A stretch of 57,772 bases of DNA from Lachnospiraceae bacterium (GTDB lineage: Bacteria; Bacillota; Clostridia; Lachnospirales; Lachnospiraceae): assembly GCA_017622875.1 (NCBI GenBank), contig JAGAQG010000068.1, forward strand, positions 1 through 57,772. Direction: 5' to 3'. Under the pieces are notes generated by a model. That model ran no database searches and had not been told where the DNA came from. It worked only from the letters and a program-made list of their open reading frames with translations. Made by a program: the position numbers and the translations under genes. This document shows positions 1-57,772 of the stretch, one piece after another; the first letter of the stretch is position 1, and every line of letters starts with the position of its first letter.

Positions 1-59
1 CATACTTGGTGGCTACCACTCAGGCGCTGCACCATTCCTGAGAACCTGTATGCGAGAGC

Positions 60-128
60 TTGCAACTTTGTCCAAAATGGACTTGCAACTTTGTCCATTT
101 TTGTTTTGCAACTTTGGGTAATTTTATT
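60..128. repeat. Three tandem 23-bp units, possible insertion-sequence end
   Basis: The 11-mer TTGCAACTTTG starts at 60, 83 and 106, an exact 23-bp period. The first two copies continue as TCC and the third diverges. Closely spaced terminal repeats of this kind are typical of IS21-family ends, so this may be the remnant of an element lying to the left of the window. No transposase reading frame can be recognised in the first 60 bases. The third unit overlaps the stop codon of the neighbouring ORF6N gene. Which side belongs to the element cannot be decided from this window. Confidence 0.5.
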
Positions 129-1074
129 TTACAATAAACAGATAGATCTCTGTCTTTTCGATTTTTATAATTGAACAGATTTTTGTCCCCGCATCCTTAC
201 TGGATGTTCCGCACTGATATACCTGTTCATTTTCCGTACCATAATCAATGAAAATACATCGGTCATGCCATTCCTTATTCGGTTTTAAGCAAAGTGTTGG
301 ATACTCTTCATTAAAATCATTAACAAGGGAAGCTGTTAATCTTTGTTGAACATTGCATGCATTTCTCGTAAAAAGTGTGACAGCAACATTTTCTTGTTTT
401 TGAGATAACAATTGGAGCGTTTTATCACTTATATAATCATCAACAATCATAATGTTTTTTTGAGCTTTTTTATAAATGTCGGTATAAAGTATATCTGCCT
501 CAAATTTTTGTCCTTTGAAAATAATAAATTCTTTCAAATCTTCTTTGTTAATGAAGTTTTCGTTCAACTTATTTATATCCTTTTTTATATCCAAAATTTG
601 TTTATCCACACGCTCTTCAAATGAAGATACATGTCCTTTTAAATAGGACAAATGCTCTGATATAGCATTCAGTTCTGTTCTAGTAGCCAACTGTGGATTT
701 TTCTGGATATAATGTCTCATTTCCTTAAATGCACGCATAATTGCAATACTTTGCTGCACAGCCAAATCTTTTTTTAGGACAGTTGTAAGCATATATACAC
801 CTTGTTCTGTGAAAACATATGGAAGCTTTCTTTTACCACCCCAACTTGAAGTCACAATTTGTGACTTCAAAATATCCCATTCTTCTTGTGTAAGCTGAAA
901 CATAAAATCTTCTGGAAAACGTTCTATATTACGATTAACTTGTTGATTTAAGGTTCTTACAGTATATCCATAGATTTCTGCCAAATCACTGTCCAACATT
1001 ACTTGTTGTCCACGAACTGTATATACTAAATTTTGAATATTATCGGCAGTTACTAAAATCTGTTTTTCCTCCAT
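124..1074 (-). CDS. ORF6N domain protein (phage antirepressor-like DNA-binding protein)
   Basis: This encodes 316 residues. The N-terminal 130 residues carry the ORF6N pattern: a strand reading VYTVRGQQVMLDSDLAEIYG, then RTLNQQVNRNIERFPEDFMF, then YVFTEQGVYML. This family is found in phage antirepressors and mobile elements and is thought to bind DNA. Residues of about 135-190 look like a charged helix or coiled coil, followed by a C-terminal region of unknown fold. The start at 1074 is chosen because AAGGAAGGATAT lies just upstream; the reading frame stays open 40 codons further but has no ribosome site there. A LexA-type box lies about 230 bp upstream. Its target is unknown. Confidence 0.8.
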   Translation of the reverse strand: MEEKQILVTADNIQNLVYTVRGQQVMLDSDLAEIYGYTVRTLNQQVNRNIERFPEDFMFQLTQEEWDILKSQIVTSSWGGKRKLPYVFTEQGVYMLTTVLKKDLAVQQSIAIMRAFKEMRHYIQKNPQLATRTELNAISEHLSYLKGHVSSFEERVDKQILDIKKDINKLNENFINKEDLKEFIIFKGQKFEADILYTDIYKKAQKNIMIVDDYISDKTLQLLSQKQENVAVTLFTRNACNVQQRLTASLVNDFNEEYPTLCLKPNKEWHDRCIFIDYGTENEQVYQCGTSSKDAGTKICSIIKIEKTEIYLFIVK

Positions 1075-1219
1075 TTGTATATCCTTCCTTTTATCAATTA
1101 AAATCGCATTATAGTTTTCCATATTTGTAAGAACCAACAACTGATTAATACCTATTGCGTCAAATTCCTTTTTCCATCTGGCAGGGGGCACCATAAATTT
1201 GTTATAGGATACCTCATTG

Positions 1220-1253
1220 ATTTTAATTCCGTGGGATTCCGCAGAATTAAAAT
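1220..1253. other. Strong imperfect palindrome upstream of the ORF6N gene
   Basis: The arms ATTTTAATTC (1220-1229) and GAATTAAAAT (1244-1253) are perfect complements. An inner GTGG/CCGC pair closes on a GATT loop. No run of T follows on either strand, so a simple terminator is unlikely. It lies in the leader between the LexA box promoter and the ORF6N start. It could be an operator, an RNA leader hairpin or a mobile-element scar. The rest of 1075-1378 shows no gene. Confidence 0.5.
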
Positions 1254-1300
1254 TTAACTATCCTCCCCTTCTCTTACGTCTTAATCTTTTTCGTCGCTCT

Positions 1301-1327
1301 ATTATAGAACATATGTTCGTCTTGTAA
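1301..1327 (-). promoter_or_regulatory. LexA (SOS) box over a leftward promoter
   Basis: GAACATATGTTC at 1307-1318, flanked by A and G, matches the Gram-positive LexA/DinR consensus CGAAC-N4-GTTCG at nearly every position. On the minus strand it is flanked by TTACAA (1322-1327) and TATAAT (1301-1306) with a short 15-bp spacer, so LexA would cover the promoter. The transcript would run left toward the ORF6N gene. The box itself is clear; the promoter assignment is less certain because of the spacer. Confidence 0.65.
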
Positions 1328-1378
1328 TTTTATACTAGCACACTAAAATGTAAAGCACAAGGGGGAAATTATGAAATC

Positions 1379-1936
1379 ATGAAAACCAGCAGAACTGCTT
1401 TAGACTTGTTTCTGACCTTTGGAAAGATTGGAACTTTCACCTTTGGTGGCGGCTATGCCATGATTCCACTGATTCAAAAAGAGGTCGTAGAAACAAAAAA
1501 ATGGATCACAACTGATGATATCTTAGAAATTTTGGCCATCGCCGAATCAACGCCGGGGCCAATCGCTATCAATACAGCAACCTTCGTAGGGTACCGCATT
1601 GCCGGTACTTTAGGAGCAATCTGTGCTACTCTCGGAGTCGTGCTCCCGTCCTTCTTTATTATTTTGGCACTCTCCTATGTTATCCGTGAATTTCAGGAAC
1701 TAAAGCCTGTACAATATGCCTTTCTGGGCATCCGCGCCGGTGTCCTTGCCCTGATCATCAAAGCAATGTGGTCTATGTACGCGCAATGTCCAAAAAGCAT
1801 TCTTTCTTATCTATTAATGTTGACCGCTTTTATCGCTGTAGCATTTTTTAATCTCAGCATTTTTCCGGTCATTATCGTCTGCGCTCTTATAGGGCTTGTA
1901 TCCTCCTGTCTGTACGAAAGGAGGACCAGACAATGA
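1379..1936 (+). CDS. Chromate transporter family protein, first half-size subunit
   Basis: This is a 185-residue membrane protein of the short-chain CHR family. It carries the signature FGGGYAMIPLIQKEVVE near residue 21 and a second motif AESTPGPIAINTATFVGYR near residue 55, then hydrophobic segments to the end. Short CHR proteins work as pairs, and the next gene is the partner. Family members export chromate in some bacteria, but in gut anaerobes the substrate is unproven. GGGGGA at 1361-1366 could serve the start at 1379. An ATG at 1371 closer to it opens only a three-codon frame whose stop overlaps this start as ATGA. Confidence 0.85.
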   Translation: MKTSRTALDLFLTFGKIGTFTFGGGYAMIPLIQKEVVETKKWITTDDILEILAIAESTPGPIAINTATFVGYRIAGTLGAICATLGVVLPSFFIILALSYVIREFQELKPVQYAFLGIRAGVLALIIKAMWSMYAQCPKSILSYLLMLTAFIAVAFFNLSIFPVIIVCALIGLVSSCLYERRTRQ

Positions 1937-2496
1937 TTTATTTAGAACTGTTATGGACATTTTTTAAAATCGGCGCCTTCACATTTGGCGGCGGTTATGT
2001 CATGGTTCCTTTAATTCAGGCAGAGGTCACATCCCACGGCTGGATGGACGCCACCTCTCTCGTTAATTTTATTGCAGTCAGTGAAAGCACACCCGGACCT
2101 CTAGCAGTCAATATTGCGACCTATGTAGGCGCTGAAGTCGGCGGCATTTTCGGTGCAGTCTGTGCGACCTTTGGTGTAGTATTCCCTGCATTTTTGATTA
2201 TTCTTATCGTGGCAAAATGCTATGAAAAATTCAAAACCAGCAAGATTGTCCGCGGCTGCATGGCGGGCTTAAAGCCTGCTGTGGTAGGACTTATTGGAAC
2301 TGCAGTAGTGTCCGTAGGAAGAACTGTCTTTTTTCCGGATGGAATCAGCTTTTCCGCTTTTTCTACTCTTTCTTTTTACGTGATGGCAGTTATCTTCTTA
2401 ATTTCACTTGTTCTGGCACTAAAAAAGAAGAGTCCGATTCTGATCATCTGCATATCCGCTGTATTAGGAATTTTGGCAGGATATTTTGTTCTTTAG
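1933..2496 (+). CDS. Chromate transporter family protein, second half-size subunit
   Basis: This is the 187-residue partner of the preceding gene, overlapping it by four bases (ATGA), which implies translational coupling. It repeats the same signatures: FTFGGGYVMVPLIQAEV near residue 18 and SESTPGPLAVNIATYVGAEVGG near residue 54, followed by four or so membrane segments. The two proteins presumably form an antiparallel heterodimer, as known for paired short CHR proteins. Transport substrate cannot be read from the sequence. Confidence 0.85.
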   Translation: MIYLELLWTFFKIGAFTFGGGYVMVPLIQAEVTSHGWMDATSLVNFIAVSESTPGPLAVNIATYVGAEVGGIFGAVCATFGVVFPAFLIILIVAKCYEKFKTSKIVRGCMAGLKPAVVGLIGTAVVSVGRTVFFPDGISFSAFSTLSFYVMAVIFLISLVLALKKKSPILIICISAVLGILAGYFVL

Positions 2497-2513
2497 ATGC
2501 AACCCATGAAAAG

Positions 2514-2537
2514 GGCTGCCGCATTAATGCGACAGCC
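2514..2537. terminator. Hairpin between convergent transcripts
   Basis: GGCTGCCGCA and TGCGACAGCC pair with one mismatch around a TTAA loop, 17 bases after the second chromate transporter stop. Only a short T run (CTTTTC on the minus strand) is present, so it may be a weak bidirectional terminator between this operon and the leftward Rpn fragment. Confidence 0.5.
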
Positions 2538-2585
2538 TCTAAAAACTTACATATTATTACTTGTATGCTTAGCGGTGCGAACCTT

Positions 2586-2729
2586 TTATAAACCATACTT
2601 CTCTATCAAGGTTCTTGCCAGCACCTGTTTGTCTGATAAAAGTGCTTTTACATTTTCGTCATATTGGGCTTCATATTCAGTTTTTTCGATGCCATGAGCT
2701 AAATGTGTCTTCGTTTTCAACTGCTGCAT
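2586..2729 (-). pseudogene. Truncated Rpn-type (PD-(D/E)XK) nuclease/transposase-like N terminus
   Basis: Only 47 codons are present from an ATG at 2729 preceded by GGAG. The segment YDENVKALLSDKQVLARTL resembles the first helix of Rpn/PD-(D/E)XK family recombination-promoting nucleases common in Lachnospiraceae, which are normally about 280-350 residues. The catalytic domain is missing because the frame stops at 2586. The frame extends upstream of 2729 without family resemblance. I read it as a decayed remnant, though a short unrelated peptide cannot be excluded. The stretch 2730-2950 shows no convincing gene. Confidence 0.45.
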
Positions 2730-2956
2730 CTTTTCTCCGTTCATTTTAGCAGAACGAAAAATCCGTGTAAATAGCCTCTTGCTTCTGCTTTCAATTGTAA
2801 AATAAAAGTGGATTTTCCGGCGATATGTCGATAAATTAAGAATTTTGAAATAACAATCATAGCCGTTATAGGCGACCGTCATTTGTTATTATTTACAGAA
2901 TAACATAAAATGTAATAGATTCCAAGGGAAAGGCAAAATCTTGCAGGCACACAGCG

Positions 2957-2989
2957 CAAAAAGGGGAGCGACCACAAGGTCTCTCCCCT
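2957..2989 (-). terminator. Intrinsic terminator of the feo operon
   Basis: On the minus strand GGGGAGAGACC and its partner GGTCGCTCCCC form a stem just past the last feo gene and are followed by TTTTTTGCG. This ends the feoA-feoB-Cys-peptide transcript. Confidence 0.8.
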
Positions 2990-3008
2990 GATTTTATTCA
3001 ATATCATT

Positions 3009-3173
3009 CTATTTCGTATCAGTACCGCATCCGCCCTGCTTCTTCTTCGCACATTCTGCCGCATGCGGGCATCCAATGCATGTCACACCACGTTTTTTCT
3101 CTCCTCTGATATACATGATCGCTGCTACAACGAGAAGCACAATTATCAACATTACAATGATATCAACGGTCAT
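3009..3173 (-). CDS. FeoB-associated Cys-rich membrane protein
   Basis: This is a 54-residue peptide. An N-terminal membrane segment spans about residues 4-21 (rich in I, V and L). It is followed by a basic stretch and a Cys-rich tail with Cys at 32, 35, 41 and 49 in the pattern TCIGCPHAAEC-GGCG. Such peptides are encoded directly after feoB in many Firmicutes and are thought to help the FeoB iron channel; the exact role is unknown. An AGAGGTG ribosome site lies just before the ATG, and feoB ends 24 bases upstream. Confidence 0.85.
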   Translation of the reverse strand: MTVDIIVMLIIVLLVVAAIMYIRGEKKRGVTCIGCPHAAECAKKKQGGCGTDTK

Positions 3174-3197
3174 ACTGATCACCTCTTAACACTCTGT

Positions 3198-5204
3198 CTA
3201 TGCTTTCTTCCCTTTTAAAGCATATTCAGTTTCAAATTTCTTTTCCTGTTTCTTAATAATATATACCACAACTGCCACGATTGCTGCAACTGCGATCAAT
3301 CCAGGAACAAAACCTGTACCTACAGTTCCTTCAGTCATAAGTGTACCAATCTGGTATACAAGGAATGCTACTGTGTAGCCTGTTGCAAACTGTAACGCAA
3401 CACCGCCCCAGAACCATTTTCTGTCTTTCATTTCAGAGTTCATCGCACCAAGTGCTGCGAAGCAAGGTGGTGTATAAAGGTTAAACATTAAGCATGCAAG
3501 TGCTGCTGCTTTTGTAAGACCAAAGATTGCTGCAACTTCGCTTGCGCCGCCCATCAGGGCCAGTTCTTCTGTATCGATGAAGGATGTTACACCATATACA
3601 ACTGCAAGTGTACCAACAACATTTTCTTTTGCAATGAAACCTGTCACTGCTGCTGCAGCCAGCTGCCATGTGCCAATTCCCAGTGGAATCAGAAGAACAG
3701 CGATTGGTGTTGCGATAGATGCAAGAATGGAAGTTGCTTCCATTCCTTCTTCCACAAGCTGGAACTGCCAGTTGAAGGACTGCATGATCTGTACAACTGT
3801 GTTGCAGACAAGGATGATCGTACCTGCTTTTACAATGTAAGCTTTACCACGTTCCAGCATAGAAAGACACGCTCTCTTAAGACTTGGAATCTTATATTCC
3901 GGAAGCTCCATGATAAAGAATGATTTTCTGTATTTGTATCCTGTGATCTTATTTACAAGCAATGCACCTAAGAAGATTAAAAGGATACCAACAAAGTACA
4001 TCATTGGTCCTACCCATGAAGCATCTGCAAAGAATACACCGGCGAATAAGGCGATAACCGGTAATTTTGCACCACATGGCATGAATGGAGTTAACATTGC
4101 TGTTGCACGACGTTCTCTTTCGTTACGGATCGTACGACAAGCCATGATACCAGGGATTGCACAACCTGTACCGATAACCATAGGGATTACGGATTTACCG
4201 GAAAGACCTACACGTTTGAAGATTGGGTCCATAACTACACTTACACGAGCCATGTATCCGCAGTCTTCCAGTAAAGCAATCAGGAAGTACATTACCATAA
4301 CCAGTGGAAGGAAACCAACAACTGCACCTACACCACCGATGACACCATCAACAAGCAACGCCTGAACGAATGGAGATGCGCCTTCTACAAGTCCTGCGAC
4401 CCATTCCTGGAATACTTCGATCCAGCCTACCAGCCAGTCTGCGATCCATGTACCTACAGTTGACTGTGAAATGTAAAATACAAGGAACATGATCACTGCA
4501 AAGATTGGAATACCAAGCCATTTATTTGTAAGAATATCGTCAATCTTATCTTGGCTGTTCTTTTCTTTTGTAAGAACTTTACGTGTTTCAACTTCTGCTA
4601 CGATTTTGTTTACAAATTCAAAACGTGCTCTGTCGGCTTTCTGAACTGCTTCTTTGCTATGTAAATCGATATCTCCCTGAGAATATGGAGCTTTCTGTTC
4701 TTTTCCTTTTAAAGAAGCTGCAACTTTTACTACTTCTGCCAGACCTTTGTCGCTGTTCACTGTAGAAATGGTATTTACGACCGGGCATCCTAATTTCTCA
4801 GATAATTTTGCAGCATCGATAACTGTTTCTTTCTTTGCATTGATATCACTCTTGTTCAGAGCAACTACAACCGGAACTCCCAGTTCTAACAACTGTGTTG
4901 TGAAGAATAAGCTTCGGCTTAAGTTTGTCGCATCCACGATATTGATGATCGCATCCGGATGTTCATTTTTAACGTAACCGCTTGTGATACTTTCTTCTGA
5001 TGTGAATGGAGACATGGAGTACGCACCCGGTAAGTCAACCGCGATCAATTCTTCCGCTCCATTATAAAAGCTTCTCTTAATTGGATTTTCTTTTTTATCG
5101 ACAGTAACACCTGCCCAGTTACCTACACGTTCGCTTCTTCCTGTGAGTGCATTGTACATGGTAGTCTTGCCGCTGTTTGGATTACCTGCTAAAGCAATTC
5201 TCAT
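3198..5204 (-). CDS. feoB: Ferrous iron transport protein B (GTPase and permease)
   Basis: This 668-residue protein takes up Fe(II) across the cytoplasmic membrane. The N-terminal G domain shows P-loop GNPNSGKT at residues 7-14, DLPG at 57-60 and NKSD at 117-120. A helical linker follows to about residue 225, then a multi-span membrane domain with two gate regions (GVGAVVGFLPLVMVMYFL; CGAKLPVIALFAG) and the conserved CAIPG. Length is usual for the family. It is preceded by AAGGAGGAAC. feoA lies upstream and the Cys-rich partner downstream. A terminator-like hairpin separates it from feoA. Confidence 0.97.
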   Translation of the reverse strand: MRIALAGNPNSGKTTMYNALTGRSERVGNWAGVTVDKKENPIKRSFYNGAEELIAVDLPGAYSMSPFTSEESITSGYVKNEHPDAIINIVDATNLSRSLFFTTQLLELGVPVVVALNKSDINAKKETVIDAAKLSEKLGCPVVNTISTVNSDKGLAEVVKVAASLKGKEQKAPYSQGDIDLHSKEAVQKADRARFEFVNKIVAEVETRKVLTKEKNSQDKIDDILTNKWLGIPIFAVIMFLVFYISQSTVGTWIADWLVGWIEVFQEWVAGLVEGASPFVQALLVDGVIGGVGAVVGFLPLVMVMYFLIALLEDCGYMARVSVVMDPIFKRVGLSGKSVIPMVIGTGCAIPGIMACRTIRNERERRATAMLTPFMPCGAKLPVIALFAGVFFADASWVGPMMYFVGILLIFLGALLVNKITGYKYRKSFFIMELPEYKIPSLKRACLSMLERGKAYIVKAGTIILVCNTVVQIMQSFNWQFQLVEEGMEATSILASIATPIAVLLIPLGIGTWQLAAAAVTGFIAKENVVGTLAVVYGVTSFIDTEELALMGGASEVAAIFGLTKAAALACLMFNLYTPPCFAALGAMNSEMKDRKWFWGGVALQFATGYTVAFLVYQIGTLMTEGTVGTGFVPGLIAVAAIVAVVVYIIKKQEKKFETEYALKGKKA

Positions 5205-5292
5205 AACTAAAGTTCCTCCTTGATTTCATATAGCCTCTTCTAATCTTAATTTCTTTTTCCTAATACAAGGTAGTTTCATCTAACCGCATATC

Positions 5293-5328
5293 AAAAAACA
5301 ATGAGAACCCCGCTTTGTGAATTCTCAT
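5293..5328 (-). terminator. Terminator-like hairpin between feoA and feoB
   Basis: On the minus strand ATGAGAA (5322-5328) pairs with TTCTCAT (5301-5307) around a loop, followed by TGTTTTTTG. It lies eight bases past the feoA stop and before feoB. A partial terminator here would give more feoA than feoB message. Confidence 0.7.
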
Positions 5329-5335
5329 GTTATTC

Positions 5336-5548
5336 TTAAACAATAATCGCTTCGGCAAGCTGGTTATCAATGTTGTATCTGCCATCTTTGATTGCAACTA
5401 CACATCCGCCTTTTAAGCGCGAAACCACTGTAATCGGCTCACCGCTGTAACATCCCAACGTGAAGAGAAAATCATTTAACTCTTCATCATCTGTCTGGAT
5501 ATCTCTAATGATATATTCTTCTCCTGCCTGTGCTTCTGTTAAATTCAT
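5336..5548 (-). CDS. feoA: Ferrous iron transport protein A
   Basis: This 70-residue cytoplasmic protein has an SH3-like fold typical of FeoA. The pattern runs from EYIIRDI, through a short helix and LFTLGCYSGEPITVVSR, to GGCVVAIKDGRYNIDNQLAEAIIV. It acts with FeoB in Fe(II) uptake. The start has a CAGGAGG site. It is the first gene of the feo operon, behind DtxR-like operator repeats. Confidence 0.93.
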   Translation of the reverse strand: MNLTEAQAGEEYIIRDIQTDDEELNDFLFTLGCYSGEPITVVSRLKGGCVVAIKDGRYNIDNQLAEAIIV

Positions 5549-5572
5549 GCTAACCTCCTGTACTCGGACAAC

Positions 5573-5638
5573 GATTAGTTCTAACTAATCCATAGGATAT
5601 GGTAACACCAGACTAACTCAAAGTCAAGTAGGCTAACT
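5573..5638 (-). promoter_or_regulatory. Operator cluster of the feo operon, DtxR/IdeR-like
   Basis: GATTAGTTCTAACTAATC (5573-5590) is a perfect palindrome. Two further half-sites, GACTAACT (5611-5618) and GGCTAACT (5631-5638), lie upstream. The motif TTAG-N-TTAG resembles the two-fold boxes bound by iron-sensing DtxR-family repressors (consensus TTAGGTTAGCCTAA). A minus-strand TTGACT sits between the sites and could be the -35. Iron-dependent repression is inferred from this and from the genes controlled. Confidence 0.6.
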
Positions 5639-5663
5639 CATTTTTTTGAAAATTTTTCCAAAT

Positions 5664-5699
5664 TAATAAAAGAGTGAAAATCTGCTGGATTTTCACTCT
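5664..5699 (-). terminator. Terminator after galM
   Basis: AGAGTGAAAATC (5671-5682) and GATTTTCACTCT (5688-5699) form a perfect 12-bp stem, followed on the minus strand by TTTTATTAATT. It ends the sirtuin-galM transcript ten bases past the galM stop. Confidence 0.85.
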
Positions 5700-5709
5700 T
5701 AACAACCTA

Positions 5710-6753
5710 TTATTTAACAGAAAACTTATATTCCGTCTCTGTGTGGAACTTTTCACCTGCTTTTACCAAAGCACTCGGGAAGTTCTCATGATGCATTGCA
5801 TCTGGGAACTGCTGCGTCTCAAATGCAACACCGCTGCGGTTTGGATAAATGCGTCCTCGTTTTCCAGGCTTATCGCAAAGGAAGTTTCCTGTATAAATCT
5901 GGATTCCCGGATAATCTGTAAACACTTCCATAGCAATTCCTGATTCTGCAGAAGTTATTTTTACGATTGCTTTCTCTGCTGCATGCTCATTAATTACCCA
6001 GTTATGGTCATAACCTCCGCCAATCATTAATGGTTCTTCCTCATTATTAATATCACGTCCGATTGCCTTTGGAGTTCTAAAGTCCATTGCAGTACCAGTT
6101 ACATCTAAAATTTCACCCGTAGAGATCATTTCATTGCTGACTCTGGTAAATGCATCCGCGTCAACCCATAATTCATGCTCTAAAATACTGTCGGATTTTT
6201 CCCCATTTAAGTTGAAATAACTATGGTTTGTCATAGATACATAGGTATCTTTATCTGAAATTCCGTCATATGTAATCTTCAGACCATTATCTTCTGTCAA
6301 TGTATAAATAACACTCACATTGAAATTTCCCGGAAGCCCCTGATCTCCATCAGGACTTAAAATAGAAAACTTCACTGCATTTTCAAGAATTTCTGTATCC
6401 CACATACGCACATGATAACATTCCGGTCCACTGTGAAGACAGTTCGTACGTTCATTTACAGGCATCTGGTAGTCCACACCATTGATTGTCACCATCGCAC
6501 CGCCTACACGATTCGCAATACGACCTACTGTAGCGCCAAAGAATGGTCCGTTGTCAATTTCATACTCTTTTACAGTATCATAGCCCCAAACAACGTCTCG
6601 CAGCTGACCATCCTTGTCCGGCACATATAAAGAATGTAAGGTTGCTCCAAAATCTGTCACGATTGCTTTCATCCCTGCTGCATTTGTGATCTCATACAAA
6701 TGTGCCAGCTCTCCTTTTGAATTTTTTCCGAATTCTTTTTTTACAACTGCCAT
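5710..6753 (-). CDS. galM: Aldose 1-epimerase (galactose mutarotase)
   Basis: This 347-residue enzyme interconverts alpha and beta anomers of galactose or glucose. Family motifs are seen: FGATVGRIANR near residue 72, NHSYFNL at 176-182 with the catalytic His177, and the C-terminal YPNRSGVAFETQQFPDA with the catalytic Glu. Length is standard. An AAGGAGAAGG site precedes the ATG, and it lies only 12 bases after the sirtuin gene, so the two are likely co-transcribed. Confidence 0.93.
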   Translation of the reverse strand: MAVVKKEFGKNSKGELAHLYEITNAAGMKAIVTDFGATLHSLYVPDKDGQLRDVVWGYDTVKEYEIDNGPFFGATVGRIANRVGGAMVTINGVDYQMPVNERTNCLHSGPECYHVRMWDTEILENAVKFSILSPDGDQGLPGNFNVSVIYTLTEDNGLKITYDGISDKDTYVSMTNHSYFNLNGEKSDSILEHELWVDADAFTRVSNEMISTGEILDVTGTAMDFRTPKAIGRDINNEEEPLMIGGGYDHNWVINEHAAEKAIVKITSAESGIAMEVFTDYPGIQIYTGNFLCDKPGKRGRIYPNRSGVAFETQQFPDAMHHENFPSALVKAGEKFHTETEYKFSVK

Positions 6754-6765
6754 AATCCTTCTCCT

Positions 6766-7488
6766 TTATCTCACTTCAATTTGTTTTAAAACCTGCCCAA
6801 TGCTGTCTCTGATACAGAGTGTCGCATGTTCGTCCGCCTGTGTCGTACTCTTATTTAAGAGCACCAGCTTATCCCCTCTAAAATAACGAATCATTCCTGC
6901 TGCCGGATACACCACAAGGGACGTTCCTCCGATGATCAGCATATCTGCGGTCGCAATGTGATGAATGGCCTCACTCATTACTTGATCGTCCAGTCCCTCT
7001 TCGTAAAGTACCACATCCGGTTTGATGATACCGCCGCATTCACATTTTGGAATGCCCTCACTATGCAAAATATGCTCTGCGTCATAGAATTTTCCGCATT
7101 TCATACAATAATTTCTAAGGACTGATCCGTGAAGTTCCAGTACCTTTTTGCTTCCTGCCATCTGATGAAGCCCATCAATGTTCTGAGTTACCACAGCGGT
7201 CAGCTTTCCTGCTTCTTCCAATTCTGCCAGTTTTAAGTGGGCTGCATTTGGCTTTGCATTCAGGCATAACATTTTATCTCTATAAAAACGATAGAATTCC
7301 TCCGTTTTCTTCATAAAGAATGTATGGCTAAGAATTGTTTCCGGTGGGTACGCATAGTGCTGATGATATAGTCCGTCAGTGCTTCGAAAATCCGGAATTC
7401 CGCTCTCTGTAGATACCCCTGCCCCGCCAAAGAAGACGATTCGTTTGCTTTCATCAATTAATTTCTGTAACTGGTCAATCTGAGACAC
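6766..7488 (-). CDS. cobB: NAD-dependent protein deacylase, sirtuin family
   Basis: This is a class U/III bacterial Sir2 enzyme that removes acyl groups from lysines using NAD. It shows GAGVSTESGIPDFRS near the N terminus, TQNIDGLHQMAG, the catalytic LHGS, and a zinc site CMKC...CEC. I place the start at a GTG at 7488: GAGGTGAT immediately before it is the ribosome site, while the in-frame ATG at 7503 lies upstream of and includes that site. This gives 240 residues. galM follows by 12 bases. Confidence 0.9.
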   Translation of the reverse strand: MSQIDQLQKLIDESKRIVFFGGAGVSTESGIPDFRSTDGLYHQHYAYPPETILSHTFFMKKTEEFYRFYRDKMLCLNAKPNAAHLKLAELEEAGKLTAVVTQNIDGLHQMAGSKKVLELHGSVLRNYCMKCGKFYDAEHILHSEGIPKCECGGIIKPDVVLYEEGLDDQVMSEAIHHIATADMLIIGGTSLVVYPAAGMIRYFRGDKLVLLNKSTTQADEHATLCIRDSIGQVLKQIEVR

Positions 7489-7537
7489 AAAATCACCTCG
7501 CAAAACATTTTTCTTAATTTTACCATACTTAATAACG

Positions 7538-7567
7538 AAAAAAAAGCTCTTGATTTCTCAAGAGCTT
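7538..7567 (-). terminator. Terminator of tRNA-Gly
   Basis: AAGCTCTTGA and TCAAGAGCTT form a perfect stem around TTTC, followed by TTTTTTTTCG on the minus strand. It lies six bases beyond the tRNA 3' end. Confidence 0.85.
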
Positions 7568-7572
7568 CAAGA

Positions 7573-7644
7573 GCGATAGACGGGACTCGAACCCGCGACC
7601 CCAACCTTGGCAAGGTTGTACTCCACCAACTGAGCCACTATCGC
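7573..7644 (-). tRNA. tRNA-Gly (anticodon GCC)
   Basis: The minus strand folds as a full cloverleaf of 72 nt. The acceptor stem is GCGATAG/CTATCGC. The anticodon stem CAACC/GGTTG closes the loop TTGCCAA with anticodon GCC. The T arm is CGGGTTCGAGTCCCG. CCA is not encoded. A strong promoter lies 41 bases upstream and a terminator directly follows. Confidence 0.95.
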
Positions 7645-7684
7645 ATTTACTTTGTTTTCGCTGATGTATCTCAGCGACTTGTTT

Positions 7685-7713
7685 AATATAGCACAGGCCG
7701 CTGAGATTGTCAA
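7685..7713 (-). promoter_or_regulatory. Promoter of tRNA-Gly
   Basis: A consensus TTGACA (7708-7713) and TATATT (7685-7690) are separated by 17 bp on the minus strand. The -35 sits right after the SGNH hydrolase stop codon. The leader also contains a small CGCTGA/TCAGCG hairpin at 7659-7676. Confidence 0.8.
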
Positions 7714-7715
7714 CA

Positions 7716-8351
7716 CTATTTTTCAAAAATTTCTCGGATTTTTTCTGCCATCAAGTCAGCCATCTGTTGATGTCCTTTCAGGCTATAATGAATACCATCT
7801 GTATCATTCACTTCTACTTTTCCAGCCGGATCCATATAATAGATTCCATACTGCTCAGCTATCGACTGATAATATGGTGCAAGCTGTTTGCTCTTTTCCT
7901 CTCCATCTGGAAGCATTCTGTCAAGATCTACATTTCCAATACTGAAAATCGGTACTGGTGTTACAAGTAACACCTTCGGTGCATTTCCATCATATCCCGC
8001 ATCCGATTTTAAAACAGTCCTTACCACATTATCCATTCCAACTTTCACATCAAAACTGGATAGAGAAAATCTTTTCTTCAAATCATTTGTTCCAAGCATC
8101 AATATTACTAAATCTAATGGTTTGTGGCTGTCAAGGCATGGCAATAAATATTTCTTACCATTTTTGTGTTCCTCTGTTGGATCATCCCAAACAGTCGTTC
8201 TTCCGCCTAACCCTTCTTCAATAATGTAATACTCCTCACCTAATTCTTTTTGTAATATTCCCGTCCATCGCTCATGTCTTTCAAATCTGCTCACCAGGTC
8301 TGATTTCAGTCCATAAGTATTGGAGTCCCCATAACATAAAATATTTTTCAT
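7716..8351 (-). CDS. SGNH/GDSL-type hydrolase (esterase)
   Basis: This is a 211-residue cytoplasmic esterase. It has GDSNTYG with nucleophile Ser10, the block GTND at 87-90, and DGIH with Asp185/His188 completing the triad. No signal peptide is present. It is the last gene of the sugar ABC operon, 18 bases after the permease, with a GGAGGGG site. Deacylation of an imported acylated sugar is a reasonable inference; the substrate is not shown by the sequence. Confidence 0.88.
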   Translation of the reverse strand: MKNILCYGDSNTYGLKSDLVSRFERHERWTGILQKELGEEYYIIEEGLGGRTTVWDDPTEEHKNGKKYLLPCLDSHKPLDLVILMLGTNDLKKRFSLSSFDVKVGMDNVVRTVLKSDAGYDGNAPKVLLVTPVPIFSIGNVDLDRMLPDGEEKSKQLAPYYQSIAEQYGIYYMDPAGKVEVNDTDGIHYSLKGHQQMADLMAEKIREIFEK

Positions 8352-8369
8352 GATTAGCCCCTCCGGAAC

Positions 8370-9323
8370 CTATTCCTTTACTTTCTTAACTCTGTCAGTA
8401 TTTGTATACGTATCAAACGCAACTGCTAAAATGAGTACAATCCCCTTCACTACCTGCTGATAGTATTCACCGATATTCATAATGGTAAGTCCATTGCTCA
8501 AAACCCCAATGATCAGCGCTCCCAGAAAAGCACCCATAATTTTTCCCTTACCACCACTAATGCTGACGCCGCCAATAACTACCGCAGTAACAACATCCAT
8601 TTCCATTCCAGTACCTGACTGTGGAGAACCTGAACTGATACGCGCCATCAGTGTTACACCTGCAATACCTGCTAAAAATGAACTCATAGAATATAAAGAT
8701 ACTTTAATCTTATCTACTGCTACCCCGGCAAGTCTCGCAGCTTCTTCATTTCCTCCAATCGCATATACATATCTGCCGTAATAAGAATTGTTCAGCACAT
8801 AATTCGCTATTAATACAATAATTATCATAGTAATGACTGGTACCGGAATTGGTCCGATCTTTCCTTGTCCCAGAAACACCACTCCTTCCGGAATATTATA
8901 AATTGGAATTCCTCCTGAAAAAATATAAGCCAGTCCTCTTGCAACAGTCATCATTCCAAGCGTAATTACCATCGGGGCAACATGCAGTTTTACAATTAAA
9001 AGACCCGTTAATGTTCCAAATAAAGTCATAAGGAGTACTGTTAAAATAATGCTGATTACTGGATGAATCTGTAATTCAACAATAAACTTTGCACACACTA
9101 CGCCAGTGAGCCCTAACATTGACCCAACAGTTAAGTCCATACCACCGGAAATAATAACAAATGTCATACCCGCGGATAAAATGCTTAGCACTGCTACCTG
9201 TCTCAAAATATTAATCATATTTCTCGTTGCCAGAAAAGAATCTGTCATAATCGAGAAAAAAGCTACAACCGCTAATAATAAAATCACCGTACTGTATTTT
9301 TTCACAAACTCATTAATTTTCAT
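8370..9323 (-). CDS. Ribose-type sugar ABC transporter permease
   Basis: This is a CUT2-family (RbsC-like) permease of about 317 residues with eight or more hydrophobic segments. Family motifs include ILSAGMTFVIISGGMDLTVG and GGNEEAARLAGV. The start at 9323 is chosen because AAGGAGGAAGC precedes it; an in-frame ATG at 9350 lacks such a site. It overlaps the end of the ATPase gene by 11 bases, indicating coupling. Confidence 0.92.
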   Translation of the reverse strand: MKINEFVKKYSTVILLLAVVAFFSIMTDSFLATRNMINILRQVAVLSILSAGMTFVIISGGMDLTVGSMLGLTGVVCAKFIVELQIHPVISIILTVLLMTLFGTLTGLLIVKLHVAPMVITLGMMTVARGLAYIFSGGIPIYNIPEGVVFLGQGKIGPIPVPVITMIIIVLIANYVLNNSYYGRYVYAIGGNEEAARLAGVAVDKIKVSLYSMSSFLAGIAGVTLMARISSGSPQSGTGMEMDVVTAVVIGGVSISGGKGKIMGAFLGALIIGVLSNGLTIMNIGEYYQQVVKGIVLILAVAFDTYTNTDRVKKVKE

Positions 9324-10824
9324 TCGAAGCTTCCTCCTTACCATATCCACCAGAAGCGTATTCCAGTATCAATTCCTGGGTTGCATCTTTTCCAGATACT
9401 TCTCCCATCACCTTACCTTCATGCATAACAATGATTCGGTCTGACATTCCTAAAAGTTCCGGCATTTCTGAAGAAATCATAATGATTGCCATACCTTCCT
9501 TCGCAAGAGAACGCATTAAGTGATAAATCTCCTGCTTTGCACCTACATCGATTCCTCTGGTCGGTTCGTCGAAAATAATAATATTGGAGTCACTTGCCAG
9601 TGATTTTGCTAAAACTACTTTCTGCTGATTGCCGCCGGATAAATTTTTGCTAAGTTGTTCCATTGTAGGTGTCTTAATTTTCAATTTATCAATATATTCT
9701 TCAGCCAGTTTCTTATCCTTAACTTTATCCACAACCCCGGCTTTAGAAATTTTCTTTAATGCAATGAACGAAGTATTTTCTCGAACTGACATTTCCAAAA
9801 GTACACCGTGTTTTTTTCTGTCTTCCGGAATATAGGCAATTCCCTTTTCAATGGCATCCTGTGGTTTATGTATCTGCACTCTTTCACCACGTACATAAAT
9901 TTCTCCCGAAGAAATCTGATCTGCTCCAAAAATAGCTCTTGCTGTTTCTGTACGACCGGCTCCCACAAGACCTGCCAATCCCAAAATTTCTCCCTCACAA
10001 ACATGAAAGCTTACATTTTTCAAAAGTGTCGGTGTCGATAAATTTTTAACTTCCAGTACAATCTTCCCAATTTCCGATTTTGCTTCCGGAAACTGTTCTT
10101 TTAGTTCTCTCCCCACCATCATCTGAATCAATTCAGGTCTGGAAGTATCCTTTGTCAATTTTGTTCCCACATATTCACCGTCACGCATAACTGAAACTTT
10201 ATCAGAAATTTTGAAAATTTCTTCCATACGGTGGGAAATATATATAATTGCAATGCCCTTTGCTCTCAATTTCTCAATAATTTCAAACATTGCATCAATT
10301 TCTCTATTGGTCAAGGGTGCCGAAGGTTCATCCATGATCAGAACCTTCACATCATTTGAAATTGTTTTTGCAATTTCAACCAGCTGCTGATAAGCAACCG
10401 TCAGCGTTTTTACCGGTTTTCTAACATCCACATCAATTCCAAAGCTTTTCATCAACTCATCTGCTTTTTCATTCATCAGCTTTCGGTTAATGGTAAGACC
10501 ATTCGTTAATTTTCTTCCCAGGAAAATATTCTCTGCAATGGAAAGCTCTGGAACCAGATTAAACTCCTGATAAATGACTCCAATTCCTAATTTCTGAGAC
10601 AACACAGGATTCATCTCATCATATTCTTTTCCTTCAAAAATAATCTTCCCGCCATTTGGCTTAATAGCCCCTGAAATTATTTTAATCAATGTCGATTTCC
10701 CAGCACCATTTTCTCCCATGAGTGCATGAACTTCTCCACTGTAAAATTCCAGGTTTACCCGGTTCAAGGCTTTTACCCCCGGATACTCTTTGGTAATATT
10801 TCTCAATTCCAAAATTTTCCCCAT
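9313..10824 (-). CDS. Ribose-type sugar ABC transporter ATP-binding protein
   Basis: This 503-residue protein has two fused ABC domains, as in RbsA/MglA. The first domain has the intact Walker A GENGAGKST at 37-45. The second has the usual degenerate P-loop GLVGAGRTE, with signature LSGGNQQKVVLAK and Walker B IIIFDEPTRGIDVG. It powers import with the downstream permease and upstream binding protein. Start site: AGGAGGAGAACCT. Confidence 0.95.
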   Translation of the reverse strand: MGKILELRNITKEYPGVKALNRVNLEFYSGEVHALMGENGAGKSTLIKIISGAIKPNGGKIIFEGKEYDEMNPVLSQKLGIGVIYQEFNLVPELSIAENIFLGRKLTNGLTINRKLMNEKADELMKSFGIDVDVRKPVKTLTVAYQQLVEIAKTISNDVKVLIMDEPSAPLTNREIDAMFEIIEKLRAKGIAIIYISHRMEEIFKISDKVSVMRDGEYVGTKLTKDTSRPELIQMMVGRELKEQFPEAKSEIGKIVLEVKNLSTPTLLKNVSFHVCEGEILGLAGLVGAGRTETARAIFGADQISSGEIYVRGERVQIHKPQDAIEKGIAYIPEDRKKHGVLLEMSVRENTSFIALKKISKAGVVDKVKDKKLAEEYIDKLKIKTPTMEQLSKNLSGGNQQKVVLAKSLASDSNIIIFDEPTRGIDVGAKQEIYHLMRSLAKEGMAIIMISSEMPELLGMSDRIIVMHEGKVMGEVSGKDATQELILEYASGGYGKEEASNEN

Positions 10825-10856
10825 AGGTTCTCCTCCTTTTCAGAAGTTTTGGGCAG

Positions 10857-10895
10857 AAAAAGGGCACTGGCTCTTACCCTGGAAGAGTCAGTGCC
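10857..10895 (-). terminator. Terminator between the binding protein gene and ATPase gene
   Basis: GGCACTG...CAGTGCC with an inner CTCTT/AAGAG stem forms a long hairpin followed on the minus strand by CCCTTTTTC. It sits 12 bases after the binding protein stop. Such terminators keep binding protein message in excess over the ATPase and permease. Confidence 0.8.
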
Positions 10896-10906
10896 TGATT
10901 GCTTAC

Positions 10907-11905
10907 TTATTTATAATCTGCAATATTTTCTGGTGTTACACAAACTAAATCCTGATTGTAATCTTTTTCAAATTCTCCGCCTTCAATAACTGCAACACAT
11001 GTTTCAACAAGTTTTGCACCAGTTCCTTTTGGATTCTGATCTACAGAAAACTGATAGATTGTTCCTTCACTGATTTTATTCAATGCTTCTTCTGTCGCAT
11101 CTACACCTGCAATGATATATTTTTCAGGATCTGTCATTTCATTTGCTTTAAATGCTTCGTATGCTCCCAGCGCTGCACCGTCAGACACACCACAAACTAC
11201 TCTTAAGTTTGGATTTGCCTGTAAAAAGTTTTCTGTCGCTGTCATACCTTCTGACTGGTCTGCTGCTGTCTGATCTGCTACGAATTTAACATTTGGAGCA
11301 TATTCCTGTACCCCTTCCATAATACCAACTTTACGCTGAATAACAGATTCAAGTAAGTCATAGTTAAGAGTTGCTGCTTCAATCTCTTCTTCAGTTCCCC
11401 ATTTTTCTGCAATCCATTTACCGACTGCAACACCCTGTGTATATCCTAAGAGATACTCATCAGCACCAATATACGCATCATATCCTTCAACCTTAGATGT
11501 CAAACAAACCACAGCAATTCCTTCAGCCTTTGCTTCAGCAATGATCGATGCTACAGCTTCTACATCAACCGCACAAATGATAATACCGTCTACACCTGCG
11601 GAAATAAAATTTTCTACTGCTGCAACTTGTGTTTCAGCAGAATTATCCGCATCGTTTACGATAAGTTCGCCACCCATATCTTCAATTGTGGCTCGTGCAG
11701 AATCTACAAGGTCAATGAAGAACTGACCTGACATTGTAAGAACAGAAATGCCAAGTTTGTATCCACTTTCTTCAGTTACTGCTTCTTCAACTGTTTCTTC
11801 AGCTGCCGGAGCATCTGTTGCTGCTTCTTCAGTGTTTCCGCAGCCTGCTGCTAAGCTTGCTACCATTGCCACACAGAGAATGAGACTGAGTAATTTCTTT
11901 TTCAT
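10907..11905 (-). CDS. Sugar ABC transporter substrate-binding lipoprotein (RbsB-like)
   Basis: This 332-residue lipoprotein starts with a signal peptide ending in the lipobox SLAAGC, followed by an acidic linker of about 25 residues. A periplasmic-binding-protein type 1 fold follows (KLGISVLTMSGQFFIDLVDSA; GVDGIIICAVD; GVDATEEALNKI). It captures a sugar at the cell surface for the CUT2 transporter. Upstream is a LacI regulator; downstream is a terminator before the ATPase gene. The site AAGGAGG precedes the ATG. Confidence 0.92.
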   Translation of the reverse strand: MKKKLLSLILCVAMVASLAAGCGNTEEAATDAPAAEETVEEAVTEESGYKLGISVLTMSGQFFIDLVDSARATIEDMGGELIVNDADNSAETQVAAVENFISAGVDGIIICAVDVEAVASIIAEAKAEGIAVVCLTSKVEGYDAYIGADEYLLGYTQGVAVGKWIAEKWGTEEEIEAATLNYDLLESVIQRKVGIMEGVQEYAPNVKFVADQTAADQSEGMTATENFLQANPNLRVVCGVSDGAALGAYEAFKANEMTDPEKYIIAGVDATEEALNKISEGTIYQFSVDQNPKGTGAKLVETCVAVIEGGEFEKDYNQDLVCVTPENIADYK

Positions 11906-11987
11906 TTGAAAAACCTCCTTAAAATAAGCTTTTGCTTTTTATATAAAGCTTTTCATCTCACGTGCACAATGATATGAAAAGTTTATA

Positions 11988-13004
11988 TCAATCTGTCGTA
12001 TCGCGCAGAACTAATTCTCCTTCGTACAAAACCTGTTCGTCTACAGGCTGCCCATTAATTTTGGCTATTACAATTTCTGCTGCCTTTTGTCCAAGCTTTC
12101 GAATTGGCTGACTAATAGTCGTCAATGCCGGGTTAATTAGAGCACTTAAAGAAATGTTATCGTATCCTACGATGTTAACCTCTTCAGGCACATTAATTCC
12201 CAGCTTCTTAAACTGCTGTACGCAGCCAATCGCCAGTGCATCGATGACACTTAAAATTGCTTCCGGCCTCTCAGATAATGATGCAAAATATTCTGCCGCC
12301 ATGCACCCCTGTTTAATGTAATCCGGATCCTTATCTTCCTCCGCCTGATAGACAAATTCTTCCCTAAGTTCAATATTGCAATCTTTTAATCCTTGCAAAA
12401 ATCCGAGATACCGATCCTCTGTAACACTAATATTCTTCATATTCTGAATATAGCCAAAAGTTCTTTTTCCCTGATCATATAAATATTTCACGGCATTTCT
12501 CGTACTATTAAACCCATCTGTCATAACATAAGGAAGCGTTGTATTTTCTCTAAAAATTTTATTCATCAATACAACCGGAACTCTCTCTGAAAGTTTCTCT
12601 AAGTATTTCAGCATTTCCGGACTGGCATCATAGGTATTGTAAATAATTCCATCGATATTTCTGTTTAACAGTTCTTCAGTATAATCCTTTTCTGTTGTGG
12701 AACGTCTTTCAGTGTTGCACATCAGCACCAGATATCCATTTGCCAATGCCACATCCTCTACACCTCTAAAAAGTTCATTATAAAAAAGATTTGTATATTC
12801 AGGTACCATGACCGCAATTGTCATTGTTTTTCCTGTACGGATTCCCTGGGCAAAATAGCTAGGCGAATAATTCAGTTTTTCAATAGCAGTTTCTACAGCT
12901 GCACGCGTGCTTTCTTTTACCCCAGGTTCATGATTCAAAACTCTTGAAACTGTTGATTTGGAAACACCTGCTTCTTTTGCAACATCAAAAATTGTAGCAA
13001 TCAT
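11988..13004 (-). CDS. LacI-family transcriptional regulator
   Basis: This 338-residue repressor has an N-terminal helix-turn-helix with the LacI signature TIFDVAKEAGVSKSTVSRVLN at residues 3-23 and the hinge helix LNYSPSYFAQGIR. A sugar-binding core follows (IAVMVPEYTNLFYNELFRGVED). It lies directly upstream of the sugar ABC operon on the same strand. Two identical perfect palindromes upstream of its own start are probable operators, implying autoregulation and control of the transporter. Confidence 0.93.
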   Translation of the reverse strand: MIATIFDVAKEAGVSKSTVSRVLNHEPGVKESTRAAVETAIEKLNYSPSYFAQGIRTGKTMTIAVMVPEYTNLFYNELFRGVEDVALANGYLVLMCNTERRSTTEKDYTEELLNRNIDGIIYNTYDASPEMLKYLEKLSERVPVVLMNKIFRENTTLPYVMTDGFNSTRNAVKYLYDQGKRTFGYIQNMKNISVTEDRYLGFLQGLKDCNIELREEFVYQAEEDKDPDYIKQGCMAAEYFASLSERPEAILSVIDALAIGCVQQFKKLGINVPEEVNIVGYDNISLSALINPALTTISQPIRKLGQKAAEIVIAKINGQPVDEQVLYEGELVLRDTTD

Positions 13005-13093
13005 TTCTATGACTCCTTTATCTTCTATTTGTATCTTTACCCATTATATAGAAAATTGCAGAAATATGCACATAGAAATAATCCTTTATTTTT

Positions 13094-13157
13094 GGGAACG
13101 TTCCCGAAAATATCCTTTTTAAAATCCCTACCGTTTTTTACGATAGGGAACGTTCCC
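13094..13157 (-). promoter_or_regulatory. Twin LacI-type operators
   Basis: The perfect 12-bp palindrome GGGAACGTTCCC occurs at 13094-13105 and again at 13146-13157, 52 bp apart centre to centre (about five helical turns). This shape, with a central CG, is typical of LacI/GalR operators, and the spacing would permit looping. They lie 90-150 bp upstream of the regulator start. The rest of 13005-13257 shows no gene. Confidence 0.8.
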
Positions 13158-13257
13158 ATTTCTTGATTTAAATATAGCCTTTATTGTGTGTTTTGTCAAT
13201 AAAGGCTTTTATTTTTTTGCTTTTTTCGGCTTTTTCCCCAATTATTTAAATAGTTTT

Positions 13258-15036
13258 TTATAAAATCTGCCGAAATTCTTCTAATATGCTTTCGAACACC
13301 TTCAAAGCCTCTTCCACCGGCTCTTTGGTGGTCATATCAACATCACAAATTTTTAACAGATCAATACAGTCTAAAGAAGAACCGCTGCTTAAGAACTTCT
13401 TGTATTTTTCCACGATTCCCGGCTCACCTCTTAAGATCTTACTGCTGATAGCAATGGCTGCTGAAAATCCGGTCGCATATTGATATACATAGAATGGCGT
13501 ATAGAAGTGAGGAATTCTTGCCCACTCCAGTGCAATCTCTTTATCCACCACGATGTCTTCGCCAAAATATTGTTTATTCAGCTCGTAATAAATATCGCAA
13601 AGTACTTCCGCAGTCAGCGGTTCTCCCGCCTCAGATTTCGCATGAGCGATTTTCTCAAACTCCGCAAACATGGTCTGTCGGAATAAAGTTCCTCTAAACT
13701 GCTCTAAAAAATAATTCAAAAGATAAGCCTTCTCCTTATCATCCTTAGAATTATCTAAAAGATATCGAATCAAAAGTGCTTCATTACAAGTAGAAGCCAC
13801 CTCTGCTACGAAAATTTTATATCCTGCATAAATATAATCCTGTGCTTTATCAGAGTGGTAAGAATGCAGCGCATGACCCATTTCGTGAGCCAACGTAAAT
13901 ACATTATTCAGATTATCCTGATAATTCAAAAGTACATATGGATGGGTTCCATATGCACCCCAGGAATATGCTCCGCTTCGTTTTCCTTCATTTTCGTAAA
14001 CATCAATCCAGCCCTCGTTAAAGCCTTTTTTCAAAAGCTCCAGATAATCTTCGCCAAGCGGTGCCAGTCCATTCAATACAACTTCTTTCGCTTCCTCATA
14101 AGGAATCTTTTTATCAGCCTCTCCAACCATCGGCACATAAAGGTCATACATGTGAAGCTCTTCCACCCCAAGCTTCTCTTTTCGTACCTTTACATACTCG
14201 TGCAGCGCCGGCAAATGTGCATGAACACTCTCAATCAGGCTGTCATATACCTCCACAGGAATCGCACTGCCATCCAATGCATCATTTAAAGAAGATTCAT
14301 ATTTTCTTGCCTTTGCAAAGAATCCGGCCTGTTTTACGTTTGCACAATAAGTCGCAGCCAATGTATTTTTAAATTTACCGTAAGTTTCATAAAGCCCCAT
14401 AAATGCTGCCTTACGCACTTCTCTGTCCTGACTTTCCAGAAGTTTCACATATTTTCCATGGGTAATTTCCACAGGTTCTCCATCTTCACCAGCAATTACC
14501 GGGAATTTAATATCCGCGTTGTTGAACATCATAAAGATATCTTTTGGTCCCTCTGCCACTTCTGCAGCACCAGCCAGAAGTTCTTCCATTTCCTTCGAGA
14601 GAACATGTTCTTTTCTGCGAAGAAGTCTTCTATAATAGGTTTCATATTTCGCGATGGCTTCCGTTTTTAAGATTTCTTCCAGTTTTTCCTCTGAAATGTT
14701 TAGAATTTCCGGTTCAATGTAGGAACCTGCTTCTGACATCTGTACAAGCAGCATCTGTGCTCTGCCGGAAAACCCTTGATAGTAGGCATTGCTTGTGTCT
14801 TCATGCAGTCTCTGATTTGCATAGACATACACCTTTTCTGCCAGTTGGTTCAGCTCATCACAGGTTTCCTGCATTTTCAGTAAATTTTCTGCCGATTTTT
14901 CCAAAGTTTCTTCAAATTGTTTTAGTTCTTCGATTCCTTTTTGCAGTTTTTCAAAATCCGCTTCCCACGCTTCATTTGATTCGTACATATCTTCCATTTT
15001 CCATTTATACTGTTGTGGGATTTCTTCTCGTTTCAT
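13258..15036 (-). CDS. pepF: Oligoendopeptidase F (M3 family metallopeptidase)
   Basis: This 592-residue cytoplasmic zinc peptidase degrades oligopeptides. The zinc motif HEMGH is at 384-388, with the following SYHS and downstream Glu typical of M3B enzymes. Start is MKREEIPQQYKWKMEDMY, the usual PepF N terminus. Length fits the family (about 600). It is transcribed alone on the minus strand. Confidence 0.95.
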   Translation of the reverse strand: MKREEIPQQYKWKMEDMYESNEAWEADFEKLQKGIEELKQFEETLEKSAENLLKMQETCDELNQLAEKVYVYANQRLHEDTSNAYYQGFSGRAQMLLVQMSEAGSYIEPEILNISEEKLEEILKTEAIAKYETYYRRLLRRKEHVLSKEMEELLAGAAEVAEGPKDIFMMFNNADIKFPVIAGEDGEPVEITHGKYVKLLESQDREVRKAAFMGLYETYGKFKNTLAATYCANVKQAGFFAKARKYESSLNDALDGSAIPVEVYDSLIESVHAHLPALHEYVKVRKEKLGVEELHMYDLYVPMVGEADKKIPYEEAKEVVLNGLAPLGEDYLELLKKGFNEGWIDVYENEGKRSGAYSWGAYGTHPYVLLNYQDNLNNVFTLAHEMGHALHSYHSDKAQDYIYAGYKIFVAEVASTCNEALLIRYLLDNSKDDKEKAYLLNYFLEQFRGTLFRQTMFAEFEKIAHAKSEAGEPLTAEVLCDIYYELNKQYFGEDIVVDKEIALEWARIPHFYTPFYVYQYATGFSAAIAISSKILRGEPGIVEKYKKFLSSGSSLDCIDLLKICDVDMTTKEPVEEALKVFESILEEFRQIL

Positions 15037-15244
15037 AAATATACCTCAACTTTTATTCCTGTTTTCATAGCATGTATAGGTTATGACGCATTTTATGCAC
15101 AAACTATTATGTTTTGGGATATTATACCATATTTCCTCTATATGAAAAGAGCACCAGACTCTTAATTTTGTTCTCTAAACTTGAGTTTTCGCATACAAAA
15201 CTGTATACTAAAATTAATATTTTATCTAATGGGGAGGATATTTT

Positions 15245-15880
15245 ATGTCACCAAAAGAAACTGCAAATCAGAATCTTGCAAATACAATCATTAAAAATAT
15301 GGCTAAAAAGAATCTGGAAGGCTATTATTGTGCAACAAGCGCAGAAGCTGTAGAAAAAGCGCTTTCCCTTATGCCGGAAGGTTCCAGTGTTACATGGGGC
15401 GGTTCCATGACCTTAACAGAATGCGGTCTTATGGATGCCTTAAAGACAGCAAATTATGAAATCATCGACCGCGATACAGCAAAAACACCGGAAGAAGCTC
15501 GTGCAATGTATGGAAAACAGGTCATGGCAGACTATTTCCTTATGAGTACCAATGCGATTACTATGGATGGAGAACTGGTAAATATCGATGGCCGTTCTAA
15601 CCGCGTATCCTGCCTCTGCTGGGGACCTCAGAATGTCATCATCATTGCTGGCATGAACAAAGTTGCCCTTGGTGTTGAAAGTGCATTGAAACGTGTACGC
15701 AACTTTGCCGCACCGCCAAATGCAGTTCGTTTAAATAAAAATACACCTTGTGCACAGACAGGAAAATGTGCTGACTGCTACTCACCAGACTGTATCTGCA
15801 GCCAGATTGTCATTACCAGACGTTCCAGCACACCGAACCGTATCAAAGTCATTTTAGTAGGAGAAGAATTAGGATACTAA
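15245..15880 (+). CDS. LUD domain protein (LutC/YkgG-like)
   Basis: This is a 211-residue single-domain protein of the DUF162/LUD family. It has GSSVTWGGSMTLTECG and LVNIDGRSNRVSCLCWGP, which fit the nucleotide-binding-like core, and a C-terminal Cys cluster CAQTGKCADCYSPDCIC. Relatives act in lactate oxidation with LutA and LutB, but neither partner is present here, so the role of this stand-alone form is unknown. A GGGGAGG site precedes the ATG. Confidence 0.85.
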   Translation: MSPKETANQNLANTIIKNMAKKNLEGYYCATSAEAVEKALSLMPEGSSVTWGGSMTLTECGLMDALKTANYEIIDRDTAKTPEEARAMYGKQVMADYFLMSTNAITMDGELVNIDGRSNRVSCLCWGPQNVIIIAGMNKVALGVESALKRVRNFAAPPNAVRLNKNTPCAQTGKCADCYSPDCICSQIVITRRSSTPNRIKVILVGEELGY

Positions 15881-16146
15881 TGAAATATTTTTTAATCTAC
15901 CTTTGCCTGATCAATCTCATTGGCTTTTTTGCCATGTTCCTTGATAAGCAGAAAGCAAAACGTGATAAATGGAGAATTCCAGAAAAAACATTGTTCTTAC
16001 TGGCACTCATCGGCGGTTCTTTAGGAACGACCCTTGGAATGCATGTCTTTCATCATAAGACCAAACACTGGTATTTTAAATTTGGAATGCCATTGATTTT
16101 AATCGCCGAACTGGGACTTTTCCTGTACTTTTATTTTTCAGTATAA
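15880..16146 (+). CDS. DUF1294 membrane protein
   Basis: This 88-residue protein has hydrophobic segments at about residues 3-19, 40-56 and 70-86. The family pattern FFAMFLDKQKAKRDKWRIPEKTLF, followed by GGSLGTTLGMHVFHHKTKH, is clear. Its ATG shares one base with the stop of the LUD gene, so translation is coupled. Function is unknown; a short basic loop between membrane helices is the main conserved part. Confidence 0.85.
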   Translation: MKYFLIYLCLINLIGFFAMFLDKQKAKRDKWRIPEKTLFLLALIGGSLGTTLGMHVFHHKTKHWYFKFGMPLILIAELGLFLYFYFSV

Positions 16147-16150
16147 TATC

Positions 16151-16187
16151 AATGCCGCCTTTACGTTTTCCGTAAAAGCGGCATTTT
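16151..16187 (+). terminator. Terminator of the LUD-DUF1294 operon
   Basis: AATGCCGC-TTTACG and CGTAAA-GCGGCATT form a stem around TTTTC and are followed by TTTTTATT. It also has an A-rich left flank and may serve the convergent tetR transcript. Confidence 0.85.
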
Positions 16188-16197
16188 TTATTACATA

Positions 16198-16824
16198 TTA
16201 GTTTAATGCTTTCACCATGCATTCATAGGTAAATTTCCGCAGCTCTTCATCACTCATCTGCAGTCCGGCGCCTTCCTCCCGGTTCATGCTTCCAAATCCA
16301 TACTGCATCAGTGCTCCAACAAAGATGATGATTCTTTTCTCAACATTCTTCTCCATAAAAATGCCTTCCTGGTATCCCAACTCCATCAGTCGGTTCAGCT
16401 GATCTGCAATGTAACCTTTTAACTGTTCCATCACATCTTCCGAAACAAAGTTCTTGATTTTTCCACAATCGCCCTGAAAACTTCCTTTCATGGCTTTTAA
16501 AAGCATTTCGTTATAGGCTCTGTGTTCCTGAAACCATCCCAGTAAGAAGAAAAATTTGTTTTCAAACCCTTCCAGTCGATCACTTTCTTCCACAATTTTA
16601 TTCATCTGCCGGGAACACATCCACATGGTAGCGTGAATGATAATCTCCTCTTTAGAGGAAAAATACTCATAGGCTGTTCCTTTGCCGATTCCTGCGCGGG
16701 ATGTTATCTCCGATACTTTGATCGAAGATAAATCTCTCTCTTCCTCAACAAATGCAGTGATCGCTTCATACATTTTCTGAACTTTCTCAGAAGGCTCAAA
16801 TACATTTTTTATTTTTTCATTCAT
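16198..16824 (-). CDS. TetR/AcrR-family repressor
   Basis: This 208-residue regulator has an N-terminal helix-turn-helix around residues 30-65 (VSEITSRAGIGKGTAYEYFSSKEEII) and a variable all-helical C-terminal ligand domain. It is encoded 13 bases downstream of the RND pump on the same strand. A TetR-type palindrome lies in the pump leader, so it most likely represses the pump and itself. Confidence 0.92.
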   Translation of the reverse strand: MNEKIKNVFEPSEKVQKMYEAITAFVEEERDLSSIKVSEITSRAGIGKGTAYEYFSSKEEIIIHATMWMCSRQMNKIVEESDRLEGFENKFFFLLGWFQEHRAYNEMLLKAMKGSFQGDCGKIKNFVSEDVMEQLKGYIADQLNRLMELGYQEGIFMEKNVEKRIIIFVGALMQYGFGSMNREEGAGLQMSDEELRKFTYECMVKALN

Positions 16825-16837
16825 TGCATTTCCTCTT

Positions 16838-19800
16838 CTACAGTTCTTCCTCTACCATGCTCTTTTCTTTGTTAAAGAGATCATAAACACAAGGAATTAC
16901 GAACAGTGTAAGGAGTGTACCATAAGTCAGACCGCCTACCATGGTAATGGACATTGGCTGCATCATAACAGAGCCCTCACCCATGCCAAATGCAGAAGGC
17001 AGCATTGCAAGAATTGTTGTAAGCGCTGTCATTAAGATTGGACGAAGTCGTGTGATACCGGCCTCGATAATCGCGTCTTTCTTACTCTTGCCTTCCTTTC
17101 TGGCCTGATTAATATAATCGATCAATACAATACCATTGTTTACGATCACACCTGCCAGCATGATAAATCCAAGCATTGCAATAACACTCAATTCCTTTCC
17201 TGTAAAGAACAATGCAAGGAAACCACCTGTACATGCCAATGGAATCGTAAACAGAATGATAAATGGTGATTTTAAGGACTGGAACTGTGCCACCATAATC
17301 AGATAAATGAAAATGATCGCCAATACTGCCATTAACACCAGCTGGCTCATAGCTTCATTGATGGTTTCATCCTCACCAGCCATTTCAACGCTGTATCCTT
17401 CCGGAATCTCCATAGCATCAAGCTTTTCCTGAACCGCATCACTTACCAAAGTTACATTATGGTCATCGTCAATTGCACAGGATACCGTCACATATCTTGT
17501 CTGCGCATCACGGTAAATCGTGCTTAAAGTTGTTGTCTCTTCCATTGTACAGAAATCCGTCAATGGAATTTCTTTTTCTTCCCCTTCCTTATCTGTATAA
17601 GTATAGGTCAGAGATTTAATGTCACCCAGCTGCAGTTCAGACTGTCCTTCTGTCTGGAGGTATACTTCATAGTCCTTGATATCTGTAGAAATGGTCGTTG
17701 CACTTGTGCTGCTTGCCATTTCCGCATATACCAGCTGGAATACCTGCGCAACTGTCAGTCCATATTCTGCTGCTTTTTCCTTATCTACATTAATTGTCCA
17801 CTGTGGAGTTGTATCATCCAGACCATCTTCCACATCTGTCGTTCCTTCTGTTTCTTCTACGATTTTTGCTACCTCAGCAGCGATTTCCTGCAAAGTATCC
17901 AAATCACTTCCCTTGATTTTAATCGAAAGACCACTTCCAAAATATGCAGAGAAATCAGACGATCCTGAGCTGCTTTCTACCAGGCATGCCATATCTTTTG
18001 TACGCTCTGCGATTTCTTCAGAAATCTGCGCTGCTGTTACATCCGTATTTTCCTCCAGAAGTATGTACATCGTTGCCGTGTCTGAACCGCCGCTCATCAG
18101 GCTCATGGTAGAACTTCCGCCTGCCGTAGCACCGATGGTCTCGATACCTTCAATATCTGAAATTCTTTCTACTACTTCATTTGTATAGTCCGTTAATTCT
18201 TCAAAAGTATAAATTTCACCTTCCTGAGGTCCTACAGTTACAGTCAGCTGACCTGTTTCCATATCCATATCCATGAAAGTCATACCCTTTGACAGGCAGG
18301 CTCCTGCGCTGACTACCAGAAGCACAAGGGTCACGATTAATACCAATGCTCTTTTACTTAAACATTTTTCAAGGAATTTTCCATATCCCTGACTGAGCTT
18401 GTCAAACCACGGTGTCTTCACATCTTTTGTTGTACGAAGTGTAAAGGAGGACATGGCCGGTACGACCGTCAGCGCAACGATCAGGCTGGCCAGCAATGTA
18501 AATGCGATTGTCAATGCCAGATCTACAAATAACTGTCTTGTAATACCATCTGTAAAAATAATTGGAATATATACACTGACAGTTGTCAAAGTAGAAGCGA
18601 TGATCGCACCTGCTACCTGATCAGAGCCCTCTACACAAGCTTTTCTGATAGAAAGTCCCTCATTTCTCAGTCGATAGATATTTTCAATAACTACGATGGA
18701 GTTGTCTACTAACATACCAATTCCCAACATTAAACCTGACATGGAAATAATGTTCAATGAAATATCTGTAAAGTACATTAATACAATTGCTGTAATTACT
18801 GACAATGGAATGGAAACTGCGATTACGATGGTCGGTCTCCAGTCTTTTAAGAATACGATCAAGACAAGTACCGCAAGAATCGCACCGATGATCATATTTT
18901 CCATGACACTGTTTACAATCATATCAATATAAACACCCTGATCCATTAAAACAGTAAAATGCAGTCCGTCGTTCTGCTTTTCCAGACTATCAAATTTATC
19001 CAGAATTCTGTCGGTTACTTCGCCTGTAGAATATCCTGTCTGTTTTTCAAAGGTCAGAACGATGCCCGGATTTCCGTTAATGATCGCATAACTTTCATCG
19101 GAATTATCCAGAACTTCCACATTTGCTACATCACAGATACGAATCAGACCAACAGAGTCCATACCCATATCCATAAGTACCAGATTTTCCAATTCATCGA
19201 TACTCTTTACCGCCTCACCGACACGTACAAGGTACTGGGTATCGTCATCATAAGCATAGCCGGCCGGCATATCAAAGTTCTGTGCAACAATCAGCCCTGA
19301 CAATGTTTCGATTGTCAGAATTCCTGTCATATCTGCCGAATCCAGCGCAGTTTCTTTTGCATCTTTCAATGCAGTCTTTGCTTCTTCCAGGGAATTTGAT
19401 GCTACAGAAAGATCTGCGGCCACACTTCCCAGTTCCATCGCTGCTTTTGCAGCTTCCAAATTGATCGTATCCGTCGCAGTACCAAGAAGGTCTTTCTGTT
19501 CACTGAGCATGATCAGTGCTTCTTCCATCTGATCAATGCCTTTATCCATCTGAGTAATGGCCGCATCTAATGCTGGCACGATTTTATAAATATCTTCAAA
19601 TTTTTCTACTTTTACAAGACCGGATTTATTCACTGCCGCAAACTGTGCTAAAACTCCCTGGTCAAGCGCTGCCAGACCTTCTTTTGCCTGTGTATAACCG
19701 GCCAGCGTCGTTTCCAGTTCCTGTATCTTTTCTTTTATAACTGCAATCTGAGCCTCTGCAGCTTCCGTTGATTCTCCTGTTCCCTCACCTTCAGTTTCTT

Positions 19801-20803
19801 CTGACGGTGTTTCCGGCAAAGCTGTTCCTTCCAAAACAGCCAACTGCTGTTTTAAAGCTTCTACGGCCTTCTCAATTTCAGGAACCTGCGGTTCTAAAAG
19901 TGTAATCGCATCGACCAGCTGCTGTCTCTGGGTTTCCAGATTTTTAAAATCCTCCGACGCCAGCTGTTCCGCCAGAGTATCCCGCATTTCTTCCAGCTGA
20001 GGCTTCTGTTTCTTCAGTGTATTTAACTGTTCCTTTAATTCACTTTCAGCCTCTGTCAGCTGTTCCTTCCCTTCAATGGTCTGATCAAAGACTTCATTTA
20101 ACTGGTCTGGAGCTTCCTTGATAGCCGCTTTTCCGTCTGCAATCTCTGCTTCCGCATCACTGATTTCTTTCTCAGCATCAGTAAATTCCCCTTTAATTTC
20201 TTTCTGCACAAGTGAGTTGATTGCATCAATCTTTGTCTGATCCAGCGTAATCACGACTTTTTCTTCCAGCTGTCCAACACTGGATACGGATGCAACACCC
20301 TCCAGAGATTCTAATGCCGGAGTCAGATCGTTTTCTACATAGTTTGCCAGATTCAGGGCACCCATGCTCTCCACATCCACTGCTGCTGTCATAATCGGCA
20401 GCATATCAGGATTGATCTGCATGATCATTGGGGTTCCCACATTGTCTCCCCAATAGCCGGACAGCTGATCCAGACTCTGCTGAATCTCGATGACTACCGA
20501 ATCCATACTGACACTCTGTTCATATTCACAAGTTACAATCGAATAACTGTTATAAGACATAGAGCCTACATTCTTAATTCCTGTGGTAGTTGCCATTGCC
20601 GCTTCAATCGGCGCTGTAACTTCCATTTCCACCTTTTCCGGGCTGGCTCCAATATCTGTCGTAATAATAAGTGCATACTGTAAGCTCATATCCGGGAGCA
20701 GGTCTGTGGTCATACGGGTCAGCGATACAACGCCCAATACGATTACCAGTAATACTGCCACCAACACGGTATATGGCTTTTTGACACTAAACTTTGATAT
20801 CAT
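16838..20803 (-). CDS. RND-family efflux transporter with long coiled-coil insertion
   Basis: This is a 1321-residue proton-driven exporter of the AcrB/HAE type. TM1 is near residue 10 (PYTVLVAVLLVIVLGVVSL). The porter region has GASPEKVEMEVTAPIE. The TM2-TM6 block starts with VLVLIVFLKDWRPTIVIAVSIPLS and contains GMLVDNSIVVIENI; the mirrored C-terminal half contains GVIVNNGIVLIDYIN. Typical homologues have about 1020-1050 residues. The excess is an insert at about 195-515, rich in E, K, Q and A heptads and predicted as coiled coil. No adaptor gene is adjacent. The start at 20803 is chosen for its AGGAGGAAGTAT site; the upstream ATG at 20860 lies within the -10 box. Confidence 0.92.
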   Translation of the reverse strand: MISKFSVKKPYTVLVAVLLVIVLGVVSLTRMTTDLLPDMSLQYALIITTDIGASPEKVEMEVTAPIEAAMATTTGIKNVGSMSYNSYSIVTCEYEQSVSMDSVVIEIQQSLDQLSGYWGDNVGTPMIMQINPDMLPIMTAAVDVESMGALNLANYVENDLTPALESLEGVASVSSVGQLEEKVVITLDQTKIDAINSLVQKEIKGEFTDAEKEISDAEAEIADGKAAIKEAPDQLNEVFDQTIEGKEQLTEAESELKEQLNTLKKQKPQLEEMRDTLAEQLASEDFKNLETQRQQLVDAITLLEPQVPEIEKAVEALKQQLAVLEGTALPETPSEETEGEGTGESTEAAEAQIAVIKEKIQELETTLAGYTQAKEGLAALDQGVLAQFAAVNKSGLVKVEKFEDIYKIVPALDAAITQMDKGIDQMEEALIMLSEQKDLLGTATDTINLEAAKAAMELGSVAADLSVASNSLEEAKTALKDAKETALDSADMTGILTIETLSGLIVAQNFDMPAGYAYDDDTQYLVRVGEAVKSIDELENLVLMDMGMDSVGLIRICDVANVEVLDNSDESYAIINGNPGIVLTFEKQTGYSTGEVTDRILDKFDSLEKQNDGLHFTVLMDQGVYIDMIVNSVMENMIIGAILAVLVLIVFLKDWRPTIVIAVSIPLSVITAIVLMYFTDISLNIISMSGLMLGIGMLVDNSIVVIENIYRLRNEGLSIRKACVEGSDQVAGAIIASTLTTVSVYIPIIFTDGITRQLFVDLALTIAFTLLASLIVALTVVPAMSSFTLRTTKDVKTPWFDKLSQGYGKFLEKCLSKRALVLIVTLVLLVVSAGACLSKGMTFMDMDMETGQLTVTVGPQEGEIYTFEELTDYTNEVVERISDIEGIETIGATAGGSSTMSLMSGGSDTATMYILLEENTDVTAAQISEEIAERTKDMACLVESSSGSSDFSAYFGSGLSIKIKGSDLDTLQEIAAEVAKIVEETEGTTDVEDGLDDTTPQWTINVDKEKAAEYGLTVAQVFQLVYAEMASSTSATTISTDIKDYEVYLQTEGQSELQLGDIKSLTYTYTDKEGEEKEIPLTDFCTMEETTTLSTIYRDAQTRYVTVSCAIDDDHNVTLVSDAVQEKLDAMEIPEGYSVEMAGEDETINEAMSQLVLMAVLAIIFIYLIMVAQFQSLKSPFIILFTIPLACTGGFLALFFTGKELSVIAMLGFIMLAGVIVNNGIVLIDYINQARKEGKSKKDAIIEAGITRLRPILMTALTTILAMLPSAFGMGEGSVMMQPMSITMVGGLTYGTLLTLFVIPCVYDLFNKEKSMVEEEL

Positions 20804-20821
20804 ATACTTCCTCCTGTTTTT

Positions 20822-20883
20822 ACCGACCGACTGGTCGGTCAGAATTTCTTGTTCTATCATACTCCTTCAATTTTTTAAGTCAA
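20822..20883 (-). promoter_or_regulatory. Promoter and TetR operator of the RND pump
   Basis: TTGACT (20878-20883) and TATGAT (20856-20861) are separated by 16 bp. Just downstream lies ACCGACCGACTGGTCGGTCA (20822-20841), a near-perfect palindrome with core GACCGAC/GTCGGTC, which is the classic TetR/AcrR operator form. The operator covers the early transcribed region between the start point and the ribosome site. Confidence 0.85.
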
Positions 20884-20931
20884 TATCCATGAAAAAGATT
20901 TAATTCTTTTTTTAGAAATCTTTGCCAGAAC

Positions 20932-20966
20932 TAAAAAACAAGAACAGGGCATCCACGCCCTGTTCC
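20932..20966 (-). terminator. Terminator of the fumarase operon
   Basis: GAACAGGGC (20942-20950) and GCCCTGTTC (20957-20965) form a perfect stem, followed on the minus strand by TTGTTTTTTAG. It lies 22 bases past the fumB stop. Confidence 0.88.
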
Positions 20967-20987
20967 TGAAAACCTCACGATTATATT

Positions 20988-21554
20988 TTATTTCTTCTCA
21001 CTGCATTTTTCCAAGTAAGCCTTTCTTCCATCTTCGTAAAGATTATTCCCTTCACTGTCAATGATAACGACCAGTGGCATATCTTCTACATACAGCTCCC
21101 TCAATGCCTCTGCACCCAAATCTTCATAGGCAATCAGCTCACATTTTTTAATACATTTGGCAAGCAATGCACCTGCACCGCCGATCGCACCAAAATAGAC
21201 GCCTGAATATTTCTTCATAGCACCCACAACTTCCGGGAGTCTGGCACCTTTTCCGATCATTCCTCTGGCACCCACGCTCATCATGGTTGGGGCATAGGCG
21301 TCCATACGTCCGCTGGTGGTCGGTCCTGCGGAACCAATGACCTGTCCCGGTTTTGCAGGAGTCGGGCCAACATAATAGATCGTCGCATCCTTTGGATCAA
21401 ATGGCAATTTCTCGCCCCTTGCGAGTGCTTCACACATTCTTTTGTGTCCTGCATCTCTGGAGGTATAAATGGTTCCTGTCAGATAAACTGAATCCCCGGC
21501 ATGTAATGTTTTTGCCAATTCTTCTGTTAATGGTAATGTAATATGTCTTTCCAT
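20988..21554 (-). CDS. Class I fumarate hydratase, beta subunit
   Basis: This 188-residue subunit is the C-terminal half of the [4Fe-4S] fumarase/tartrate dehydratase family. Motifs include GDSVYLTGTIYTSRDAGHKRM, GPTTSGRMDAYAP, GMIGKGAR and FGAIGGAGALLAK. With the alpha subunit it hydrates fumarate to malate. Tartrate dehydratase (TtdB) is a close alternative, but general context favours fumarase. It starts three bases after the alpha gene stop. Confidence 0.92.
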   Translation of the reverse strand: MERHITLPLTEELAKTLHAGDSVYLTGTIYTSRDAGHKRMCEALARGEKLPFDPKDATIYYVGPTPAKPGQVIGSAGPTTSGRMDAYAPTMMSVGARGMIGKGARLPEVVGAMKKYSGVYFGAIGGAGALLAKCIKKCELIAYEDLGAEALRELYVEDMPLVVIIDSEGNNLYEDGRKAYLEKCSEKK

Positions 21555-21556
21555 AA

Positions 21557-22399
21557 TTAAATTACCTCCGTTTTATGACGTGTCACATGGCAGTTAATAT
21601 TGATGGCACATGGCATTCCTGCAATGTGAGTCGGTAATGTTTCAATGTTTAAGCCGATGGCTGTTGTTTTTCCGCCAAATCCCTGTGGCCCAATGCCAAG
21701 CTGATTGATTTTTTCAAGCATTTCCACTTCCAGATCTGCATAAAATGGGTCCGGATTTGATGAATCCAGCGGTCGCATTAACGCTTTCTTCGCAAGCAGT
21801 GCTGCTTTATCGAAGGTTCCTCCGATTCCTACACCTACCACCATTGGCGGACATGGATTTGGTCCTGCCGCTTCTACTGTCTCAATGATAAAATCTTTGA
21901 TACCCTGTAATCCTGCGGATGGTTTGAACATACGGATAGCACTCATATTTTCACTGCCAAAGCCCTTCGGTCCTACTGTAATCTTAATTTCTTCCCCCGG
22001 TACGATTTCTGTATAAATCATTGCCGGTGTATTATCGCCAGTGTTTCCACGACGAACAGGATCTGCTACCACTGATTTTCTTAAATATCCTTCTGCATAG
22101 CCGCGTCTGACACCTTCATTGATGGCGTCTGTCAAATTTCCGCCTGTAATATGTACATCTTGACCGATCTCTAAAAATACACAGGCCATTCCTGTGTCCT
22201 GACAGATTGGTACATTGTTTGCATCAGCAATTTCGAAGTTTTCAATAATCTTGTCCAGAACGCCCTGAGCGGTTTCCCAATCTTCACAGGCTCTGCAGTT
22301 TTTGATGGCGCATTTTACATCTTCCGGCAGGTGCTCATTCGCTTCAATGCATAATCTTGCAACAACTTCTGTAATCTGCGCTGCAGTAATCTCTCTCAT
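21557..22399 (-). CDS. Class I fumarate hydratase, alpha subunit
   Basis: This 280-residue subunit binds the [4Fe-4S] cluster. It shows PICQDTGMACVFLEIGQ near residue 63, GNTGDNTPAMIYTEIVPG, and GIGGTFDKAALLAKKALMRP, with the conserved Cys residues around 66, 182 and 270. It forms the enzyme with the downstream beta subunit. An AGGAGGAAAATACT site precedes the ATG. The oxygen-sensitive class I form fits an anaerobe. Confidence 0.92.
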   Translation of the reverse strand: MREITAAQITEVVARLCIEANEHLPEDVKCAIKNCRACEDWETAQGVLDKIIENFEIADANNVPICQDTGMACVFLEIGQDVHITGGNLTDAINEGVRRGYAEGYLRKSVVADPVRRGNTGDNTPAMIYTEIVPGEEIKITVGPKGFGSENMSAIRMFKPSAGLQGIKDFIIETVEAAGPNPCPPMVVGVGIGGTFDKAALLAKKALMRPLDSSNPDPFYADLEVEMLEKINQLGIGPQGFGGKTTAIGLNIETLPTHIAGMPCAININCHVTRHKTEVI

Positions 22400-22505
22400 A
22401 GTATTTTCCTCCTCACTTCCTATCTATCTTATCATATTTCTGCTGCATCTGCATATCTTATTATGCATGTGAAAATGTAGTTTTTATAATTTTGTGAGGG
22501 AAAGC

Positions 22506-23156
22506 ATGAAAAAGATTCTAATCGCTGGAAATGAAAAAGATGTCGGAAACTACGTAGAGGTCGTAAAATATTTAGGCGCTGACCCCATCGTGACCCTGCA
22601 CCCGGAATCCATCTACTCCTTTGACGGATTGATTCTGCCTGGCGGCGGAGACATCTGCCCGTCCTACTTTGACCAGCCGGTCATTGATACAAGAAAACCT
22701 GACCCGGATCTTGACAGAGCACAGTTTTATATTCTGTATCAATTTTTACATACACACAAACCAATCCTGGGAATCTGTAAGGGAATGCAGCTTTTGAATG
22801 TCTTCTTTGGCGGTGACCTGAATCAGCATGTGGAAACGGAAAATCTCCATGCATGGAACGGCGCTGATCAATGGCATCAGACAACAGTCTTAAAAGATTC
22901 TTTGTTGGAAAAGCTCTATGGCACAGAATTTGAAGTAAATTCTGCTCATCATCAAAGCATTGGTGCTCCGGGACAGGATCTGGAAATTATCCAATATTCC
23001 AAAGATGGCGTCCCAGAAGCCATAAAACACGATCATTTGCCGCTTTTAGGTGTCCAATGGCATCCCGAGCGCATGTGCTTATCGCATAAAAAAAGCGGCA
23101 CCGTTTCCGGCACCGCCATATTCCGCTGGTTCTTAAATCCTGCTTCTGTTTGTTAA
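22506..23156 (+). CDS. Gamma-glutamyl-gamma-aminobutyrate hydrolase family (peptidase C26)
   Basis: This 216-residue class I glutamine amidotransferase-like hydrolase has LPGGGDICPSYF near residue 44, the nucleophile Cys91 in GICKGMQLLN, and QWHPERM near residue 195 supplying His and Glu. PuuD-like members hydrolyse gamma-glutamyl amides. The start is placed at the ATG at 22506 with AGGGAAAGC in front; a GTG four codons earlier overlaps that site. The substrate is not defined here. It converges on hisS. Confidence 0.88.
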   Translation: MKKILIAGNEKDVGNYVEVVKYLGADPIVTLHPESIYSFDGLILPGGGDICPSYFDQPVIDTRKPDPDLDRAQFYILYQFLHTHKPILGICKGMQLLNVFFGGDLNQHVETENLHAWNGADQWHQTTVLKDSLLEKLYGTEFEVNSAHHQSIGAPGQDLEIIQYSKDGVPEAIKHDHLPLLGVQWHPERMCLSHKKSGTVSGTAIFRWFLNPASVC

Positions 23157-23168
23157 AAAAGAAGTTTC

Positions 23169-24431
23169 TTAGCGTCTGTAAACTTTCTCAAACTGTGTAT
23201 AGCCTTCTTTTTCAAGCAGGCTGATCTGCTGCTTCATATTTTTCTTCATAGGCTGGATCGTAACAGTCGTTCCGGCCTCACGAAGCTCTTTCGCTTTTGC
23301 GAAAAGTTCCATTTTCTTTTCTGTAGGAACGCCTTTTTCAATGAGGATTGCAAGGTTATTGCTGTCAATCTTCATTTCGCCTTCCAGCTTATCCTTTAAG
23401 ATTGTGATAATACGTTCAAAGCCGATGGAGAATCCGCTTGCACATACATCCTGACCGCTGAATTTACCGATCATCTTATCATATCTTCCGCCGCCTGCGA
23501 TGGAGAATCCATATCCATCGATGGTAATTTCAAAGATCGGGCCAGTGTAGTAACCCATACCGCGTACTAATGTAGGATCAAATACAACGCTGACATGTTC
23601 ATTTACCATAGCTTCTGCACAGGAAATGATTTCTTCCATAGCAGAAACTACAGATGCGTCCAGATATTCTTCACTGACATCTTTGCAGAATTCTTCGCAG
23701 GAATTTGTATTTAAGTTTTCATAAATTGAAAGATATTTATCTACAACTTCTTCCGGATGTCCGTTTTCTACCAGTTCTTTACGGATTCCATCTAAACCAA
23801 TCTTGTCAAATTTATCCAGAGAGATCAATACAGATGGTACATCTTCTTCTTTAAAACCTGCCTGAAGGCAGATTGCTGTTAAGATTTTTCTGTCATTTAC
23901 ATGAACTGTAAACGCATCAATGCCAACTGTTTCGAAAATCTTTGTAAGCATTCCGGAAGTAGCACCAATCAGCTCGATTTCTGCCAGGTTTGTTTCATCA
24001 CCTAAAATATCAATATCGCACTGTGTGAACTGACGGAAACGTCCCTTCTGTGGGTTATCTGCACGCCATACGTTACCAATCTGTAATGCCTTGAAAGGTG
24101 TTGGCAATTTTTGATTGTTGTTTGCATAATATCTTGCAAGCGGTAATGTTAAATCATAGCGAAGTCCGTTATCAGCGTACTCATGAGTACCTTTTTCAAT
24201 CGCTCTATTTAAATCAGCCCCTCTTTTCATTACCTTAAAGATCAGCTTTTCATTATCGCCGCCCTGTTTGGAAGTTAAATTTTCAATGTGTTCCATCACA
24301 GGTGTCTCGATTTCCATAAAACCATATTTTGCATAACTTTCCTTGATCATGCCTAAAACATACTCTCTCAGTCGCATGTCAGAAGGAAGCATATCGCACA
24401 TACCTTTTACAGGTGTCTTAATAAATTTCAT
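23169..24431 (-). CDS. hisS: Histidine--tRNA ligase
   Basis: This 420-residue class II synthetase charges tRNA-His. It has motif 2 around ALQIGNVWRADNPQKGRFRQFTQCDIDILG and the histidine-specific blocks RGMGYYTGPIFEI and SIAGGGRYDKMIGKF. A C-terminal anticodon-binding domain runs from about residue 335. It is the last gene of the rel-hemZ row on this strand. TGAGGAGATTAGT precedes the ATG. No T-box leader is visible. Confidence 0.95.
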   Translation of the reverse strand: MKFIKTPVKGMCDMLPSDMRLREYVLGMIKESYAKYGFMEIETPVMEHIENLTSKQGGDNEKLIFKVMKRGADLNRAIEKGTHEYADNGLRYDLTLPLARYYANNNQKLPTPFKALQIGNVWRADNPQKGRFRQFTQCDIDILGDETNLAEIELIGATSGMLTKIFETVGIDAFTVHVNDRKILTAICLQAGFKEEDVPSVLISLDKFDKIGLDGIRKELVENGHPEEVVDKYLSIYENLNTNSCEEFCKDVSEEYLDASVVSAMEEIISCAEAMVNEHVSVVFDPTLVRGMGYYTGPIFEITIDGYGFSIAGGGRYDKMIGKFSGQDVCASGFSIGFERIITILKDKLEGEMKIDSNNLAILIEKGVPTEKKMELFAKAKELREAGTTVTIQPMKKNMKQQISLLEKEGYTQFEKVYRR

Positions 24432-24455
24432 ACTAATCTCCTCATATCTTGTTCT

Positions 24456-25076
24456 TTATAATAAGTTATCACTTTTGTCCCATAAGTCAACTTCCAATTT
24501 CGGAAAATCAATGACTTTATCAATATCAATTTCATGAATCATCTTAATGAAAGCCAGGAAATATCTCATATCAAAGTTCTTCACTTCATCAATCATCAGT
24601 TCAATGGCTGTCTCTTTATCAAAAGCCTTACGGTATGGTCGGTCTGAAACCAATGCCACGAACATATTTACGATGCGTAAGACTCTCGCCCCACTTGGGA
24701 TGTCCGTTGCCACCAGATTTCTCGGATAACCGCTGCCATCATAATTTTCATGATGATATAGAATGCTCTCCAAAATAAAATCCGAATAGTCATATCTCAT
24801 CAAAATATCATAACCGATTTTTACGTGGGAACGTCTGCGGACCATCTCTTCTACTTCCAAAACTTCTTTTCCCTGTTCATAAGCCGTATGAGCCACCTGT
24901 AATTTTCCAAGATCATGCAAAAAACCTGCAATGGCAAGTTCTCTCGATCTTTCATAGGAAAATCCCACTCTCTTTGCAAGCAAAAAGGCCAGGTTCGCTA
25001 CTTTCATTCCATGAAGGAGTTCATCCTCCACTTCTGCTTTCATGACTTTATATAAGGATAGACGCTGTTCGTTCAT
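24456..25076 (-). CDS. HD-GYP-type phosphohydrolase
   Basis: This is a cytoplasmic HD-domain protein of about 206 residues. It carries FLHDLGKLQ, the later HVKIGYDIL, and the GYP-type block HHENYDGSGYP followed by SGARVLRIVNMFVALVSDRPYRKA. HD-GYP proteins hydrolyse cyclic dinucleotides, but a short stand-alone form may have another substrate. Two starts are plausible: the ATG at 25076 with AAGGAGAAAGAC, chosen here, or the ATG at 25097 with GGGAGGTCA, which overlaps the hemZ end. Confidence 0.85.
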   Translation of the reverse strand: MNEQRLSLYKVMKAEVEDELLHGMKVANLAFLLAKRVGFSYERSRELAIAGFLHDLGKLQVAHTAYEQGKEVLEVEEMVRRRSHVKIGYDILMRYDYSDFILESILYHHENYDGSGYPRNLVATDIPSGARVLRIVNMFVALVSDRPYRKAFDKETAIELMIDEVKNFDMRYFLAFIKMIHEIDIDKVIDFPKLEVDLWDKSDNLL

Positions 25077-25086
25077 GTCTTTCTCC

Positions 25087-26553
25087 TTATCGTCCATTGA
25101 CCTCCCAGAAGTCTTTCTTTCTCTGGATCATCTCATCGATTCGCTCTATGTACTGACCCACGTCCTTTACATTTTCAATACGCTCGATTCTGCCGCCCGG
25201 ATAGACCATCTTGGTAGAGGCTCCCGCACCGGCTGCTACAATGGACTGTTTTTCTTCCATAATCAAAATATTGTAGATGCCTGCTTTATCTGCTTTTGCA
25301 TAACCTACATTTTCAAAATTACCGGCCATATTTTTCTGACGGTATAAATAGTACGGCAGCAAGCCCTGTTCCATACAGGATTCATAGGTCAGATCCATGA
25401 TCTCTGCGGAATTTTCAAGCCCCATTTCTTCGTAAGTGTCTTTAAAAAGATTTAAACGGGCTGCTCGTTTGATTGCCAGAGAATGCACGGTAATGCTGTC
25501 AGGCGCAAGCGCTTTCAATTCGTTGAGAGTATGAGCCACATCATCTTTTGTTTCTCCCGGAAGTCCGATGATCAGGTCCATATTGATATTATCGAAACCA
25601 ACTTCTCTTGCCAGCTTGTAGGCGTCGATCGTCTGCTGCACCGTATGATGCCTTCCGATAATCTTTAAGGTTTCATCCTTCATTGTCTGAGGATTGACAG
25701 AAATTCTATCTACCTTATGCTTTTTGATGGCCTGCAGTTTTTCCACCGTCACGCTGTCTGGTCTTCCGGCTTCCACTGTAAACTCTTTCACATGGGTAAA
25801 ATCAAATTTCTCTTCTATTTTTGTAAGCAGTCTGTCCATCTGTCCTGCATTTAAAGTGGTCGGTGTTCCACCGCCAATGTAAACCGTATTTAATACTTTA
25901 TCTTTTAACTCTTCTGCAATGTAGTCCAGTTCCTTACAGAGCGCATCCAGATAATCATCTACACGCTTTTCCCATTTTACTAACGGATAGGAAGTAAAGG
26001 AACAGTACAGACAGGTACTTGGACAAAATGGAATTCCTACATAGAGGCTGTAGCCATCTTTGTAATCTAACTGACTTAACAGTTTCATTTCCCATTTTGC
26101 AATTTCTGTACTTAACTGAATTTTTTCTTCACTGCAGTAATAGGTCTCTTCCATATAAGCTTTGATCTCTTCATCAGAAGCACCTTCTTCCAACATTGCC
26201 ATTGGAATCTTTGTAGGACGGATACCTGTCAAAGTTCCCCACGGAAGTTTTCTGCCGCTATAATTTGACAATGCAGTATAAATCAATCGTTTAAAGCGGT
26301 CTTTTACTTCTTTTCTTGTAAGAGTTTCCGGCAGTTCTGCCTCGTCCTTATAAATAGACTGGCCGTTTTCCAATGTCTGAACTTCTACATATCCGTCTGT
26401 AAAATGTACATCCAGCTTTAATTTACATTCGGTGTCAAAGGCTTCCTTTACCTGAACACTTACTTCGGACTTTGGATAAAAGGCTTTTACCAGAGAATGA
26501 ATGTCATATTCATAACTTGGTATATTTACCTTTACTTCAATATTATCTGACAT
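25087..26553 (-). CDS. hemZ: Coproporphyrinogen dehydrogenase-like radical SAM protein HemZ
   Basis: This 488-residue radical SAM enzyme has the cluster motif CPSTCLYC at residues 177-184, then the HemN-like blocks YIGGGTPTTL, EAGRPDSVT and NMDLIIGLPGET. The N-terminal 150 residues match the HemZ-specific extension. The nominal reaction is coproporphyrinogen III oxidation; in gut Firmicutes without full haem synthesis the true role is uncertain. The start at 26553 has AAAGGAGCG in front and overlaps the hydrolase gene by 11 bases. Confidence 0.9.
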   Translation of the reverse strand: MSDNIEVKVNIPSYEYDIHSLVKAFYPKSEVSVQVKEAFDTECKLKLDVHFTDGYVEVQTLENGQSIYKDEAELPETLTRKEVKDRFKRLIYTALSNYSGRKLPWGTLTGIRPTKIPMAMLEEGASDEEIKAYMEETYYCSEEKIQLSTEIAKWEMKLLSQLDYKDGYSLYVGIPFCPSTCLYCSFTSYPLVKWEKRVDDYLDALCKELDYIAEELKDKVLNTVYIGGGTPTTLNAGQMDRLLTKIEEKFDFTHVKEFTVEAGRPDSVTVEKLQAIKKHKVDRISVNPQTMKDETLKIIGRHHTVQQTIDAYKLAREVGFDNINMDLIIGLPGETKDDVAHTLNELKALAPDSITVHSLAIKRAARLNLFKDTYEEMGLENSAEIMDLTYESCMEQGLLPYYLYRQKNMAGNFENVGYAKADKAGIYNILIMEEKQSIVAAGAGASTKMVYPGGRIERIENVKDVGQYIERIDEMIQRKKDFWEVNGR

Positions 26554-27172
26554 AAGGATTGCGCTCCTTTTCATAGCCGATTCTTGTGCCTTCTCCATGC
26601 CCACAGTACACAACCGTCTCTACAGGAAGCACGAACAGCTTCTCCTTAATGCTCTTACAGATTTCCGGATAAGAACCGCCTTCAAAATCTGTTCTTCCAA
26701 TGCTTCTGCAAAACAGAGTATCGCCCGAGAAAAGAATATTTTCTGAAGCAATATAATAGCAGCAGCCTCCCGGTGTATGTCCCGGAGTCTCCAAAACCTT
26801 AATGGTGCATCCAGTCAGAGAAAGCTCATCACCTTCTTTGCAGTAAATGTCTGCATCCATTGTATAATCTGCTCTGATAAATCCTTTTGCCAGATTTAAA
26901 GAAGCACTGTTCAACAAAGGCTTTTCTTTTTCGCAGGCATAAACAGGAATCTGATATTCGTTACGCAATTTTTCTGCCGCCATCATGTGATCAAAATGTC
27001 CATGAGTTAGCAAAATCGCCACAGGCTTCACAGCCTCTTTCTCAAGATATGACTTAATTTTCTGGGCATAATCTCCCGGATCTACGATCACAGCTTCTTT
27101 TGATTCCTCATTTATCAAAAAATAACAATTGGTAGAAACTGGTCCAACGACCATAAATTCCACACGAATCAT
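26543..27172 (-). CDS. MBL-fold metallo-hydrolase (glyoxalase II-like)
   Basis: This 209-residue hydrolase has the metal motif THGHFDH at residues 56-62, then TPGHTPGGCCYY and FSGDTLF. Its position between rel and hemZ is common in Clostridia. Hydroxyacylglutathione-type activity is only a family label, since glutathione is usually absent in this group; another thioester is more likely. GAAAGGAGAACG precedes the ATG. Confidence 0.9.
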   Translation of the reverse strand: MIRVEFMVVGPVSTNCYFLINEESKEAVIVDPGDYAQKIKSYLEKEAVKPVAILLTHGHFDHMMAAEKLRNEYQIPVYACEKEKPLLNSASLNLAKGFIRADYTMDADIYCKEGDELSLTGCTIKVLETPGHTPGGCCYYIASENILFSGDTLFCRSIGRTDFEGGSYPEICKSIKEKLFVLPVETVVYCGHGEGTRIGYEKERNPYVR

Positions 27173-27202
27173 ATATCGTTCTCCTTTCCTGAAAGGAAGT
27201 CA

Positions 27203-29509
27203 TTAAGTGGCAGCACGTGCAATATCGATGATGCTGTCAATCTGTCTGATCTTTTCAATAATTCTGTTCAGTTCCTCTGTCCCTGAAATCTCAAAGCTTA
27301 CAGAAATGGTCGCTGTTCCCTGCTTGCTGACACGGGAGTTGATGCTGGTAAGGTCAATGCCTCGTTCTGTAAAGATCTTTGAAAGATCAACCAGAAGCCC
27401 TGTACGGTTATTTGCATAAATTGTAATTTCTGTAGAATATTTTTCCCCGGAGCCTGTCGCAAATCCCTGCCATTCGGCTTCGATCATACGCATTCTCTCA
27501 GTTTCATTCATATTGACTACATTAACGCAGTCCGTTCTGTGGATGGAAACTCCACGACCGCGTGTCACAAAGCCCACGATTTCATCGCCAGGCACCGGAT
27601 TGCAGCAGCGCGAAAAACGAACGGCCACATCATCGATTCCCTTCACAACGATGCCGCCCTTTGATTTGGTCAGCTTCATCTTCTGGTCTTTGCTGGTCTC
27701 TATAATGTTTTCCAATACCTTGTCATCGGTAATATTCTTCTTATTTACTTTTTCGTATTCTTCCAAAAGTCGGTTGACTACCTGACCTTCTTTTAAGCCC
27801 CCATGACCAATGGCAGCCAGTACCGACTCCCAGTCACGGAAACCGTATTTTCTCATGACCTTCTCCTGATATTCAGATTTCATGATATCGGTCATGTTGA
27901 TACTCTTCATCTTGCAATACTGGGAAATCATATCTTTTCCCTTAACAATATTGCCTTCTTTAAATTCCGATTTGAACCACTGATTGATCTTGTTTCTTGC
28001 CTGTGTGGATTTTACAAGCGCAAGCCAGTCGCGGCTAGGTCCTTTTGAGTTCTGGGAAGTCAAAACCTCAATTCGGTCACCATTCTGAATGCGATAGTCA
28101 ATCGGCACTAATTTCCCGTTGACTCTGGCACCGATCATCTTATTACCTACCGCACTGTGAATACTGTAAGCAAAGTCGATTGGTGTCGAACCGTTTGGCA
28201 GGTTCTTTACATCACCGGATGGAGTAAAGCAGTAAACGCTCTCAGAGAATAAATCCAGATCGCTCTTTAAGAGGCTCATAAATTCCTTGTTATCTGACTC
28301 ATCCTTCTGCCATTCCAGGATCTGACGGAGCCATGTTAACTTCGCCTCTGCACTGTTTTCAATATTTTTTTCCTTACTTCCGCCGGATTCCTTATATTTC
28401 CAGTGGGCAGCGATACCATATTCCGCAGTCTTATGCATTTCATAAGTACGGATCTGGATTTCAAACGGTGTACCATTCGGTCCGATCAGTGTGGTATGCA
28501 GTGACTGATACATATTTGGTTTTGGCATCGCAATATAGTCTTTAAAACGTCCAGGAATCGGCTTATACATTTCATGGATCACACCAAGGGATGCATAACA
28601 GTCCTGCACATTTTCTACAAGGATACGAACTGCGAACAGGTCATAGATCTGGTCCAGTGTCTTATCCTGATTTACCATTTTCTTATAAATACTGAAGAAA
28701 TGCTTTACACGTCCATCCACACGGGCTTTGATTCCCGCATTGTCAATGTGTGCCTTTACTTCCGCTACGATATCTTTGATATATTTTTCTCTTGTGCTCT
28801 TCTTATCGGAAATCTGTTCCACAAGAGAATAATAAACATCCGGCTGTAAATATTTTAAGGAAAGGTCATCCAGTTCAATCTTTACTTTAGAAATACCAAG
28901 GCGCTGTGCCAATGGAGCGTAAATATCCATGGTCTCACGGGCTTTTTCCTTCTGTTTTTCAGGCCTCATATACTGCAGGGTACGCATATTATGAAGTCTG
29001 TCGGCAAGTTTGATCAGGATTACTCGAATGTCCTTTGCCATAGCAAGGAACATCTTACGTAAATTCTCTGCCTGCTCATCTACTTTGTCGTGAGAATAGG
29101 ACAACTGACCTAACTTTGTAACACCGTCAACAAGCAGTTCTACTTCAGCATTGAACTCCTTACGAATCTCTTCGTTGGTCATGACTGTATCTTCTACGAC
29201 ATCATGAAGAATTCCTGCTACAATCGTTTCTTTATCCAACTCCAGATCTGCTAAAATAATCGCTACGCACAGCGGATGAATAATGTATGGCTCTCCCGAT
29301 TTGCGCACCTGTCCTTCATGGGCATTTTTCGCAATCGTATAGGCCTTTTCGATCATCGAAATATCTGTTGAGGGATGATATTTTTTCACGGAAGTGATCA
29401 ATTCATTATAAAGAACTTCCGGCGCTGTAAAATCTGCCATAGCGCGCACTGCCGCGTCATCTCTTTTCACTTCTGCCTCATGATCAATGACTGTTTTTTC
29501 CTTTTCCAT
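27203..29509 (-). CDS. rel: Bifunctional (p)ppGpp synthase/hydrolase RelA/SpoT
   Basis: This is a 768-residue long Rel protein. An HD hydrolase domain at about 50-200 keeps HDVVEDT with His102/Asp103, so it is probably active. The synthetase domain at about 230-360 has YASLGVIHEMYKPIPGRFKDYIAMPKPNMYQSLHTT. A TGS domain follows from about 425 (VYCFTPSGDVKNLPNGSTPIDFAYSIH), and an ACT domain sits at the C terminus. It controls the stringent response. apt lies upstream, a conserved order. Confidence 0.96.
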   Translation of the reverse strand: MEKEKTVIDHEAEVKRDDAAVRAMADFTAPEVLYNELITSVKKYHPSTDISMIEKAYTIAKNAHEGQVRKSGEPYIIHPLCVAIILADLELDKETIVAGILHDVVEDTVMTNEEIRKEFNAEVELLVDGVTKLGQLSYSHDKVDEQAENLRKMFLAMAKDIRVILIKLADRLHNMRTLQYMRPEKQKEKARETMDIYAPLAQRLGISKVKIELDDLSLKYLQPDVYYSLVEQISDKKSTREKYIKDIVAEVKAHIDNAGIKARVDGRVKHFFSIYKKMVNQDKTLDQIYDLFAVRILVENVQDCYASLGVIHEMYKPIPGRFKDYIAMPKPNMYQSLHTTLIGPNGTPFEIQIRTYEMHKTAEYGIAAHWKYKESGGSKEKNIENSAEAKLTWLRQILEWQKDESDNKEFMSLLKSDLDLFSESVYCFTPSGDVKNLPNGSTPIDFAYSIHSAVGNKMIGARVNGKLVPIDYRIQNGDRIEVLTSQNSKGPSRDWLALVKSTQARNKINQWFKSEFKEGNIVKGKDMISQYCKMKSINMTDIMKSEYQEKVMRKYGFRDWESVLAAIGHGGLKEGQVVNRLLEEYEKVNKKNITDDKVLENIIETSKDQKMKLTKSKGGIVVKGIDDVAVRFSRCCNPVPGDEIVGFVTRGRGVSIHRTDCVNVVNMNETERMRMIEAEWQGFATGSGEKYSTEITIYANNRTGLLVDLSKIFTERGIDLTSINSRVSKQGTATISVSFEISGTEELNRIIEKIRQIDSIIDIARAAT

Positions 29510-29534
29510 AAAAGTGCTCCCCTAATGTTTCTGC

Positions 29535-30059
29535 CTATTTGCCTTCGTAGCAAACAACACTAGCAACATCATATTTTTCCAGTTTCTTTCTGCCTTCCAA
29601 TCCTGCTAATTCCATAAGGAAGATAATTTTCACAACTTCACCGCCAAGCTGCTCTACCAGTTTTGCAGCAGCTTCAATGGTTCCGCCTGTTGCGATCAGG
29701 TCATCTACGATAACAACTTTCTGTCCAGGCTTAATAGAATCCTTGTGCATTTCAATAGTTGCACTGCCATATTCCAGATCATAGGACATTTCTACGGTTT
29801 CTCTTGGAAGTTTTCCCTTTTTACGAACAAGTACAAAAGGCTTCTTCAGATTATAGGCAATCGGCATACCGAAGATAAATCCTCTGGATTCTGCTCCTAC
29901 CATCACATCAAAATCTACACCATCAAGCAGTTTCTGCATTTCATCAATGGCAAGCTGTAATCCTTCTGCATCCTGAATGACACTTGTCACATCGCGGAAA
30001 ATAATTCCCGGTTCCGGAAAGTCCGGAATGCTTACTACATAATCTTCTACTTTTTTCAT
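29535..30059 (-). CDS. apt: Adenine phosphoribosyltransferase
   Basis: This 174-residue enzyme makes AMP from adenine and PRPP. The PRPP motif VVIVDDLIATGGT is near residue 121, with the family blocks FPEPGIIFRDVT and VGAESRGFIFGMPIAY. The start at 30059 has AAAGGAGAAGTACA; the in-frame codon at 30077 is less likely. In related genomes recJ usually precedes apt; here a 13-kb glycan locus lies between them. Confidence 0.95.
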   Translation of the reverse strand: MKKVEDYVVSIPDFPEPGIIFRDVTSVIQDAEGLQLAIDEMQKLLDGVDFDVMVGAESRGFIFGMPIAYNLKKPFVLVRKKGKLPRETVEMSYDLEYGSATIEMHKDSIKPGQKVVIVDDLIATGGTIEAAAKLVEQLGGEVVKIIFLMELAGLEGRKKLEKYDVASVVCYEGK

Positions 30060-30188
30060 TGTACTTCTCCTTTGCATCTATCCTAAAATATAATATACCT
30101 TTGTTTCTTTCAAGATAAACCTTGATTTTGCTCAAAATTATCTTGATATTATAGCATTTATTCTATTTCTCTGCAACTAGCACACTCG

Positions 30189-30229
30189 AAAAAGTCCCCC
30201 GCAAGCCGCTTTCACGACTTATGGGGGAC
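30189..30229 (-). terminator. Terminator of the glycan locus
   Basis: GTCCCCC (30194-30200) pairs with GGGGGAC (30223-30229), with an inner AAG/CTT pairing, and the minus strand continues as TTTTTC. It lies about 30 bases beyond the stop of the surface glycosidase. Confidence 0.8.
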
Positions 30230-30257
30230 CGATTTAAAAGGATTTAAAACTGATCAT

Positions 30258-33200
30258 TTATTTACTAATATTTTTTCTTCTTTTTGCAGCCACAACCAAA
30301 ACTCCTGCTGCTGCAACCACCATTGCAACACAGAACTCTGCTACATTTGCAGAATCTCCTGTCTTCGCACCTGTTGTACCTCCTGCTGCAGTTGTTTTTT
30401 CTCCTGCATAATGTACTTCTACAGGTTTCTTAGTATCTTCTGCAGAATTATCTTTATTTTTGTCTGAAGAACTGCTTCCCTGGTTACCCTGATTTGCAGA
30501 ACTTTCCAGTTCTTTCAGTTTTGCTTCTGCTGTTTCAAGAACATTTAAGTTCGTAACCAGTGCTTTTGCTTCTGCTGATAATGCCTCATATGCTGTGCGT
30601 GCTTCTTCGATAGCTGTTTTGCTTTCTAAAGTCACTTCGCCGATTGCATCGATTTTATCACTTACTGCCTTTGCTTCTTCTGCATACACGGCATCAGCTA
30701 CATCTTTTGAAACAACTTTTGCATTCACAGATGCACCTGCTGCAACACTTGTTGTTACATAGCTGACAATTTCTCCATTGATTTCTTTGTTTTCAGCCGC
30801 AAAAATTTTATCTCCAACCTGAATGTAATCATGATCACCGTAGAATCTTACTTCCCATGTGATTGCTTTCTCTGCATTATGGTTCGTCAAAGTAGAATCC
30901 GTGTTGCTGTTATGTGCCAAATCCAGTTCGTAATCGCCAATCTGCATGTATTTTGCCTTTACGTCCGGCACTTCCTGTGGAAGTCTTGGACTTGTAGCCA
31001 CAAAGCCTGCACCCGCATCTGGTTCAACGCCCATCATTCCCTCAATGGTTTGTGAAATATATGTAAAAGAAATTTCCGGATAGTCACCATTGGTTCCCTG
31101 ACTTGGTCTTTCATGAGGATTATCTTTAATGGAGGTAATGTATTTCATCCATTTCCATGCATCATCGCTTCTGTTATAGAGGAATAACATATCCGGGATA
31201 TAGGTATAGGCTTCAATGTTTTTAGGTGCTGTGCTTGTTGTACCAATACCATTTCCGAGATTATCAAGAATGAAATCAATATAGTTATCATTTCTTTCTC
31301 CCGGTTCAGTGATCATTTTCAGTGGAATAAACCATGAAGTTTCTTTTGAGAAATCTGAATATCGTTGCCCATTTGGTCCCCATGCGCAGACATATTCACT
31401 TTGTGCGTCATCTGCCACGCTCCATGTATCATTAAAGTATTCTTTCAGGTCTGCTGCTTTCTGGTACCATTCTTCTGCTTCTTCATTTTCTCCACGTGCT
31501 TTTAACATACCGGCGTATGCCAACGTCGCCTGATACTGTGAGCCAATAGAATCTCCTGCTTCGATGACTTGTCTTCCGCCTCGTTCATTGTAGGTCGCGG
31601 AACCATTAAAAATACCAGTTCCAACTTCCTGTGCAACACCGTTTCCGTTTCCATCATGGGTTTCAATATACTTTGTCATGACATTTGTATAGAAATTCCA
31701 TAATGTTTCATCGGTGATGTATCTTTCATCACCGGACCACAAATACTGCTTATACGCTTTTTCTACTAATTCGAACTGCGCAGGAACCTCACGCACAAAT
31801 GAATTTTCATTATTATAATCTAAGCTGTATACAGAGCCGTCAAAATTCAAAGCCCATACCGTGTACCATTTTCTCGCTTCTGTGCATTCCTTTGCAAAAG
31901 CAGAGAACATGGAATAGTTTTCATCTGCCAGTCCTGCAATCTGTGCTCCGGTTGCCTGATGCACAAAATCTCTGGAATAAAATGCAGTTCTGTCAAAATA
32001 TCCTGCCCAATAAGACGGAATATAATCCTCTCCAATGCTGCCTGCGCCACTTTCAGATTTGTTAATGATACCATTCTTGGTTCCTGTTACTACAAACTGA
32101 TCGATCTTATTTGCCGCCCAGTTAAAGGTATCCGCAAGATTGCTATTAGAAGACTCTAAAACAACCTTCTTTTCTTTTTCATTTGCAATAATCGTCCATT
32201 CAGTTTGCTCCTGCGCACTGTCAGTCAATGTGAATTTCAGATCATTCTCAAGATTTAACACATCATCGGTTTTTATTGAGGCACTTGCTCCTGCTGAAAC
32301 AAGCAGTTCTTTCAAAGTAATTTGGGAAAAATCTGTTCCATAAGCATACTCTAAAGTAATTTCCTTTTTTGTATTGTCAATGATTGTATCATATGCTGCT
32401 GGCTCTGTAACAAATTTCTTTACATTTGCAAATGCTGGAATTCCTTCTTCTCTGTCACGCTTCAGCGAAAAAGTATCTACATCATAAGCGTTGTCTGAAG
32501 CTCCTTCTAAAACCAGTTTTATGTTCTGCCCCTCTTCCAGCGGAATATTGTCAATTTTCACCTCAGACCATTCGCCATCTGTTGGCTGAACATTTACACT
32601 TCCAAGAACATTTCCTGCCTCATCCTGCAGAGAAATCTTACCCGTTCCGCTTCCGGAATAACGAACATACGCAACCAAATCATAATATGCCGTTCTAGGC
32701 ACTGTGATTGCCTGTGTTGCTGTACTGCTTGTTTTTACAATTCCTCGTACAAGACCATCTTTGGCATCATTATTGGAAATTGAAATACCAGACCAACCTG
32801 TAGTATCACTTTCGAAACCTGGGTTCTGAATGATATTAATATCCACCGGTCCTACCGCTTCACTCCGTGCGGCATCTCCTGCTTTTTCATACTGGTCTAC
32901 AGGAGTTACCTGAAATTTCAGATATTTATCTTCCCATTCAGCTTTTACTGTAAGATTTGAAGCTGTCGCTCCTTCGATCGCTGTATACTCTCCATTTGCA
33001 CTGTCTGCGATAAACCACTGATATACAGAATTTCCCTCTGTATGATCGTCACTGTCTGTAAAATCATAGCTCGCACTCACAATAAGTTCTGCCGTACATT
33101 CTCCGCTAATCACAACATTGGATGCTGTCGGTGCAGCATTTTCAATCTTTGACAAGTCAAATTTTACGACTGCATTTTTCACAGAAGAAGCACCTTCAAT

Positions 33201-34406
33201 TTTCAGTTCTACCTTCTGTCCTGCTATTAAATCTTCTTTCTCTACTTTTATGGTAGTGGAACCACTTGTACCTGTTACCTCCTCGCCTGCAAAAGAAACT
33301 TTCACACCTTCTGCATTCTCCAAAGTAACCTCTGCATAATAGGAGCCATCCTGTGGAATATAAATGCTCTGGCTGAAAGTTCCATCCTCATTCTTCCATG
33401 CACTTGCACTCACATCATCTGGAGATACCACCATATTTACAAATCGGCTTAAATTATATTCTAAAGAGATATCATCACCATTGACCCAATTACTGCCGCC
33501 TGTTACATAGACTTCAATCTTATCACCTTTATTCGCCCAGATTTCCAATGTGTACTCTGAATAAGAGGAATTGGAAGTAAGCGTCACTTCATCCAATTCA
33601 CCCGAAGTGACATTCTTAACACCGAATTTTGCGTTTTCTCCGCCAGTTGCTACCCAGAGACCTGCTTTATAATATCCTGTATATGGAACATATATCTGCT
33701 GTGAAACCTTATAGCTTGTACTGGCATTAAGGTAAAAATGTCTGTCTCCTCTGCCGTTGTGTCCATTGTTATTTCCATAGCCGCCACCAGAAAAACTCCA
33801 TGCGCTATCCTCAGTAAAGCTTGGATTTAAAAGCATATTTCCAGTAAAAATATAATCTGGTTCCTGTTCGCTTGGATCATCTGCTTCTCCTGTCTGCTCT
33901 GTACATGAGAAGTCGAACTGATCACCATTCACCCACGACGCATTTGCTCCGCTTACATATACTTCTACTTTATCACCTTTGCTTAACTGAATATCACTTA
34001 AGATATACTCTGTATAGCTACTAGCTGTAATTTCAACGTCTTTTAACGCCTCTGTTTCTCCTTCTTTACGAACTCCAAACATTCCTCCGGAGCCTCCTGT
34101 TACAAGCCATGCAGATGCTTTATAGATTCCATCTGCCGGAATTGTAATTGTCTGCTTCAGTTCATTGTTCTCTCCAGCATTCAAATAAAAGTGCTGTGTT
34201 CCACTTGGATACCCATTATTTGTTCCACAGCCACCACCGACAAAGCTCCACTCGCTGGTTCCATCATCAAATGCAGCATTTTTCATCAAATTAACATTTT
34301 CAATGTTAATCGATTCTGCATGTACTACATGCATCCCCCCAAAGCATCCGGCAAAAATTGCTGCGCTCAAAAAAGCCGCAAGCCATCTTTTCAGACCTCT
34401 TCTCAT
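30258..34406 (-). CDS. Large modular surface protein with a glycosidase-like domain
   Basis: This 1382-residue protein has a signal peptide (about 1-31). Two tandem carbohydrate-binding-like modules at about 35-175 and 190-320 share NNG, HFYLNA, KGDK and WVNGD blocks. A shorter beta module follows, then an Ig-like module (about 440-545) and another binding module (about 545-675). A helical domain at about 775-1190 resembles six-hairpin glycosidases (YFDRTAFYSRDFVHQATGA; ETSWFIPLKM). A FIVAR-like three-helix region precedes the C-terminal tail. The tail has AKTGDS, a hydrophobic span and RRKN, like a sortase anchor without the canonical LPXTG. The enzymatic family is not certain. It is last in the glycan operon. 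Confidence 0.8.
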   Translation of the reverse strand: MRRGLKRWLAAFLSAAIFAGCFGGMHVVHAESINIENVNLMKNAAFDDGTSEWSFVGGGCGTNNGYPSGTQHFYLNAGENNELKQTITIPADGIYKASAWLVTGGSGGMFGVRKEGETEALKDVEITASSYTEYILSDIQLSKGDKVEVYVSGANASWVNGDQFDFSCTEQTGEADDPSEQEPDYIFTGNMLLNPSFTEDSAWSFSGGGYGNNNGHNGRGDRHFYLNASTSYKVSQQIYVPYTGYYKAGLWVATGGENAKFGVKNVTSGELDEVTLTSNSSYSEYTLEIWANKGDKIEVYVTGGSNWVNGDDISLEYNLSRFVNMVVSPDDVSASAWKNEDGTFSQSIYIPQDGSYYAEVTLENAEGVKVSFAGEEVTGTSGSTTIKVEKEDLIAGQKVELKIEGASSVKNAVVKFDLSKIENAAPTASNVVISGECTAELIVSASYDFTDSDDHTEGNSVYQWFIADSANGEYTAIEGATASNLTVKAEWEDKYLKFQVTPVDQYEKAGDAARSEAVGPVDINIIQNPGFESDTTGWSGISISNNDAKDGLVRGIVKTSSTATQAITVPRTAYYDLVAYVRYSGSGTGKISLQDEAGNVLGSVNVQPTDGEWSEVKIDNIPLEEGQNIKLVLEGASDNAYDVDTFSLKRDREEGIPAFANVKKFVTEPAAYDTIIDNTKKEITLEYAYGTDFSQITLKELLVSAGASASIKTDDVLNLENDLKFTLTDSAQEQTEWTIIANEKEKKVVLESSNSNLADTFNWAANKIDQFVVTGTKNGIINKSESGAGSIGEDYIPSYWAGYFDRTAFYSRDFVHQATGAQIAGLADENYSMFSAFAKECTEARKWYTVWALNFDGSVYSLDYNNENSFVREVPAQFELVEKAYKQYLWSGDERYITDETLWNFYTNVMTKYIETHDGNGNGVAQEVGTGIFNGSATYNERGGRQVIEAGDSIGSQYQATLAYAGMLKARGENEEAEEWYQKAADLKEYFNDTWSVADDAQSEYVCAWGPNGQRYSDFSKETSWFIPLKMITEPGERNDNYIDFILDNLGNGIGTTSTAPKNIEAYTYIPDMLFLYNRSDDAWKWMKYITSIKDNPHERPSQGTNGDYPEISFTYISQTIEGMMGVEPDAGAGFVATSPRLPQEVPDVKAKYMQIGDYELDLAHNSNTDSTLTNHNAEKAITWEVRFYGDHDYIQVGDKIFAAENKEINGEIVSYVTTSVAAGASVNAKVVSKDVADAVYAEEAKAVSDKIDAIGEVTLESKTAIEEARTAYEALSAEAKALVTNLNVLETAEAKLKELESSANQGNQGSSSSDKNKDNSAEDTKKPVEVHYAGEKTTAAGGTTGAKTGDSANVAEFCVAMVVAAAGVLVVAAKRRKNISK

Positions 34407-34525
34407 CCTTTCTACCTCCTTTTAAATTCTGTCACGATTCTGATTTAGTGTTCTTTTTTTAAGTTAACTTTAAAACGCTTTTTTGCAAATGACACGTTTC
34501 TCCAATCCGAGTCCGATTTTCTCTG

Positions 34526-34942
34526 CTAACCAAGAACTTTGACCTCCAGGGGTTTCTCAAAATCGTAAAACTCTGAATTTACTTCCAGATTTTCTGCAAT
34601 TTTCACCTGCGCTTCATCGGTCAGTGCCAGAACCTGATGCCAGATTCCCTTATATAAGCAGATCGGTTTATCTAAGATGAATGCCTCATAATCTTCCAGT
34701 TTTTCATGCTCCGCAACTACTAACACCGTAATCCCGGATAAAGGTTCGAAGCTCTCTAACGAAGTTGGATGGCACTCCATTCTCTGAATCATTTTATTGG
34801 TATATCGAAAAACTGCCAGTCTCCACGGTTCCGTTTCTTCTGTTATGACAATTTCAAAAGGCTCTGTACAATTTTCTGAAAATTCCAGTACCTTTCCAAA
34901 TCTTGCAAAATCTTCTTTATGAATTGATTTTAATCTTCCCAT
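34526..34942 (-). CDS. Ureidoglycolate lyase (AllA)-like cupin
   Basis: This is a protein of about 138 residues with an AllA-type cupin pattern: RMECHPTSLESFEPLSG near the middle and ICLYKGIWHQVLALTDEAQVKI toward the end. True AllA acts in allantoin breakdown, but here the gene sits between a glycosidase and a surface glycan enzyme, so a sugar-related role is more likely. The start at 34942 has GAAAGG nine bases upstream. Residue-level metal ligands were not verified. Confidence 0.65.
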   Translation of the reverse strand: MGRLKSIHKEDFARFGKVLEFSENCTEPFEIVITEETEPWRLAVFRYTNKMIQRMECHPTSLESFEPLSGITVLVVAEHEKLEDYEAFILDKPICLYKGIWHQVLALTDEAQVKIAENLEVNSEFYDFEKPLEVKVLG

Positions 34943-34959
34943 AGTCAACTGCCTTTCTC

Positions 34960-37122
34960 TTAAAAACTTAAGATCATCTGAGATTTTTCATCTAAAAACT
35001 CTGCTTCTGCACATAACACGTTTTTCTTTTGTGTCACTTCACAGCACATGCCCTGAACTTCTGTATTCTTCAGTGAAAATCCTTCCGGTACTGCAAAATA
35101 ATACTTTTCTTTTGATTTTGGAACTCCGTTTAAATTGATGCAGAGCTTATTCTCATTCCATGTGATTTTCTGTACACTGACAGCATCCATGGAAACGTGT
35201 CTTGTAGAAGCGATAAACTGCGGAATTTCTTTTACCTTTCGAAGTCCAAGAATCTGACATTCTCCAAGTCCCAGTTCTCTTACCTTCAGCTCTCCTGTCA
35301 CAATTCCCAAATACTTCTCTTTCCAGAAATCAAACACATGATAAGAAGCGTTTGGATCTAACTGAATCTGCTCTAAATTAATTTTACTTTCCTTTAAAGG
35401 TACCGTTGCAAATCTGCCCGCTACACACCATGTTTCATCCGCATGGTTTAAGTGGAATGACCAGAGAGAAGAAAATGGATGGTCATCTTCCATAGTCGGA
35501 TAAATTCCAGCCATATCGTAAGCATCTTTTAAATTCACATCTTCCATTTCCACTGGAGTCTCATGAGACTGCACCGCAAATCCATGCAGTTTTGTCCATG
35601 TGTATGCCGGGAAATCCATATTTAAAGGCCCTGTTTCTGCGGTACAGGTGGTAAGCGGCGGCAAGGTCTTTTTAATAATCTCCAGTTTTTCCTCTGTATA
35701 AGCATCTTCTGTATCACTTAACATGCACAGACCACCAGCCAGGGAAATCAAAGACAATACACTCTTTGCCCACTCCGGCTTTGTACGCACACACACATGA
35801 TCCGGGTCATTTAAAAATAAAATTCTCTGTGTATGGAACCATCTTGCCATTTCAAAGAGCTGCATACGGATTCCCGCCCAGGTAGGGTTCGCATCCATAG
35901 AAATTCTGCAGGCATCTGCAATTCCCACAACTTCATGCATTTCTCCCCAGCTTGCAAGATAATACATATCCTCAGACATTCCCGCCTTTGTTGCTTCCAT
36001 ATACGCACGGAATTTCTGTTCAGCTTCTTCATTGCTCATCATTCCTAAGCGGACTGCTTCATGAAGCCCATCAAATAACAGATGGCGGATCGCATCGATT
36101 TTCACATATTTATATCCGGCATCTCGAAATCCCTCAAACACAGGAGTTACCTGTTTTTTCAGATTTTCCGGAGTACAGGTGTAAAGATAATCAATCCATT
36201 CTCCTTTCATGGCTTTTCCTTCAAAAAAGAGAACATCTTCCGGATGCTTTTCTGGGAAATCAGGATTTGTAATGTTCGCATTTGTCCAGATTGCAGGTAC
36301 AAAACCATGCTTTTTAATATCTGCCACAATTCCGACATGACCTTTCGGGAACTTTTCTTCCTCACAGGTCATCCAGCCTTCTTTCATGGTCCCTTCTGCA
36401 CGATATGGCAAAGGCATTTTCTGATATCCGTCATCTACCTGGATATATTCCATACCATAATCCTTTAAATGCTCTGCCATAAATCCTGCAATCCCATCAA
36501 TTTTTTCTTCATTGATATCTCTTCGGAAGGCTTCCCAGGAACACCAGCCTGCTACCGCCTTTTTGTTAATCTTGTTCTTCCAAGGTTCGTAATATTTATA
36601 GCCAAGATGATTTTTGTAATAATGCATCTTTAAGTTGATAAATACCGGCTTTTCACAAAGTAAAAGATTCATATACGCAACTCTGTGACCATCTTCCTCT
36701 TCAAACTTTTCACTATCCCAGTACCAATCACTACCATTGATTTCAATCAGAAGATCCTGCTTTGCATCATATAATCCATTGATTCCATAAATGAGCAGAT
36801 TTCCGTTTTGTGCCGCAATCGCCTGCTCACTTCCTGCACGATGAGCCCGCATACAGATTGTCTCATCTGACAGGCAGAAGCGAACCTTCACCCACATCGG
36901 TTTTTCTACCATGATATAAATCTGCTGTACGTAAGCAATGCTCTGCATGGTTCCATCAGAACCATGTCTAAATCCGGTATCCTCACTTTCTGGAATCTGC
37001 ATTGTAATGATATCGGTTCCGTTATATTCATATTTTAAGATTTTTTCTTTCTCGTCCCACTTGTGGAGTGCATGTGCCAATGGAGGCACATTTTGTACAG
37101 GGTGAAAATTTTCGTTATTCAT
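34960..37122 (-). CDS. Clan GH-D glycosidase, alpha-galactosidase-like (GH36-type)
   Basis: This 720-residue cytoplasmic enzyme has an N-terminal beta domain. A TIM barrel begins at AGWCSWEAFRRDINEEKI, followed by YIQVDDGYQK, YKYVKIDAIRH (probable nucleophile Asp) and ACRISMDANPTW (probable acid/base Asp), then a C-terminal beta domain. This layout fits GH36 and related raffinose-synthase-like enzymes. It probably cleaves an alpha-galactosidic or alpha-N-acetylgalactosaminidic bond in an imported oligosaccharide; the exact substrate is unclear. No signal peptide. AAAAAGGAGAC precedes the ATG. Confidence 0.85.
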   Translation of the reverse strand: MNNENFHPVQNVPPLAHALHKWDEKEKILKYEYNGTDIITMQIPESEDTGFRHGSDGTMQSIAYVQQIYIMVEKPMWVKVRFCLSDETICMRAHRAGSEQAIAAQNGNLLIYGINGLYDAKQDLLIEINGSDWYWDSEKFEEEDGHRVAYMNLLLCEKPVFINLKMHYYKNHLGYKYYEPWKNKINKKAVAGWCSWEAFRRDINEEKIDGIAGFMAEHLKDYGMEYIQVDDGYQKMPLPYRAEGTMKEGWMTCEEEKFPKGHVGIVADIKKHGFVPAIWTNANITNPDFPEKHPEDVLFFEGKAMKGEWIDYLYTCTPENLKKQVTPVFEGFRDAGYKYVKIDAIRHLLFDGLHEAVRLGMMSNEEAEQKFRAYMEATKAGMSEDMYYLASWGEMHEVVGIADACRISMDANPTWAGIRMQLFEMARWFHTQRILFLNDPDHVCVRTKPEWAKSVLSLISLAGGLCMLSDTEDAYTEEKLEIIKKTLPPLTTCTAETGPLNMDFPAYTWTKLHGFAVQSHETPVEMEDVNLKDAYDMAGIYPTMEDDHPFSSLWSFHLNHADETWCVAGRFATVPLKESKINLEQIQLDPNASYHVFDFWKEKYLGIVTGELKVRELGLGECQILGLRKVKEIPQFIASTRHVSMDAVSVQKITWNENKLCINLNGVPKSKEKYYFAVPEGFSLKNTEVQGMCCEVTQKKNVLCAEAEFLDEKSQMILSF

Positions 37123-37143
37123 AGATATGTCTCCTTTTTACGT

Positions 37144-37968
37144 TTATTTAATGGCACTGTCTACCATACCCTTGATAAAGTATTTCTGCAGGAACAGGAA
37201 CACGATAACTACCGGCAGGATTGCCAAAAGTGCTGCAGCTGAGGCTGCATGTAAGTTGCTTGTTGTCTGTGAGAAGAATGACGAAATTGCAAGCGTAATC
37301 GTATTCATCTTGCTGGACTGTAAAACGTACAGCGAGAACTGATAATCATTCCAGCAGTGAATGCCAGTCAGGATAATAACGGATGCCGTTACAGACTTTA
37401 ACTGCGGCAGAACGATATAAAAGAACGTTCTAATCGGTCCGCAGCCATCCAGTGCTGCTGCCTCATCCAATGCCTCCGGTATGGATCTGATAAAGTTTGT
37501 ATACAGGAAAATTGCCTGTGGCAATTCATAAGTCAGCAATATGAGAATGATTCCCCAGTATTCATTAATTCCACCCATATCTACCAAAATAGAATACAGT
37601 GGAACCAGAATACTGAGCGGCGGAACCATCATAATCCCCAAAATAAAGCTCTTAATTAAGTTATTTCCTTTGCTTCTGTTTCGAGCCAGCGGATATGCTG
37701 CCAAGGAACTTACCGCAATGATCAGCAATACCACAATAACTGAGATCAATGTCGTATTCTTTAATGCAGTAAAAATATTTCCTTGCTCAATTGCAACTCT
37801 GAAGTTTTCCAGTGTCGGCAGAGTCGGGAATTTCCAATGAGAGCTTAAGTCAGTCACCGGCTTGAAGGAAATCCCAAGCAAAATATAAAACGGTGAACAA
37901 TATACAAGTAAAATCACAAGAAGAAGCGGTGCTCTCCAAATCCAGGCTTTTTTATTTTTCATTAACAT
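37144..37968 (-). CDS. CUT1 sugar ABC transporter permease (MalG-type)
   Basis: This 274-residue membrane protein has six predicted spans and the cytoplasmic EAA loop EALDEAAALDGCGPIRTFFYIVLPQLK that contacts the ATPase. The start has AAGGAGGCTGACTT and overlaps the end of the partner permease gene by seven bases. It imports oligosaccharide delivered by the binding protein upstream. No ATPase gene is in the locus. Confidence 0.93.
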   Translation of the reverse strand: MLMKNKKAWIWRAPLLLVILLVYCSPFYILLGISFKPVTDLSSHWKFPTLPTLENFRVAIEQGNIFTALKNTTLISVIVVLLIIAVSSLAAYPLARNRSKGNNLIKSFILGIMMVPPLSILVPLYSILVDMGGINEYWGIILILLTYELPQAIFLYTNFIRSIPEALDEAAALDGCGPIRTFFYIVLPQLKSVTASVIILTGIHCWNDYQFSLYVLQSSKMNTITLAISSFFSQTTSNLHAASAAALLAILPVVIVFLFLQKYFIKGMVDSAIK

Positions 37969-38834
37969 AAGTCAGCCTCCTTCTTATCCAGATATTTCAG
38001 AACAATATTGCTAAGAACCATGATCAGAACAAAAGAAATCAGACCGATGGCAGACGCGTAGCCTGCATTTTCGCTTGCAAAGTAGGTTCTGTGTACCAGC
38101 GTAGATAATGAGTTGGTATCGTAACCCGGACCACCTCCTGTCAAAGCCGAAATGATATCAAACAGCTTCAGACCGCCGATCAGGTTGATGGTTACAGAAG
38201 ATGAGATTGCAGGCATTAACAGTGGAAGGGTGATGTAAAAGAATCTCTGTACCGAATTGATTCCGTCAATTGCTGCCGCTTCGTAATACATATCCGGGAT
38301 TCCCTGAAGTCCGGCAAGGTAAATGACCATGGAAATACCCACAAACTGCAAAGAGTTTACAATCGTCAGAATTGCTGTACCTCTGGTTCCGCTTGCCAGC
38401 CAGTCAATGGCTTCCAACCCAAAAACGCCAAGAATATCATTCAATGCACCATTATTATAGGTAAAGAAGAAGTACATGACATATCCCATGATCAGCGGCG
38501 CAATCATAACCGGCAAATATACCATTGTTCTGACAACAGATTTTCCTCTGAATTTCTGATTTAAAAGAAGTGCCAGTGCCAGACCGAAGACATTCTGCAA
38601 CAGAGTACTTCCAACTCCATAAATAATGGTATTGAGCAGTGCGCGATGCACATTCTGGTCTGTCAGCATACGTATATAATTGTTAATTCCTACCATCTTG
38701 TAAGACTGTGAATATCCATTCCAGTTTGTAAAAGATAAAAAGATGCCTTTTGTAAATGGATAGATGACAAACACAGCAAACAGGATGAGCGCTGGAACAT
38801 AGAACAGATTCATTGTTCTTGCTCTTTTTTTCAT
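37962..38834 (-). CDS. CUT1 sugar ABC transporter permease (MalF-type)
   Basis: This is a membrane protein of about 290 residues with six spans and the EAA loop DMYYEAAAIDGINSVQRFFYITLPLLM. The start at 38834 is preferred because AAAGG lies nine bases upstream; the ATG at 38843 would leave no spacing. It pairs with the next permease. A terminator separates it from the binding protein gene upstream. Confidence 0.92.
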   Translation of the reverse strand: MKKRARTMNLFYVPALILFAVFVIYPFTKGIFLSFTNWNGYSQSYKMVGINNYIRMLTDQNVHRALLNTIIYGVGSTLLQNVFGLALALLLNQKFRGKSVVRTMVYLPVMIAPLIMGYVMYFFFTYNNGALNDILGVFGLEAIDWLASGTRGTAILTIVNSLQFVGISMVIYLAGLQGIPDMYYEAAAIDGINSVQRFFYITLPLLMPAISSSVTINLIGGLKLFDIISALTGGGPGYDTNSLSTLVHRTYFASENAGYASAIGLISFVLIMVLSNIVLKYLDKKEADLC

Positions 38835-38865
38835 AATTTCCATCCTTTCTGTCCCTTTTTAGGGT

Positions 38866-38895
38866 AAAAAGGGGAAGCAGTCTCCTGCTTCCCCC
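38866..38895 (-). terminator. Terminator between binding protein and permease genes
   Basis: On the minus strand GGGGAAGCAG and CTGCTTCCCC form a stem around GAGA and run into TTTTTACCC. It would reduce permease expression relative to the binding protein, as in the ribose-type operon in this window. Confidence 0.85.
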
Positions 38896-38925
38896 TTTCT
38901 CATTTAACATGAACGACTGTTTCTA

Positions 38926-40233
38926 CTACTGTACAAATTTGTCATTGAAATTCTGTTCCATAACTTTTGCTGCATTTGCTACTGCACCGTCTTTCTGAGC
39001 AAGGATGTCAGCACCTGTGGAGCACATGATATCCCACATACCACTTGGAAGGTATTCACGGTCAAAGTATGGGAATGTTGCAACATCAGCGTATTTTTCA
39101 AGGTATGTACCGATTTCGCCGATTTCAGCTGTTACAGTTGTAAGACCTGCTTTGCAGCCTGCTGCTTCAGCGATTGTCTTAGCAACTTCCGGTCTTGCAA
39201 GGTAGTTTAATAATTCTACTGCCTGATCTTTTACTTCTGAATCTTTCCATACACCTACTGCAACGTCTTCACCTGCGATCAAGCTTGGTTCATCAGCTTC
39301 GTTTGCCGCTGGAATTGGCATCATACCAATGTTTGCATCTGGATTTACATTTTTCGCATCCACTACAGAAGAGTTACCGTAGAAGCAGAATGCTGTTGTT
39401 CCGTTTGCCAGAGCTTCCATATCTGCATTGTAGTCAGATGTAAGAACGTCTGTATTTAAATATCCTGCTTTTACCCATGAATCTAAAAGACCCGCAACTT
39501 CTTCCCATGTTTCTGTATCAAATGTTCCCGCCTTTAACTCTGCTGCATGGTTGTCTGCTTCATCTGTAACATAGTAAGATGGTGCTGCCCAGTCAAAGAA
39601 CTGTCCGATGGTCCATGTGTCTTTTCCGCCAATGTGTACCGGTGTGATTCCAGCTGCTTTGATTTTTTCACAAGCTGCTCCGAAATCTGCCCATGTTTTG
39701 ATGTCGTCTGGATTTACACCAGCTGTTTCTAATGCATCTACGTTATAAACGATACCTGCAACATCGATGTCGATTGGAAGTACAAACATGTTTCCTTCTG
39801 CATCTGTAATTACAGATTTGATCTGGTCATCAATATCAGCTGCAAATTCAAGATCATTTACAGGCATTAAGTAGTCACTATATCTTGCAACAGACCATCC
39901 ATGTGTTGTAAATACATCTGGAAGTTCGTTTGCAGACATTTTTGTTTTCATCAGTTCTTCGTAGCTGTCACCAGGAGCCTGGAAGTCTACCGTATATCCA
40001 GTTTCTTCTTCAAAGGCTTTACAAGCTGCCTCTAAAGCCTCTGCTTTTGTTCCAACTACGTTTGTCGCAAATGTAATTGTTACATCTTTTGTTTCAACTG
40101 CTTCTTCAGCAGCTTCGTTTTCTACTGCCGTTTCTGATTCAGCCGGTGCACTGCTTTCCTGACCGCCGCATGCTGCAAGTGAGCACATCATACCAAGTGC
40201 AAGACCCAGTGCTAATAATTTTTTGAATTTCAT
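38926..40233 (-). CDS. CUT1 sugar-binding lipoprotein
   Basis: This 435-residue extracellular solute-binding protein (family 1) has the lipobox SLAAC at about residue 21 and an acidic linker of about 25 residues. It then carries VTITFATNVVGTKAEALEAACKAFEEETGY and DKTKM-like ligand-binding blocks typical of oligosaccharide receptors. It feeds the two permeases downstream. AAGGAGGAATAG precedes the ATG. The YesMN two-component system immediately upstream probably controls it. Confidence 0.93.
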   Translation of the reverse strand: MKFKKLLALGLALGMMCSLAACGGQESSAPAESETAVENEAAEEAVETKDVTITFATNVVGTKAEALEAACKAFEEETGYTVDFQAPGDSYEELMKTKMSANELPDVFTTHGWSVARYSDYLMPVNDLEFAADIDDQIKSVITDAEGNMFVLPIDIDVAGIVYNVDALETAGVNPDDIKTWADFGAACEKIKAAGITPVHIGGKDTWTIGQFFDWAAPSYYVTDEADNHAAELKAGTFDTETWEEVAGLLDSWVKAGYLNTDVLTSDYNADMEALANGTTAFCFYGNSSVVDAKNVNPDANIGMMPIPAANEADEPSLIAGEDVAVGVWKDSEVKDQAVELLNYLARPEVAKTIAEAAGCKAGLTTVTAEIGEIGTYLEKYADVATFPYFDREYLPSGMWDIMCSTGADILAQKDGAVANAAKVMEQNFNDKFVQ

Positions 40234-40326
40234 CTCTATTCCTCCTTACGGTTTGTTGATAGTTTAACTATAACCAACCGCCTCCTAATGGAAAATGTCA
40301 CAAAACTTGGATTGAAGTACGGATTT

Positions 40327-41784
40327 CTACATTCTCGATTTTCTGTAGGACGATGGCGTCTCCCCAGTATATTTCTGAAAAAGTGCTGAAAAATGTCTTG
40401 AACTGTTATAACCTACCATCAATGCAATATCCTGTACCGAAGCAGATACATTCTGTACAAGAAGCTTCTTTGCCGCTTCTAAACGGATAGTTGTCAGATA
40501 GTCAATAAACTTTTCTCCTGTCTTTCGTCTAAAAATCGTACTCAGGTAATTGGCCGTAATTCCAAACTGTTCTGCAATCTGACTAATGCTGATATCATAC
40601 ATATAATTTTTCAAAACATACTGCTTCACTTTTTCTGTAGTATCACTTTCTACTTCTCCAAATCCACAATACATCTGATCAGAATGCTCAACAAATGATT
40701 TGAAGAACATTTTAAAAGACTCTCCGCTGATTGGACACTCGATTGCCGCACTGCAATATGCACTTAAGTATTTCAGCTCTACCTCCGGTTCGTTTTCCCG
40801 ATATTTTCTCCAGATTTTATTAACAATCTCTTTGCACGCAATACCATCTGCCTGTTTCCACGCTTCAAGCAGTTTTTCTATCTGAATCAGAAAATCTTTT
40901 TCATATTCCGTTCTAGTCAACTGTTCCTTTTCATAGAGTTTGCCTGGGCATCTGTCCAGAAAAAGATAAGTCTGGGCATCTGCCTCTTCGCTTTCCCGGC
41001 AAACTGCCCGCAGATCATCACACTCTGCCCAACGGAAATAGTAAGGACACTTGTATCTGTTATTAATAGTAAGGCACAGTTTATTCATATGCGACATCAC
41101 ATAATCCTTCAGCTGTTCCTGAATTTCAAAAATGATATACATTGCACCTTCTGATGTATGCGTAATTACATAATGTCCTTTTCGTAAAACAACTGCTTCT
41201 CCTAAATTTTTGACCTTCTGAACAATCCTCTTTTGAAAATCCAAAAACTCATTTTCTATACCAAAAACATCCTTCGCATGGAGCAAAAAGGTAAGACATT
41301 TATGAGTTTTATCTGTAATCAGCAATTCTTCTGTCTCTCCCAGTGCAGCAAATTTATTAAAAGCTTCCATCACCTGCAGCTGAAATCTGGAATTGGAATC
41401 CTGCTGCCTTTTATCCATGCTCTGTTCGATTTTTTCCATTACAGTTCTTAATTTTGCAGCATCTACCGGTTTCAGCAAATAATCGTTTACGCCCAAATGA
41501 ATAGCTTTTTTTGCATATTCAAATTCAGAGAATCCTGTAACAATGACATACTGTGTCATCGGGGAATATTTTTTACATTCTGAAATTGCTTCCAATCCAT
41601 CCATAAACGGCATACTGATATCCGCAAGCACCACATCTGGTTTTTTATCCCTGCACACATCGACCATCTCCCGCCCGTTGATGGCTTCCAAAAAGATGTT
41701 TTCAGAATCCTCCATAAATTCCCGCAGCATGCTTTTTATTGAAAATCTTACCAACCTTTCATCATCCGCAATCAGCACGATCAT
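40327..41784 (-). CDS. Response regulator with AraC-type output (YesN-like)
   Basis: This 485-residue protein has an N-terminal receiver domain (IVLIADDERLVR; phospho-acceptor Asp in VVLADISMPFMDG near residue 56; conserved Lys in YLLKPVD). A central region of unknown fold follows, and then two AraC helix-turn-helix motifs at the C terminus (ISQIAEQFGITANYLSTIFRRKTG; VQDIALMVGYNSSRHFSALFQKYTG). It overlaps the kinase gene by four bases. It probably activates the sugar operon on glycan sensing. Confidence 0.93.
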   Translation of the reverse strand: MIVLIADDERLVRFSIKSMLREFMEDSENIFLEAINGREMVDVCRDKKPDVVLADISMPFMDGLEAISECKKYSPMTQYVIVTGFSEFEYAKKAIHLGVNDYLLKPVDAAKLRTVMEKIEQSMDKRQQDSNSRFQLQVMEAFNKFAALGETEELLITDKTHKCLTFLLHAKDVFGIENEFLDFQKRIVQKVKNLGEAVVLRKGHYVITHTSEGAMYIIFEIQEQLKDYVMSHMNKLCLTINNRYKCPYYFRWAECDDLRAVCRESEEADAQTYLFLDRCPGKLYEKEQLTRTEYEKDFLIQIEKLLEAWKQADGIACKEIVNKIWRKYRENEPEVELKYLSAYCSAAIECPISGESFKMFFKSFVEHSDQMYCGFGEVESDTTEKVKQYVLKNYMYDISISQIAEQFGITANYLSTIFRRKTGEKFIDYLTTIRLEAAKKLLVQNVSASVQDIALMVGYNSSRHFSALFQKYTGETPSSYRKSRM

Positions 41785-43499
41785 TTTTCAGTATCCCCCT
41801 CTTCTGGAAAAATCAATATTGTTTTTGTTCCTTCCCCTTGCTTCGATATACATTGATAAACCGCATTTTTACAATACAGCTCCGTTCTTGTGCGTACATT
41901 TTTTAAACCGACACTCTCTTCCTGTTCTTTTGCATTCACATCAAAGCCAACACCATTATCATTTACAGAGAGAACCATCACATGCCCTATTCCCTTAATA
42001 TTCTCCCTTTTTGCACAAATCAGAATTTCAAGAATTCGGTCCGTATTTCCTCTTCCATATTTGATACTATTCTCAACGATTGGTTGTAAAAGCAGTTTCG
42101 GAATCGTTCTCTGTCTGCATTCATCGTCTATATCAAAAACATATTGCAGCTGTTCTTCATATTTCAATTTTTCCAGCTTTATGTAGTCATGCAGGAAATT
42201 CATTTCTTCTCCTACAGTTGCTGTATCTTTTGCGCTACAGGTATAACGGAACAGATTTGACAGCCCAATGATGCTTTTTTCCAGACTCATCTTTTCCCCC
42301 ATTCTGTTCAGCCCGATAAATCCGTTTAATGTGTTATATAAAAAATGAGGATTGATCTGAGACTGCAAAGCCAGATATTGAGCCTTTTGCTGCTGAATAA
42401 CAAGAACATATTCCCTCTCGATATATTCTTTTAATCTTTCTGTCATATGATTAATGACTTTTGCAATCTTCTGATATTCACTATCCGATTCAATTTCGAT
42501 TCGCTGCTCTAATTTTCCGTTCTCTATCTTATGAACCCCTTCCATAATCAGATTCATATCTGCCACCATTTTCCTTGCATGCTTCTGGTAATTGATAAAT
42601 GCCAGAAATACTGCAAAACCAATAATCATCAATGCCCCTAGCAAAAGATTGATATATCCTCCATACTGATGCCAAAACGTATTCAGGTATGCCACTTTTA
42701 GTCCAGTATTTGGAATATCTTTTCCCACAATGGTATAAGATTCTAATTCTTCTTCGATTTTTCCAGACTGCGCAAAAACTTTTCCATCTTTTAACAAAAT
42801 AATCGCATTTCCTTCTGTATCAGCAAACATTTTAAGTGTACTTAACATATCTGCCGCATCAATATCAATCTTTATGACACCGATTAACTTTCTCGTATCC
42901 AAATCTGTAATTCCGCAAATGTAAGAATAAACTTCTCCAAGCCTTGGGTTATCCATATAGCTTGGGATATGTGGTTTATATAAAACAACATTCTGAGGAT
43001 TCTCCACTGCCTCCAGATACCACTCTTCGATTTGATAATCTTTATATTCCTTTTGCTGGATATCTGCACTTCTCATTCCCAGACAATACACGAAGTCTCC
43101 TCCTGACGTTGGAAAAAATGCAATCGTACGAATTTTTTGAGAAGAGGTATGCATGATTTTCTGCAGTGTCAGAGAGTAGGCATTCTCCATATCAATCAAT
43201 TTCATGAAATCATAATATTCATATAGCTTCGGATTATTTAATTGCTCTGCCTTTTTAAATACATCATTAAAGTAGAAGGCGTCTCGAACCTCTTTTACTT
43301 CTGAAAACTGTAATTCCAGGTTCTGAGAAACTGAATTTAATACATTTTCAATGTTTCTCTCTTCACGCTCATGGAATTCATACATGGAGTAACCTCCAAA
43401 GCTCAAGAGTACGATCACCGATAAAATCAACACACTATACAGGTGCATTGAATAAATTTTTGCCCGAAATGTCTTCTTTCTGCGCCACATTCTGACCAC
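41781..43499 (-). CDS. Sensor histidine kinase (YesM-like)
   Basis: This 572-residue membrane kinase has a span near residues 20-40 and an extracellular sensor region to about 275. A second span is near 280-300, then a HAMP linker, the His-kinase motif QSQINPHFLYNTLNGF (phospho-His in NPHF) and a C-terminal ATPase (QPIVENSIKYG; NDNGVGF). A GTG at 43499 is used here, but the ATG nine bases further is also possible, since GGGGAG lies three bases before the GTG and twelve before the ATG. Confidence 0.92.
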   Translation of the reverse strand: MVRMWRRKKTFRAKIYSMHLYSVLILSVIVLLSFGGYSMYEFHEREERNIENVLNSVSQNLELQFSEVKEVRDAFYFNDVFKKAEQLNNPKLYEYYDFMKLIDMENAYSLTLQKIMHTSSQKIRTIAFFPTSGGDFVYCLGMRSADIQQKEYKDYQIEEWYLEAVENPQNVVLYKPHIPSYMDNPRLGEVYSYICGITDLDTRKLIGVIKIDIDAADMLSTLKMFADTEGNAIILLKDGKVFAQSGKIEEELESYTIVGKDIPNTGLKVAYLNTFWHQYGGYINLLLGALMIIGFAVFLAFINYQKHARKMVADMNLIMEGVHKIENGKLEQRIEIESDSEYQKIAKVINHMTERLKEYIEREYVLVIQQQKAQYLALQSQINPHFLYNTLNGFIGLNRMGEKMSLEKSIIGLSNLFRYTCSAKDTATVGEEMNFLHDYIKLEKLKYEEQLQYVFDIDDECRQRTIPKLLLQPIVENSIKYGRGNTDRILEILICAKRENIKGIGHVMVLSVNDNGVGFDVNAKEQEESVGLKNVRTRTELYCKNAVYQCISKQGEGTKTILIFPEEGDTEK

Positions 43500-43549
43500 G
43501 CTCCCCTTTCATGCAACAGCTCTTCCGTTTATTTTCGTCTATTTTGTCC

Positions 43550-43570
43550 ATAATACTATATTCGTATTAT
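43550..43570. promoter_or_regulatory. Palindrome upstream of the yesMN-sugar operon
   Basis: ATAATAC and GTATTAT are perfect 7-bp arms around TATATTC, 51 bp upstream of the kinase start. It is AT-rich and could be an operator or simply a promoter-region dyad. No cognate regulator can be named. Confidence 0.4.
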
Positions 43571-43636
43571 TTCATAAAAACAGGTTTCCAAAAATGTAAA
43601 AAAACTACACTTTATGTCCTGATTTCTACATTTTCC

Positions 43637-43682
43637 CGAAAACAAAATCTCTGTCATTCTTTCATAGAACGACAGAGATTTT
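43637..43682 (-). terminator. Terminator of recJ
   Basis: AAATCTCTGTC and GACAGAGATTT form an 11-bp stem past the recJ stop, followed on the minus strand by TGTTTTCGGG. It separates recJ from the glycan locus. Confidence 0.75.
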
Positions 43683-43709
43683 AAATTGTTTTATCTGCTC
43701 CTACTGTTT

Positions 43710-45422
43710 TTATTGGAAGTCCTGTATCATAATCTGCAACGTTTTTCTGCCTCGAAATTCATTCACAGACGGATAATAGGTAATGGAAATCGTATCTTTC
43801 TTTTCCAAAAGCTTTAAAAACTCTGTCGGATTCCCAAAATACAATCCTTCCATATGGCATCCTGCCGCATTGGTACCATAGACCTTCACGGTATTTCTAT
43901 TCTTGCCAAGAACCTGGCTTTGTAATACATGAAAATCTCTTTCCGCGAACAGCGGCTTGCTGTTTCCATTGCCAAATGGCTCTAACACCTTTAATTCATT
44001 AATAAACTCTTCGCTGATATATTGAATCGGCATAGCAATGTCGATGCTTAACTTCTCTACCATATCCTCGTCAGTCAGTGTACAGTTTCGGTTCAGCTCA
44101 CTACGAAGCTTCTGTAAGTTTTCTTTCGGAAGAGACATTCCCGCCGCCATCGGATGTCCGCCAAATTTTGTGAACAGATCGCCCACTTTCGAAAGTTCTT
44201 CGAACATATTATAGCCCGGAATGGAGCGCCCGGAACCTTTGATGCCTTCCTCTGCATCCGTCAGTACGATGGTCGGACGATAAAAACGCTCTTTCACCTT
44301 CCCTGCAATGATTCCTGCAATACTCTCATGGCAGTCCGGCAGATAAATAACAAGAACCCGCTCGCTTCTTCGACCAGTCTCCTGCACCTGACGGATAGCT
44401 TCCTCAACGCCTTCTTTTGTCAGCTCTTTTCGGCTGTCATTCAGTGCTTTTAAGTCACCCGCCAAACGGTCTGCCGATTCCTTATCTTCCGAAGCAAACA
44501 ACTCCAGCGCACGTTTTGCGGTGTCCAGACGTCCTCCCGCATTGATGCATGGCCCCAGAACGAAGCCAATGTGGTAAGCACTGATGGATTCTCTCTCCAA
44601 TCCATTGACCTCAATCAGGGATTTCAGACCGATATTTTTTGTATGGTGAATACGCTTTAGTCCTTCTTTTACAATGATACGGTTCTCATCCTGAAGCTCC
44701 ATAATGTCACCTACTGTAGCAATGGCCGCAAATTCCAGAAGCTTATAGGCTTCCTCCATTTCCACACCATAAGTCTCATACAATGCAGCTACCAGTTTCC
44801 ACGCAACCGCACCGCCGCACAGGCCCTTCCATGGATACGCACAGCGCTCCTGCTTTGGATTAATGATGACATCTGCTGTCGGAAGCTTTTCGCATCTTCC
44901 ACTTTCTGTATTCTCAAAAGGAACCTCGTGATGATCTGTTACCAGCACCTTCATTCCAAGCTCTTTTGCATAAGCAATCTGGGACAATGCGGCAATTCCG
45001 TTATCACAGGTCACAATCGTCTGTACACCGTCTTCTTTTGCCCCATCAATGAGATGTTCATTGATTCCATAACCATCCTTAATGCGGTCCGGAATCACTG
45101 TATCCACATTTGCTCCGATTTTTTTCAGACCTGTCAACAAAATATAGGTGGCACACACACCGTCAATATCATAATCACCGATGACACGAATCTTTTCTCC
45201 ATTGGCAATTGCCTGCTGCAGAAGGGATACCCCCTCCTTCATACCGGACAATTCCCATGGCGAATATAAATCCGCAATGCCGCCCTGCAGAAACTTACGA
45301 ATCTGTTCATCTCCCACCACATCACGGTTTCTGATGATTCTTGCAGTCATTGGCGTAATGTTAAATTTTTTCCCGATTTCTGTAAAATCTGCCTTTTTGG
45401 CAGATACAAACCACTTTTTCAT
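43710..45422 (-). CDS. recJ: Single-stranded-DNA-specific exonuclease RecJ
   Basis: This 570-residue DHH-family 5'-3' exonuclease is used in recombination and mismatch repair. Motif I is GDYDIDGVCA at 82-91 with the metal-binding Asp83 and Asp85, and the DHH motif is DHH at 163-165. GGHPMAAGMSL is in the DHHA1 domain, followed by a C-terminal OB fold. Length fits RecJ. It lies downstream of scfB; apt, the usual next gene, is about 13 kb away. Confidence 0.95.
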   Translation of the reverse strand: MKKWFVSAKKADFTEIGKKFNITPMTARIIRNRDVVGDEQIRKFLQGGIADLYSPWELSGMKEGVSLLQQAIANGEKIRVIGDYDIDGVCATYILLTGLKKIGANVDTVIPDRIKDGYGINEHLIDGAKEDGVQTIVTCDNGIAALSQIAYAKELGMKVLVTDHHEVPFENTESGRCEKLPTADVIINPKQERCAYPWKGLCGGAVAWKLVAALYETYGVEMEEAYKLLEFAAIATVGDIMELQDENRIIVKEGLKRIHHTKNIGLKSLIEVNGLERESISAYHIGFVLGPCINAGGRLDTAKRALELFASEDKESADRLAGDLKALNDSRKELTKEGVEEAIRQVQETGRRSERVLVIYLPDCHESIAGIIAGKVKERFYRPTIVLTDAEEGIKGSGRSIPGYNMFEELSKVGDLFTKFGGHPMAAGMSLPKENLQKLRSELNRNCTLTDEDMVEKLSIDIAMPIQYISEEFINELKVLEPFGNGNSKPLFAERDFHVLQSQVLGKNRNTVKVYGTNAAGCHMEGLYFGNPTEFLKLLEKKDTISITYYPSVNEFRGRKTLQIMIQDFQ

Positions 45423-45466
45423 AGATTCCTCTCCAGTTGTGAGAAATTTTCTTCGCTGTAATAACG

Positions 45467-45502
45467 AAAAGAGGCATGGGGCAAAGGCGCCTCATGCCCT
45501 CT
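45467..45502 (-). terminator. Terminator between scfB and recJ
   Basis: On the minus strand GAGGGCATGAGGC pairs, with one bulge, with GCCCCATGCCTC and is followed by TTTTCG. It lies 9 bases past the scfB stop. Confidence 0.7.
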
Positions 45503-45511
45503 CATCATTTC

Positions 45512-46867
45512 CTATTTATCAGCTGTTGCTGCTTTGATCATAATCGCACATTCCACACGTTTTCTCTGCAGGTCGCATCCGATATCGTATGCATCCATGA
45601 TAGAACCGTGGAAGTTGTAAGAGTTTGCTGCACATCCACCGCTGCAGTAGAATTTTGCGAAGCAGTTCTTGCATTTTTCTTTTGCATATACATTACATGC
45701 CTTGAACTGTCTGCAGATTTCCGGTTTTACGATACCGTCATCCACATTTCCTAACAGGAAGTCTTCATTACCAACGAACTGGTGGCATGGATATAAATCT
45801 CCCCAAGGAGTCACTGCCAGGTATTCTGTTCCTGAACCGCAGCCTGAGAGTCTTTTTGCCACACATGGACCGCCTGTTAAGTCGATCATGAAATGGAAGA
45901 AATTAAAGTCTTTGTCTGTTTTATATCTTTCAACCATTTCTTTTGCAAGGTTGTCATATTCTTCAAAAATCTTTGGAAGATTTTCTTCACGGATTGCATA
46001 GTCTTCTTCCGGCTGTGCTACTACCGGTTCCACAGAAATCTGTTTGAAGCCTAAGTCTGCCATATGAAGAACGTCCTGTGAGAAATCCAGATTATTTCTT
46101 GTAAATGTACCGCGTACATAGTAATCTGTCTGATTTCTGCTTTCCGCAAGTTTCTGGAACTTCGGAACAATCAGATCATAACTTCCCTGACCTTTTCTGA
46201 ATGGTCTCATGTAATCATGAACTTCCTTACGTCCGTCGATACTAAGAACCACGTTGCTCATCTCTTTATTGGCAAATTCCATCACTTCGTCATTAAGAAG
46301 AACACCGTTTGTAGTCAATGTGAAGCGGAATTTTTTATTATGAAGCTCTTCCTGACTTCTTCCGTAAGCTACCAGATCCTTTACGACCTGCCAGTTCATC
46401 AGAGGTTCTCCGCCAAAGAAGTCAACTTCCAGATTTCTTCTTTTGCCAGAGTTTGCGATGAGGAAATCCAGTGCCTTTTTACCCACTTCATAGCTCATCA
46501 TCGCACGTCTTCCGTGGTATTCACCCTCTTCTGCAAAACAATATTTGCATGCAAGGTTACAGTCATGTGCAATATGTAAACAGAGTGCTTTTACAACAGT
46601 TGGTCTGTCTGCAAAACCATCAATGTATTTTTCGTAAACGTCTTCTGTAAATAATCTTCCGGCTTCCTTCAGTTCTGTGATCTCGTCCCATGCTTCTGCA
46701 ATATCTTCTGCTTTGTACTGACCGGAAAGCTTTTCTATGATTTCTTCTTCTGTATATTCTTCATACATTGCAATGATGTCATAACTCATGTCATCTACTA
46801 CATGAATAGAGCCGGAGTTTACATCCATGACAATGTTATATCCATTATTTTTGTACTGATGAATCAT
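45512..46867 (-). CDS. scfB: SCIFF radical SAM maturase (thioether bond forming)
   Basis: This 451-residue enzyme installs thioether crosslinks in the SCIFF peptide. An N-terminal peptide-recognition-like region (1-85) precedes the radical SAM cluster motif CNLACKYC at 103-110. A SPASM domain follows with many Cys for auxiliary [4Fe-4S] clusters (GCGSGTEYLAVTPWGDLYPC; CKNCFAKFYCSGGC; final Cys pair near 433 and 441). The precursor gene scfA is directly upstream, separated by a perfect hairpin. Family assignment follows from the SPASM layout and the adjacent precursor. Confidence 0.95.
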   Translation of the reverse strand: MIHQYKNNGYNIVMDVNSGSIHVVDDMSYDIIAMYEEYTEEEIIEKLSGQYKAEDIAEAWDEITELKEAGRLFTEDVYEKYIDGFADRPTVVKALCLHIAHDCNLACKYCFAEEGEYHGRRAMMSYEVGKKALDFLIANSGKRRNLEVDFFGGEPLMNWQVVKDLVAYGRSQEELHNKKFRFTLTTNGVLLNDEVMEFANKEMSNVVLSIDGRKEVHDYMRPFRKGQGSYDLIVPKFQKLAESRNQTDYYVRGTFTRNNLDFSQDVLHMADLGFKQISVEPVVAQPEEDYAIREENLPKIFEEYDNLAKEMVERYKTDKDFNFFHFMIDLTGGPCVAKRLSGCGSGTEYLAVTPWGDLYPCHQFVGNEDFLLGNVDDGIVKPEICRQFKACNVYAKEKCKNCFAKFYCSGGCAANSYNFHGSIMDAYDIGCDLQRKRVECAIMIKAATADK

Positions 46868-46916
46868 CGTTTTTTCTTATTCTCCCTAAATCTAACTGAC
46901 TGTTATGAACGCAGAT

Positions 46917-46940
46917 AAGCAGCGACATAAGTCGCTGCTT
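46917..46940 (-). other. Perfect hairpin between scfA and scfB
   Basis: AAGCAGCGAC and GTCGCTGCTT are exact 10-bp arms around ATAA, 20 bases after the scfA stop. No T run follows, so it is probably not a plain terminator. It may stabilise the scfA message or act as a processing site so that peptide exceeds maturase. Confidence 0.75.
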
Positions 46941-46960
46941 ACCAAGTGTATCGCCTTAAC

Positions 46961-47104
46961 TTATTTGTGGTTTTCGCAAGTCTGATTTCCTACTGTGCAG
47001 GAAGTCTTACATGCTGACTGGCAAGATGTCTGGCATTCTCCGCATCCGCCTTTTTTCATTGTATTCTGTAATACCTGAGTATTTAATGTCTTTACATGTT
47101 TCAT
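46961..47104 (-). CDS. scfA: SCIFF precursor peptide (six cysteines, ranthipeptide)
   Basis: This is a 47-residue ribosomally made peptide. The leader part MKHVKTLNTQVLQNTMKKGG is followed by a core with Cys at 21, 24, 28, 32, 36 and 43, the six-cysteine hallmark. The sequence ends ENHK. Alternating Cys and Thr/Ser residues provide the thioether partners known for this family. AGGAGGATATCAGC precedes the ATG and a good promoter lies about 40 bp upstream. The maturase scfB follows. SCIFF peptides are almost universal in Clostridia and their function is still unknown. Confidence 0.97.
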   Translation of the reverse strand: MKHVKTLNTQVLQNTMKKGGCGECQTSCQSACKTSCTVGNQTCENHK

Positions 47105-47145
47105 GCTGATATCCTCCTGATATTTTTATAATCATACTTATTGCA

Positions 47146-47173
47146 ATTATATCACATCGACAAAGAAATGCAA
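47146..47173 (-). promoter_or_regulatory. Promoter of scfA
   Basis: TTGCAT (47168-47173) and TATAAT (47146-47151) are separated by 16 bp on the minus strand. This gives scfA its own start, independent of the TIGR04086 gene upstream. Confidence 0.65.
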
Positions 47174-47215
47174 TCTTTTTTTCGGAGAGGTATTCTTTGA
47201 TCATTTTCTCCAAGC

Positions 47216-47294
47216 ATCACGCCCAGCCAAGGGGTACTGCCCCACTTTGCAGGTTCCGTCCCCTTCAACTAGCCTAAGGACTTCTAATCGCTCG
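47216..47294 (-). repeat. Half copy of a palindromic element (copy A, inverted to copy B)
   Basis: The 79 bases match the right half of the element at 47742-47908 in the opposite orientation (partner 47832-47910), with roughly seven mismatches. It starts at the conserved GAGCGATTAG and ends near the TIR, whose outer bases have drifted. The left half of the element is missing. It lies 14 bases past the stop codon of the TIGR04086 gene and 43 bases upstream of the scfA -35. Confidence 0.85.
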
Positions 47295-47307
47295 AAAAAA
47301 ATCTTTA

Positions 47308-47661
47308 TCATGACAACATACCGCCGATCATACCACTGCCAAGACATAATAAGAGGTTTGTAATAAAATCAGAAACTGTAGCGTGAAATCCATGTTTTGC
47401 GACTAAGGTAATCACAAGCATGATAATCACATACATCATGCCCATCAGGATGCCCCAGATAAATTTTTTAGATTTCTGCACTTTTCCTGCAAAGAATCCC
47501 CCGACAAAGCAGGAAATCACATAAACAATGCAGATTCCTACAGAAATCCCGCCACTCTCAATTCCAAGCCGCTGTACTAGAAGAGCCAGTAAGAATAGCA
47601 AAATTGCAGTCATCGCATACATTACTAATAAAATTTTTCCAATACTTTTCAAACTTTCCAT
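47308..47661 (-). CDS. TIGR04086-family membrane protein
   Basis: This 117-residue protein has four hydrophobic segments (about 10-30, 37-60, 67-90 and 97-115). It carries the family pattern GISVGICIVYVISCFVGGFFAGK and ends with LCLGSGMIGGMLS. In Clostridia this gene typically precedes the SCIFF genes, between yajC and scfA; yajC is not seen here. Function is unknown, although proximity suggests a link to SCIFF export or Sec. GAGGGAATG precedes the ATG. It lies between inverted copies of a repeat element. Confidence 0.85.
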   Translation of the reverse strand: MESLKSIGKILLVMYAMTAILLFLLALLVQRLGIESGGISVGICIVYVISCFVGGFFAGKVQKSKKFIWGILMGMMYVIIMLVITLVAKHGFHATVSDFITNLLLCLGSGMIGGMLS

Positions 47662-47741
47662 AAAACATTCCCTCGCGCTTTGTAAACATAGTGATATTAT
47701 AAGAAACTATATTGCATATGGAGAATAAGTTGCCAAAAACC

Positions 47742-47908
47742 AGCTGAGCCACCGGGTACTGGCCTACGACGCGTTAAGTGGAGTCACCGGAAAATCCGCC
47801 TTAGAACTTCTTCGCGAAACGGCCACACCCGTGAGCGATTAGAAGTCCTTAGGCTAGTTGAAGGGGACGAAACCTGCAAAGTGGGGCAGTACCCGGCGGC
47901 TCAGCGTG
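47742..47908. mobile_element. 167-bp palindromic element with 19-bp terminal inverted repeats (copy B)
   Basis: The ends GCTGAGCCACCGGGTACTG (left) and its complement at the right match in 18 of 19 positions. The inside is GC-richer than its surroundings and contains further short stems (CTGC/GCAG, TTCGCGAA) but no reading frame. This could be a miniature inverted-repeat transposon, a non-autonomous IS, or a structured RNA. No transposase is nearby. On the minus strand it is followed by GGTTTTTGG. It fills most of the 405-base stretch 47662-48066, which otherwise holds only the corC promoter. Confidence 0.8.
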
Positions 47909-47981
47909 ATATTTGAGAAATCATTCTTCAAAAATTATAGTTTCTTAATCGTTTATTTATAGTTTAAATATATGCGGTCAC

Positions 47982-48010
47982 TTGAAATATTAGGAAAAAT
48001 ATTGTATATT
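47982..48010 (+). promoter_or_regulatory. Promoter of the CorC/HlyC-family gene
   Basis: TTGAAA (47982-47987) and TATATT (48005-48010) are separated by 17 bp. The start point would be about 50 bases before the TTG start codon. Confidence 0.7.
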
Positions 48011-48066
48011 AAATGCTGATTACACAAAAATCAATTTTATGCAAATACAAAAGGAGTGAATGAATT

Positions 48067-49368
48067 TTGGGTCCCAGTGATGCCATACAATTAGCAGTTT
48101 TAGTTATTTTATTAGCGTTATCAGCATTTTTCTCTTCTGCTGAAACAGCACTTACCACAGTCAACAGACTTCGTGTCCGCGCCCTTGTAGAGGAAGGCGA
48201 CGATCGTGCTATCGTACTTTCAAAGGTCATCGATGATCCGGGCAAACTGTTAAGTGCCATTTTAATTGGAAACAACATCGTAAATATTTCCGCATCTTCC
48301 ATCGCCACAGTTCTGGCTACGAACCTGATTGGAAGTGCTGGTGCTGGAATTGCCACAGGTGTTATGACTTTTCTTGTTTTAATCTTCGGAGAGATCACAC
48401 CTAAGACCATGGCTTCTTTAAAAGCTGAAAAAATCGCACTCAGCTATGCGAAGATCGTATATGCATTGATGTTTGTTTTAACACCGCTCATCTTTATTCT
48501 CGATTTTCTCTCAGGAGGAATCTTACGACTGTTCGGAATTGACCCGGATAAACGTGATGATTCAGTCACAGAAGAAGATTTAAGAACCATCGTAGAAGCT
48601 GGTCATGAAGACGGTGTTCTCGAAACAGAAGAACATAAAATGATCAATAACGTGTTTGACTTTGGGGATCATCAGGCAAAAGATATCATGGTTCCTCGTG
48701 TGGATATGTGCTTCTTAAAGCTGGATGCCACCTACGAAGAATTCATTGAAATCTATAGAGAAGAAAAATTTACCCGTATTCCGGTCTACGAAGAAACCAG
48801 GGATAACGTGGTTGGTATTTTAAATGTCAAAGACCTGCTTCTTTATAATCCGAAAGAGCAGGAATTTCACGTAAAAGACTTTTTACGTGAAGCATATTAT
48901 ACTTATGAGTTTAAGAACACTTCCGAGCTTATGATGGAAATGCGTAAAAACTCTATCAGCATTGCCATCGTTCTGGACGAGTACGGTGCAACAGCCGGTC
49001 TCGTAACCTTAGAAGACCTCTTAGAGGAAATCGTTGGTGATATTCGTGATGAATTCGACGAAGCTGAAGCCGAAGAAGTACAGCAGTTAGGTGAACGCGA
49101 GTATCTGGTAGAAGGTGCCTGCAAGCTGGAGGACTTAAACGACATGATTGGTCTTGGCATAGAGTCAGAAGATTATGACTCTATCGGCGGCATTGTCATT
49201 GAGGCATTACAGCATCTTCCTGCTGAGGGAGAAGAGGTAACTACAGAAAACGGCACCCGCCTTGTAGTCGAAAAGATTGATAAGAATCGTATTGAAAAGG
49301 TACACATTTATCTTCCTGAGCCTAAGAGCAAGGAGGAAGACGAAATTTCTGAAACAGAAGAATCCTAG
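48067..49368 (+). CDS. CorC/HlyC-family membrane protein with CBS domains
   Basis: This 433-residue protein has an N-terminal DUF21/CNNM membrane domain (LSAFFSSAETALTTVN; FGEITPKTMAS), a paired CBS domain at about 200-325 (IMVPRVDM; IVLDEYGATAGLVTLEDLLEEIVGDI), and a C-terminal CorC_HlyC domain. Members are linked to Mg2+ or other cation transport. The start is an unusual TTG at 48067 with AAAGGAGTG upstream; a nearby ATG at 48060 opens a frame that stops at once. The C-terminal tail is acidic. Confidence 0.9.
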   Translation: MGPSDAIQLAVLVILLALSAFFSSAETALTTVNRLRVRALVEEGDDRAIVLSKVIDDPGKLLSAILIGNNIVNISASSIATVLATNLIGSAGAGIATGVMTFLVLIFGEITPKTMASLKAEKIALSYAKIVYALMFVLTPLIFILDFLSGGILRLFGIDPDKRDDSVTEEDLRTIVEAGHEDGVLETEEHKMINNVFDFGDHQAKDIMVPRVDMCFLKLDATYEEFIEIYREEKFTRIPVYEETRDNVVGILNVKDLLLYNPKEQEFHVKDFLREAYYTYEFKNTSELMMEMRKNSISIAIVLDEYGATAGLVTLEDLLEEIVGDIRDEFDEAEAEEVQQLGEREYLVEGACKLEDLNDMIGLGIESEDYDSIGGIVIEALQHLPAEGEEVTTENGTRLVVEKIDKNRIEKVHIYLPEPKSKEEDEISETEES

Positions 49369-49863
49369 TTACTGATTCATCACAGCTTCCGTCAGATAAG
49401 ACGGGAGCTGTTTTATTTCCATCAACTGATTATCTCTTAATTTGTATTCCCTCTGTATCTGTTCTAAAAATCTTTCATCCAGAATCCGTCCATCCCATAA
49501 AAAAATTGTCTTCTCCTGCCATGGCAGAACCATTAAAAATCTCCTGTCACATTCTTTTTTGCTCCCAGACATTCCGACAAAAACGACATCTGCCATCGCA
49601 AACACCTCTTCTATGATTTCTTTCTGGCTGCTCTGTACGTATAAAAGCTGCAGTGTCTCTTCGTTCTCTCCAAATGCTTTTTTCCCGCGGGAGATTTTCG
49701 GTTCTCCGTAAACCTCTATTTTTTCCTGACAGTACAGGCTCTCTTCCCGCAAAAGTGCCTGCCTGCGGGTCCACTGATAATAATCCTTGACACATCTCTG
49801 AAATGTTGGCGGCAGAAAAGTTTCCCATGGATTCAAACATAAAAACGCTATCTTTTTATTCAT
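49369..49863 (-). CDS. Hypothetical protein
   Basis: This 164-residue cytoplasmic protein is not recognised. It starts with a hydrophobic strand (KKIAFLCLNPWETFLPP). It contains ADVVFVGMSGSKKECDRRFLMVLPW, then TIFLWDGRILDERFLEQIQREY, suggesting an alpha/beta fold. It ends one base from the convergent CorC gene stop. GGGGATAAAAATAGCC precedes the ATG. No function is proposed. Confidence 0.7.
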   Translation of the reverse strand: MNKKIAFLCLNPWETFLPPTFQRCVKDYYQWTRRQALLREESLYCQEKIEVYGEPKISRGKKAFGENEETLQLLYVQSSQKEIIEEVFAMADVVFVGMSGSKKECDRRFLMVLPWQEKTIFLWDGRILDERFLEQIQREYKLRDNQLMEIKQLPSYLTEAVMNQ

Positions 49864-50048
49864 GGCTATTTTTATCCCCTGTCATTTTATCCGTGGAAAC
49901 TTGGAAAGATACTTCCCTAGAATTTTGAGATGTCTTTATTATATGAAATCTCCCATATTTTGTAAATCATTATCATTCGACATATTTCGACAAGAACCCA
50001 TTTGCAGCTTCCTGCATATGCTGATAAAAAAGAACTTTTGGAGCATAT

Positions 50049-50828
50049 ATGGTAGAACGAATTATGATCGACGCCGGACATGGTGGTGCAAATCCCGGCG
50101 CCACCTATGAAGGACGAAAAGAAAGTGATGACGCCCTGCGCCTTGCACTAGCTGTCGGGGATATTTTAAAAAATGACGGTTTTGATGTCGTCTATACAAG
50201 AACGGAGGATATTACTCAGTCTGTAGGACAAAAAGCTGCCCTTGCCAATGAATCTGGAGCTGATCTTTTTATTTCCATTCACAGAAATGCCGCTGCCAGA
50301 GATAATCTCTATAATGGCGTGCAGACGCTGATCTATGCCCCGGGAGGGCTTCGAGAAGAAGTGGCACAAAACATTGTCAACGAACTGGAAACTGTAGGGT
50401 TTCAAAATCTGGGAGTAGATATCCGGCCAGACCTAGTAGTCCTAAACCGTACAACAATGCCGACTGTTTTGGTCGAAGCGGGTTTTATAGACAGCGATAA
50501 GGATAACCAGATCTTTGATTCCAAATTTCAGGAAACTGCGCAGGCTATTGCCACAGGAATTGAGATGTCCTTAGGGCACCCGGAAGGAATCACTCCTGAA
50601 GTCCCGCCACGCTATACCGTGCAGGTAGGATTATTCCGCAATAAGATTTACGCAGACAATCTGCTCCTGCGTCTGAAACGTCAGGGCTATCCTGCGATTC
50701 TGGATACAGATCCAGGCACAGGCTTTTACAGAGTCCGCGTCGGGGAATATGATCAGTTAGATCAGGCGGTTGATATGGAACAGCGTTTAAAGAACCGGGG
50801 ATATACCACATTTCTTACTACACTGTAA
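50049..50828 (+). CDS. N-acetylmuramoyl-L-alanine amidase with SPOR domain, CwlC-like
   Basis: This 259-residue enzyme cleaves the amide between muramic acid and the peptide in peptidoglycan. The Amidase_3 domain (1-175) has zinc ligands His11 (AGHGG), Glu25 and the His of SIHRNA, and a catalytic Glu in VLVEAGF. A SPOR domain runs from about 186 to the end (YTVQVGLFRNKIYADNLLLRLK). There is no signal peptide, as in CwlC of Bacillus, which lyses the mother cell late in sporulation. A similar role is inferred. GGAG lies just upstream of the ATG. Confidence 0.88.
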   Translation: MVERIMIDAGHGGANPGATYEGRKESDDALRLALAVGDILKNDGFDVVYTRTEDITQSVGQKAALANESGADLFISIHRNAAARDNLYNGVQTLIYAPGGLREEVAQNIVNELETVGFQNLGVDIRPDLVVLNRTTMPTVLVEAGFIDSDKDNQIFDSKFQETAQAIATGIEMSLGHPEGITPEVPPRYTVQVGLFRNKIYADNLLLRLKRQGYPAILDTDPGTGFYRVRVGEYDQLDQAVDMEQRLKNRGYTTFLTTL

Positions 50829-50901
50829 TTTCTCTTTGAAAAAAGGCTATTTTATGCTAGAATGTTCTGAACATGCGATAAATTTTCAGGAGGTACTTAA
50901 G

Positions 50902-52242
50902 ATGAAAAAAGAAATTACATCCGGTGTGATCTGGCAGCAGATTTTACTGTTCTTCTTTCCTATTTTATTGGGTACCTTTTTCCAGCAGCTTTATAATACC
51001 GTAGACGCTGTACTGGTAGGACAATTTGTTGGCAAAGAAGCTCTTTCTGCTGTCAGCGGTGCACCTGCCATGATCGTTTCCCTAATCATCGGCTTTTTTA
51101 CCGGACTTGCTTCCGGCGCAACCGTCAGCATTTCCCAATATTATGGAAGCGGAGATTTTAAATCCGTATCCACCACGACACATACTGCCATCGTATTTTC
51201 CGTGCTCGGCGCAATTGCTTTGACCATCATTGGTTATTTCGGCTCTCCATGGTTCTTACAGCTCTGTAGAGTTCCGGAAGACATCTTTCAGGATTCCCTT
51301 ATCTATATGCAGATTTATTTTTTAGGTCTGCTCGGTACTTTCCTTTATAATATGGGAGCCGGAATTTTACGTGCCATCGGCGATTCCAAACGTCCGTTCT
51401 ATTTTTTAATCGTCAGCTGTCTGCTCAATATCGTTCTGGACCTGCTGTTTTTGATCAAATTTCAGATGGGTGTTGCAGGAGCCGCCTATGCGACCATTAT
51501 TTCTCAGGCTGTCAGTGCTCTGCTCACAATCTTGTGTCTTTTCAGGGAAGAGGGGCCATGGAAGCTTGAGCTTTCAAAACTTCGTATGGAGCGTTTCTAT
51601 CTGCTCCGTATGCTGCGTATCGGAATTCCTGCCGGAATTCAGTCTGTGACCTATGCGCTGTCCAACATCATCATTCAGGCAAGCATCAATGATTTTGGTA
51701 CAGATACCATTGCTGCCTGGGGCACCTATGGAAAAATGGATGGAATCTTCTGGATGACCATCAATTCCTTCGGCATCGCACTGACCACCTTTGTTGGACA
51801 AAATTACGGTGCCGGAAAATATGACCGCGTCAGAAAAGGAATCAAAGTCACTTCATTGATGGCTGCAATTACCGCCATCGGAATCTGCTCCGTAATTCTG
51901 ATCAATGCGAGATTTTTATTCTCTTTATTTACGACAGATACTTCTGTCATCGAAATCGGAAACCGTATGGTGCAGTTCCTGATGCCGACCTATATCATTT
52001 ATGTATTTATTGAAATCTTATCCGGCGGCCTGCGCGCCATGGGCGATACTTTTATCCCAATGCTCATTAACTGCGGAGGTGTCTGCGGAATTCGAATTTT
52101 ATGGACTATGTTTGTATGTCCGCTGTATCCGACCGTAGAAATGCTGGAATTAAACTTTCCAATCAGTTGGATCATTACCCTGATTCTGTTTATTGTTTAC
52201 TATTTTATAAAAAGAAAGAAGCTTATGCCGGATCTGGCGTAA
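50902..52242 (+). CDS. MATE-family multidrug/metabolite exporter
   Basis: This is a 446-residue transporter with 12 hydrophobic segments and two homologous halves. It has the MATE pattern ILLFFFPILLGTFFQQLYNTVDAVLVGQFVG at the N terminus and GQNYGAGKYDRVRKG in the second half. The start at 50902 has AGGAGGTACTTAAG; the frame is open for 22 codons upstream without such a site. Substrate is unknown. Confidence 0.92.
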   Translation: MKKEITSGVIWQQILLFFFPILLGTFFQQLYNTVDAVLVGQFVGKEALSAVSGAPAMIVSLIIGFFTGLASGATVSISQYYGSGDFKSVSTTTHTAIVFSVLGAIALTIIGYFGSPWFLQLCRVPEDIFQDSLIYMQIYFLGLLGTFLYNMGAGILRAIGDSKRPFYFLIVSCLLNIVLDLLFLIKFQMGVAGAAYATIISQAVSALLTILCLFREEGPWKLELSKLRMERFYLLRMLRIGIPAGIQSVTYALSNIIIQASINDFGTDTIAAWGTYGKMDGIFWMTINSFGIALTTFVGQNYGAGKYDRVRKGIKVTSLMAAITAIGICSVILINARFLFSLFTTDTSVIEIGNRMVQFLMPTYIIYVFIEILSGGLRAMGDTFIPMLINCGGVCGIRILWTMFVCPLYPTVEMLELNFPISWIITLILFIVYYFIKRKKLMPDLA

Positions 52243-52247
52243 GCTTC
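52218..52247. terminator. Bidirectional terminator overlapping the MATE stop codon
   Basis: GAAGCTTA (52218-52225) pairs with TAAGCTTC (52240-52247), with an inner GCC/GGC. The stem lies in the last codons of the MATE gene. TTCTCTTTA follows on the plus strand, and TTTCTTTTTAT on the minus strand serves the convergent DUF4250 gene. Confidence 0.75.
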
Positions 52248-52253
52248 TTCTCT

Positions 52254-52427
52254 TTATACAAACTTATTCAATTCCTCGTCATATTCATAGTCAATACTTG
52301 CAAGCTTCTCTTCGATTTCATCTTTCGCAACATGAAAATCCTCGCAAAATGCATCCAGGCTTGGGAACTCATCCCGAAGCTTCGTATTTACAAAGCTTAA
52401 CAGTATCATTGGCTGGTTTGGCAGCAT
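52254..52427 (-). CDS. DUF4250 family protein
   Basis: This 57-residue peptide reads MLPNQPMILLSFVNTKLRD, then EFPSLDAFCEDFHVAKDEIEEKLASIDYEYD. The pattern from PNQPMILLSFVNTKLRDEF to YDEELN matches DUF4250, found widely in Lachnospiraceae and of unknown function. AAGAGGATGAACT precedes the ATG. It lies 14 bases downstream of clpB on the same strand. Confidence 0.88.
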   Translation of the reverse strand: MLPNQPMILLSFVNTKLRDEFPSLDAFCEDFHVAKDEIEEKLASIDYEYDEELNKFV

Positions 52428-52441
52428 AGTTCATCCTCTTT

Positions 52442-55024
52442 CTACTGGACTTTCGCGGTCAAACTGTCACCTTCCACTGTAATGACGATGGTATCACCAG
52501 TAGACACATCTCCCTGTAAGATAATCTTCGCAGCGAGAGTCTCTACATATTTCTGTACATATCGTTTCAATGGTCTGGCTCCGTAAACCGGGTCATATCC
52601 ATGGTCTGTTATATAATCTTTCGCTTCTTCCGTGATTTCCAGATGAAGCTCTCTGTCTGACAGACGTTCATTCAAATCTTTAAGCAACAGATTGATAATG
52701 CTACGAATATCAGATTTTGTCAATGGTTTGAACAAAATTGTTTCGTCCAGACGGTTTAAGAATTCCGGTCTGAAATGAGCACGTAAGTCTGCCATGACTG
52801 CATTTTCCGCCTCAGGAGTAATCTCTCCGTTTGCATCAATTCCTTCCAGAAGATAGGAAGAACCGATGTTGGATGTCATGATTAGAATCGTATTCTTAAA
52901 GTCAACGGTACGTCCCTGAGAGTCTGTGATTCGTCCATCATCCAGTACCTGTAACAATACATTAAATACATCCGGATGTGCTTTTTCAATTTCATCAAAC
53001 AGTACCACGGAATATGGTTTTCTGCGGACTGCTTCTGTCAGCTGACCGCCTTCTTCATATCCTACGTATCCTGGAGGCGCTCCGATCAGACGGGATACGG
53101 AATGTTTCTCCATATACTCACTCATATCGATACGCACCATGTTGCTCTCATCATCGAAAAGACTTGCGGCAAGTGCTTTGGCAAGCTCTGTTTTACCTAC
53201 ACCTGTCGGTCCTAAGAATAGGAAGGAACCGATTGGTTTTTCAGGGTCTTTGATGCCCGCCTTGGAACGGATAATGGCTTCTGTTACTTTGATAACGCCC
53301 TCCTCCTGTCCGATGACACGTTTGTGAAGCTCTTCGTCCAGATGAAGTGTTTTATTTCTTTCGCTCTCTGTCAGCTTCGCTACAGGAATTCCTGTCCAAC
53401 GGGAAATAATCTTTGCGATTTCTTCATCTGTCACACTTTCATGAACCAGTGTCATTTCCTGATTTTTAATCTTTTCTTCTTCGATTTCCAGCTGTTTCTG
53501 TAACTGCGGCAGTCTGCCATACTGTAATTCCGCAGCCTTTTCCAGATCATAGTTTCTCTGAGCCAGCGCAATTTCCTTATTCATGGCTTCGATATCTTCA
53601 CGGAGTTTGGAAAGTTTTTCTACGCCGGATTTTTCATTGTCCCACTGAACTTTCTTCACATTGAACTCATCGCGAAGCTCTGCCAGCTCTTTCTGGAGCG
53701 CGTCCAGACGCTCTTTGCTCAAATTGTCGGTTTCTTTTTTCAGTGCAGCTTCTTCAATCTCCAGCTGCATGACTTTACGCTGTAATTCATCCAGTTCTGC
53801 CGGCATGGAATCCAATTCTGTCTTAATCAGTGCACAAGCTTCATCCACAAGGTCGATTGCCTTATCCGGTAAAAATCTGTCAGAAATATATCTATGAGAC
53901 AAAGTCGCTGCTGTAACCAGCGCACCATCTGTAATTTTTACCCCATGGAATACTTCATAACGTTCCTTCAGTCCACGAAGAATGGAAATGGTATCTTCTA
54001 CCGTCGGTTCATCTACCATGACCGGCTGGAATCTTCGTTCCAGAGCAGCATCTTTTTAAATATATTGACGATATTCATACAATGTTGTAGAACAGATACA
54101 ATGCAGTTCGCCTCTGGCAAGCATTGGCTTTAACATATTGCTGGCATCCATGGCACCATCACTCTTTCCGGCACCGACGATCAGATGCAGCTCATCAATG
54201 AACAGAATAATCTGTCCGTCGCTTTTTCTGACTTCTTCCAGAACTGCTTTTAAACGTTCTTCAAATTCACCACGATATTTTGCACCTGCTACCAGAGCGC
54301 CCATATCTAATGCAAAAAGCTTCTTATCTTTCAGTCCTTCCGGCACATCCCCACGTACAATACGCTGTGCAAGACCTTCTACGACCGCTGTTTTACCAAC
54401 ACCCGGCTCACCGATCAGAACCGGATTATTCTTTGTCTTTCTTGATAAAATGCGGACCACATTTCGGATTTCACTGTCACGCCCGATGACTGGGTCCAGC
54501 TTCTGTTCTCTGGCACGTTCTACAAGATCGTAACCATATTTATTTAAGGTATCGTAAGTCACTTCCGGATTATCACTGACAACTCTCTGGTTTCCGCGCA
54601 CTGTGGAAAGTGCCTGCAGGAAACGTTCTCTGGTAATGCCATATTCCTTGAAGAACTGCTTCATGGATGGACTGGTCTCTTTTAGCATGCTTAAGAACAA
54701 ATGCTCTACGGAAACATATTCGTCTCCCATGGCTTTTGCTTCGTCTTCTGCATTGATCAGCGCTTTGTTCAGATACTGTCCTACATATGGCTGTCCGCCG
54801 GATACTTTGGTACGCTTCCCGATATAATCATCTAATCTGTTCAGGAAGTGCTCTTTGTTTATTTCCATCTTTTCGATCAGCTTTAAGATCAGGCTGTCTT
54901 CCTGGTGTAATAAACTATAGAGTAAATGTTCCTGTTCGATTTCCTGATTACCGAAATCATATGCAACCTTTTCCAAGTTATTGATTGCCTGGATTGATTT
55001 CTGTGTAAATTTACTGATGTTCAT
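52442..55024 (-). pseudogene. clpB: ClpB disaggregase interrupted by one in-frame stop codon
   Basis: The two parts form one frame of 861 codons, the normal length for ClpB. The N domain is at 1-145. The first AAA+ domain has GEPGVGKT at 205-212. A coiled-coil middle domain follows, then a second AAA+ domain with GPTGVGKT, and the C-terminal domain. Codon 323 (54056-54058) is TAA where family members have Glu in [12 protein letters not shown]. The frame continues intact after it. The preceding motif is also altered: [12 protein letters not shown] against the usual GATTLDEYRKYI. A CIRCE site lies upstream. The product would be truncated in the first ATPase domain unless the base calls are wrong. 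Confidence 0.9.
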
Positions 55025-55086
55025 AAACTTGACCTCCTGTAATTTTCGTGCTTAAGTTTTTCCACATAGTCAACATAACACTTTTG

Positions 55087-55113
55087 TTAGCACTCGTCAA
55101 GGTCGAGTGCTAA
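55087..55113 (-). promoter_or_regulatory. CIRCE operator (HrcA) upstream of clpB
   Basis: TTAGCACTC-N9-GAGTGCTAA is a perfect match to the CIRCE consensus. It lies 62 bp upstream of the clpB start, so heat-shock control by HrcA is expected. Confidence 0.95.
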
Positions 55114-55146
55114 AATATTTTATTAAGAATTTATAAACAATCCTTT

Positions 55147-55198
55147 GGTTAAGAATCGGTTAAGGGACCTCACATTTTGGCAAAGACCCGGTTAAGGG
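55147..55198 (+). promoter_or_regulatory. Direct repeats GGTTAAG, OmpR/PhoB-type operator
   Basis: GGTTAAG occurs at 55147, 55158 and 55190. The last two extend to GGTTAAGGG. Spacings of 11 and 32 bases keep the sites on one face of the helix. Seven-base direct repeats with 11-bp period are the form bound by OmpR/PhoB-family response regulators. They lie just upstream of the promoter of a small membrane peptide. Confidence 0.6.
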
Positions 55199-55211
55199 CT
55201 CTTTCGTCTTA

Positions 55212-55240
55212 TTGAACCCAAAATTTCCTTTTGCTAGAAT
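55212..55240 (+). promoter_or_regulatory. Promoter of the small membrane peptide
   Basis: TTGAAC (55212-55217) and TAGAAT (55235-55240) are separated by exactly 17 bp. The closest GGTTAAGGG copy ends 13 bp upstream of the -35, a typical activator position. Confidence 0.75.
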
Positions 55241-55301
55241 GCATTCAGAGTAAAAAACTATCTATATCGTGGTAGTTTTATAATTTGGGAGGAGAAAAAT
55301 T

Positions 55302-55448
55302 ATGATGAATTTATTAATGTACCCAATCGTAGTGCTGTTCGCTCTTTTAGGCGGTGGCTCTTCAATTGCAATTATGGTTTACCTCATTGTGGTACTTGCA
55401 CAGAAAATTAAAAATAAAATCAAGTACGGAGCATCTCTGTACGATTAA
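55302..55448 (+). CDS. 48-residue single-pass membrane peptide
   Basis: This is a small protein with one long hydrophobic segment covering about residues 7-33, broken by GGGSS, and a basic tail (QKIKNKIKYG) ending in SLYD. GGGAGGAG lies eight bases before the ATG. It has its own good promoter, upstream direct repeats and terminator, so it is very likely expressed. I do not recognise the family. Possible roles are a small stress or envelope regulator, or a toxin-like peptide; neither can be shown from the sequence. Confidence 0.85.
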   Translation: MMNLLMYPIVVLFALLGGGSSIAIMVYLIVVLAQKIKNKIKYGASLYD

Positions 55449-55489
55449 TCAGCCAATCCCTAATCCTTATTATTTAATCATAGCAAAGG

Positions 55490-55518
55490 CCATCAGTCTC
55501 ACTAGCTGGTGGTTTTTT
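55490..55518 (+). terminator. Terminator of the small membrane peptide gene
   Basis: CCATCAG and CTGGTGG pair, with one G-T, around TCTCACTAG and run into TTTTTTGC, 41 bases past the stop. Confidence 0.85.
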
Positions 55519-55545
55519 GCTGTCCGAAATTTTCCCTGAAAACGT

Positions 55546-55574
55546 AAAAACTCCCGCAGCTTTCGCCGCGGGAG
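55546..55574 (-). terminator. Terminator of the TRAP operon
   Basis: CTCCCGC and GCGGGAG pair around a short loop, followed by TTTTTACG on the minus strand, 23 bases past the dctM stop. Confidence 0.88.
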
Positions 55575-55597
55575 CAGATTATTTCTAATAAGATTTC

Positions 55598-56899
55598 TTA
55601 TACCATACCCATTAACATTGGAAGTCCTAAGGATACCGCTGGAACATAGGTAACAAGAATCAGACCGATTAAGATAAATGCATAGAACAGTAACATGTAA
55701 GGCATAACCTTTCCAAGTGTTGTTCTGCCTACCTTAATGGCAACGAATAATGTGTTGCCAACTGGCGGTGTGATGTTACCGATACATAAGTTGTAAACGA
55801 TAATCAGACCAAAATGAATTGGATCCATACCAAAAGTTTTCACGATTGGCAGGAATAATGGTGTAAAGATCAGAATCGCTGGTGTTACGTCCATGAATGT
55901 ACCTGCGATTAAGAGGATCACGTTCATAATGAGCAGGATCACGTACTGGTTATTTGTAAGTCCTAACAGTGCAGCGGAAATAGCCTGTGGAATCTGTGTG
56001 AATGCCATAACCCATCCAAGGATGTTGGATACACCAATTAAGAAGATAACCATGCCGGACATCTTTGCGGAATCAACAACGATCTTCCAGCAGGATTTTA
56101 AGTTCAGGTTCTTATAGCAGAAGCCAAGAACCAGAGAATATACAACTGCGATTGCAGAACCTTCTGTAGCTGTAAATACACCAGCGATAATACCGCCGAT
56201 AACTACAACGATCAGGGATAACGCAGGAATTGCTGCAATTGTCGCTCTTCCTAAGTTTGCCCAGTCAAATTTGCCCGGAAGACCTTTGTAGCCTTTTCTC
56301 TTCGCAAGGATGATTGCTGCGATAACACATGCAAGCGCCCAGATAATACCTGGAACATATCCTGCAAGGAACAATGCTGCTACAGATGTACCACCTGATG
56401 CTAAAGAATATGTAATCATCGCATTGGAAGGTGGAATTAAAAGTCCTGAAGGAGCAGATGCACCGTTTGTTGCTGCACCGATCGCCGGGTCGTAGCCCAT
56501 TTCTTCTTCACCTTCCAGTACCATGCTTCCTACAGCTGCTGCAGCCGCGGATGCAGAACCGGAGATTGCTCCGAAAAGTGCGTTTGCACCTACATTTGTT
56601 ACAAGGAGCGCACCTGGTAATTTACCGAGGATTGCCATAACGAAATCTACAAGTCTCTTTGCGATACCACCCTGGTTCATAAAGTTACCGGCCAGGATGA
56701 AGAATGGAATCGCTGTCAGAGAGAATTTGCTCATACCAACGAATGTTCTCTGAGCTGCTGTTAAAACTGATACATCTAATGGTACCGTCTGTAAAATTGC
56801 TGATAAAGATGCAATTGCAATTGCGTAAGAAATTGGCACGCCAATAACGAGCAGCACTGCCATAACAACTAAAATGATCAATAATGCCTGAATTGCCAT
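55598..56899 (-). CDS. dctM: TRAP transporter large permease (DctM-type)
   Basis: This 433-residue membrane protein is the channel of a TRAP transporter for organic acids. It has 12 or more hydrophobic segments and family blocks such as IGVPISYAIAIASL, GAISGSASAAAAAVGS and NLCIGNITPPVGNTLFVA. The start at 56899 is preferred for its AGGAGGCACAG site; the open frame upstream overlaps dctQ and lacks one. The dctQ stop lies just before it. Confidence 0.93.
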   Translation of the reverse strand: MAIQALLIILVVMAVLLVIGVPISYAIAIASLSAILQTVPLDVSVLTAAQRTFVGMSKFSLTAIPFFILAGNFMNQGGIAKRLVDFVMAILGKLPGALLVTNVGANALFGAISGSASAAAAAVGSMVLEGEEEMGYDPAIGAATNGASAPSGLLIPPSNAMITYSLASGGTSVAALFLAGYVPGIIWALACVIAAIILAKRKGYKGLPGKFDWANLGRATIAAIPALSLIVVVIGGIIAGVFTATEGSAIAVVYSLVLGFCYKNLNLKSCWKIVVDSAKMSGMVIFLIGVSNILGWVMAFTQIPQAISAALLGLTNNQYVILLIMNVILLIAGTFMDVTPAILIFTPLFLPIVKTFGMDPIHFGLIIVYNLCIGNITPPVGNTLFVAIKVGRTTLGKVMPYMLLFYAFILIGLILVTYVPAVSLGLPMLMGMV

Positions 56900-56900
56900 A

Positions 56901-57446
56901 TTACTGCTGTGCCTCCTTTGCTTTTTCTTCTTCCACATGCTTGATTGCCTGTGCAACTTCATCATCAACTGTTGCGCCCATTTTACCTGTCGCAAGTTCA
57001 ATGATATTGATGATTGTATAAAGTGCGATCAGAACACCACATACCGGCATAACTACATAGAATACACCGATTGGTACTCCGAGGGAAGATGTCATCTGTC
57101 CCATAGCAAGGCTTGTGATCTGCACGCCACCGTATACTAAGATAACGATAGCGAAAATGCATGCGATAATTTCTGCGAAAATACCAAGCACCTTCTGTAC
57201 TGCAGGTTTGGATTTTTCTACAAGAATTGGAATATTCATATGGCCTCTCTCACCTGTAACGAGCGCTGCGCCAAAAAGAGACATCCATGCAAATAAATAG
57301 CCAACTAATTCTTCTGACCATGATGATGGATTACTTAACACGTAACGTGTGAAAACCTGCCAACAGGTAAGGAGTACCATTGCGATAAAGCTTACACCGG
57401 CAAGTACGTTCAGCACTTTATCTAATAATTTTCTAAGCTGCCTCAT
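56901..57446 (-). CDS. dctQ: TRAP transporter small permease (DctQ-type)
   Basis: This is a protein of about 181 residues with four hydrophobic segments. It has the DctQ pattern WQVFTRYVLSNPSSWSEELVGYLFAWMSLFGAALVTGERGHMNIPILVE, then a charged C-terminal tail. The start at 57446 has AAGGAGGGTATT. It bridges the binding protein upstream and the large permease downstream. Confidence 0.92.
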   Translation of the reverse strand: MRQLRKLLDKVLNVLAGVSFIAMVLLTCWQVFTRYVLSNPSSWSEELVGYLFAWMSLFGAALVTGERGHMNIPILVEKSKPAVQKVLGIFAEIIACIFAIVILVYGGVQITSLAMGQMTSSLGVPIGVFYVVMPVCGVLIALYTIINIIELATGKMGATVDDEVAQAIKHVEEEKAKEAQQ

Positions 57447-57456
57447 AATACCCTCC

Positions 57457-57772
57457 TTATTCTGCTGCTGATGGATACATTGCATTGTATTCCTGGATCT
57501 TAGCGTAGATTGCTTCTAATGTTTCATTTCCGTTTATCACTTCTTCATGTAATGGAGCACATGCCTCCTGGAATGGAGCTGTATCCGGATAAATGAACTC
57601 GACGCCCTGATCATTCTGAGCTTTTTCTTTGGCTGCTTCTACAGCCTTTGTCCATTCTTCTCTCTGAACCTGATTCAGAAGTTCAAATCCTTCATCAAAG
57701 ATTGCTCTTTCTTCTTCTGATAAGCCTTCAAGGAATGCATAGTTTCCAAGGAGAATATCCGGTACCATCTGG
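57457..57772 (-). CDS. dctP: TRAP transporter binding protein DctP, C-terminal part
   Basis: Only the last 105 or so residues lie in the window; the gene runs off the right edge. The segment LGNYAFLEGLSEEERAIFDEGFELLNQVQREEWTKAVEAAKEKA matches the C-terminal helices of DctP-type solute receptors. It is followed after ten bases by dctQ, confirming the operon order P-Q-M. Substrate (a dicarboxylate, sugar acid or sialic acid) cannot be told from this fragment. Confidence 0.88.
   Translation of the reverse strand, partial: QMVPDILLGNYAFLEGLSEEERAIFDEGFELLNQVQREEWTKAVEAAKEKAQNDQGVEFIYPDTAPFQEACAPLHEEVINGNETLEAIYAKIQEYNAMYPSAAE

Follow-up and report, generated by a model that had tools for sequence, protein, structure and literature searches.

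Has this Lachnospiraceae bacterium lost a conserved chaperone, or does its draft genome merely read as if it had? The question is raised by the clpB gene in the window, a term used here for the whole stretch of DNA that was analysed, 57,772 nucleotides long. An initial annotation had described the clpB frame as open except for a TAA at codon 323, and its coordinates and codons are as described: the frame runs for 861 codons including the final stop, and that TAA is its only internal stop. The answer argued here, with a probability of about 0.6, is that an artefact of reads or assembly fits best. As a matter of biology, the broken clpB is most probably no real feature. The parts of the locus are as follows.

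52442..55024, minus strand: clpB reading frame with one internal stop; both of its pieces match TIGR03346
54056..55024, minus strand: N-terminal piece, 322 aa, with Clp_N and most of the first AAA domain by domain match, stopping before ERRF
52442..54019, minus strand: C-terminal piece, 525 aa, starting at the first ATG past the stop, with domain matches to AAA_lid_9, AAA_2 and ClpB_D2-small
54092..54094, minus strand: codon 311, TGT (Cys), private; Gly in 106 of 106 relatives
54089..54091, minus strand: codon 312, TCT (Ser), private; Ala in 106 of 106 relatives
54077..54079, minus strand: codon 316, TAT (Tyr), private; Asp in 87 of 106 relatives
54056..54058, minus strand: codon 323, in-frame TAA; Glu in 106 of 106 relatives
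55087..55113, no strand assigned: CIRCE palindrome (operator of HrcA) upstream of clpB, agreeing perfectly with the consensus (0 mismatches)

That the gene is a clpB is clear from its parts. The domain set of ClpB is all there, comprising Clp_N, two AAA+ modules with Walker A and Walker B, an AAA lid and D2-small. These matches (Clp_N, AAA, AAA_lid_9, AAA_2 and ClpB_D2-small) came from scanning the two pieces apart, and no separate model for the coiled-coil middle domain was among the matches obtained. In ClpB numbering, Walker A (GEPGVGKT) stands at residue 205, Walker B (FIDELH) at 275 and ERRFQ at 329. Compared with solved structures, the N-terminal piece matches ClpB chains best. As in the ClpB/Hsp100 disaggregases (TIGR03346; PDB 6dju and 4d2q), of which unbroken relatives are widely known, the pieces fit consecutive parts of one model: they cover positions 1-318 and 332-851 of the 853 in NCBIfam TIGR03346 (chaperone_ClpB). 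Unlike those disaggregases, this gene carries a stop and three residues absent from relatives, all in the first ATPase domain. Neither piece scores as a full-length ClpB, the two reaching 452.5 and 834.9 bits against a curated cut-off of 1232.1 bits.

Because of the internal TAA, the gene as written is therefore a broken clpB. The arginine finger of the first domain lies, we presume, in ERRF. Such a finger is needed for catalysis, according to passages of PMC3940203. The first product would stop between Walker B and ERRFQ, and should thus not work as an ATPase ring.

What makes the locus unusual is not the stop alone, of course, but the company that it keeps. ClpB was aligned with 109 loci, 107 of them distinct, spanning Lachnospiraceae, Streptomyces and Deltaproteobacteria, among others; one has no letters at the four sites of interest, so that 106 relatives are counted there. 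Exactly four of the 860 ClpB positions (311, 312, 316 and 323) hold something unseen in the 107 distinct relatives, and all four lie within 13 codons, or 37 bases. Four codons drawn at random from 860 span 13 or fewer with a probability of about 7.5e-6 (2 million draws).

A second yardstick treats every row of the alignment alike, counting private residues at columns conserved to at least 80% in all 108 rows, the window included. Here, the window ranks first for cluster density, with a maximum of four private residues per 13 codons; two rows reach three, 18 reach two, 51 reach one and 36 have none. The two rows that reach three are the distant L061 and L068 (60% and 58% identity), and these carry 12 and 25 private residues in total, compared with four in the window.

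The four changes also agree in kind. On the coding strand, T at the first codon base, where relatives have G, fits all four sites, as the initial annotation had proposed. At codons 311, 312 and 323 all 108 loci (duplicates kept) have a codon that starts with G, making a G-to-T change near certain at these three as judged from the alignment. At codon 316 it is likely: G stands there in 90 of 108 loci, with A in 16, C in one and T in one, which bears out the warning that relatives vary at this third site. That all four fall on the first codon position is itself uninformative, since changes at third positions would be invisible without a near relative. In 145 genomes searched, 142 of which gave a match, the best clpB apart from that of the window has 76% DNA identity. 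Among named ClpB proteins, those of Parablautia and Diplocloster come closest, which would place the organism in or near the Lachnospiraceae; no second genome of the window's genus was found among the genomes searched.

Taken together, spacing and type point to one local event. This much survives from the three origins first suggested for the cluster, a mutation burst, loss of clpB in a strain and an artefact. Slow decay of the gene is excluded by the same alignment, no further position of the 860 holding a residue unseen in the 107 relatives; the remainder of clpB is as normal as had been claimed. Nor is it likely that the altered sequence, CSTTLYEY, is ancestral, as had been allowed: the four private states occur in none of the 107 relatives, none of which is known to belong to the same genus.

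The suggestion of phase loss fared no better. Repeats and hairpins at the site are unremarkable, with only short imperfect repeats around it, and a test for template switching or quasipalindrome mutation was negative, the observed sum of 33 being reached by 61 of 400 composition-matched simulated clusters. A match of 8-9 bases within 600 bases does cover each site, and four of four looked slightly high; in the control, 90 of 300 random C-to-A changes in clpB reached at least 8. A donor elsewhere in the genome was also sought with the 96 bases around the site. The ten matches listed are the site itself and nine of 14-22 bases. An exact search of viral contigs with the altered stretch gave no match and is uninformative.

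One might next ask whether the whole genome mutates in this way, or whether the whole assembly is poor. The window is contig 57, bases 1 to 57772, of a 69-contig draft of 2.74 Mb that is 87.7% complete and presumably a metagenome or single-cell assembly; the clpB bases are identical in the genome record (100% over 2583 bases). Ten window genes were compared with relatives, and eight had them, HisS and HD having none among the loci. For the seven besides ClpB (RelA, RecJ, MATE, PepF, Apt, MBL and HemZ), 20-38 rows each were used, once rows below 38% identity and columns covered by less than 20 rows had been dropped. These seven genes hold 14 scattered private residues at columns conserved to at least 80%, and no two of them lie within 13 codons of each other. 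Two of the 14, MATE 206 and RecJ 309, could each be a single G-to-T change, and both are isolated.

A search for other genes cut by a stop covered 367,967 bases, about 13% of the genome, made up of the window and 20 further stretches. It looked for pairs of long frames split by one in-frame stop, with at least 70 open codons on each side, and so detects nonsense changes only, being blind to missense outside the eight aligned genes. It returned 31 pairs, one of which is clpB. In 22, no more than eight codons separate the stop from an ATG, as in neighbouring genes, a judgement made by the start alone; three of these 22 are in the window, and their pieces match different families. The other eight were compared with Pfam. 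Seven have different families for their two halves (one match being weak), and in the eighth a complete C-terminal domain already stands in the first piece and the second matches no family. Thus no other gene cut by an in-frame stop was found in 368 kb, implying that the assembly is not generally poor. Together with the seven genes, the scan lends no support to a genome-wide G-to-T mutator or an error-rich assembly.

How, then, might four bases that most likely do not belong to the chromosome enter an assembly that looks good elsewhere? A series of miscalls, or errors derived from damage, may have arisen in a read or a single template that followed the coding (minus) strand, G being taken for T, and thin coverage would let the faulty template into the draft consensus. 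We infer the sequencing platform, the low local coverage and the origin at the level of reads. Errors of this kind are described in passages of a study of a HiSeq mock-metagenome set (Schirmer et al. 2016, PMC4787001), where substitutions tend to cluster, error rates climb towards read ends, and a sequenced G becomes a false T in most substitutions; another passage names GGG-to-GGT, after Meacham et al., as the commonest error. Those clustered Illumina errors share with the clpB sites one type, one strand as read and a tight spacing.

They also differ from them. The published errors were seen in reads, whereas here they would stand in an assembled consensus, and Illumina use is here a presumption. 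A GG motif often precedes the published errors; on the coding strand, no GG-ending motif named in these passages of PMC4787001 precedes the four sites. Further, a base other than G is the most prone to error in the study, the contig continues 3.7 kb past the site, and the assembly looks good elsewhere, the seven other window genes having no such cluster. Each of these counts against an artefact. Counting for it are the 537 codons after the stop, without any residue unseen in relatives, the perfect CIRCE palindrome, the invariance of three of the sites in the 106 relatives, and the draft state of the genome with its 69 contigs. The change is confined to one stretch with undisturbed flanks, as a single real event would also leave it.

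CIRCE deserves a word of its own. The palindrome matches what we take to be the consensus of this operator without a mismatch, as no match did in 100 shuffles. A CIRCE with no more than three mismatches, up to 300 bases upstream, accompanies clpB in 40 of 109 relatives, and in 30 of the 53 with at least 70% identity. On the plus strand, the palindrome is also scored as a stem resembling a terminator. Divergent from clpB, a gene at 55302-55448 (plus strand) encodes a hydrophobic 48-aa peptide, probably a membrane peptide, which neither Pfam nor NCBIfam matches at E<=0.001. Directly downstream of clpB, at 52254-52427 (minus strand), lies a DUF4250 gene of 57 aa.

The same cluster would arise, of course, if a single event in the cell, such as error-prone synthesis across damaged guanines on one strand, had very recently inactivated clpB in this strain. 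This is possible but doubtful. Such a cell would make the 322-aa fragment, without the arginine-finger segment of its first domain, and perhaps the 525-aa downstream fragment; disaggregase activity would be lost and the cell would stay viable. Null mutants of clpB have been made in Pseudomonas putida, as passages of PMC4263515 report. The tightness of the cluster and its fit to one strand-coordinated type speak for such an event, and parts of the literature supply ingredients: bacterial stress-induced mutagenesis uses DinB and concentrates around double-strand breaks (passages of PMC9488704), and 8-oxoguanine yields G-to-T (passages of PMC11666792). However, the four sites have no common motif, their 5' neighbours being C, T, G and T. 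Collateral mutations of translesion synthesis in vertebrate cells are described as close pairs (in passages of PMC8870599), and redox damage to yeast single-stranded DNA gives mainly C-to-T (in passages of PMC6527239). The template-switch test provides no signal for a real event either. Three of the changes strike columns invariant in 106 relatives from diverse groups, and selection should therefore have preserved them.

The repair genes speak on both sides. No homologue of MutM (Fpg, the 8-oxoguanine glycosylase) was found in the 87.7% complete draft, which would favour a real G-to-T event. MutY is present as an open frame, and weak 8-oxoguanine repair would act genome-wide, not over 37 bases. 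The lack of a MutM match is moreover usual in the family sample, where 36 of 40 genomes, the window's own included, have no match at E<=0.001; any match at all occurs in four of 40, and one above the cut-off in one of 40. It is thus improbable, though worth stating, that the locus records a strand-coordinated, single-event G-to-T cluster shortly after it broke clpB, in a bacterium whose draft yielded no MutM homologue. It would be a bacterial mutation shower with a signature unlike that of the kataegis made by deaminases. As at the clpB sites, strand-coordinated clusters from one event are the mark of mutation showers, of kataegis and of collateral mutations by translesion synthesis. The kataegis described in PMC3628087, however, is ascribed to cytidine deamination, and the changes here read as G-to-T with no motif.

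Two further readings were weighed. Strains can be mixed in a metagenome consensus, and the consensus at this site might have taken up a rare haplotype or, in a chimera, foreign sequence. Against this stand the four private states, found in none of the 107 relatives, and the shortness of the own-genome matches listed above besides the site itself; we consider it quite improbable. It is more improbable still, to the point of being nearly negligible, that the stop is a functional device, programmed, read through or splitting ClpB in two. Such a device would find its pieces in one frame, the second with an ATG 12 codons past the stop. It would also have its stop inside the first ATPase domain, with three invariant or well-conserved residues altered beside it, and would stand alone, the aligned stretches of the 107 relatives having no internal stop. 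The local fold is ordinary (z 0.56 and 0.33, DNA parameters).

The consequences depend on which reading holds. If the cluster is an artefact, it illustrates cleanly how four clustered miscalls in a draft can mimic the disappearance of a conserved chaperone, and it is a reason to inspect private residues at invariant columns whenever a gene is about to be declared lost. If it is real, it would be the trace of a single episode of clustered mutagenesis in a natural bacterium. A literature search found no paper combining clpB, a premature stop codon and a metagenome-assembled genome, and searches on clustered mutation, oxidative G-to-T change and errors in draft metagenome genomes gave general leads only.

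Other genes of the window were noted in passing. A protein of 1382 aa is encoded at 30258-34406 (minus strand); at E<=0.001, Pfam gives it a single weak IG_AIR9 domain and nothing else, and NCBIfam gives no match. Two ORF6N-domain genes occur in the genome, one near the contig edge at 124-1194 (minus strand) and one at L251:12966-14060. At 46961-47104 (minus strand) lies a SCIFF ranthipeptide precursor of 47 aa with six cysteines (TIGR03973, PF13165), adjoined at 45512-46867 (minus strand) by its radical SAM maturase (TIGR03974), an ordinary and intact pair.
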